DNA of 42,465 nt from Nautiliaceae bacterium (GCA_027011225.1 JALVAK010000007.1:1-42465), one strand, 5' to 3'; counted from the stretch's first letter, positions 1 through 42,465 are shown. Numbers and translations: made by a program. Notes: generated from the letters alone by a model not told the origin.

Positions 1-200
1 ATCCAATTTTGATTTTTTGGCAGTATTTTTAAAATATTTTCTTCATATTTTTTTGAAAAATTATAAGTTTCTTTAACAATTTCTTTTAATATTATATTGT
101 TTATATCTTTAATTGCTTTATTCAAATTAATAAACAAAAAAGCACTCAATAAAAAAATAATTATTGCAAATACTAAAAAAATTATATAAAAACGTTTCAT
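1..200 (-). CDS. Membrane-anchored sensor-like protein, N-terminal fragment (gene runs off the left edge)
   Basis: Manual reverse translation from ATG at 200: MKRFYIIFLVFAIIIFLLSAFLFINLNKAIKDINNIILKEIVKETYNFSKKYEENILKILPKNQNW; one N-terminal TM helix then a likely periplasmic region; start overlaps the upstream gene stop (ATGA). Confidence 0.6.
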   Translation of the reverse strand, partial: MKRFYIIFLVFAIIIFLLSAFLFINLNKAIKDINNIILKEIVKETYNFSKKYEENILKILPKNQNW

Positions 201-583
201 TCAACGTGACCTTTGATTTCATTAGGAATTTTTTTAAAATATTTTTTTAATATTTCTTTTTTTAATTTTAACTGAGGTCTACCTTTTCTATAATAAAAAA
301 CTCCAAAAGCATGATTGTTTTTTTTATAAAACCTATAACTTAGCGCAAAAACCGGTTTATCTAAACAACTAATATTTCCAAATACTATATCAGATTTATT
401 ACAATCAATAACTAGTTTAAATTTAGGATTTTTAAAATAAATATAGTATTTTGGAAGAGTATAAATTTTTATGATTTTTTTATCAGTAATTTTAGGAAAT
501 AAAAATAATAATAACTCGCTTAACCCTTCAATTTTAGCAAAACTAAAATTAATAAAAATAATTAAAAATATAATTTTTTTCAA
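197..583 (-). CDS. Small secreted/periplasmic protein of unknown function
   Basis: ORF with signal peptide (MKKIIFLIIFINFSFA); 4-nt overlaps with both neighbours. Confidence 0.65.
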   Translation of the reverse strand: MKKIIFLIIFINFSFAKIEGLSELLLFLFPKITDKKIIKIYTLPKYYIYFKNPKFKLVIDCNKSDIVFGNISCLDKPVFALSYRFYKKNNHAFGVFYYRKGRPQLKLKKEILKKYFKKIPNEIKGHVE

Positions 584-2409
584 AATGAATACTCCATTCC
601 TAAATCTATTCTTCTCTCAATCAAAGGCACACTTATTGGATTATTAAAACGATTTGTTAAAGGATTAAATGAAAAGAAATTATATTTTTTGGCTTTATTT
701 AAAATATTCTCTCCCTTAATAAAAAAACTCAAATTATCATTTTTTATATATCTTAAACCTAATGATAAATCATAATAAAACTTGCTATTTTCTTCTTTAT
801 CGATTACCAACTCTTCAAAAGCATTAATTTTTTTTATTTGATTATAATTATAAATAACAAAGCTATGAATCCTATAAATATTAACATTTGGTATATCTTT
901 TATATAATGGAAAAAATAGCTAAAATTAAACTTACTAAATGGCTTATATCTATTTTCATATCTAAATGATAAATATTTCTCATTCATATGAGTATCAAGA
1001 TTAACTAAAATTCCTTTGTTGTTTGGAAAAAAATAATGTTTTGAGCGAAAATATCCAAAAGCAAATTCAAACGTATTTTTAAAATTTTCATATTTAATAT
1101 CTTCAAAAATATTATTAATAACAGCTGGCAAAAGATTTAACTTATTTATATAAAACGAATTTATTAAATAAGAATCTAGCGTATATTCTATATGAGAAAA
1201 AGCAGTTTTAAATACAAAATTTTTTTTCAAAAAAGTATGAGATATTCTATATTGTTTAGTTTTTTGGTCCTTTATTTTCCAATCGTTATCGAAATAAGAA
1301 AAAGAGTACCCAAAATTAACTAATGAATTTACACTCAAAAACTTGCTATACTGCATAAAAATTGTATAAACATCTTGTCTATGCCTATAAACAGGCAATT
1401 TAATATCATCAAAATAAATCTTTGACCAATTAAAATTTTTAAATCTATTTTTACTGCCTAATAGTAAAATATTTCCATTAAATTCTTTTTTATACTTTAG
1501 ATTTATATCTACAACCTTATCAAAAGATTTTATATTTACTTTTTTAATAGGTTGATTTTCATAAACAAAAAGTACAGGAGTTTCATAATAATACGTATGA
1601 TTTTTATTAAAATTAGCTCCTAAATAGAAGTTAAAATCCTTAATTTTTCTTTCATATCCAAAATGAAAAACTTTATTTTTTAAAAAGCTATCATCAACTT
1701 TTCCATCTAAACTAAATCCTAAAAACCCATCACTTTTTGATAATAAAATATAAGCTAAAATATTAGAGTGGTTATTATAAATTTTTAACAAAAATTGTTT
1801 TCTATATTGCGAATTGTGATAATCTGATTTTTCATTATCATTTGATAAATACGTATAATAAGAATACTTACCTATTTTTGCTTTTTCAAAAAATAAATAT
1901 GTATCTTTATTACCTTTGCTTAAATATAAGTTATTCCCTTCATCCCTAAATGCATCTTTTGAATATAGTTTAATTACAATTAAACTTGGCTCAGTTGAAA
2001 CTTCTAAAGATGGTGCTTGAGTATAAATTTCTATATGGTCAACCCATTTAATATCAATATCTCCTAAAATTGCAAGCCCACTATTATAAAGAGCACTTAC
2101 CACTTCTTGATTATCTATAAAAATTTTTATAGGAGAGCTTAAAAAAGGAATAGCAGTATTTGGATTAAAAGGGTCAATAACTCCAAATCTATTAAATTTA
2201 TATGTAATAGGCAAAATTTTTAATACATCTCTTAAATGAGTAATTTCTAAAGAGTTTATATCTTCTCTTGTTAGAAGATATAATATACCGCTATTTTCTT
2301 TTTTTGTTTTATTAGACAAATCATTTTTTATAGCAATTTTATATAAAATATTATCAACATTTGCAAACAGATATACAAAAATTAATAACCCTAAAATAAT
2401 TCTTAACAT
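580..2409 (-). CDS. TonB-dependent-receptor-like outer membrane protein (plug + beta-barrel)
   Basis: Signal peptide; plug-like segment (LTREDINSLEITHLRDVLKILP...IFIDNQEVVSALYNSG...VDHIEIYTQ); alternating aromatic strands; C-terminal ...MEYSF. Confidence 0.75.
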   Translation of the reverse strand: MLRIILGLLIFVYLFANVDNILYKIAIKNDLSNKTKKENSGILYLLTREDINSLEITHLRDVLKILPITYKFNRFGVIDPFNPNTAIPFLSSPIKIFIDNQEVVSALYNSGLAILGDIDIKWVDHIEIYTQAPSLEVSTEPSLIVIKLYSKDAFRDEGNNLYLSKGNKDTYLFFEKAKIGKYSYYTYLSNDNEKSDYHNSQYRKQFLLKIYNNHSNILAYILLSKSDGFLGFSLDGKVDDSFLKNKVFHFGYERKIKDFNFYLGANFNKNHTYYYETPVLFVYENQPIKKVNIKSFDKVVDINLKYKKEFNGNILLLGSKNRFKNFNWSKIYFDDIKLPVYRHRQDVYTIFMQYSKFLSVNSLVNFGYSFSYFDNDWKIKDQKTKQYRISHTFLKKNFVFKTAFSHIEYTLDSYLINSFYINKLNLLPAVINNIFEDIKYENFKNTFEFAFGYFRSKHYFFPNNKGILVNLDTHMNEKYLSFRYENRYKPFSKFNFSYFFHYIKDIPNVNIYRIHSFVIYNYNQIKKINAFEELVIDKEENSKFYYDLSLGLRYIKNDNLSFFIKGENILNKAKKYNFFSFNPLTNRFNNPISVPLIERRIDLGMEYSF

Positions 2410-4010
2410 AATCTTTCCTTAGGCTTACTAAATAAGTATCCTTGAGAATAATCAATACCTAAATTCTCTATTATATTTTGAATTTTTTCATTTTCTACAT
2501 ATTCTGCTATTACTTTTGCATTAATACTTTTTGCAAATTCACTTATTGCTTTAGTAATTGCATAAGAATTATTATCATTTGCTATATTTTTAATAAATTT
2601 TCCATCAATTTTTATATAATCCGCCTTAAAAAACATAAAACGCTCAAAATTAGAATGCATTGTTCCAAAATCATCAATTGCTATTTTAAATCCTAATTTT
2701 TCTAAAACTCTTAATTTATCTAAAATTGCACTATTTTCAATCTGACCTATACCTTCTAAAACTTCTAAGATAATTCTATCTTTTTTAATATTATAATACT
2801 TTGTTTTTTCTAATAAATAATCAATAAGCTCATCACTTCTTAAATCCGCATCTGTCAAATTTATAGAAAATTCATAATCATTATTACTAAACACTCTAAA
2901 AGATTTATCAATAATTTGCTTAGTAATATCAGTAATAAAACCACCTTTTTGTGCAATATCTATAAAATTATTAGGAGAGATTATTTCATTATCACTTTTT
3001 ATTCTAGCTAGCACTTCATATTTTGTAATCTTTTTTAATTTATTATCATAAATACCTTGAAAAAAAGGAATGATTTGCTCATTTTTTATAGCTTCTTTTA
3101 AAAGAGGTAAATATTTATTTACTTTTAATTGAAACTTCTCAATATCCAAATCTCTAGAATATATTACACATTTTTTACCTTTTCTTTTAGCTTCTTTTAA
3201 AGCTAAAGAAGCTTTTTTTAATAAATTATCTCCTTTTGCTATTCCTATAGTAAAATCAATTGGCATAAAATGGCTATCATCTATCTTAAAATGAGGTATT
3301 AAAATAGAATTTATATCAATATCTTTTAATATAGCAAACTCATCATTTCCTAAATAGTATACATCTTCAAATTGTTTTAGATAAGAAGCTACATATTTTA
3401 ATAATTCATCTCCCTTTTCATATCCATATACAATATTCACACTATCAAAATTATTAATATTTAAAATTGTAATACTTTTTTTATTTTTTATATCTTTTAA
3501 AAGGGCTGTTCTATTTTTTAATAAAGTCAGCTCATCATAATATGTTTTAAATTCAATTTCTTTAATTTTTTTCTTAAGCTCTTTTTGTAAAACTTCATTA
3601 AAATTTTTTATAAGTTTTTCATTTTGAATAACTGATGCTACTCTTTTTAAAATTAAAATTAACTTTTCTAGTTTTATAGGCTTTACTAAAAAACCATCTG
3701 CCCCATTTTCAATAGCCTCAAATAAATACTTACTATCACTATATGCTGTAACTAAAATTACTTTTTGATTTTTATTTTTATTTTTAATAATCTTTAAAAG
3801 CTCAATGCCATCCATCTCTGGCATCAAAATATCACTAAATATGATATCGTAACTGTTTTGTTTCATTTTCTCTAATGCTTCTTTAGTATTTGTAGCTATA
3901 TCTACTTCTTTAAAAAAAAGCAAAAAAAGCTCTTTCATTTTTTCTATTACTTCATTATCATCATCTACTAATAATACATTAAGAGATTTTGTAAGGTTGT
4001 TTATCTGCAT
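2403..4010 (-). CDS. Response regulator with REC, degenerate GGDEF and EAL domains
   Basis: REC: VLLVDDDNE...DIIFSDILMPEMDG...LVTAYSDS...KPI. GGDEF site reads LGNDEF. EAL motifs: YEVLAR, IDDFGT, DYIKIDGKFIK, VIAEYVE, SQGYLFSKP. Confidence 0.9.
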   Translation of the reverse strand: MQINNLTKSLNVLLVDDDNEVIEKMKELFLLFFKEVDIATNTKEALEKMKQNSYDIIFSDILMPEMDGIELLKIIKNKNKNQKVILVTAYSDSKYLFEAIENGADGFLVKPIKLEKLILILKRVASVIQNEKLIKNFNEVLQKELKKKIKEIEFKTYYDELTLLKNRTALLKDIKNKKSITILNINNFDSVNIVYGYEKGDELLKYVASYLKQFEDVYYLGNDEFAILKDIDINSILIPHFKIDDSHFMPIDFTIGIAKGDNLLKKASLALKEAKRKGKKCVIYSRDLDIEKFQLKVNKYLPLLKEAIKNEQIIPFFQGIYDNKLKKITKYEVLARIKSDNEIISPNNFIDIAQKGGFITDITKQIIDKSFRVFSNNDYEFSINLTDADLRSDELIDYLLEKTKYYNIKKDRIILEVLEGIGQIENSAILDKLRVLEKLGFKIAIDDFGTMHSNFERFMFFKADYIKIDGKFIKNIANDNNSYAITKAISEFAKSINAKVIAEYVENEKIQNIIENLGIDYSQGYLFSKPKERLC

Positions 4011-4022
4011 AAAAATCCTTAT

Positions 4023-5132
4023 TTAACACAAAGTCTTATCGGTTATTCTCCTTAAAAAAAAGTAAGTAGCATCATCATCTTGAGCAATAATTTTTTCTTT
4101 TCTTTTTTTCTCAAATTCATCTAAAGAATCAGACTCTAAAAAATCTTTTTCTATATATGATAAGTATATTTTATTGTCCTTTGTAATGCTCTCTGTAATA
4201 CCATCGGTACAAATTAACATTTTTTTAACATTTTTTAAACAAAACTCTGAAAATTTTATATTTCTTGTAGAAGATGATAAAGGAGGATTGTTAGATTTTA
4301 TCTTCTCTACTTTGTTATCAATTTGGAGAAAAATAGAAGGCATACTAAAAGAAGCAAATCTTAATATTTCATTTTCTATTTTATAAATTCCAAAACACAA
4401 AATTTCATAATCTAAAAGATTGTTTTTCATAAATAAAGAGAATTCTTCTACTATGTTTTCAAAATATTCACCCCTATCTACCAAATAATTAAAAAATGCA
4501 GTTGCCATCATTGCAGTAATAGAAGCAGAAACTCCCTTGCCCATAGCATCTACTAAAAATATACAATTTCTTCTTATAGAAAAGCTATCTCCACTTGTAA
4601 TATCTAAAGGATTATAAAACTCTTCTATAAAAAAAGAATCTATTATATCCTTTTCAATTCTTATAATTTTTTTCTCTTTTTCTAGCGCTAATTTCTCTTG
4701 ATAATTTTTATACTTAATCTTATCTCTTAAAGACTTAAATAAAATTCTGTTAATAAGAGCATACTTAGAAGCTTTCTCAAAAGCATTTAATAATTTATCT
4801 TTTGTTACAGGTTTTTTTACAAATGCAGTTATATTTAAATTAATTGCTTTTGCAAGCATCTCTTTATTATCAAATGCTGAGACTAAAATAATTGGAATAT
4901 CTCTATCAAGCTTTCTAATCTCTTCTACCATCTCAAGACCACTCATATTAGGCATAATCTCATCTGTTAAAATAATATCAGGAGAGTGTTTTTTAAACGC
5001 TTCTAACCCCTCTTTCCCATCAGTAGCGACATAAACTTCTTTAAAAATTAAAGATAACAGCTCTTTATAAACTTCTATTACTTCTTTACTATCTTCTACA
5101 CATAAAATACTAAACCTTTTAAAATCCATCAT
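4023..5132 (-). CDS. REC-PP2C (RsbU/SpoIIE-type) serine phosphatase
   Basis: REC: ILCVEDSKE...DIILTDEIMPNMSG...KKP. PP2C: GDSF...IFLVDAMGKGVSASITAMMATAFF...TDGITE...DDDATYFFL. Confidence 0.9.
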   Translation of the reverse strand: MMDFKRFSILCVEDSKEVIEVYKELLSLIFKEVYVATDGKEGLEAFKKHSPDIILTDEIMPNMSGLEMVEEIRKLDRDIPIILVSAFDNKEMLAKAINLNITAFVKKPVTKDKLLNAFEKASKYALINRILFKSLRDKIKYKNYQEKLALEKEKKIIRIEKDIIDSFFIEEFYNPLDITSGDSFSIRRNCIFLVDAMGKGVSASITAMMATAFFNYLVDRGEYFENIVEEFSLFMKNNLLDYEILCFGIYKIENEILRFASFSMPSIFLQIDNKVEKIKSNNPPLSSSTRNIKFSEFCLKNVKKMLICTDGITESITKDNKIYLSYIEKDFLESDSLDEFEKKRKEKIIAQDDDATYFFLRRITDKTLC

Positions 5133-5820
5133 CTTTTCCTATGAATAAGACACTATTACCTTTTTTATTATAAAAAATATAAGCAAACTTCTCACACATC
5201 TTAATACCCATACCATTAAAAACCCCTCTTTTTTGATTAAGCCTAAATCCCTCTCCCTCATCAGTTATTTTTACAAAAACATACTTATCTTTTTTTTCTA
5301 CACATACTTCAATTTTTTTGTTTACCTCTTTTTTCAAAAAGTCAAAATATTTATCTTTTTTTATAAGCTCTTCTTTTTCTTTAAAACTAAGAGCCAAATT
5401 ACCATGCTCATAAGCATTAAAAAAAAGCTCATTAAACACCAACATTAAATTTGATTTTTTTACGAAATTTGAAAAAAAGTTCTCAGCCTCTTTAAAAGAA
5501 GAATACCTAGTAGGAAATAGCTTACATTCAAAATCAACATCCAAAACCTGCAAAACAATAAATTTATCATCAGAATATAAAATTTCATTTACAAATTTTT
5601 CTATATTTATATTCTCTTCCGTAATAAGAATTTTTTCAAATTCATCTAGACTATATTTTCCGTTTATAACTTTGCTTACTTTTTTATTTTTTAATACATA
5701 TGCACTAACAAATAAATATATGCTGTTATTATCTATTTTAAAATAGCTATTTTCATAAAAGTTATTTATCTCATAACCTTTATTTAAAATAACTACATTA
5801 TCTATAAACCGCCCAATCAA
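5119..5820 (-). CDS. RsbW-like serine kinase/anti-sigma-type HATPase domain protein
   Basis: N box NELFFNAYEHGN, G1 box DEGEGF, G2 box GMGIKMCEK in the C-terminal half. Confidence 0.8.
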   Translation of the reverse strand: MIGRFIDNVVILNKGYEINNFYENSYFKIDNNSIYLFVSAYVLKNKKVSKVINGKYSLDEFEKILITEENINIEKFVNEILYSDDKFIVLQVLDVDFECKLFPTRYSSFKEAENFFSNFVKKSNLMLVFNELFFNAYEHGNLALSFKEKEELIKKDKYFDFLKKEVNKKIEVCVEKKDKYVFVKITDEGEGFRLNQKRGVFNGMGIKMCEKFAYIFYNKKGNSVLFIGKDDGF

Positions 5821-5831
5821 AATTAAAAACC

Positions 5832-7808
5832 TTAAATTTTAAATTTAGATATCTCTCTCTCAAGTGCTTGCGCATCTTTTTCTAAAGTTTTAGCAGAATT
5901 TTCAAGCTTTTTCCTATAAACAAAATTTTCTTTTGTAATATTTACTAAATCTGTCATTTTTTGAATTAACTCTTTAGTCTTAGTTGCTATATAAGTTCCT
6001 TTATGCATAGCATCTTTTGATTTTTCCACTGTACTTAATAAATTCTCTCTTGTGGAATTTGAAGCATTAATTAAATCTTTTGCATAATCAGAAATTTCAT
6101 TCATATCTTTTGTAGTATCATCAACTTTACTTGCTATATCTACAATATTTTGATTAATTAAATTTAAATTTACTTCAATCTCATTTAAACTTTTTTGAGT
6201 CCTTTCAGCCAATTTTCTAACTTCATCTGCTACAACTGCAAACCCTCTTCCATGCTCCCCTGCTCTAGCCGCCTCTATTGCCGCATTAAGTGCAAGCAAG
6301 CTTGTTTGGTCTGCAATTTCTGAAATAATAGATAAAATATCTTTAATATTTTCTGCTTGGTCTTTAAGAGCAGTAACTTTTTCATTAAGCTCATGTTGTT
6401 TTTCATTTCTAAACTCTATTTTTTTAACAACATCTTCTAATTTATCAGCAAATTTTTCTAAAAATTCAAAAGTTTTTTGCAAATCTTCTGTTACAGAAAT
6501 AGATGCTTCTTCTAAATCATCAAGCTTAGTTGCGACTTCATCAACTAATTCTTTCATTTTTTCTGTAGATTCATCAACTTTCTCACCATTTTCTAACAAT
6601 TCTTTTGAAATTTGATTTATTTTTTTACTCTCTTGCAAAGTAGATATGGATACATTTTTTACACTTTCTAAAGAATTTCTAAAATTATCTATCATAATTT
6701 TTAAAGCGCTAAGTATTTCGCCTATTTCATCTTTTGAAGTATTATTAATATCGCAAGTCAAATCCAAATTATCAACTACACATCTTATTTTATCTACTCC
6801 ATAAGAGACTTTTTTACTAATATCTTTAATAATCCAAACTATTACTAAAATTGAAAAAATAGAAAATAATAATACAAATGAAATTAAAGTACCATATTTA
6901 ATATAAAAATCTTTTTTTAATGTCTCAATTGTTTTTATATTCTCTTTTGAGATAAAATCATCAACTTTTTTCAATAAATTAATCTTAGCAGTAATAGTTT
7001 TAAACCAATACTCAGCATCAACTCCAAAATGCCCTACTTTATGTAATTTTCTAGCAATATTCTCCATTCTTGTTACTTCTTTAACTACAGGAGATGACAT
7101 AACTTTTTCATAGTATTTTATATATTTAAATGGAGCTATAGCTTTAAAAGCATCAATATAAGCATTCTGCTCAGCTAATAAGGTTATAAATTTTGTATAC
7201 ATTCCAGGCAAAAATTTATCTGCTCCAAATGTAGCACTAAGCACTGCTCTTTCAATTCCGCTTCTCTCTTTTGCTTTTAAGAAATTTGTATACCCATCAA
7301 GAGATTTAATAAGCTTTGGAGTTTGAGAGTATCTAGCAGTTAAAGCTACAATATCTAAAATTACTTTATTCATAGAAGTATAAAATTTAAGCTCTTCACT
7401 AACTGGAATTTTTAAATTATCTACTTGTTTTCTAATTTCAGGAAGTTTTGCAATATAATTTTGTAAAATATTTAATTTTTCTTTTAAAAGAGGCGGATAT
7501 TCTTTAGCATTAAAATGTTTTAAAAACTCTTGCAATTCTTTTAATCTTTTATCAGTTAAAATCCTTTGTTTTCTTAAAATTTCTCTAAATTTTTTACCTT
7601 TGCTTCCTAAAAATCCAGCACTAGCTCCTCTTTCTTTTTGAGTTTCGTGAATAAACTTACTTAATTTATCTGATAAAAAGACTAAATTTTCTGTTTTATT
7701 TAATGCATTTACATTTTTATACATATCATAAAATAAATAAGACAAAATAATTAAAGATAACGACAAAACAAGTACAATAATAATATTTAATTTACCCTTA
7801 ATAGACAT
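5832..7808 (-). CDS. Methyl-accepting chemotaxis protein with nitrate/nitrite-sensing (NIT)-like periplasmic domain
   Basis: Two TM helices; [23 protein letters not shown]-like signature; MCP core [40 protein letters not shown]. Confidence 0.92.
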
Positions 7809-8089
7809 TATAACTTCCTTATATTAAACAATGAAACTAAGCCAAGCTCATCAAATAAATCGTACAAATCCTCTTTTACTTTAATAGTTATATTAATTCC
7901 TTCATCTACTAATTTATTTAAATACCCAATTACAGAAGAAGTTATAGAAATTGAATCTATAAGATTTATAATGATGTTATCGTACATTTTTTTTATGCTA
8001 TCTAATTCCGCTTTTATAATTTCAAAATCTTCTAATGATTTTATATTCCCATAAACATATAAAATATTTCCCTCTCTTTTAATTTCCAT
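7808..8089 (-). CDS. STAS-domain (anti-sigma-factor antagonist-like) protein
   Basis: 93 aa; [22 protein letters not shown] resembles the STAS phospho-serine loop (compare SpoIIAA DSSGLG). Confidence 0.75.
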
Positions 8090-8098
8090 AACGAACCT

Positions 8099-8491
8099 TT
8101 ATATCGATTTAATAATCTTATTAGCAACTCCTAAATCTATATCTCCTCTTTGTTTAAGTCTTTTCATAATCTCACCAATATTTTTAGAGCCTATTTCATC
8201 AATAATCTCTTCAATTACTTTTTTTGTCTCTTCTTCATTTAGCATTTTTGGCAAAAACTCTTCATAAATTTCAAGCTCTTTTTTAGCTTCCTCAATCCCA
8301 GCATCAATTGATTCTTTTGCCATTTTTGCAAGTTTTTTAGCAGCCTCAGTTATATGTTTTTGACTAACTTCTTCATTTTTTTCTTTTGCAATTTTTTGAG
8401 CGCTATCAACTAGCATCATTAATGCATTTGCCTTTGTTTTATCTTCTCTTTTTGCTTTCATCATCATTTTTTTAAGCTCTATTATTGTCAT
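8099..8491 (-). CDS. yqeY: GatB/YqeY-domain protein
   Basis: MTIIELKKMMMKAKREDKTKANALMML...YEEFLPKMLNEEETKKVIEEII...IGEIMKRLKQRG.DLGVANKIIK; start placed at 8491 after GGAGAGAAAATG (track ORF extends to 8521). Confidence 0.85.
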   Translation of the reverse strand: MTIIELKKMMMKAKREDKTKANALMMLVDSAQKIAKEKNEEVSQKHITEAAKKLAKMAKESIDAGIEEAKKELEIYEEFLPKMLNEEETKKVIEEIIDEIGSKNIGEIMKRLKQRGDIDLGVANKIIKSI

Positions 8492-8505
8492 TTTCTCTCC
8501 TTTGC

Positions 8506-9834
8506 TTATTTTCCAACACAAAAATTTCCAAACATTTTATCAAGCATTTCATCATATTCAAAAGGTTTTGTAATAGAAGATATTTCTTTTATTGCATTTT
8601 GAATATTATAGCTAAATAGCTCTAATTCCCCAGTATTTAAAAATTCCTCTGCTTCATTTATCTCTTTTAAAGCTTTTTCAACTGCATTAACTTGTCTTGT
8701 AGAAATTAACACATAATCATCTTCACTATTATAATTATCGAGAATTTTCTCAATTTCTTTAGCAAGAGGAGAAATATCTTCTTTAGTAGAAATTTTAACT
8801 ACTCTAAACTCTTTAAACTTATCTAAATCAATACTAATGCCTTTATCTATTTTATTAATTACAACAATCACATCTTTTTTTACATCTTTAATTAAATTTA
8901 ATATCTCTTCATCCTCTTGAGTAAAAGAAGTCGCATCAAAAACAGCTAATATAATATCGCTTTTTTTTATAGCTTCTTTACTTCTCTCAACACCTATTTT
9001 TTCAATCTCATCTTTTGCTTCTCTAATTCCTGCAGTATCTACAAATCTTATTAAATGCTCACCTATTTGCACATCTTCTTCTATTGTATCGCGAGTAGTC
9101 CCAGCAATATCGCTTACAATTGCCCTATTTGTATTAAGCAGTGCATTTAAAATAGAGCTTTTACCAACATTTGGCTTACCAATAATAGCTACTTTATATC
9201 CGCTAAGCATTCCTTCTCTTCTTTTTGAAGCTTCAAGAGTTTTTTGCAATAATTTTTTTATATTATCAAGCCTACTTCTTATATCACTATCCATACTCTG
9301 AGGCAAATCTTCTTCTGCATAATCTATAAATACTTCAGCATAAGCCATTATTTCTATTAATTTGTCTCTAATTTCATCTACAAATTTTTGAAGCTCACCT
9401 TCAAGTTGCCTTGATAAAAGTTTAGCTCCCTCTTTTGATTTTGTTTGTATTAGCTTTGCAATTGCTTCTGCTTGAGACGCATCAATTTTTCCATTTAAAA
9501 ATGCTCTTTTAGTAAATTCTCCAGGCTCAGCTATTCTTGCACCATATTTAAGTAAAGTCTCAAGTACCAACTTAGAAACAGCATACCCACCATGACATTG
9601 AAACTCAACAACATCTTCACCAGTAAAAGAATGAGGAGCTTTAAAATATATAACAAGCCCTATATCAATTAATGAATTTTCATAATCATAAAGCTTTGAT
9701 AAAGTAGCATAACGAGGCTTTAGCTCTTTTTTTGTAACCTTTTTAGCTATTTCTAATGCTTTATCGCCTGAGAGTCTAACAATGGAGATAGCTCCAACAC
9801 CTTTAGGTGTTGCTATCGCTGCTATTGTGTCCAT
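8506..9834 (-). CDS. mnmE: tRNA uridine-5-carboxymethylaminomethyl(34) synthesis GTPase MnmE
   Basis: MDTIAAIATPKGVGAISIVRLSG..., GKPNVGKSSILNALL, DIAGTTRDTIEE, DTAGIRE, C-terminal FCVGK; GGAGAAAAAAATG start at 9834 (track ORF start 9846). Confidence 0.97.
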   Translation of the reverse strand: MDTIAAIATPKGVGAISIVRLSGDKALEIAKKVTKKELKPRYATLSKLYDYENSLIDIGLVIYFKAPHSFTGEDVVEFQCHGGYAVSKLVLETLLKYGARIAEPGEFTKRAFLNGKIDASQAEAIAKLIQTKSKEGAKLLSRQLEGELQKFVDEIRDKLIEIMAYAEVFIDYAEEDLPQSMDSDIRSRLDNIKKLLQKTLEASKRREGMLSGYKVAIIGKPNVGKSSILNALLNTNRAIVSDIAGTTRDTIEEDVQIGEHLIRFVDTAGIREAKDEIEKIGVERSKEAIKKSDIILAVFDATSFTQEDEEILNLIKDVKKDVIVVINKIDKGISIDLDKFKEFRVVKISTKEDISPLAKEIEKILDNYNSEDDYVLISTRQVNAVEKALKEINEAEEFLNTGELELFSYNIQNAIKEISSITKPFEYDEMLDKMFGNFCVGK

Positions 9835-10450
9835 TTTTTTCTCCAACTACTACATATTTCTCACCATTTCTCTCTTTTATTTTAACATATTTATCAGGAA
9901 GCTTTTCTCTTAAAATTTCTAATGCTAAAAATGCCAAAATCCCATCTAAAGGTTTTGTGCGACCATACCCTCTTTTTTTTATTTTTTCCTCTATAAAAAA
10001 GTCAATATATTCTTTTAATTTTTCTTTTTGAGATTTTAAAAACTCTGCAATCTCAAGTCTTACTTTATATCCGTATTTTTGATGGATATAATTATAAAGC
10101 ATATAATTTAATGCATTATATCTAAAGCCTTCTTTACCAATTAAAAGTGGCGCATCTTCTCCATCTAAATGAATATAAATTGTCTCATCATCATATTTTG
10201 AGACCTCTTTTACTTCTATTTTATAACAAGATTTTTTAAAAAGCTCACTTAATTCTTTTTTTACTTTCTCTATTACTTTTTCAATATCTAAACTCTCTTC
10301 TACTTCAATAATAGCAGGTTTAGCAAAAATACCAAAAATTCCTTTACTTGGATATTGAATCACTTTTGCATCAATATCAGCAACAGAGCAATTTAATATT
10401 TCTGCTGCTTTTTCATATGCTTCTTGTAAAGTTTTTGCTTCTATTCTCAA
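9803..10450 (-). CDS. jag: Jag/KhpB-family KH-R3H RNA-binding protein
   Basis: Jag-N-like start RIEAKTLQEAYEKAAEILNCSVADID; KH-like LIGKEGFRYNALNYMLYNYIHQKYG; sits between yidC and mnmE. Confidence 0.85.
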   Translation of the reverse strand: MRIEAKTLQEAYEKAAEILNCSVADIDAKVIQYPSKGIFGIFAKPAIIEVEESLDIEKVIEKVKKELSELFKKSCYKIEVKEVSKYDDETIYIHLDGEDAPLLIGKEGFRYNALNYMLYNYIHQKYGYKVRLEIAEFLKSQKEKLKEYIDFFIEEKIKKRGYGRTKPLDGILAFLALEILREKLPDKYVKIKERNGEKYVVVGEKNGHNSSDSNT

Positions 10451-11943
10451 GCTTTAGCCTTTTTTTTACTTTCCATAATTTTATTAATAATTAATTGTTG
10501 CAAGATTGATAAAATATTATTTGTTGTCCAATAAAGCACTAAACCTGCCGGGAATGTCGCCATCATAATAGTAAAAATAACTGGTAAAAATTTAAATATT
10601 TTCTCTTGAGTTTTATCTTGAAAATTAGTTGGTGTTAGTTTTTGATGAATATACATAGTTATACCCATAAGTATTGGCAAAATAAAATATGGGTCCATTT
10701 CACTTAAATCTTTAATCCATAAAAAGTGAGCGCCTTTTAGCTCAATTGAATATAATAAAAGTTTATATATTCCATAAAAAATCGGGATTTGAATAAGAAG
10801 CGGCAAACATCCACCAAGTGGATTTGCATTATGCTCTTTATAAAGTTTCATCATATGCATTTGCATCTTTTGAGGCTCATTTTTATATTTTAGCTGAATC
10901 TCTTTCATTTTTGGAGCTAGCTCTTTTAATTTGTACATACTCACCATTCCCTTATATGTAAGAGGGAATAAAAGAAGTCTTACAATAACAACCAATAAAA
11001 TTATCGCTAATCCCCAACTTCCTACAATTTTATATAAAAAGTCAAGTAATATAAATAAGTTTCTTGCAAAAAATGTTCCAACACCATATTGAACCACATC
11101 AATTAATTCTTTATCAATACTTGCTAAAGTATCTACATATTTTGGTCCAATATAGCCTATAAGATTTAAATTTTTATCACTTTCAATAAAAAGCACTGGA
11201 TTTTTTTCTTCATCCGGCACTACTACAACTTTAAAAGGATTTTTATTAAAAAATAAAGTAGTATAGTATCTATCAAAGCCTGCAGCAATTATTGCATTAT
11301 TAATTGTTTCATTCTCAGCATCTCCATCTTCTATTATTTTTAATGTACCATCTTTTTTCTTTATTAAAGCTCCATGAATAGTTAATGCATCTACCGCTAC
11401 AGATGGTCTATAACCTGGAGATATAAAGTATTTAACATTTTTAGATAGTATTAATTTTAAATCATATCTTCCATTAGGATAAAAAGTGAGTATTTTTTTT
11501 ACTACTAGCCCATTTAAATTTTGCTCTATAGTAAGTGTTTGTGGTTTATTTTTAATAATAATTTCTTTTTTATCAACACTCACAGGAATTTTAAAAGCAA
11601 GATTATTTAAATGCTCATTTGCAAACCTAATCTCAAGAGGTTTTGGAAGTTTTGGAGAGACTAAATTAAGCTCTTTTCCTTTTTCATTAAACTTTTTATC
11701 TCTTAGCAAAAATTTACTTATTCTTCCAAATTCATCTATTTTTATATCAAATTTTTCAGACTTAACCTCAGCAACAATTTTTACATCTTTCACATCTTTA
11801 GATACTGGTTTTTGTTTTGAAGTTATTTTTTGCTCTTTTATTTTAGCTTGAGGTTGCAATATAAAATAATCATACGCTAAAAAAAACGCAAATGAAATAA
11901 TAGTTGCAATTATTATTCTTCTTAAATTATCTCTACCATTCAT
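10447..11943 (-). CDS. yidC: Membrane protein insertase YidC
   Basis: N-terminal TM, periplasmic domain, then SWGLAIILLVVIVRLLLFPLTYKGMVSMYKLKELAPKMKEIQLKYK...NPLGGCLPLLIQIPIFYGIYKLL. Confidence 0.97.
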   Translation of the reverse strand: MNGRDNLRRIIIATIISFAFFLAYDYFILQPQAKIKEQKITSKQKPVSKDVKDVKIVAEVKSEKFDIKIDEFGRISKFLLRDKKFNEKGKELNLVSPKLPKPLEIRFANEHLNNLAFKIPVSVDKKEIIIKNKPQTLTIEQNLNGLVVKKILTFYPNGRYDLKLILSKNVKYFISPGYRPSVAVDALTIHGALIKKKDGTLKIIEDGDAENETINNAIIAAGFDRYYTTLFFNKNPFKVVVVPDEEKNPVLFIESDKNLNLIGYIGPKYVDTLASIDKELIDVVQYGVGTFFARNLFILLDFLYKIVGSWGLAIILLVVIVRLLLFPLTYKGMVSMYKLKELAPKMKEIQLKYKNEPQKMQMHMMKLYKEHNANPLGGCLPLLIQIPIFYGIYKLLLYSIELKGAHFLWIKDLSEMDPYFILPILMGITMYIHQKLTPTNFQDKTQEKIFKFLPVIFTIMMATFPAGLVLYWTTNNILSILQQLIINKIMESKKKAKA

Positions 11944-12259
11944 TATATACCTTTATTACATAATATTTATCTTTTTCTTTTGGTACTAAAAAATATTTAA
12001 TTTTATCTTTTTTACCATAAATTATTTGAGTTATTTTTCTTTTAACTACAGGATAATCAATCCCACCTTTAAATAACTGATTGCATCTTAATATTCTAAG
12101 AGCTGATTTAAAAAATGCACTAAAAATATTATCATTTTCTATTTCCCAAATTGCATATTCACTGCAAGTTGGATGATATCTGCAATTATTTCCTAATGCT
12201 GGGCTTATAAAATATTGATAAAACTTAACTAATTTTAGAAATAATTTTTTTAAAGTCAT
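11933..12259 (-). CDS. yidD: Membrane protein insertion efficiency factor YidD
   Basis: YQYFISPALGNNCRYHPTCSEYAIWEIE...RILRCNQLFKGGIDYP. Confidence 0.95.
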   Translation of the reverse strand: MTLKKLFLKLVKFYQYFISPALGNNCRYHPTCSEYAIWEIENDNIFSAFFKSALRILRCNQLFKGGIDYPVVKRKITQIIYGKKDKIKYFLVPKEKDKYYVIKVYNEW

Positions 12260-12524
12260 TTCTTAATTTTTCAAATTCAATTTCTGATATGTCTTTTTTA
12301 ACTACAATTACAAACTTACCGCTATTTAATAGCTCTTTACATAAATATCTTAGTCTTCTTTTAATTTTATTTCTAACAACTGCTTTTTTAGAAATTTTTT
12401 TAGATACAACTATCGCAATTTGCAATTCATTATAAGGAAGAAAAAAAGTTATTAAATACTCTGTATATATTTTTCTTCCGCGTTTATATAAATAGATTAT
12501 ATCCTCTTTTTTTAAACTGCTAAT
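12225..12524 (-). CDS. rnpA: Ribonuclease P protein component; start extended upstream to a putative ATT codon
   Basis: Track ORF (start TTG at 12425) covers only [26 protein letters not shown]...; the same frame is open 33 codons further: (ATT)[39 protein letters not shown]..., matching the normal RnpA N-terminal domain. No ATG/GTG/TTG is present in that extension. Confidence 0.85.
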
Positions 12525-12646
12525 CTTTTTCTACCTTTAGCTCTTCTTCTTTTTAATACTTTTCTACCACCTTTTGTTTTCATTCTCGCTCTAAATCCAT
12601 GAGTTCTTTCTCTTCTGATTCTACTTGGCTGATACGTTCTTTTCAT
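12512..12646 (-). CDS. rpmH: 50S ribosomal protein L34 (missing from the ORF track because it is short)
   Basis: [58 protein letters not shown] upstream of ATG. Confidence 0.98.
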
Positions 12647-12712
12647 TACTTCTCCTTTCTTTGTTTTGAGTTAAGAATTTTACCAAAAGATACTTAGATA
12701 ATACAACTTAAT

Positions 12713-13117
12713 TTATGGATTTTGCAAAGTCATTTTTACTTTTCTTATATTTATATTAGGAAGTCTTGAAGTGACACTCACATAAACCAAAACACTTCCA
12801 TTTGTATCTTTAGTATATATCTTTGTGCAATTATTATCATTGCAATTTGTTAAGAAATAATGAAACTTAATATTGGCATTAAAAAATGGATAAGTAATAT
12901 TTATCTCATTAACTCTTTTAGAGCTAAAATCATGCCCATGCAATGCAAGAATTGCATACTCAGTAGCACTTCTTAGAGCTAAATTTGCTCTTATATCCAT
13001 AATAGAGCTTGATGCATGGTAAGTGCTTGAAGCACTAAATTTCATTATCATTATTCCAATAAACGCCATAATAACCATAAAAATTATACTAAGTAAAAGT
13101 GAAAATCCCTTTTTCAA
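12713..13117 (-). CDS. Minor pseudopilin-like protein (PilX/GspK-like, lacks Glu5)
   Basis: MKKG-FSLLLSIIFMVIMAFIGIMIMKFSASS prepilin-type N-terminus without the +5 Glu; 4-nt overlap with next pilin gene. Confidence 0.65.
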   Translation of the reverse strand: MKKGFSLLLSIIFMVIMAFIGIMIMKFSASSTYHASSSIMDIRANLALRSATEYAILALHGHDFSSKRVNEINITYPFFNANIKFHYFLTNCNDNNCTKIYTKDTNGSVLVYVSVTSRLPNINIRKVKMTLQNP

Positions 13118-14118
13118 AACACTATCCTTTCTTTACATATTGTAAGAGAATTATTTGAATCAACTTTAATTGATGGATTTTGAATACACAAATAAAGTCT
13201 TAACACTCCATTTTGCTCTTTAAATTTAAATTGAACAACATGAGTTGCTATTACAGATTTATTACCATCTGTAAAGTTTTCATCTTTCCATGGGTAATAA
13301 TTCTGAATAAGAGTTAAATTATAATCATTAGTTTTTTGGTTATAAACAGGTACTATTGCCTCTGCTCCGTTACATATATAAAAACCTTCATAAACACTTG
13401 ATTGATTAGACTCATTTATCTCTTTTATTCTAATAGTAGAATTATCAATAATCTGAATTATTTTATAAACATTTTTTGCAGGATTTCCATACCAGCCATA
13501 TGATTGATTTATATCTATAAAATCTCCTCTCCCATCTGGACCACTAAAAATTAACGTAGCATAAGTTTTACTAAATACTTCGTTTGAATTTGTTATATTA
13601 AATCCCCAAGATTTTAAATATTCGCTTATAATATCAGCTGTTATATTCATATCAGAATAAGGAATGCTTATATTATAATCTCCTCCATTTGAGTTATTTT
13701 TTTGAGTTTTTATCAAATCTACAAATTCCGCCCATCCAGGAGTTACTCTTTTTAATGTATTATTCCACTCTCCTCTTTTTGAAGAGTAGTCTTTCCTTAT
13801 CCATTCAATAACAGGATATTTATAAGCGTTATTTTTAGTTAAATTTTTAATAGAAATAAATCCTTTAACATTTCCATTAATACAATCATTGTTTGTAGCA
13901 TTACACTCTGTAGCAATAACACTATTTGCGATTCTATTTTCAAGTTTAGCTGCTAAAGAATTTAAAATCAAATCTGTATCATACACAAGTTTATTTGTAG
14001 CCTTTGTAATGGCATAGTTTTTGTATACTTTCAGCAAAATTTCGGTTGAAATAGTCGCTAAAATTCCTAAGATTATCAAAACTACAATTAATTCTAATAA
14101 AGTAAATGACTTTTTCAT
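13114..14118 (-). CDS. Prepilin N-terminal methylation-motif protein (PilW/GspJ-like)
   Basis: MKKS-FTLLELIVVLIILGILATISTEILLKVYKNY. Confidence 0.8.
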   Translation of the reverse strand: MKKSFTLLELIVVLIILGILATISTEILLKVYKNYAITKATNKLVYDTDLILNSLAAKLENRIANSVIATECNATNNDCINGNVKGFISIKNLTKNNAYKYPVIEWIRKDYSSKRGEWNNTLKRVTPGWAEFVDLIKTQKNNSNGGDYNISIPYSDMNITADIISEYLKSWGFNITNSNEVFSKTYATLIFSGPDGRGDFIDINQSYGWYGNPAKNVYKIIQIIDNSTIRIKEINESNQSSVYEGFYICNGAEAIVPVYNQKTNDYNLTLIQNYYPWKDENFTDGNKSVIATHVVQFKFKEQNGVLRLYLCIQNPSIKVDSNNSLTICKERIVF

Positions 14119-14783
14119 CGTGCAATCTCTTCTAATGATAAATATTTGCTAGCCCCTATATTCATAGCAGGGTATGAGATATTTATATCTGTATTATCTA
14201 CATTAGCATGAATGGTAATTAATTTAATACTAGTATTATTAGCATTTGATGAGGTATCGATGCTAAATTTGATTTTATCTGAAGAATAATTAGCATCATC
14301 TTTAATATACTTAACTTTTACATACAATGTTACATCTCCAAAACTCAAAAGTGTTTCGTTAAAATCGTTATAATCATCAATATCATCATAAGCAGAATCA
14401 TTACTCTCACCACTATCTGCTCCAATATGGCTTGTCGTATCGCTTGTACCACTTCTTAAAATATTATTATTAATTTGATGTTTACCTACTCTGTTTAATT
14501 CGTTTGGATAAACTCTTATAAAAAGCTCGCTATCACCGCCGGTTGCGTTCAATTCTTTATAATAATTTTCTTTAATTGTGTTATTTTCGTCAAAATATAA
14601 AGAATTGATAAGATTAAGCAAAGAAAACTCTTGATAAAAAATCTCTTCTTTCATAGAGGTTTTTAAACTATTAGTTGAGGTTTGAAGCATAATCGGTAAA
14701 GTAACTGCAATAATCCCAATTACAATCAAAGATACTAATATCTCAATTAATGTAAAAGCATTAGATTTTTTTTGATTTTTCAT
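14115..14783 (-). CDS. Prepilin N-terminal methylation-motif protein (PilV/GspI-like)
   Basis: MKNQKKSNA-FTLIEILVSLIVIGIIAVTLPIML. Confidence 0.8.
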   Translation of the reverse strand: MKNQKKSNAFTLIEILVSLIVIGIIAVTLPIMLQTSTNSLKTSMKEEIFYQEFSLLNLINSLYFDENNTIKENYYKELNATGGDSELFIRVYPNELNRVGKHQINNNILRSGTSDTTSHIGADSGESNDSAYDDIDDYNDFNETLLSFGDVTLYVKVKYIKDDANYSSDKIKFSIDTSSNANNTSIKLITIHANVDNTDINISYPAMNIGASKYLSLEEIAR

Positions 14784-15516
14784 AAGTTTTTACTACCCCT
14801 TTTATAATTTTTCCTCTAACACCTTCTTTTTCAAGCTCATAAATCCCCTCAGCCGTAGTGCCTTTTGGAGACATTACTTTATTTTTAATCTCAGGAAATT
14901 CTTCTTTTAAAGCTGCAAAGCTTTTAAAAAGACCCTGAGTTAGTTTATTAGCTACTTCTCTTTTTAAGCCTATATAAACTCCCCCATCACTAATCGCTTC
15001 TGCAATTATAGCCAAAAATGCAGGTCCACTTCCAATAATTGCAGTTGCCATATCAATTTCATCATCACTATTTAACCAAATAACATCTCCAATTTTGCTT
15101 AAAATCTCAAAAGCTATCTCTTTTGCTTCAATATCCCCTGTTATTGCAGTAGTAGAAGCACCATATTTTGCTGCAATATTTGGCATAGCTCTTATATAGC
15201 TTTTTGCTTTGATATATTTTTGAAGCTCTATTAGAGGTTTACCTGCTAAAATAGAAATTAAAACCTCAGCCTCTCCTTTTATTCTCATAGAAACTTCTTG
15301 AAGCGCATATGGTTTTATAGCTAAAATCACTACTTTTTTACTTATATCATACCCATCTATAAGATTATATTTACACCCAATTTCATTAGCTAACTTTTTA
15401 AGTTTATTTTCATCTCTTCCTACTACTTCTACTTCTTGCATATTCCATCCACTATTTTTCATACCAAGAAGTATAGCTTTTGCCATTTCACCATATCCAA
15501 TAATACTAACTTTCAT
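14761..15516 (-). CDS. proC: Pyrroline-5-carboxylate reductase
   Basis: MKVSIIGYGEMAKAILLGM...SYIRAMPNIAAKYGASTTAI...ATAIIGSGPAFLAIIAEAISDGGVYIGL...SPKGTTAEGIYELE. Confidence 0.95.
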   Translation of the reverse strand: MKVSIIGYGEMAKAILLGMKNSGWNMQEVEVVGRDENKLKKLANEIGCKYNLIDGYDISKKVVILAIKPYALQEVSMRIKGEAEVLISILAGKPLIELQKYIKAKSYIRAMPNIAAKYGASTTAITGDIEAKEIAFEILSKIGDVIWLNSDDEIDMATAIIGSGPAFLAIIAEAISDGGVYIGLKREVANKLTQGLFKSFAALKEEFPEIKNKVMSPKGTTAEGIYELEKEGVRGKIIKGVVKTYEKSKKI

Positions 15517-15889
15517 CTCTCTCTCCTAAAAAGTCTCCTATTTCTTGTGCTAGCGAATAATTATACTTATCAAGCACAACTTGCCCAAATACTTTATCTT
15601 GAGTATTAAAAACCAAAGGAGCTGCAAAATTTATAGTAGATTTATCAAATGGCGTATTTGGAGTTAAAATATTTAAAACTATTACATTATCTTCTTTTAA
15701 ATTAAGCTTTTTAGCAATCTCATCATCAATTTCAAATTCATAATCATCTCTTAAAAAAAATGGATTTATAAGAGTAAAAGAAGCATTTTTACCCTCTAAC
15801 TTATAAAAAGGACCTTCTATATGAGAGAGCTCATACTCTTTTTCATCTTCAAACCCAAGTATTGGCAATATTGCTTTATATTTCATCAA
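15506..15889 (-). CDS. fliW: Flagellar assembly factor FliW
   Basis: YKAILPILGFEDEKEYELSHIEGPFYKLEG...FTLINPFFLRDDYEFEI...TPNTPFDKSTINFAAPLVFNTQDKVFGQVVL; next to proC. Confidence 0.92.
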   Translation of the reverse strand: MMKYKAILPILGFEDEKEYELSHIEGPFYKLEGKNASFTLINPFFLRDDYEFEIDDEIAKKLNLKEDNVIVLNILTPNTPFDKSTINFAAPLVFNTQDKVFGQVVLDKYNYSLAQEIGDFLGERDES

Positions 15890-15920
15890 TATCCTTTAAA
15901 AACGCTTTTTATAATTATAG

Positions 15921-15926
15921 TATAAT
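15921..15926 (+). promoter_or_regulatory. Candidate -10 element for valS in the fliW/valS divergent spacer
   Basis: TATAAT within ttatagTATAATtacg, 20 nt upstream of the GTG start. Confidence 0.45.
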
Positions 15927-15946
15927 TACGCTAAAAAAGGATAGCG

Positions 15947-18523
15947 GTGAGAGAATATAATCCTAAAGAGTTTGAAACATCTACATATAAAACTTGGGAA
16001 GAAAATGGATTTTTTGAGGTTGATTATTCTAAAGATAAAAATTTCTGCATTATGATGCCTCCACCTAATGTTACAGGAAGTTTGCATATTGGACACGCTT
16101 TAACTTTTACTCTTCAAGATATAATGGTTAGATACAAAAGAATGGATGGATATGCAACTCTTTGGCAACCAGGAACAGACCATGCCGGAATTGCTACTCA
16201 AAATGTTGTAGAAAAACAAATCTTAGCTGAAGGAAAAACAAAAGAAGAATTAGGTCGCGAAGAATTTCTAAAAAGAGTTTGGGAGTGGAAAGAATACTCA
16301 GGCGGAACTATTACAAAACAATTAAGAAGACTTGGAGCAAGCCCTGCTTGGTCTAGAGAGCGCTTTACAATGGATGAAGGTCTTCAAAGAGCTGTTAGGG
16401 TTGCTTTTAAAAAATTATATGATGAGGGGCTAATTGTAAAAGGCAATTATATGGTTAACTGGTGTCCTAAAGATGGGGCATTAAGTGACATTGAAGTAGA
16501 ATATGAAACACATGAGGGAAAACTTGTTTATATAAAATATCCAATCGTTGATAGTGATGAATATATTGTAGTAGCGACCACTAGACCTGAGACATATTTT
16601 GGAGATACTGCCGTTATGGTAAATCCAGAGGATAAAAGATATAAACATTTAATTGGAAAAAAAGTAAGATTACCACTAATAAATAGAGAAATTCCAATCA
16701 TTGCAGATGAATATGTTGATATGGAATTTGGGACAGGTGCAGTAAAAGTAACTCCAGCTCACGACCCAAACGACTATGAAGTAGGACTAAGACACAATCT
16801 TGATATTATTAAAGTTTTTGATGAAAAAGGTATTTTAAACGAAAATGCTGGAGAATTTGCTGGAAGAGATAGACTTGAAGCTAGAGAAGATATTATTAAA
16901 AAACTAAAAAAAGAAGGCTTTATCGAAAAAATAGAGCCTCACACTCATCAGGTAGGACACTGCTATAGATGTAAAAGCGTAATTGAGCCATATGTTTCAA
17001 CTCAATGGTTTTTGAAAAAAGAGATAGCAAAACCAGCAATTGAAGCAGCAAATAAAGGTGAAGTTAAATTTCATCCACCTCAATGGAAAAACAACTATGA
17101 TGCTTGGATGAGAGAGCTTAGAGATTGGTGTATTTCACGCCAGCTTTGGTGGGGGCATCAAATTCCTGTTTATTATTGTGATGATTGTGGGAATGAATGG
17201 GCAAGTGTTGAAGAGCCGAGTAAATGTCCAAAATGTCATTCTAAAAATTTCCATCAAGACCCAGATGTTCTTGATACTTGGTTTAGCTCAGCGCTATGGC
17301 CATTTTCTACTCTTGGATGGGAAAATGGTGAGTGGGGTAAAGGCATTAAATGGAGGGAAGAGGATTTAGAGAGATTTTATCCAAATAATTTGCTAATTAC
17401 TGGATTTGATATTTTATTTTTCTGGGTTGCAAGAATGATGATGATGGGAGTGCATTTTCTAAAAGAAGTGCCTTTTAGAGATGTTTATCTTCATGCACTT
17501 GTAAGAGATGAGCATGGTCAAAAAATGAGCAAATCCAAAGGAAATGTAATTGACCCGCTTGAGATGATTGAAAAATATTCAGCTGATGCGCTTAGATTTA
17601 CTCTTGCAATCCTTGCAGTTCAAGGAAGAGATATAAAACTATCTGAAAATAAAATGATTGAGAGTAGAAACTTTACAAATAAACTCTATAACGCAGCAAG
17701 ATTTTTAAAAATGCATCAAGAAAACTTTAAAGACCTTAAAGAAATTGAAATTAAAACAGAGCTTGGAAAATGGATGCTTTATAAATTCAATGAAGCTGTT
17801 AAAAATGTTAGACGTGAGCTTGATGAATATAGATTTAATGATGCCGCAATGACACTTTATAGATATTTATGGAATGATTTTTGTGACTGGGGAATTGAGC
17901 TTAGCAAAGTTAGCAAAGAATCAATTAGTGAGCTTGGAAGTATATTTAAAGAATCAATGAAACTACTTCATCCTTTTATGCCGTTTATTACAGAGTTTTT
18001 ATATCAAGAATTAAGCGAAAATAAAGATATTTCTAAAAATACAATTATGCTAAAAGAATACCCTAAAGCTAAAGAAGTAGAAAAACCAGCTGATTTTGAC
18101 TTAATAATTGAAGCTATTGTAAGCCTTAGAAGAATAAAAGCCTTAACTCAAAGTAACTTTAAAAAAGCATATGTTTTAGCTAAATTACCAGAAATGGCAA
18201 AAGAATATATTAAAAAACTTGCAAAAGTTGATGAGGTTGAATTTATCAATAAGCCTATTGAAAATGCTATAAGAGATATAAGCGATAATCTAGAAACAAT
18301 GGTAAGAAAAGAAGATATTGATATTGAGCCAATTATAAAAAGACTTGAAAATCAAAAAACAAAATTACAAAAAGAAATTACAAAGCTTGAAAAAAAACTA
18401 GCTAATAAAAATTTCTTAGAGCGTGCTCCAAAAGATGTAGTAGAAAAAAATAAAAAAGAGCTTAATGAATTTAAAGAAAAATATTCAAAAATTGAAGAAG
18501 AATTAAGGAAATTAAATGCGTAA
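15947..18523 (+). CDS. valS: Valyl-tRNA synthetase (GTG start)
   Basis: PPPNVTGSLHIGHAL (HIGH), KMSKSKGNVIDP (KMSKS), WQPGTDHAGIATQ, C-terminal coiled coil. Confidence 0.98.
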   Translation: MREYNPKEFETSTYKTWEENGFFEVDYSKDKNFCIMMPPPNVTGSLHIGHALTFTLQDIMVRYKRMDGYATLWQPGTDHAGIATQNVVEKQILAEGKTKEELGREEFLKRVWEWKEYSGGTITKQLRRLGASPAWSRERFTMDEGLQRAVRVAFKKLYDEGLIVKGNYMVNWCPKDGALSDIEVEYETHEGKLVYIKYPIVDSDEYIVVATTRPETYFGDTAVMVNPEDKRYKHLIGKKVRLPLINREIPIIADEYVDMEFGTGAVKVTPAHDPNDYEVGLRHNLDIIKVFDEKGILNENAGEFAGRDRLEAREDIIKKLKKEGFIEKIEPHTHQVGHCYRCKSVIEPYVSTQWFLKKEIAKPAIEAANKGEVKFHPPQWKNNYDAWMRELRDWCISRQLWWGHQIPVYYCDDCGNEWASVEEPSKCPKCHSKNFHQDPDVLDTWFSSALWPFSTLGWENGEWGKGIKWREEDLERFYPNNLLITGFDILFFWVARMMMMGVHFLKEVPFRDVYLHALVRDEHGQKMSKSKGNVIDPLEMIEKYSADALRFTLAILAVQGRDIKLSENKMIESRNFTNKLYNAARFLKMHQENFKDLKEIEIKTELGKWMLYKFNEAVKNVRRELDEYRFNDAAMTLYRYLWNDFCDWGIELSKVSKESISELGSIFKESMKLLHPFMPFITEFLYQELSENKDISKNTIMLKEYPKAKEVEKPADFDLIIEAIVSLRRIKALTQSNFKKAYVLAKLPEMAKEYIKKLAKVDEVEFINKPIENAIRDISDNLETMVRKEDIDIEPIIKRLENQKTKLQKEITKLEKKLANKNFLERAPKDVVEKNKKELNEFKEKYSKIEEELRKLNA

Positions 18524-19127
18524 AATATTATTTTTAATCCCTCTTTTTTTTCTTGCTTGCTCTCATCAACCAAATAAAAACTCACATAATGAATTAAAAA
18601 TTCATCAGCAACTAAGAAAAGATATACAAAACTATTATCTTGATAATGCAGATGATGATTTAATGAATCTTGAAGCAGAATTTCCAAGCTCTCCTTATAT
18701 AAAAAGCGATTTATTAATTCTTTATTTAGCACATCTAAAAAATGAAGATTATATATTAGCTAAATTTTATCTAAATCAGTATGAAAAAAGATTTGCAAGC
18801 GCTGCTGAAATTCCATGGTGCGAATATCAAAAAATAAAAATTGATTTTTTATCTTATAAAAACGCATACACAAATCAAAAAAAGATTTTAGACTTAATGA
18901 ATGAATGTAAAAATTACAAATTGAATTATCCTAACTCAACTTTCTTACCAGAAATTAACACAATTTATATTAAATCTCTCTTGACAAATAAATATCTTGA
19001 TGATAAAATATATAAACTTTATAAAAAACTTGGAAAAAATAAAGCAGCCCAAAAATATAAAACAAACATACCAAAAAACTCGCGCCCGCCTTATGTACCT
19101 TGGTATAAAAAACTATTTTATTGGTAA
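18516..19127 (+). CDS. bamD: BamD-like outer membrane assembly lipoprotein
   Basis: Lipobox LFFLACSHQ; helical TPR-like repeats ([21 protein letters not shown]...[21 protein letters not shown]); immediately upstream of lon. Confidence 0.75.
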
Positions 19128-19135
19128 GGAGAAAT

Positions 19136-21460
19136 ATGACTTTAGAAAACTATGAAAAATTACCAGCAGAAATTCCTGTTATTGTTCAAAATGAATTAAT
19201 TTACCCTTTTATGATTATTCCTATATTTCTTGAAAAGAAAGAAGACATTTTAGCTGTACAAAAAGCAATAAATGACCATTCTTTACTTTTTATAAGTATA
19301 AATGATGAAAAAGGCACATATGGGACAATTGGTACTATTATTAGAAAAGTGACTCTGCCGGAAGGAAAAGTAAAAATACTTTTTCAAGGTTTAACAAGAG
19401 GGAAAATATTAGAAGTTCTTGATAAAAATCCTACAATTGCGCTTGTTGATAAAGTTGAGAGCGAAAAGAAAGATGAAAAAGAGATAAAAGCACTGCTTGA
19501 GACTTTAAAAGAGCATATAGCAACTCTAAGCGAGCTAAATCCTTTCTTTCCAAAAGATTTTATAAAAATAGTAGATAGCAACACAGATGCTGATAGAATT
19601 GTAGATATTATTGCATCTTCACTTAAACTTCCAGTAGAAAAAGGTTATGAGCTTTTTAAAGAAACAGATTCAAAAGAAAGACTTATAAAACTTATACATT
19701 TTATTTTAGAAGATATTGAAGCAATAAAACTTAAAAATGAATTAAATAAAAAAGTAATGGAGCAAGTCCAAGAAGCAAATAGAGAGCATCTTTTAAAACA
19801 GCAACTAAAGCTCATCCAAAAAGAGCTTGGAATGACAAATGAGCTTGAAGAAGAGATAAAAGAGTATTATGAAAAACTTGAAAAATTAAAACCTTGTATG
19901 AGAGAAGATGCATATAAAGAGATAAAAAAGCAAATTGATAGACTCTCTAGAATGCATCCAGATTCAGCTGAAGCTACTACTACAATGAATTACATTGAAT
20001 GGGCGCTAGAAGTGCCATTTTGTAATTATGCAAAAGAAGAATTTTCAATTGATGAGCTTAAAGATAGGCTTGATAAAGACCATTATGGTCTAAAAAAGAT
20101 AAAAGAGAGAATCATAGAGCATTTTGCAGCTAAAGAGCTTGCTAAAAAAAGAGGAGAAGAATTTAGCGGAGCAACTTTATGTTTTGTAGGACCTCCAGGA
20201 GTTGGTAAAACATCTCTTGCTAATTCAATTGCAAAAGCACTTGATAGAAATCTAGTTAGAATTGCTTTAGGTGGTCTTGAAGATGTAAATGAGCTAAGAG
20301 GTCATAGAAGAACATATATTGGAGCAATGCCAGGTAGAATTGCACAAGGTCTTATTAATGCAAAAGAGATGAATCCTGTAATGGTGCTTGATGAAATAGA
20401 TAAAATAGCTAGATTCAAAGGAGACCCAACAGCAGTTTTACTTGAAATACTTGACCCTGAGCAAAATAAAAATTTTAGAGACCTTTATTTAAATTTTGAT
20501 TTAGACTTAAGTAAAATCTTATTTATAGCAACAGCAAACGACCCAAGCACTATCCCAGCACCTCTTAGAGATAGAATGGAGATGATTTTTCTTGGAAGCT
20601 ATACTCCACAAGAGAAGTTTCAAATTGCAAAAAGATATTTAATTCCACAAGAGATGAAAAAACATTCTCTAAAACCAAGTGAAGTTAGTATTTCTGATGC
20701 AGCCCTAAGAGAAATAATTGATAAATATACAAAAGAAGCTGGAGTTAGAAATTTAAGAAGAGCGATTGCAAAAATTATGAGAAAAGCAGCAATTGAAATT
20801 TTAAAAGGTAAAAAAAGCGTAAGAGTTACACTTAAAAATCTTAAAGATTTTCTTGATAAACCAATTTTTGATATTGACACAATTGATAAAAAAGATAAAA
20901 TTGGTGTTGTAAATGGTTTAGCTTGGACTCCTGTTGGAGGAGATGTATTAAAAGTAGAAGCTGTTAAATATAGAGGAAAAGGTCAAGTAATTTTAACAGG
21001 TCAGCTTGGTGATGTAATGAAAGAATCAGCTCATATTGCATTTACTCTAATAAAACTTTTAATTGATAATAAAAAATTACCTGTAAAAGAAAAAAGTAAA
21101 GAGCCAATTTATTATAAGTATAATGTGCATATTCATGTCCCAGAAGGTGCTATTCCAAAAGATGGACCAAGTGCTGGTATTACAATGGCTACTGCAATTG
21201 CAAGTATTTTTAGCGGCAAAAAAGTACACTCAGATGTAGCTATGACTGGAGAGATTACTCTAAGTGGTGATGTATTGCCAATTGGTGGGCTTAAAGAAAA
21301 ACTAATTGCTGCTTATAAAGCAAAAATAAAAAAAGTATTAATTCCTGAGAAAAATTACAAAAGAGATTTAGATGAAGTACCAGATGAGGTAAAAGAAGGT
21401 CTTGAGATTGTACCTGTTAAAAGAATAGAAGAAGTATTAGATAATGCTCTAGTAAAATGA
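19136..21460 (+). CDS. lon: ATP-dependent protease Lon
   Basis: [44 protein letters not shown], catalytic [12 protein letters not shown]; start at ATG 19136 behind AAGGAG (track ORF starts at a TTG at 19121). Confidence 0.98.
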
Positions 21461-22041
21461 AAAAATGGCTTTTTTTAATTCCTCTTTTTCTTTTTGCTGA
21501 TATAAAAAAAGAAATAATTAGCTTTTACAAAAAACACTATCCCAATATTGAAATTCAAAACATTCAAATAAAGCCCACTCCTCCTAAAAAATACCATTTT
21601 TTAAAAATTTTACTCTCTCCTAAAAGAAGTTTTGGAAATATAAAAATTGATAATAAATTTTACTATGTAAAGATAAAAGCTTTAATGCCTGTATGTATTA
21701 CAACTTCAGTAATAAAAACAAACCAAGAAATTAAATGCAAAATAAAAAAAATCCCTTTTAGAAACTTTTACTCAAAACCAATTATAAATATTACTCCTAA
21801 TATAGTAGCTTCAAAAATAATTTCAAAAAATTCTATTATAAACATCTCAAATACCAAAAAACGAGCGGATGTATTCAAAAATAGTCTTGTTTCAGTTATA
21901 ATTCAATCTAAAAATATAATTATCTCTTCAAAAGCAAAAGCTATGCAAGATGGATATAAAGGAGATGTAATAAAAATTTTGCTTAATAAAAAAATAAAAA
22001 AAGCAAAAGTAATTGCAAAAGGAATGGTTGAAATTAAATGA
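21457..22041 (+). CDS. flgA: Flagellar P-ring formation protein FlgA-like (SAF-like domain)
   Basis: Signal peptide; [16 protein letters not shown]...[58 protein letters not shown]. Confidence 0.78.
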
Positions 22042-22559
22042 AAAAAGTATTAGTTTGTATAAGTGGGGCTAGTGGAGCATCTCTAGGTCTTAAATTATAT
22101 AACTTAATCCCAAGCGAATATGAAAGATACTTAGTGCTCTCAAAAAATGCTAAGATTGTTTTAGAAAAAGAAGAGAATATATTTTTAGATGATGATATAG
22201 CTGCAGCTCCTGCTAGTGGTAGTTTTGGTATTGATATAACTTTTGTAGTACCTACTAGTATGAATACTCTAGCAAAAATTGCACTAGGAATTGCTGATAA
22301 TCTTATAACACGTGCAGCACTTGTGGCTATAAAAGAGAAAAAAAAGCTAATTTTAGCTCCAAGAGAAATGCCATTTAGTGAAATTCATCTTGAGCATATG
22401 CTAAAACTCTCGCGCCTTCAAAATGTATTCATTGCACCTCCAATAATAGCTTATTATAATAAGCCAAAAACTATTGAAGATATTGAAATGTTTTTAATTG
22501 GAAAATGGTTAGATTTAGCAGGTATAAAAAATAATTATTACAAAAGGTGGAATGGATGA
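22038..22559 (+). CDS. ubiX: UbiX-family flavin prenyltransferase
   Basis: [20 protein letters not shown]...[54 protein letters not shown]. Confidence 0.95.
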
Positions 22560-23026
22560 AAAAAGCTATATATCCAGGTACATTTGACCCTGTTACCAAT
22601 GGACATATTGATATTATAAATAGAGCTTGCAAAATATTTGATAAAATAATTGTAGCAGTTGCTGATAATAAAGACAAAAATACAATGTTTAGCTTAGAAA
22701 AAAGAGTAGAAATGATGAAAAAAGCAACTAAAAATTTCCCAAAAGTAGAAGTAAAACCATTTAATACCTTACTAGTGGAATTTGCAAAAAAAGAGAATTC
22801 AAAAATAATTATAAGAGGGCTTAGAGCTGTGAGCGATTTTGAATATGAGCTTCAAATGGGATATGCAAATCAAAGCTTAGACAATGAAATAGAGACAATT
22901 TATCTTATGCCAAAGCTTGAAAATGCTTTTATATCCTCAAGTGTAGTAAGAAGTATTTTAAAATATAATGGCGATGTATCTCATTTAGTACCAAAGGAGA
23001 TAATAAAAGATGTATATAGCAATTGA
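22556..23026 (+). CDS. coaD: Phosphopantetheine adenylyltransferase
   Basis: [21 protein letters not shown]...[17 protein letters not shown]...[10 protein letters not shown]; start at ATG 22556 (ATGA overlap with ubiX). Confidence 0.97.
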
Positions 23027-23585
23027 AGGAATTGATACAAGCGGTAAGTCCACTCAAATTGAAATGCTTAAAAATGAATTTAAAAATGCACTTTTTGTAA
23101 AAGAGCCTGGATTTACAAAGCTTGGCAAAAAACTTAGAAAAATTATTTTTGAAGATGATATTAGCAAAAAAGCAGAATTATTTTTATTTTTAGCAGATAG
23201 AAGTGAGCTTATTGAAAAAGTAATAAAACCAAACTTTAATAAACTAATAATTAGCGATAGAAGTGTAATTAGCGGAATCGCTTATGCTATGTCTTTTTTT
23301 GATTTTGATTTGCTTGTAAATTTAAATCATTTTGCAACTGATTCTATTTTCCCTCAATTTGTAATAATATTAAAACTTGATGAAGATACTTTAAAAAATA
23401 GATTATCAAAAAAAGAGCATGATAATATCGAAAAAAGAGGAATTGAGTATTTACTAAAAATTCAAGATAATATAATATCAACCTGTAAAAGACTTGAAAT
23501 TCCTCATTTAATTATTGATGCTTCAAATTCTGCTCAAGATATAAACTTTAGAATAAAAAAGGCGATAAGTGGGCTTATTAAGTAA
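23010..23585 (+). CDS. tmk: Thymidylate kinase
   Basis: [19 protein letters not shown]...KEPGFTKLG...[15 protein letters not shown]...[13 protein letters not shown]. Confidence 0.95.
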
Positions 23586-24270
23586 AATCAAAAAAGATTT
23601 TTTAGCGGTAAAAAATAGAGACCCCGCTTTTAAAAATAATATTGAAATTTTTTACGCATATCCTGGAGTATGGGCATTAGTACATTATAGAATTGCAAAT
23701 GCAATCTATAAAAAAGGATTTAAAAGATTTGCAAGATTTATTATGGCTATAAATCAATTTCTTACAAACATCGATATTCATCCAGGTGCAACTATTGGTG
23801 AGAATGTATTTATTGACCACGGAATTGGAGTAGTAATTGGAGAGACTGCAATTGTTGGAGATAATGTAACAATCTATCAAGGTGTCACTCTTGGTGGAGT
23901 TAGCCTAAATCCGGGTAAACGTCATCCTACAATTGAAAATGATGTAACAATTGGAGCTGGTGCAAAAATATTAGGGAATATCACTATTGGAAAAGGAAGT
24001 AAAATTGGAGCAAATTCGGTTGTGGTAAAAGATGTTCCACCTTTTTCTACGGTAGTTGGAATCCCAGGAAAAGTTATAAAAAGAAAAGATTTTTCACCTT
24101 TATCTCATAATAAACTTCCTGATATTGAAAAAGAGTTATTTGAATATTTAATGGATAGAATAAAAGTTCTTGAAGAAGCAATTATAAACCAAGATAAAAA
24201 TATAATAGAAAAAGATGAAGAGATAGAAAAAAAATATAGAGAATACCTTGAAGCTTTAAAAAGAGATTAA
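23569..24270 (+). CDS. cysE: Serine O-acetyltransferase
   Basis: [37 protein letters not shown]...[46 protein letters not shown] start. Confidence 0.95.
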
Positions 24271-26630
24271 AATTTATTCTCTTCTACATTTTTTAACATT
24301 TTATTTGCCATATCTTTTACTTCATCTGCAACTTTATCCACTTCTTCTACTGCTTTTTCCATATTTTGAGTTTTTAAATTAACTTCTTGTATTTTTTGCG
24401 TTGCAGTAGAAATATCTTCTGTTTGTTTAATAATTGCTTCACCTATTGTGGAGATAGATTGAGTTAAAATATTTATATTCGCATCAATTTCGCTTAAACT
24501 TTTTTGAGTTTTTTCAGCTAATTTTCTAACCTCATCGGCAACAACCGCAAAACCTCTTCCATGCTCGCCTGCTCTTGCCGCTTCAATTGCTGCATTGAGT
24601 GCAAGTAAATTGGTTTGGTCTGCAATTTCTTGAATAACGCTTACTACATTTTTAATATCTTCTGATTGCTGCATAACATTTGAAGTATGGGTTGAGACTT
24701 CAAATATTTTTTCATTAATCTTTTGCATCATATCTGCAACTTCTGCAAGCTCTTTTGATGCTTCAAGTGAAGCTTTTTGAAGCTCATCCATTTTTTCTTT
24801 TAATATATTTGCACTCTCTGTTAGTTTCTCTCCATTATCTTTATTTGTTTTCAAAATATTTGAAATAGTATCAAGCACTGAATTTACTGCTTTTTCAATT
24901 TTTCCTATTGCATTTTCAACTCTTTTGCTAAAATCTTTTTTCATTGCATAATCAAGCACTAAAGCAGTTTTATTTATATCCTCACCTATAATTTTTTCTA
25001 ACGCATCTTGCATTTCATTAAATACAACTCTTACTTTTTCCAAATCAGGATTTGCGGCATGCTCAGTAACTCTTCCTTTTAAAATACCTTTTTTCATTTT
25101 TTCTACTTCTCTAAAAAGACCTTGAATCATCATTGCATCTTTAGAGAGATTCTCTTCTATTTTTTTAATATTTTGATTAATAGCATCTGCCATAAGACCT
25201 ATTTCATCTTTTGACTCAATTTCAATAAGCTTAGCTGATGATATTTCTCTATTTAAAAATTTAAAAAATTCTAACAATCCATTTTTTAATTTTTCAATAG
25301 AAGAGACTAAATCTTTAATAAGCACGAATGCTAAAATTAAAATAATACTAATTACCAAAATCACAATTACACTAATTACAATTAACTCAATTTTTTGCTC
25401 ATGTAAAATAGCTTCAATATCTTTTAATATTTCTTCTCCTAATTTATCAAGATATTTTTTCATTTCATTTATTCTTTTAGTAGATAATCTAACCCACTCA
25501 TATACAGAAATATTATTGAGTTTAACTAAATTAGAAGTAAGCTCATCAAATGCTTTAATTGCAAAAGCATCATTAACTTTAATTATTTTATCAAGCTCTT
25601 TTATAGAGATATTGTTATTTACTCCTTTTTCAACTTTTTTCAATCCCTCATAATATTTCTCAAAAGTTTTTTGTATAGTATTTAAATACTTTATCTCTTG
25701 TGGTGTAGCACCTAATTTTTTATATTCATCTATTAGCGCAAGAAGTTTTTCATAATCTTCTTTAGCTTTTATTTTATATTTTTCATCTCCTCTTAAGATA
25801 TAATTTTTAAAATGATGGATAAATCCACCATAGCCTATAATGCTTTTAATATTAGATAATATCTTTTGCTTTTGAGGAATTATTTGAAGTTTATGTCTTA
25901 TATTCTCAATTTTACTATCAATTTCACCTAAATAGTTTTTTAATTCTTTAAAATCGTTTAATTTTCTATTTTGAATAAGGATAGCACCATTCCATGCAGT
26001 AAGTATTTTATCCCATAATTTATTTTTTGAGAGTATATATGCTACATATGCTCTCTCTTTCCCCGCTTCTTCAATAGCTTCCATCAAATCATAATATTTA
26101 ACTATTTTCTCCATTATATCTTCATTAGGAGAGTACTGAAGCACATGATATTTAGTATTAATAAATTCTGAATCAATGCTTGAATAGTATTTAATAACAG
26201 ATAAAACATCTATTTTTAAACTATCAACTTTTTGCCTTATTTCATTAATATGTGAATAAAGCTTAAATGCATTTTCATACCTTTCATATACTCCTTTTTC
26301 TACATTTTTTAGATGAATTTTCCTAATATACTCTTTTAATTTGCTCATCTCTTTATCTACTTTTTGTCTTTGAATATTGAGCTCTTTTTTAAATTTTTTA
26401 CCATTATTTGCTAAATACACTACACTATAGCCTCTCTCTTTTTGAATCTCTACCATAGCTTTTGCAGTATTTTTTACATTCAATGTCATCAAAATATCAA
26501 GTTTTTGTGTAGATTTATAGTTTTTATATAAATCTTCTAAAAGATAACCGCTAAAAATTAAAATCAAAATTACTGGTAAAAAAACCAAAAATAACAGCTT
26601 TTGCTTAATCGTCATTTTCTTAAACATCAA
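24267..26630 (-). CDS. Methyl-accepting chemotaxis protein with NIT-like periplasmic domain (second copy)
   Basis: [33 protein letters not shown] helices; core [40 protein letters not shown]. Confidence 0.92.
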
Positions 26631-28888
26631 TTCCCCTTGATTTTTTTAATAAAATCGTCAAAATTAAAACTTTTTAAATATTTTAAAGCCTCTTTTTTAG
26701 GCATTGGTCTTGCAAAGTAAAATCCTTGCACAAAATCACAATCTAATTCCATTAAAACTTTTAATTGCTCAAATTTTTCCACTCCTTCTGCTATAACTTT
26801 TTTATCTAATGTATGTCCTAAATTAATAATAGCTTTAGTAATTTGCTTATCCTCTTTATCAACTAATAAATCTTTAATAAAAGTTTTATCAATTTTAAGC
26901 GCAGATACTGGAAGCTTTTTTAAGTAAGCTAGCGATGAATACCCTGTTCCAAAATCATCAATTTCTAACTCTATTCCTTCTGAATGTAGTTTATATATAT
27001 CATAAATAAATGAATTTAAATTCTCCATCAATACCGACTCAGTTATCTCTATAATTAATCTGTTAGGGTTAATACCTAAATTTTTCATATCTTTAATTAA
27101 ATCATCAACAAAATTTTTTTGAAGCATTTGTTTTACAGAAACATTCATAGATACTTTTATATTGCTTGTAGATTTTAAAAATTCACTTACTTGATTAATA
27201 ATAATACCTCCTACTTCATTAATAAGCCCTGTCTCTTCTAAAATAGGTATAAACTTGCTAGGAGGAATTAACCCTTTAGAAGAATTCCATCTAAGCAGTG
27301 CTTCAAAAGAATATATATTTTTATTTTTTATATCTACAATAGGCTGATAATAAAGCTCAAACTCTTCATTTTCTATAGCTTGTAATAATTCGCTCTCTAA
27401 AGTAATAGTCTCAATTGAAATTTGTTTTATTTTTTTATTATAGCTTAAACACCCTTTGCCTTTTTTCTTAATTTCTTTTACTGCAGCTTCTGCTTTTGTA
27501 AAAAGCATCTCTTTAGTTGTCGCGTCTTTAGGAAAAGATGCACATCCTGCACTAAGAGTAATCAAAACTTCTCTATCATCTACATCAAATACAAATTCAA
27601 AATTATTAAGTTTTGTTTTTAATATTAAATATAGCTCTTCTTCATTTTTTATATTTGTTAAAAATAGTGCAAATTCATCACTTCCTACCCTTGCTACTAA
27701 ATCATTAGGCTTAACTAAACTTCTTAAAATATGAGCAATTTTTATTAAAATTAAATCTCCTGCATAAAATCCCAAACTTTCATTTATTTTTTTAAATTTA
27801 TTAATATCTATTAACACTAAAAAAGCATTATGATTTTTTTCATGACACATTTTTAAAACAGAATCAAGCTGAGAGAAAAAATACCTTCTATTTGGAAGAT
27901 TTGTCAAAATATCATAATATGCTAAATATTTTATATTTTCTCTATTTTTAAGCATTAAAATAGCATATCCTATATCATGAGCAATCTGTTTTAAAATAGA
28001 AACAAATTGAGGGTCAAAATCTTTTTTATTTTTAAAATAACCAACAAGCAATGCTTTCACTTCTGAATGATTTATTAAAGTAGCAATTGAATATTCATCT
28101 TGGAAAATAGGAAATGTTATTTTAAATTCATATAGCTTTTCAAATTCATTATCATGAAAATTATCATTTTCAAAATGCTCTTTTGTAGCAATAACATTTC
28201 TAAAATCTTTAACATCTTTTATTTTAAAAAATTTATGCTCATCTAAATATTTCTCATATGCTGCGTTTCCGTAAGAAGATTTTACTATAACTTTATCACC
28301 TTCAACATCTGCAATAAAAGCAAAATCAAAAATACCCTCTTTTACTAAAATCTCTACTGAATATTTATATATCTCTTCTATACTTTGAGCTCTTAGCAAA
28401 TACTCATTTATCAAATTTAAAGCTTTATACAATTTTAAGATAGATTTTAATTTTTTTTGAATTTTTTCTATTATTTCTAAATTTTGAGTAATAATTCTAT
28501 ATAGCTGTTTATTGTTAATATTTATATTTTGAACTTTGGCTTTTATAGGGATAAATTCATTCTTTTTAAGATAAAGATTTAGTGAGGATTTTTCTAAATC
28601 TTTAATACTTGAGATATTAAAAAACTCTTTTAAGCTCTTATTTATTACTTCTTCTTTTGGCTTTTTAAGCCACTTTAGAAAAGTTTTATTACAATTTATA
28701 ATAGTTAAATTATCATCAACTACAATTATTCCTTCTTCTAACTCATCAATTAATGACTTTAAAATATTTTCTAATTTCAAAAAAGTAATATTTAACTTTT
28801 CAATTATCTTTTTTTTGACATTCTCAGCTACTAAATTTTTTATCTCATTTTCAAATTCTTCTGATAACAATTTCAAAAAATTATTCAT
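26627..28888 (-). CDS. PAS-GAF-GGDEF(degenerate)-EAL c-di-GMP signalling protein
   Basis: PAS-like [29 protein letters not shown]-like region; GGDEF site [11 protein letters not shown]; intact [50 protein letters not shown]. Confidence 0.88.
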
Positions 28889-28936
28889 AATAGCCTTTTT
28901 ATTTGAAATTTTAAAAATTATAACAAAAAAATATAT

Positions 28937-28942
28937 TATAAT
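28937..28942 (+). promoter_or_regulatory. Candidate -10 element for the aminotransferase gene
   Basis: TATAAT in atatatTATAATtcc, 22 nt upstream of ATG. Confidence 0.4.
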
Positions 28943-28964
28943 TCCTTAAAAAAAGGCTTATGTA

Positions 28965-30131
28965 ATGTTTAGCAAAAGAATTAATAAATTAAGCCCATCT
29001 TTAACTATAGCAATATCACAAAAAGCAAGAGAGCTTAAATCACAAGGTAGAGATATATTGGCTTTTTCTGCAGGTGAGCCAGATTTTGATACACCTGAAG
29101 TTATCAAATATGAAGCAATAAAAGCAATAACAGATGGCTTTACAAAATATACAAATGTAGCTGGAATTCCTGAGCTTTTAGAAGCTATTAAAATAAAATT
29201 AAAAAGAGATAATCATTTAGATTATGATTTAGATGAAATCATAACAAGCAATGGAGCAAAACAGAGTCTTTTTAACATTTTTGCTTGTTTAATTGATGAA
29301 GGAGATGAAGTTATAATTCCAGCGCCTTTTTGGGTAACTTATCCAGAGCTTGTAAAATATCATGATGGAATACCTGTAATTATTGAAACAGATGAATCAA
29401 CTAATTTTAAAATTACTCCTGAAATGTTAAAAAAAGCAATAACACCTAAAACAAAAGCTCTTGTTTTAACAACTCCAAGCAATCCAACAGGAGCAGTATA
29501 TTCAAAAGAAGAATTAAGTGCACTTGCAGAAGTGCTAAAAGATACTAATATTTGGGTAATAAGTGATGAAATGTATGAAAAATTAATATATGAAGGAGAA
29601 TTTACTTCAACTGCAAGTATAAATGAAGATATGTTACATAGAACTATAACAGTTAATGGCTTATCTAAATCTCACGCAATGACTGGATGGAGATTTGGAT
29701 ACGCTGCTAGCAAAAATAAAGAATTAATTAAAAATATGATAAAACTACAATCTCAAAGCACATCTAATATAAATACAATAACTCAAAAAGCTGCAATTCC
29801 AGCACTTCTTGGAAAAGCGGATAAAGATGTAGAAGAGATGAGAAAAGAATTTAAAAGAAGAAGAGATTTTGTATATGAAGCGTTTAATTCGATAAAAGGA
29901 TTAAGTGCCGCTAAACCTGAAGGTGCTTTTTATATTTTTGTAAATCATAAAAAAATTTTAAAAGATTCTATGGCATTTGCTCTTGATTTACTTGAAGAAA
30001 AAGGAGTAGCAGTAGTGCCTGGAATTGGTTTTGGAAGTGAAGGATATTTTAGATTTTCATTTGCTACTGATTTTGAGACAATCAATAGAGGAATTAAAAG
30101 AATAGAAGAATTTGTAAAAGAGTTATTATGA
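28965..30131 (+). CDS. aspC: Class I/II pyridoxal-phosphate aminotransferase (aspartate aminotransferase-like)
   Basis: AFSAGEPDFDTPEVIKYEAIKAI..FTKYTNVAGIPELLEAI...VLTTPSNPTGAVYSKEEL...SKSHAMTGWRFGYA. Confidence 0.93.
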   Translation: MFSKRINKLSPSLTIAISQKARELKSQGRDILAFSAGEPDFDTPEVIKYEAIKAITDGFTKYTNVAGIPELLEAIKIKLKRDNHLDYDLDEIITSNGAKQSLFNIFACLIDEGDEVIIPAPFWVTYPELVKYHDGIPVIIETDESTNFKITPEMLKKAITPKTKALVLTTPSNPTGAVYSKEELSALAEVLKDTNIWVISDEMYEKLIYEGEFTSTASINEDMLHRTITVNGLSKSHAMTGWRFGYAASKNKELIKNMIKLQSQSTSNINTITQKAAIPALLGKADKDVEEMRKEFKRRRDFVYEAFNSIKGLSAAKPEGAFYIFVNHKKILKDSMAFALDLLEEKGVAVVPGIGFGSEGYFRFSFATDFETINRGIKRIEEFVKELL

Positions 30132-30412
30132 TAAGACACGTAGTAATTTTAAAATTTAAAGACAATGCACCTATAGAAAAAATAAAAAAGGAAATTTTAA
30201 ATTTAAAAAATTATATAGATTTATTGCATATAGAAGTAGGAGTTGATATAGGATTTGATTCTTCTTCTAGTGATTTATGTATTATTGCAGATTTTAAAAA
30301 TTTAGATGATTTAAAAACATATGCTAATCATCCAAAACATATTGAAGTAATTAATAATCATATAAAACCTTATCTTATACAAAGGAATGTAGTAGATTAT
30401 AATGTATACTAA
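30128..30412 (+). CDS. Dabb (stress-responsive alpha/beta-barrel) domain protein
   Basis: MIRHVVILKFKDNAPIEKIKKEILNLKNYI...EVGVDI...SSDLCIIADFKNLDDLKTYANHPKHIEVINNHIKPYL. Confidence 0.85.
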   Translation: MIRHVVILKFKDNAPIEKIKKEILNLKNYIDLLHIEVGVDIGFDSSSSDLCIIADFKNLDDLKTYANHPKHIEVINNHIKPYLIQRNVVDYNVY

Positions 30413-31430
30413 GCGCTCAAGAATAACAAATATTTTAATTATAGTAATACTTTTAGTAGTTGCTATATTATTAATCGTAAGTGGTTATTTTCATTATAAT
30501 GTAAAAAAAAGAATGTATGAAGATTCATACTTAATAAACCAGCTTGGCTTAATAAGAGGCAATATACAAAGATATGCAAAATTTAAAATAGCTAACATCC
30601 AAAATGATAAAATATTTGATGAAATTGAAAATACTATTAATAGTGTAAAATTTTTGATAAATAAAGAAAAAAAATTCTCTGAAAATTTTTATGAAATATG
30701 TAATAAACAATTAAAAGATGTTGAAAATGATTTATTGATATTACAGATTACTAATGATAAAAAAGGGATATTGAGCATATCTGAAAAATTATGGCAAAAA
30801 ACAAACAATTTAGTAGAAATAGCTCTTAAATACCACAAATATAAATTTGCTACAATCATTAATGTATTTGATTATTTAATATATTCAACTGTTGTTTTTC
30901 TTATTTTAATTTTATTCTTTTTATATCACAAAGTAAAAAAAGGTCTAGAAGTAGAAACAATCACTGATAAACTAACTGGGCTTTATAATAGATTATACTT
31001 TAATGAAATTTATAACTATCTTATTGAAAAATACCACAGAGACAAAAAACCTTTTAGTTTGCTAATTATTGATATTGATAATTTTAAAAAAATAAATGAT
31101 ACATACGGGCATCAAACAGGAGATGAGGTATTAAAAAAAATAGGAGCAATTTTAAAACACTCTATTAGAAAAACTGATTTTGCTTTTAGATACGGAGGAG
31201 AAGAGTTTGTAATAATTTATCCAGAAACACCTTTAGAAGAAGCATATAGAGTATCTGAGAGAATCTTATTTACTATTCCAATAAAAGTAAAAGTAGACTT
31301 AAACCCTGTAACAATTAGTGGAGGTATAGGAGAATATAAAGGAGAAAATCCAAAAGATTTTTTTGAAAAAGTAGATGATGCTTTATATCTTGCCAAAAAA
31401 CTTGGAAAAAATAGGATTGTTAAAATTTAA
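30402..31430 (+). CDS. Membrane-bound diguanylate cyclase (GGDEF)
   Basis: Two TM helices, GLYNRLYFNEI...DIDNFKKINDTYGHQTGDEVLKKIG...FRYGGEEFVIIYP (intact active site). Confidence 0.92.
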   Translation: MYTKRSRITNILIIVILLVVAILLIVSGYFHYNVKKRMYEDSYLINQLGLIRGNIQRYAKFKIANIQNDKIFDEIENTINSVKFLINKEKKFSENFYEICNKQLKDVENDLLILQITNDKKGILSISEKLWQKTNNLVEIALKYHKYKFATIINVFDYLIYSTVVFLILILFFLYHKVKKGLEVETITDKLTGLYNRLYFNEIYNYLIEKYHRDKKPFSLLIIDIDNFKKINDTYGHQTGDEVLKKIGAILKHSIRKTDFAFRYGGEEFVIIYPETPLEEAYRVSERILFTIPIKVKVDLNPVTISGGIGEYKGENPKDFFEKVDDALYLAKKLGKNRIVKI

Positions 31431-32002
31431 GATTTCTTTTTTATTTCTCTAAAAACATAAATACTAGCAATTAGTATAACTCCTCCAAGAAGTACCAAAC
31501 TACCAAAAACTACTTCTTTATGAGCTCTCTCGCCTGTACCAAAAAGATATCCTATCATCAACATAAATCCAACCCATATTAAATTAGCCGCAAACGTTAG
31601 AGGTATAAAATATTTAAGCGGCATATGAGAAAGACCCGCTGGAATTGATATATACTGCCCAAGCCCTGGAGTTAGAGGTGCTAAAAATGCAGAAATTTTC
31701 CCATGCTCATTCCAAAATTTATTTACTTTTTTTATAACTGGCTTATCTTTTAAAAATTTATTTACTAAATATTTTGCTAAAAAATAATTAATTAAAGCAC
31801 CTGTTAAAGAGCCAAGTGCTCCACATATCCATAATAAAATTAAACTTTTCTCACCCTTAGCCGCTAAATATCCTGCAGGCAAAAGCACAAGCTCACTTGG
31901 CACTGGAATAAATGTACCAACCATTACCATATATAAATAAACGCCAAAATATCCAATAGAATTAACAAAATTAACCAAAATTTCTACTAAATTATGAAGC
32001 AT
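31427..32002 (-). CDS. DedA-family membrane protein
   Basis: GTFIPVPSELVLLPAGYLAAKGE...LGSLTGALINYFLAKYLVNKF...FLAPLTPGLGQYISIPAGLSHMPLKYF. Confidence 0.9.
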   Translation of the reverse strand: MLHNLVEILVNFVNSIGYFGVYLYMVMVGTFIPVPSELVLLPAGYLAAKGEKSLILLWICGALGSLTGALINYFLAKYLVNKFLKDKPVIKKVNKFWNEHGKISAFLAPLTPGLGQYISIPAGLSHMPLKYFIPLTFAANLIWVGFMLMIGYLFGTGERAHKEVVFGSLVLLGGVILIASIYVFREIKKKS

Positions 32003-32010
32003 CTTTATCC

Positions 32011-32772
32011 TTAAATATCAAAATCTGCAATAACTGGGACATGGTCTGATGGTGTCGGTTTTCTTTTTCTTCTAATTGAAGTTAAAATTTCTACATCTTT
32101 TAATTTTTCAAATAAAGGCTTGGTAACTAAAATATAATCAAGCCTCAAACCTTCATTTTTATAAACTTTTGCACCTCTATAATCATAATACGTAAAAACT
32201 TTTTGCTCTTTAAATTTTTCTCTTATTATATCAATAAATCCCATTTCTAAAAATTTAGAAAGAATTGCTCTCTCTTCTGGCAAATGAGTAACTTCTCCTT
32301 CCCATATCTCTTCATCCCATACATCCAAAGAAGTATGAGATATATTAAAATCTCCACAAATTAATACTTTATCATTTTTTAAATCAAATCGCTTTAGATA
32401 TTCAAATAATTTTTCATAAAAATACATTTTATACTCAAACCTCTCGCCATAATTATCCCCAAGAGGAGCATAAATATTTATAATATGCACTCCATTAATT
32501 AAAGTATAAATAAATCTAGGCTCACTAAGCTCACCATCAAATCCTGTTTCATATTTCTCAATTGGATATCTTGAGCAAGTAGCTACTCCATGAAGCCTTT
32601 TTTGTCCATGAATAATACACTCATACTCTCCATCAATCAATGGAAATTTTTCATTTTCAACTTTTATCTCTTGCATACAAATCACATCTATATCATATTC
32701 TTTAAGCAAATTTTGAACAATCTCAAGTCTACTTCTTATTGAATTTACATTAAATGTACAAATTCTCATCAT
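32011..32772 (-). CDS. xthA: Exodeoxyribonuclease III / AP endonuclease
   Basis: RICTFNVNSIRSRLEIVQNLLKEYDIDVICMQEIKVENEKFP...NIYAPLGD...KVLICGDFNISH...RLDYILVT...PSDHVPVIADF. Confidence 0.93.
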   Translation of the reverse strand: MMRICTFNVNSIRSRLEIVQNLLKEYDIDVICMQEIKVENEKFPLIDGEYECIIHGQKRLHGVATCSRYPIEKYETGFDGELSEPRFIYTLINGVHIINIYAPLGDNYGERFEYKMYFYEKLFEYLKRFDLKNDKVLICGDFNISHTSLDVWDEEIWEGEVTHLPEERAILSKFLEMGFIDIIREKFKEQKVFTYYDYRGAKVYKNEGLRLDYILVTKPLFEKLKDVEILTSIRRKRKPTPSDHVPVIADFDI

Positions 32773-34151
32773 AACCCCATTTTCCCAGGATTTAATATTC
32801 CATTTGGGTCAAATGCATGTTTTATTCTTTTGAATAATTCTAGCTCCTGAGGAGTAAATGCTATTTTCATAAATGGAGCTTTACTAAGCCCTATTCCATG
32901 CTCTCCGCTTAACGTACCCCCCATATCTACCACAAGTTTAAATATCTCTTCTACTGCTTTATATCCTTTTTCAATCTCTTTAGGATTATCTCCATCCACC
33001 ATTACATTAACATGAATATTTCCATCTCCTGCATGCCCAAAGCAAGGTACTACAAGATTATATTTCTCACCTATTTTATTAATTTCTCTAAGAGCTTCAG
33101 GCAATTTACTTCTAGGAACTGAAATATCTTCATTTATTTTTTTACTTCCATAAATTGTAATAGATTGGCTTGCATTTCTTCTAGCAAACCAAATCTCTTT
33201 AGATTTTTCTTCATCTGCAGTTGCAATAAACTCTTTTGCTCCATTTTCTTTAAATGATTTTTCTAAAATATTTAATTGATAATCAATCTCTTCTTCCACA
33301 TTTCCATCAACATCGCCTATTAAAAGCGCTCCTGCCCACTCTGGCAAATTAACCCCTAATTTTTCTCTTAAAGCCTTTACAACTAAACTATCCATAAATT
33401 CCATAGCAACAGGCATAGCGCCACTTGCAAGAGATTTATAAACTGCATTCATTGCATCTTCAACATTCTCAAAAATACCCATATATGTTTTTTTAAGCTT
33501 TGGTTTTGGAAGAAGTTTTAGAGTAATTTCAGTAATAACTGCTAAAGTACCCTCACTTGCTATTAAAATACCTGCTACATTATATCCTGCAACATCTTTA
33601 ATTGTTCTTTTTCCAGCTCTTATTATATCGCCATTTGGAAGCACAGCTCTAAGACTCATTACATAATCTTTTGTAATTCCATACTTAGCCGCTCTCATTC
33701 CACCTGCATTTTCTGCTACATTTCCACCTATTGTAGAATAATCCATACTTGCTGGGTCTGGTGGATAAAAAAGCCCTCTTTTTTCTACTTCTTTTTGAAG
33801 ATGAGCATTAACAACACCAGGTTGCACCACTGCTACCATATCTTTTTCATCAATTTCAAGAATTTTATTCATGTATTTTTCAACGGCTAATACTATCCCT
33901 CCATTTACAGGCAATGCACCACCTGTAAAGCCACTTCCAGCGCCTCTTGGAATTATTGCAATTTTATTATCATTACAATATTTTAAAATTTTACTAACCT
34001 CTTCTTCATTTTCAGGAAATACAACCGCATCTGGATAATAATGCTCACGAGTTGCATCATAAGAATAAGCTCTTAGATGAATTTTATCACTCTTTACATC
34101 ATTTTCACCTACTATATTTTTTAGAGCTTGGATATGCTTTTTATCAATCAT
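32769..34151 (-). CDS. glcD: FAD-linked oxidase, glycolate oxidase GlcD-like
   Basis: VVFPENEEEVSKILKYCNDNKIAIIPRGAGSGFTGGALPVNGGIVLAVEKMNKILEID...GGMRAAKYGITKDYV...CFGHAGDGNIHVNVM...SGEHGIGLSKAPFM...NPNGILNPGKMG-type C-terminus. Confidence 0.9.
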   Translation of the reverse strand: MIDKKHIQALKNIVGENDVKSDKIHLRAYSYDATREHYYPDAVVFPENEEEVSKILKYCNDNKIAIIPRGAGSGFTGGALPVNGGIVLAVEKYMNKILEIDEKDMVAVVQPGVVNAHLQKEVEKRGLFYPPDPASMDYSTIGGNVAENAGGMRAAKYGITKDYVMSLRAVLPNGDIIRAGKRTIKDVAGYNVAGILIASEGTLAVITEITLKLLPKPKLKKTYMGIFENVEDAMNAVYKSLASGAMPVAMEFMDSLVVKALREKLGVNLPEWAGALLIGDVDGNVEEEIDYQLNILEKSFKENGAKEFIATADEEKSKEIWFARRNASQSITIYGSKKINEDISVPRSKLPEALREINKIGEKYNLVVPCFGHAGDGNIHVNVMVDGDNPKEIEKGYKAVEEIFKLVVDMGGTLSGEHGIGLSKAPFMKIAFTPQELELFKRIKHAFDPNGILNPGKMGL

Positions 34152-34800
34152 TAATTCCCCTTAGTAATTTTTTATAATAATTCAAAATATTTTCTTTTAT
34201 ATCAAAATTATAAGAAGAATAAAAAGGTTTTTTAAAGTTTTTATAATTTAATGGCAAATCTTGTGTAGCAATTACATAAAAACTATACGCATCAACTAAA
34301 TAAACTTTATCTAATACAAATACATACAGCCCAATATCCATCTTTTTTGCAAAATTTATAAAATCTTCTCTTGTAGGAAGCTTATCTATAAAAGCTGCAA
34401 ATACATCTGAAGGGATAATTGTAAAATTTTTAAATCTATCTTTTAACTTCAAATAAATCACCTGATTTGGTGCAATTATCATTATTCTCTCATAATTTTT
34501 ACCAAAAATTACTCTATCATCTTTTTTAGGATATACAATAGGCAAAGCAAATGCCCTATTTTTTAAATTATCATACACATAAAGTTTCGCAAAATTACCA
34601 AAAGAAACAGCCCTAGCACAAATAATACTCTCATTTTCATATGGACATAAAACTACTCCACTTGCACCTTTTTTTACATACTTATCAAGTTTTATCTCTA
34701 AATTTTTTACATCTTTTATATTAGCTACATAATAAGCATTTGCAAATATTGCAATAAAAAAGACAAAAATTATCCTCATTAATTTCCTTTTTTGGTACAA
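34144..34800 (-). CDS. Secreted protein, possibly PgbA-N (plasminogen-binding N-terminal domain)-like family
   Basis: Signal peptide MRIIFVFFIAIFANA (probable start 34779); ...ASGVVLCPYENESIICARAVSFGNFAKLYVYDNLKNRAFALPIVYPKKDDRVIFGKNYERIMIIAPN. Family assignment is from memory of Campylobacterota proteins and not verified. Confidence 0.5.
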   Translation of the reverse strand: MYQKRKLMRIIFVFFIAIFANAYYVANIKDVKNLEIKLDKYVKKGASGVVLCPYENESIICARAVSFGNFAKLYVYDNLKNRAFALPIVYPKKDDRVIFGKNYERIMIIAPNQVIYLKLKDRFKNFTIIPSDVFAAFIDKLPTREDFINFAKKMDIGLYVFVLDKVYLVDAYSFYVIATQDLPLNYKNFKKPFYSSYNFDIKENILNYYKKLLRGIND

Positions 34801-34820
34801 TTATATCAAAAAGGCATTAA

Positions 34821-36377
34821 ATGAATCCTCAAAAAGTTGATATTTTAGTAATAGGTAGCGGAATTGCAGGCATGATGGCTGCTATTGAAGCAAAAGAGCT
34901 TGGAAGCAATGTAGCAATTGTAATGAAAAAATCACCTCTTGCTAATAACTCTTTTATGGCAAAAGGCGGAATAAATGCTGCACTTAACAATATGGGAGAT
35001 GGAGATTCAATTGAGCATCATATTGAAGATACTTTAAAATCAGGCGTTGGTCTTGCAGAAGAGGAGGCTGTTAGAATATTTTGCGAGCAAGCACCACAAG
35101 TTGTAAGAGAGCTTCACAAAAAATTTAAAGTGCCTTTTACTACTTTGCCTGATGGAAGACTTGCCCAAAGACCTTTTGGAGGAACAAAATATAAAAGAAC
35201 ATGCTACGCAGCAGATTCTACTGGACCTGCAATTATGAAAGCTCTTAACAAAGCTCTTAAAGAGCTAAATATAGACACTATAAAAAATCATTTTGCTATT
35301 AATTTACTAGTAAATGATGGAAAAATTGCAGGAGCTACTTTTTTAGATGAAACTACAGGAGAGCTTAAAACAATACAAGCAAAAGCAATAATAGTAGCAA
35401 CAGGAGGATATGCAGGGCTTTATAAAGGATATACCACAAATGTATCAGACGCTACAGGCGATGGTATTGCTATGGGGCTAAGAGCAGGCTTAGAGGGAAT
35501 GGATTTAGAATTTGTTCAATTTCACCCAACAGGTCTAAAAGGAAGTAACTTTTTAATTTCTGAAGCCGCAAGGGCTGAGGGAGGAAGACTTATAAATAGC
35601 GATGGAAAAGAGTTTGTAGATGAGCTTAATACAAGAGATTTTGTTGCAAGAGCAATTCTTAGACAAATACAAAAAGGAAAAGAAGTCTATCTTGATTTAA
35701 CAGATATTCCAGAAGAGATTATAAATACAAAACTTATAAATCTTAAAAAAAGAGTAAAATCTCTAAAAGGCATTGATATTACAAAAGAGCCAATTCCAAT
35801 AAATCCACTAGCACATTATACAATGGGAGGAATTAAAACAGATACTTTTGGTTTTACTGATATTGAGGGATTATTTTATGTAGGAGAAGCTGGAAATAAT
35901 GGAGTAAATGGAGCTAATAGACTTGGCGGAAATAGTTTGAGTGAAGGAGCAGTATTTGGAAAACTTGCTGGATATAATGCGGTAAAATATTCGCATAGAA
36001 ATAAAGAATTTATAGATATCAAAAATGAAGATGTTGAAAAAGACAAAAACTTAATTGAAAAATTAAAAAATACAAAAATAAATGCAAAAGAGATAAAAAA
36101 TCAACTAGGTGAAATTATGTACCATAAAGTTGGAATTATAAGAAGTGGATATGCTCTTAAAAAAGCTTTACAAAAAATAAAAGATTTATCTAAACTTGAA
36201 ATTAATGACGAAGATTCAAGCTTAATAGAAAAACTCGAAGCAATTAATGGGTTAGACATCGCAAAAGCTGTAACAAAAGCTGCCCTTGATAGAGAAGAGA
36301 GCAGAGGAGCACACTTTAGAATGGATTTTCCAGAGAGTGACCACGCATTTTTACATCACACTTACACTAAAATTTAA
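34821..36377 (+). CDS. Fumarate reductase / succinate dehydrogenase flavoprotein-family FAD protein (no B/C subunit genes in window)
   Basis: DILVIGSGIAGMMAAIEA...FMAKGGINAAL...RPFGGTKYKRTCYAADSTG...FVQFHPTGL...HYTMGGIKTD...VGEAGNNGVNGANRLGGNSLSE...ESRGAHFRMDFPESD. Confidence 0.88.
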   Translation: MNPQKVDILVIGSGIAGMMAAIEAKELGSNVAIVMKKSPLANNSFMAKGGINAALNNMGDGDSIEHHIEDTLKSGVGLAEEEAVRIFCEQAPQVVRELHKKFKVPFTTLPDGRLAQRPFGGTKYKRTCYAADSTGPAIMKALNKALKELNIDTIKNHFAINLLVNDGKIAGATFLDETTGELKTIQAKAIIVATGGYAGLYKGYTTNVSDATGDGIAMGLRAGLEGMDLEFVQFHPTGLKGSNFLISEAARAEGGRLINSDGKEFVDELNTRDFVARAILRQIQKGKEVYLDLTDIPEEIINTKLINLKKRVKSLKGIDITKEPIPINPLAHYTMGGIKTDTFGFTDIEGLFYVGEAGNNGVNGANRLGGNSLSEGAVFGKLAGYNAVKYSHRNKEFIDIKNEDVEKDKNLIEKLKNTKINAKEIKNQLGEIMYHKVGIIRSGYALKKALQKIKDLSKLEINDEDSSLIEKLEAINGLDIAKAVTKAALDREESRGAHFRMDFPESDHAFLHHTYTKI

Positions 36378-36454
36378 TTTTTTTCAAAAACATTTAAATT
36401 TGCTTTAAAAATATCTTTTTTATCTTCTATAAGCGGCATAAAAGCATTATCCAC
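36374..36454 (-). CDS. Putative short ORF (26 aa) or gene remnant
   Basis: GTG start at 36454 with AAAAGAGGAG about 10 nt upstream; (M)DNAFMPLIEDKKDIFKANLNVFEKN*; stop shares TTAA with the convergent flavoprotein gene. Confidence 0.25.
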   Translation of the reverse strand: MDNAFMPLIEDKKDIFKANLNVFEKN

Positions 36455-36547
36455 AAACTTTATGCTCCTCTTTTAATTCTTACAATTAATTTATTAACTA
36501 TATTCACTAAATTCCCAAACTTAACATAATATTCTTACTATAATCTT

Positions 36548-36581
36548 TTAGGCAAACCATATAGATTTGCCTAAGATTTTT
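36548..36581 (+). terminator. Hairpin + T-tract, candidate rho-independent terminator for plus-strand transcription
   Basis: TTAGGCAAA ccatataga TTTGCCTAA (perfect 9-bp stem) followed by gaTTTTTT; right arm overlaps the lpxD stop codon. Confidence 0.55.
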
Positions 36582-37530
36582 TAAGAAGTCTAGATAAAAT
36601 TCCTTGAAGTTTTAACCAAGATTTATGAGGCATGAGAGGAAATCCGCTATAAACGCCAGGCTCTTTAATAGATTTAGTAACTCCTCCCCTTGCTGCAATT
36701 GTTGTAAAAGGAGCAATTTCCAAATGCCCAGCAGTAGCACTTTGTCCACCCATTACAACATTTCTTCCAAGTTTTGTTGAACCTGATAGACCAACTTGTG
36801 AAACCAAAATAGAATATTCCCCTATTTCACAATTATGCCCAATTTGTACTAAATTATCTATAATTGAGCCTTTTTTGATTCTTGTCTCTCCAAAAACAGC
36901 TCTATCAATAGTAGTATTTGCTCCAATTTCCACATCATCTTCAATTACAACTTTTCCTAAATGATAAATTTTAATATGTTTCCCGTCTTTTGTGTGAGCA
37001 TATCCAAACCCATCACTCCCAATAACACTTCCTGCATGTATTTTTACATTTTTACCAATTTTAGTATCTCTATAAATTGTAACATTTGGATAAATCACAC
37101 TTCCTTCATCAATCTCAACATAAGGTCCTATTACTGCATTTGGCATAATCTCAACATTTGCACCAATTTTTGCACCTTTTCCAATAACCGCGCTTGGATG
37201 CACTTTTGCACTATTTGCTATCTGGTATCCTCCATCTTCCCAAGGTGAAAAAGCAAAAAGTTTTGTAAGAAGAGCTAGTTTTAAATATGGCTCATCAGTA
37301 ATTAAAGGAATAACTCCTTTTGGAAGTTTTGAAGCATCTTCCTCTCTTATTAAAACAGCCCCTGCTTTTGTATTTTTAAGATACTTTTCATATTTTTTAT
37401 TCTCTAAAAAACTAATCTCATCTTCTTTTGCATCGCTTAAAGTATTAATCCCTCTTATTTTTTTATCAACATTAGGACACTCAATATTTAAATAATTGCA
37501 AATTTCTCTTAAACTATACTCTTTTTTCAT
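36571..37530 (-). CDS. lpxD: UDP-3-O-acylglucosamine N-acyltransferase
   Basis: Hexapeptide repeats; HAGSVIGSDGFGYAHTKDGKHIKIYHLGKVVIEDDVEIGANTTIDRAVFGETRIKKGSIIDNLVQIGHNCEIGEYSILVSQVGLSGSTKLG. Confidence 0.96.
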   Translation of the reverse strand: MKKEYSLREICNYLNIECPNVDKKIRGINTLSDAKEDEISFLENKKYEKYLKNTKAGAVLIREEDASKLPKGVIPLITDEPYLKLALLTKLFAFSPWEDGGYQIANSAKVHPSAVIGKGAKIGANVEIMPNAVIGPYVEIDEGSVIYPNVTIYRDTKIGKNVKIHAGSVIGSDGFGYAHTKDGKHIKIYHLGKVVIEDDVEIGANTTIDRAVFGETRIKKGSIIDNLVQIGHNCEIGEYSILVSQVGLSGSTKLGRNVVMGGQSATAGHLEIAPFTTIAARGGVTKSIKEPGVYSGFPLMPHKSWLKLQGILSRLLKKS

Positions 37531-37551
37531 TTTACGCTCTTTATGCTAAAT

Positions 37552-38025
37552 TTACCTCTCAATTACACTAACTCCGCTTCTTACAATTTCTGAATTTTTA
37601 TATTTTGACATCATCGCCTTTAAAAAATTATCGATTCTATCAGGTCTATCAACTACACTCACTACTACATGTTTATCATTTACATTACTAATTTTTCCAT
37701 TATAACATCTTGCAATTGCATCAATATCAGCTAAATTATCTTTAACTTCTTTTAATGGAAATTTCACCATTGCCATCTCTTTTTCTATAAAATCATCACT
37801 TTCAATTACTTTATATACTGGAATAAGTTTATATAATTGCTTTACAATCTGCTCAAATACTTTAGGGTCACCCTCGCTCATTATAGTCATTCTACTAAAT
37901 TCAGAATTTGGAATTGGAGCAACTGTTAGAGAAGTTATATTATATCCTCTTGCTGCAAACATATTCACAACTCTTGCTAATACTCCATGCTCATTTTCTA
38001 CTATTACTGAGATAACTCTTTTCAT
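37552..38025 (-). CDS. ilvH: Acetolactate synthase small subunit
   Basis: RVISVIVENEHGVLARVVNMFAARGYNITSLTVAPI...SRMTIMSEGD (ACT domain); overlaps the large subunit gene. Confidence 0.96.
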   Translation of the reverse strand: MKRVISVIVENEHGVLARVVNMFAARGYNITSLTVAPIPNSEFSRMTIMSEGDPKVFEQIVKQLYKLIPVYKVIESDDFIEKEMAMVKFPLKEVKDNLADIDAIARCYNGKISNVNDKHVVVSVVDRPDRIDNFLKAMMSKYKNSEIVRSGVSVIER

Positions 38026-39719
38026 TTGTCTTCCTTAAATACAAGCATATTTTTAAGTGGAGAATTTGGCGGAACCATAGGAAGTACATCTTCTCTTCTA
38101 TCTACTTGAACATCAATAAATGCCACTTTTTTAGCTTCCATTGCATCTTTTAATGCTTTTTCAAATTCTTCCTTTTTACTTACTCTATATCCAACTCCTC
38201 CCATACTCTCAGCTAACTTCACAAAATCAGGCTGTACATCGCTAAGGTCTGTCTCACTTAGTCTATCTTCATAAAACATACTCTGCCATTGTCTAACCAT
38301 ACCAAGATAATTATTGTTTAAAATGATATTAATCACTGGCAAATTATATTTATATCCTACAAGTGTCTCTTGGATATTCATCATAATACTACCATCACCT
38401 GTAAAATTAATCACTACCCTATCTTTAGCTCCTTCTTTTGCGCCAAGCGCTGCTGGAAATCCAAATCCCATAGTACCAAGCCCACCACTTGTAATAAGCT
38501 GTCTTGGGTAAGTAAAAGGATAAAATTGAGCTGCCCACATTTGATGCTGACCAACATCAGTTGTAATTATTGCATTTTCTGGCACTAGCTGACCTGTTTT
38601 TTCTATCACCCATTGAGGTTTAATAACTTCATCGCTATCAGCATATTTTAGAGGATAAAGCTCTTGATATCTATTTAAAACATCTCTCCATTCTTTATAT
38701 CTATCAGGATTAATCCCATCAAAAAGCAAAGGCATCATCTCTTCTAAAACTAACTTAACATCACCAACAATTGGATATTTAGTCTCTACTACTTTTCCAA
38801 TTTGGCTTGGGTCTATATCTATATGAACAATCTCAGCATTTTTTGCAAATTCATCAAGTTTTCCAGTAACTCTATCATCAAATCTAGCACCAAGGGAGAT
38901 AATAAGGTCAGCATCATTCATAGCCATATTAGCGGCAAAAGTGCCATGCATTCCTACCATTCCAAGTAGATATGGGCAATCATGTCTAAGTACTCCTCTT
39001 GCCATAAGGGTTTCTACTGAAGGAATTTTAGTAAATTTAACAATTTCTCTAATAATATCACTTGCACCACTTAATACACTTCCACCACCAATATAAAATA
39101 CTGGTCTTTTAGCTTTTTTAATAGCTTCTACTGCTCTTTTTATAGCTCTTTTATTTCCTTTGTAAGTTGGCTTATAAGTTTTTAGCTCAATTTTTTCTGG
39201 GTATTCAAATTTTGCAAGCGCTACTGTTACATCTTTTGGAATATCAATATGAACTGGTCCTGGTCTACCTGAGCGCGCTAAATAAAATGCTTCTTTAATA
39301 ATATATGCTAAATCTTTTACATCTTTTACTAAGAAGTTATGTTTTGTGATTGGTCTAGTTATCCCTACTGCATCAACTTCTTGGAATGCATCTGTTCCAA
39401 TTGCAGTAGTTGGAACCTGCCCTGAGATTACTACTAAAGGTATAGAATCTGTATAAGCTGTAGCAATTCCAGTTACTGCATTTGTAATCCCAGGACCACT
39501 TGTAACAAAAGCTACCCCAACATCTCCTGTAGCTCTTGCATATCCATCTGCCATATGAACGGCACCTTGCTCGTGTTTAGCTAAAATATGTTTAAATTTA
39601 TTTTGTTTATATAATTCATCATAAACATTCATTATAGCCCCACCAGGATATCCAAATACAACTTTAACATTCTCTTTAATCAAACTCTCTATTACAATCC
39701 TAGCTCCAGTCATCTTCAT
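38022..39719 (-). CDS. ilvB: Acetolactate synthase large subunit
   Basis: GARIVIESLIKENVKVVFGYPGGAIMNVYDEL...KHEQGAVHMADGYARATGDVGVAFVTSGPGITNAVTGIATAYTDSIPLVVISGQV; TPP motif GDGSIMMNIQETLVGYKYNLPVINIILNN. Confidence 0.97.
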   Translation of the reverse strand: MKMTGARIVIESLIKENVKVVFGYPGGAIMNVYDELYKQNKFKHILAKHEQGAVHMADGYARATGDVGVAFVTSGPGITNAVTGIATAYTDSIPLVVISGQVPTTAIGTDAFQEVDAVGITRPITKHNFLVKDVKDLAYIIKEAFYLARSGRPGPVHIDIPKDVTVALAKFEYPEKIELKTYKPTYKGNKRAIKRAVEAIKKAKRPVFYIGGGSVLSGASDIIREIVKFTKIPSVETLMARGVLRHDCPYLLGMVGMHGTFAANMAMNDADLIISLGARFDDRVTGKLDEFAKNAEIVHIDIDPSQIGKVVETKYPIVGDVKLVLEEMMPLLFDGINPDRYKEWRDVLNRYQELYPLKYADSDEVIKPQWVIEKTGQLVPENAIITTDVGQHQMWAAQFYPFTYPRQLITSGGLGTMGFGFPAALGAKEGAKDRVVINFTGDGSIMMNIQETLVGYKYNLPVINIILNNNYLGMVRQWQSMFYEDRLSETDLSDVQPDFVKLAESMGGVGYRVSKKEEFEKALKDAMEAKKVAFIDVQVDRREDVLPMVPPNSPLKNMLVFKEDK

Positions 39720-39738
39720 TTAAAGCCTTTTTCGCGCA

Positions 39739-39744
39739 ATTATA
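39739..39744 (-). promoter_or_regulatory. Extended -10 element for ilvB
   Basis: Minus strand reads TGtTATAATtgcgcgAAAAAGGctttaaATG. Confidence 0.5.
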
Positions 39745-39751
39745 ACAAAAA

Positions 39752-40645
39752 TTAACATCCACTAAGAGCAACCCCTTCTCTTACTCCATCATCACATACA
39801 ATACACTCTTCATATTTAGCTAGTTTAAATATCTCTTTAAAAATATAAATTCCAGTAAAAATCAAATCCCCTCTTCCAACTCCTACTAACTCTTCTCTTT
39901 TTTTCATCTCCATTTTCATAAGTTTATTTAGCCAATAATCCAAATCTTTTATAGTTATTTTAGTACAATTAACAATCTCTGGATTATAAGTTTTATAACT
40001 AAGCCCATGTTTTAGTGCAGCAATTGAAGTTGGAGTGCCACTACTTGCTGTAAATATTTTTGGCTTTTTATATGCACTAAAGGCAAAATCAATAAATTCT
40101 TTAAATTTAGATGCTTCTTTTTTAATCGCATATTTTATAGCTTCTGGAGTTTTATACTTTTGTGTAAATGTAACTATTCCTATTGGAAAACTTTGTGATA
40201 CAACTACATCTTTATGTTTTAAAATAAGCTCAGTACTTCCCCCTCCAATATCTACTAAAAAAAAGCTCTTTGCTTCTATTTCACATTTATTCTCTAAACA
40301 ATTCTCAACTGCAAGCGCAGTAAAAATAGCCTCTTCTTCTGGAGTAATTATTTTAAATTCAATTCCAGTTGCTTCTTTTATTTTTTTTATAACTTCTTTA
40401 CTATTTTTTGCTTTTCTTAGTGCTTCAGTAGCAACAGCTTTTATTTCATCATTAAAATCAATTTTTTGTTTTGCCTCATTTATAGCATCAATTATTCTTT
40501 TAATTGCTTCATCTGAGATAACTTTTGTGTTAACTAAATTATCAGCAGTTTTTACAATTTTTTCAAATTCTGCTACTTTTTGTCTACTATTACAATCAAT
40601 TTTTACAACTCTTATTGTATTACTTCCTAAATCAATGCCTATCAC
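39752..40645 (-). CDS. ppx/gppA: Ppx/GppA phosphatase family protein
   Basis: MIGIDLGSNTIRVVKID...AVATEALRKAKNSKEVIKKI...FLVDIGGGSTELILKH. Confidence 0.93.
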   Translation of the reverse strand: MIGIDLGSNTIRVVKIDCNSRQKVAEFEKIVKTADNLVNTKVISDEAIKRIIDAINEAKQKIDFNDEIKAVATEALRKAKNSKEVIKKIKEATGIEFKIITPEEEAIFTALAVENCLENKCEIEAKSFFLVDIGGGSTELILKHKDVVVSQSFPIGIVTFTQKYKTPEAIKYAIKKEASKFKEFIDFAFSAYKKPKIFTASSGTPTSIAALKHGLSYKTYNPEIVNCTKITIKDLDYWLNKLMKMEMKKREELVGVGRGDLIFTGIYIFKEIFKLAKYEECIVCDDGVREGVALSGC

Positions 40646-40665
40646 TTAATCTCCTTTATAATTTT

Positions 40666-40699
40666 GTAAATGGGTTTATTAGTCCATCTACTCATTTAC
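40666..40699. repeat. Inverted repeat (about 10-bp stem with one imperfect pair) in the proA-ppx/gppA spacer
   Basis: GTAAATGGGT ttattagtccatct ACTCATTTAC. Confidence 0.4.
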
Positions 40700-40705
40700 T
40701 TTTTA

Positions 40706-41941
40706 CTACTCTCTAATCTGCCCATTTCCTAAAATTTTATATTTATAAGTTGTCAAATCATCAATCCCCATAGGACCTCTTGCATGAAGTTTATTTGTAG
40801 AAATTCCAACCTCAGCTCCAAATCCAAACACTCCTCCATCAGTAAATCTAGTAGAAGCATTCACATATACACACGCACTATCTACTCTATTTAAAAACTC
40901 TTCTGCCACGCTATAATTTTCAGTAACAATAGCATCACTATGCCCACTTCCATATTTTTCAATATGCTCTATTGCATCATCTAAATTATCTACTACTTTA
41001 ATAGATAAAACTTTATCAAGATATTCTGTATGCCAATCTTCTTCAGTTGCAGGTTTTATATCAATATATTCAAGTGCTATTTCACAACCTCTAAGCTCAA
41101 CTTCATTTTTTTCCATCTCTTCTTTAATTTTTGGTAAAAACTCTCCTGCAATCTCTCTATCAACAAGCAAAGTCTCCATTGCATTACAAACACCTGGTCT
41201 TTGAACTTTAGCATTTATTGCAATCTTAACAGCTTTTTCTAAATCAGCATCTTTGTGTACATATACATGACAAAGCCCCTTATCATGTTTAATAACTGGC
41301 ACTTTTGAATTTTCACTAACAAATTTAATTAAAGCTTCTCCACCTCTTGGAATTATTAAATCTACATATTTATCTTGTTTAATAAGCCACTCAACCCCAC
41401 TTCTTGAATAATCAGGAAGCATTGAAATAGCATCAACAGGAAGTTTATTTTTTTCTAATACATATCTTAATATCTCTATAATAACCGCATTTGAATGAAA
41501 CGCTTCTTTTCCGCCTTTGAGTATACATGCATTACCACTCATAAAACATAGCCCTGCAGCATCACTTGTTACATTTGGTCTAGATTCATAAATAATACCA
41601 ATTACCCCAATTGGTATTTTTACTTTGTTTATACTAAGACCATTATCTATTTTCCATCCATCAATCACTTTTCCAACTGGGTCTTTAAGTTTTGCTATAT
41701 CCCTTAGAGCATTAGCCATAGATTTTACTCTATCTTCATTAAGCAATAATCTATCAATTAAAGCTTCACTTAAATTATTCTCTTTTGCATATTCAAGGTC
41801 TTTTTTATTAGCTTCTATTATTTCATCTTTATATTTTTCAATTCTATTAGCCATTTCTCTTAAAACTTTTCTTTTAACTTCACCATTTAATGTAGCTATA
41901 ACTCTGCTTGCTTCTTTTACATTTTTTAAAATTTCTTCCAT
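40706..41941 (-). CDS. proA: Glutamate-5-semialdehyde dehydrogenase (gamma-glutamyl phosphate reductase)
   Basis: IGVIGIIYESRPNVTSDAAGLCFMSGNACILKGGKEA...IPRGGEALIKFV...CHVYVHKDADLEKA...VYVNASTRFTDGGVFGFGAEVGISTNKLHARGPMG. Confidence 0.97.
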   Translation of the reverse strand: MEEILKNVKEASRVIATLNGEVKRKVLREMANRIEKYKDEIIEANKKDLEYAKENNLSEALIDRLLLNEDRVKSMANALRDIAKLKDPVGKVIDGWKIDNGLSINKVKIPIGVIGIIYESRPNVTSDAAGLCFMSGNACILKGGKEAFHSNAVIIEILRYVLEKNKLPVDAISMLPDYSRSGVEWLIKQDKYVDLIIPRGGEALIKFVSENSKVPVIKHDKGLCHVYVHKDADLEKAVKIAINAKVQRPGVCNAMETLLVDREIAGEFLPKIKEEMEKNEVELRGCEIALEYIDIKPATEEDWHTEYLDKVLSIKVVDNLDDAIEHIEKYGSGHSDAIVTENYSVAEEFLNRVDSACVYVNASTRFTDGGVFGFGAEVGISTNKLHARGPMGIDDLTTYKYKILGNGQIRE

Positions 41942-42012
41942 AACTTCCCCTTTTTTTTAGATATTTTAACATAAAAGTGTTACGTTTTTTCACTATATAA
42001 AACCCATTTTTT

Positions 42013-42050
42013 TTACAAATTGTTACAAATTTTTTAAATCTTGGCATAAT
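42013..42050 (+). promoter_or_regulatory. Candidate promoter with tandem repeat: TTACAAATT x2 at 10-bp spacing, extended -10 TGGCATAAT
   Basis: TTACAAATTgTTACAAATTttttaaatctTGGCATAAT upstream of AGGAG and ATG 42071. Confidence 0.4.
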
Positions 42051-42070
42051 TACTAAAAAAAGGAGAGTAT

Positions 42071-42465
42071 ATGTCACTGGATAAAGTATTTGACATAGCT
42101 ATAATTGGAGCTGGTCCTGGAGGCGTGGCAAGTGTAATTGAAGCAAAACTTGCAGGAATTGATAAAGTAATCTGCCTTGAAAAAGCAGATAATCATCATG
42201 ATATGATTAGAAAATTCTACAAACCTGGAAAAAGAGTAGATAAAGACTGGCAAGGTAAAAAATTTGAATTTATTGGAAATGTAACATTTGAAGAGTGCTC
42301 AAAAGAAGAGTATCTTGAGCAAATGGATAAAAAAATAAAAGATGCTGGCGTTGAAGATAAATTTAAATACAATCACCATGTATATGGAGTAGAAAAAAAT
42401 TCTGATGGTATTTTTGAAATTGGAGCTGACCATGAGCTTGGTGTAATTCAAGCTAAAAAAGTAAT
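42071..42465 (+). CDS. FAD/NAD(P)-binding oxidoreductase (pyridine-nucleotide-disulfide family), N-terminal part, runs off right edge
   Basis: AAAGGAGAGTATATG; MSLDKVFDIAIIGAGPGGVASVIEAKLAGIDKVICLEKADNHHDMIRKFYKPGKRVDKDWQGKKFEFIGNVTFEECSKEEYLEQMDKKIKD... (GxGxxG dinucleotide fold). Confidence 0.8.
   Translation, partial: MSLDKVFDIAIIGAGPGGVASVIEAKLAGIDKVICLEKADNHHDMIRKFYKPGKRVDKDWQGKKFEFIGNVTFEECSKEEYLEQMDKKIKDAGVEDKFKYNHHVYGVEKNSDGIFEIGADHELGVIQAKKV

Follow-up and report, generated by a model that had tools for sequence, protein, structure and literature searches.

A chemoreceptor-linked partner switch of apparently mixed ancestry in a Nautiliaceae genome and its conserved core in the Campylobacterota

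What does a partner switch act on when no sigma factor is encoded beside it? The question is raised by a cluster of genes from a Nautiliaceae bacterium (GCA_027011225.1) in which a STAS protein, a predicted serine kinase and a predicted PP2C phosphatase are encoded together with a chemoreceptor (MCP), a c-di-GMP enzyme and a putative outer-membrane barrel. The window analysed here is the whole stretch of 42,465 nt, whose first letter is base 1 of contig C7; the genome is in 192 contigs and is estimated to be 91% complete. An ORF check of the window found eight minus-strand ORFs, which lie directly downstream of a yqeY-like gene:

8099..8491, minus strand: yqeY-like gene, lying upstream of the cluster; a conserved mnmE neighbour, taken as the site of insertion
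7808..8089, minus strand: STAS protein, 93 aa, predicted phospho-acceptor Ser51 (AlphaFold2, Foldseek, profile, alignments)
5832..7808, minus strand: NIT-domain chemoreceptor (MCP), 658 aa (PF08376, 1e-61; PF00015, 3e-33; trees)
6348..6551, minus strand: MCP residues 420-487, signalling-helix segment with LDDLEE, of the LDxxE[EA] class
5119..5820, minus strand: predicted serine kinase of the RsbW/SpoIIAB-like HATPase type, 233 aa from a TTG start; core at residues 91-233, with N-box ELFFNAYEHGN
5530..5760, minus strand: PP2C remnant in the HATPase N-terminus, about residues 21-97 (alignment with 21 fused PP2C-HATPase proteins)
4023..5132, minus strand: predicted REC-PP2C phosphatase, 369 aa (PF00072; PF07228, 1e-16; tree)
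2403..4010, minus strand: REC-GGDEF-EAL protein, 535 aa (Pfam REC, GGDEF and EAL; alignments)
580..2409, minus strand: putative outer-membrane TonB-receptor-like barrel, 609 aa (assigned through a relative in L225)
197..583, minus strand: small protein of 128 aa, predicted to be exported, with a TTG start (its relative adjoins the barrel gene in L225)
3..200, minus strand: N-terminal part of a membrane protein whose gene runs off the contig (no family match)

The tight packing described in the initial annotation is evident from the junctions which, in transcription order (STAS, MCP, HATPase, REC-PP2C, REC-GGDEF-EAL, barrel, small protein, membrane protein), are a 1 nt overlap (TAATG), an 11 nt gap, a 14 nt overlap, a 12 nt gap, a 7 nt overlap and two overlaps of 4 nt each. 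The terminal membrane-protein gene is truncated to its N-terminus because the contig begins at window base 1. There is a gap of 9 nt between yqeY and the cluster and the genes further upstream read as rnpA-yidD-yidC-jag-mnmE, so the cluster may be transcribed from this housekeeping operon (rnpA-yidD-yidC-jag-mnmE-yqeY) rather than on its own. Promoter-like matches were no more frequent than in shuffled sequences. Elsewhere in the window there is a second chemoreceptor gene (24267-26630, a 787 aa ORF with an MCP signalling domain at 24303-24755) and a group of genes with prepilin-like N-termini (12713-15889; for example 13114-14118, MKKSFTLLELIVVLIILGILAT).

The 93 aa protein has no meaningful match in Pfam, but its identification as a STAS protein held. 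Its AlphaFold2 model (pLDDT 94.9) has RsbV (6m36) and SpoIIAA (1th8) as top Foldseek matches. Ser51 opens a helix (51-62) in the motif ITSSVIGYL and is invariant in two alignments, and the family profile aligns this motif with MDSTGLG of RsbV, the region of the RsbV phospho-serine. The model and the alignments point to a STAS fold with a conserved phospho-serine. The HATPase matches LvrC, SpoIIAB and RsbW in Foldseek, its HATPase_c_2 match falls below the Pfam cut-off, and with intact ATP-binding motifs it is predicted to be an RsbW/SpoIIAB-type kinase. The label 'SenB' of structure 9qih was set aside; the Foldseek description is Leptospira LvrC, and the papers under SenB concern unrelated proteins. 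The RsbW-like reading of the HATPase was sound as far as its fold goes, but a PP2C remnant had been overlooked. The N-terminus aligns with the C-terminal third of the PP2C domain of 21 fused PP2C-HATPase proteins, with the metal motif SDG changed to SAY, and we read the remnant as dead from these residues. The kinase would therefore need a separate PP2C, having no working phosphatase domain of its own. Pfam confirmed REC and SpoIIE (PP2C) domains in the REC-PP2C protein, and the receiver Asp and the PP2C acidic residues are present in the alignment, suggesting a phosphatase with its catalytic residues in place. There is no bifunctional PP2C-kinase fusion in the window; the activities are split over two proteins. 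As judged by fold and motif, kinase, phosphatase and STAS make up a complete partner switch.

The co-occurrence search across related genomes that had been proposed showed that the linkage of STAS and MCP, with or without the switch enzyme, recurs. In the related genomes sampled, an MCP gene lies within two genes of STAS on the same strand at 17 of 28 STAS loci against 0.6 expected, and in 8 of 10 families; since the expectation treats loci as independent, the families are the more reliable count. STAS and MCP, usually with a PP2C-HATPase enzyme, are a conserved module of the Campylobacterota, and in the window, too, STAS adjoins MCP and PP2C/HATPase genes. The STAS family carries the motif [PT]S[SAT][IVL]IG. 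Three gene orders were found (STAS-MCP-switch, switch-STAS-MCP and MCP-switch-STAS) and the sensor domains of the linked MCPs vary (NIT, dCache, other or none). A scan of named genomes showed that STAS - NIT-MCP - (REC-)PP2C-HATPase is a near-standard arrangement in Sulfurimonas; the set was retrieved via the NIT domain, which favours MCPs. In one family (f20; L103, L125 and others) the STAS-MCP pair is retained and the PP2C-HATPase is encoded elsewhere in the genome, as in G039. The STAS-linked MCP of the window's own family is 390 aa long, has two membrane helices and hardly any periplasmic portion; lacking a sensor domain, these receptors probably take their input from elsewhere. There are also STAS-switch loci without an MCP (L053-L056, L061 and L063). 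In f13 genomes a penicillin-binding protein gene, not an MCP gene, follows the switch-STAS pair (L055:5356-7568 and L061:5772-8050), and in f14 genomes (L156-L174) weaker STAS-like genes are found in varied operons, most of which lack MCPs and switch enzymes.

The core is not unusual: it is near-standard in Sulfurimonas, and the chemoreceptor and c-di-GMP outputs have both been proposed before. Working from gene neighbourhoods, a study of signalling in the Campylobacterota put forward two pathways, neither of them verified experimentally: in one, STAS passes the effect of a REC-PP2C-kinase to a chemoreceptor, and in the other a PP2C/kinase pair uses STAS to regulate a c-di-GMP enzyme (mBio 2022, PMC9239204).

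We give roughly even chances to the following reading, in which the cluster is an acquired, rearranged chemoreceptor-linked switch. The HATPase would phosphorylate STAS on Ser51, and REC-PP2C would remove the phosphate once its receiver is switched on, as expected from family knowledge. STAS, free or phosphorylated, would then bind a target, most likely the adjoining NIT chemoreceptor, and so tune signalling to the chemotaxis array. The MCP is favoured as the target because its linkage to STAS persists where the receiver domain is missing (26 non-edge loci have an MCP-linked switch without REC) and where the switch enzyme is (23 STAS loci have an MCP and no switch nearby). The initial annotation had suggested that the switch output, with no sigma gene present, may be the chemoreceptor or the EAL protein. 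There is indeed no sigma-factor gene in the cluster by ORFs and Pfam, so an Rsb-type linked sigma output is absent, and the chemoreceptor stands as the likely output from its linkage in 8 of 10 families; an EAL gene occurs close to STAS only in scattered cases.

The same loci bear on the converse reading, that the chemoreceptor is the input. NIT ligand would then signal through CheA to the receivers of REC-PP2C and REC-GGDEF-EAL, and STAS would act on another target. The cluster encodes two receiver proteins and lacks a complete gene for a histidine kinase, and in Shewanella the genes for CheA1, MCPs, CrsR and CrsA are all in the che1 locus (PMC9855816). However, the 26 loci without a receiver domain and the 23 STAS-MCP pairs without any switch nearby argue against this, and Shewanella McpA signals to CheA3 of the chemotaxis array, not to Che1 (PMC9855816). 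In addition, the missing kinase may be encoded by the truncated gene at the contig end; this is possibly a sensor kinase for the receivers, although a kinase identity has no family support. We consider it unlikely that the chemoreceptor is the input.

Pfam confirmed NIT and MCPsignal domains in the window MCP. Its signalling-helix segment belongs to a class, LDxxE[EA], that is present in 86 of 108 STAS-linked MCPs and in none of 35 unlinked ones in the local set. Phylum-wide, 57 of 102 carriers of the wider class are near STAS and 45 have no STAS within 4 kb, so a STAS-specific docking motif was downgraded to an enrichment: the class is enriched among STAS-linked MCPs and not exclusive to them. 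Seven MCP matches and flagellar FlhA were found in the window genome, and yet no match to a CheW-domain protein. This is likely to be an assembly gap, because the CheW-domain genes of relatives are mostly in one short locus, because the CheW-less relatives examined all lack MCPs, except one 70%-complete congener, and because FlhA is present; a genuinely CheA/CheW-less genome with orphan MCPs was rejected in its favour. Since no CheW-domain gene was found, the chemotaxis array itself is only presumed in this genome.

The remaining genes are less firmly tied to the switch. In the REC-GGDEF-EAL protein the GGDEF motif is degenerate (GNDEF) and the EAL catalytic residues are intact in alignments, so it is a predicted c-di-GMP phosphodiesterase. 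In parallel with the switch this probably co-transcribed enzyme might lower c-di-GMP, either as a second target of STAS or through its own receiver domain; the EAL link is put more weakly than the MCP link. A c-di-GMP gene is near STAS at six loci, and the link to EAL comes from a few (L049, L065, L068 and C173 of the same genome). A second STAS gene of this genome is in a kinase - STAS - FIST - GGDEF cluster at the end of that contig (L095:6720-9851, G000:C173). The barrel has no meaningful family match of its own in Pfam and family searches, and the sole relative found, in L225, matches PF00593 weakly (E 6e-4). A YfiR-like identity of the small protein had no family support. The trio of barrel, small protein and membrane protein recurs once, in L225, and this block is separate from the conserved core; no plasmid copies of the barrel or the HATPase were found. 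In L225 (7300-9919, a Sulfurimonas MAG) a STAS-MCP-PP2C/HATPase operon is followed by the barrel (two overlapping ORFs), the small protein and a truncated gene for a membrane protein. The eight genes were therefore not borne out as a single integrated conserved unit, with EAL only sporadically near STAS and the barrel block recurring once.

These observations also fit independent modules on one transcript (a mobile switch, a c-di-GMP enzyme and an outer-membrane/periplasmic/membrane-sensor block) with no common circuit. Neither EAL nor barrel is a conserved neighbour, the block with the barrel is found separately in L225, and the trees indicate mixed ancestry. On the other hand, REC-PP2C and REC-GGDEF-EAL also occur with STAS in L049 (a STAS - FIST-kinase - REC-PP2C - REC-GGDEF-EAL cluster), GGDEF-EAL is found together with switch, STAS and MCP in L065, and the window kinase would depend on the separate PP2C. 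Full independence seems somewhat less probable to us than the chemoreceptor as input. Less probable again is one STAS common to chemoreceptor and c-di-GMP phosphodiesterase, in a serine-phosphorylation switch that would reset chemotaxis and lower c-di-GMP, bypassing CheA, with the outer-membrane block supplying the receiver kinase. Least probable is that STAS targets an anti-sigma factor such as FlgM, with the MCP a merely co-regulated motility gene: HsbA of Pseudomonas does alternate between HsbR and FlgM (PMC5085249) and FlhA is present in the genome, but the cluster encodes neither a sigma nor an anti-sigma factor, and across families STAS adjoins MCPs, not flagellar regulators.

The arrangement of the genes had been described correctly; what had been missed is the hybrid nature of the cluster and its absence from close relatives. 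In trees built by quick methods, with several long branches that include the window PP2C and MCP, the window HATPase is inside the NIT-operon clade (support 95), REC-PP2C is outside the NIT-operon PP2C clade (support 99) with L049 as the nearest row by path, and the MCP is apart from Nautiliaceae NIT-MCPs (support 100), its closest relatives being STAS-linked receptors, mostly of Sulfurimonadaceae. A single clade of all STAS-linked NIT-MCPs was rejected (AU test, p 0.001). The cluster is absent from the close relatives examined: congeners and family members have unrelated genes after yqeY. A single-sequence search found no HATPase relatives in 20 members of the genus and family; the family's fused enzymes were later seen by profile. 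The GC content is 23.3% in the cluster and 28.8% in the rest of the window. Taken together, the tree placements, the PP2C remnant, the unrelated genes at the site and the GC difference indicate a hybrid, mixed-lineage copy of a chemoreceptor-linked partner switch. Its position directly after yqeY, where close relatives carry unrelated genes, suggests that it was probably acquired horizontally, with donor and order of events inferred.

The cluster resembles several known systems in part. Like the stas_STYK-PP2C-STAS clusters of Campylobacterota, it has REC-PP2C and kinase, STAS and chemoreceptor, and those clusters have a sporadic distribution driven by horizontal transfer; in contrast with them, kinase and phosphatase are separate, the kinase retains the dead piece of a PP2C domain, and one gene run joins the two proposed outputs with an outer-membrane block (PMC9239204). 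Shewanella che1 (McpA-CrsA-CrsR) and F7 stage 1 clusters also bring together a chemoreceptor, a STAS antagonist and an anti-sigma/serine-phosphatase regulator, but these loci carry cheA/cheW and CrsA/CrsR act on RpoS, and the window has none of these (PMC9855816, PMC7184735). In Pseudomonas SiaABC-SiaD and HsbR-HsbA-HsbD a partner switch controls a c-di-GMP enzyme, as may be the case in the window; there the outputs are diguanylate cyclases in contrast with the predicted EAL phosphodiesterase of the window, and no chemoreceptor gene is described as part of the switch (PMC7647112, PMC5085249). CheS of Sinorhizobium and Agrobacterium is, similarly, a single STAS protein inside a chemotaxis system, but it binds CheA and no PP2C or RsbW-like kinase is described with it (PMC12654446). 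The kinase, phosphatase and STAS folds and the conserved serine are those of Bacillus RsbU/RsbW/RsbV, and the window cluster differs in having no sigma factor. In summary, the core arrangement occurs widely across the phylum and has been put forward in the literature before; the window copy is an unusual hybrid to which a c-di-GMP enzyme and a putative outer-membrane receptor are added.

Chemoreceptor tuning is normally ascribed to methylation. The recurring, rearranged pairing of STAS with chemoreceptors, including receptors without a sensor, suggests serine phosphorylation by such a switch as a possible second input to the array. Sulfurimonas provides cultivable hosts in which this pairing could be tested, and the hybrid copy in the window illustrates the merging of such modules.
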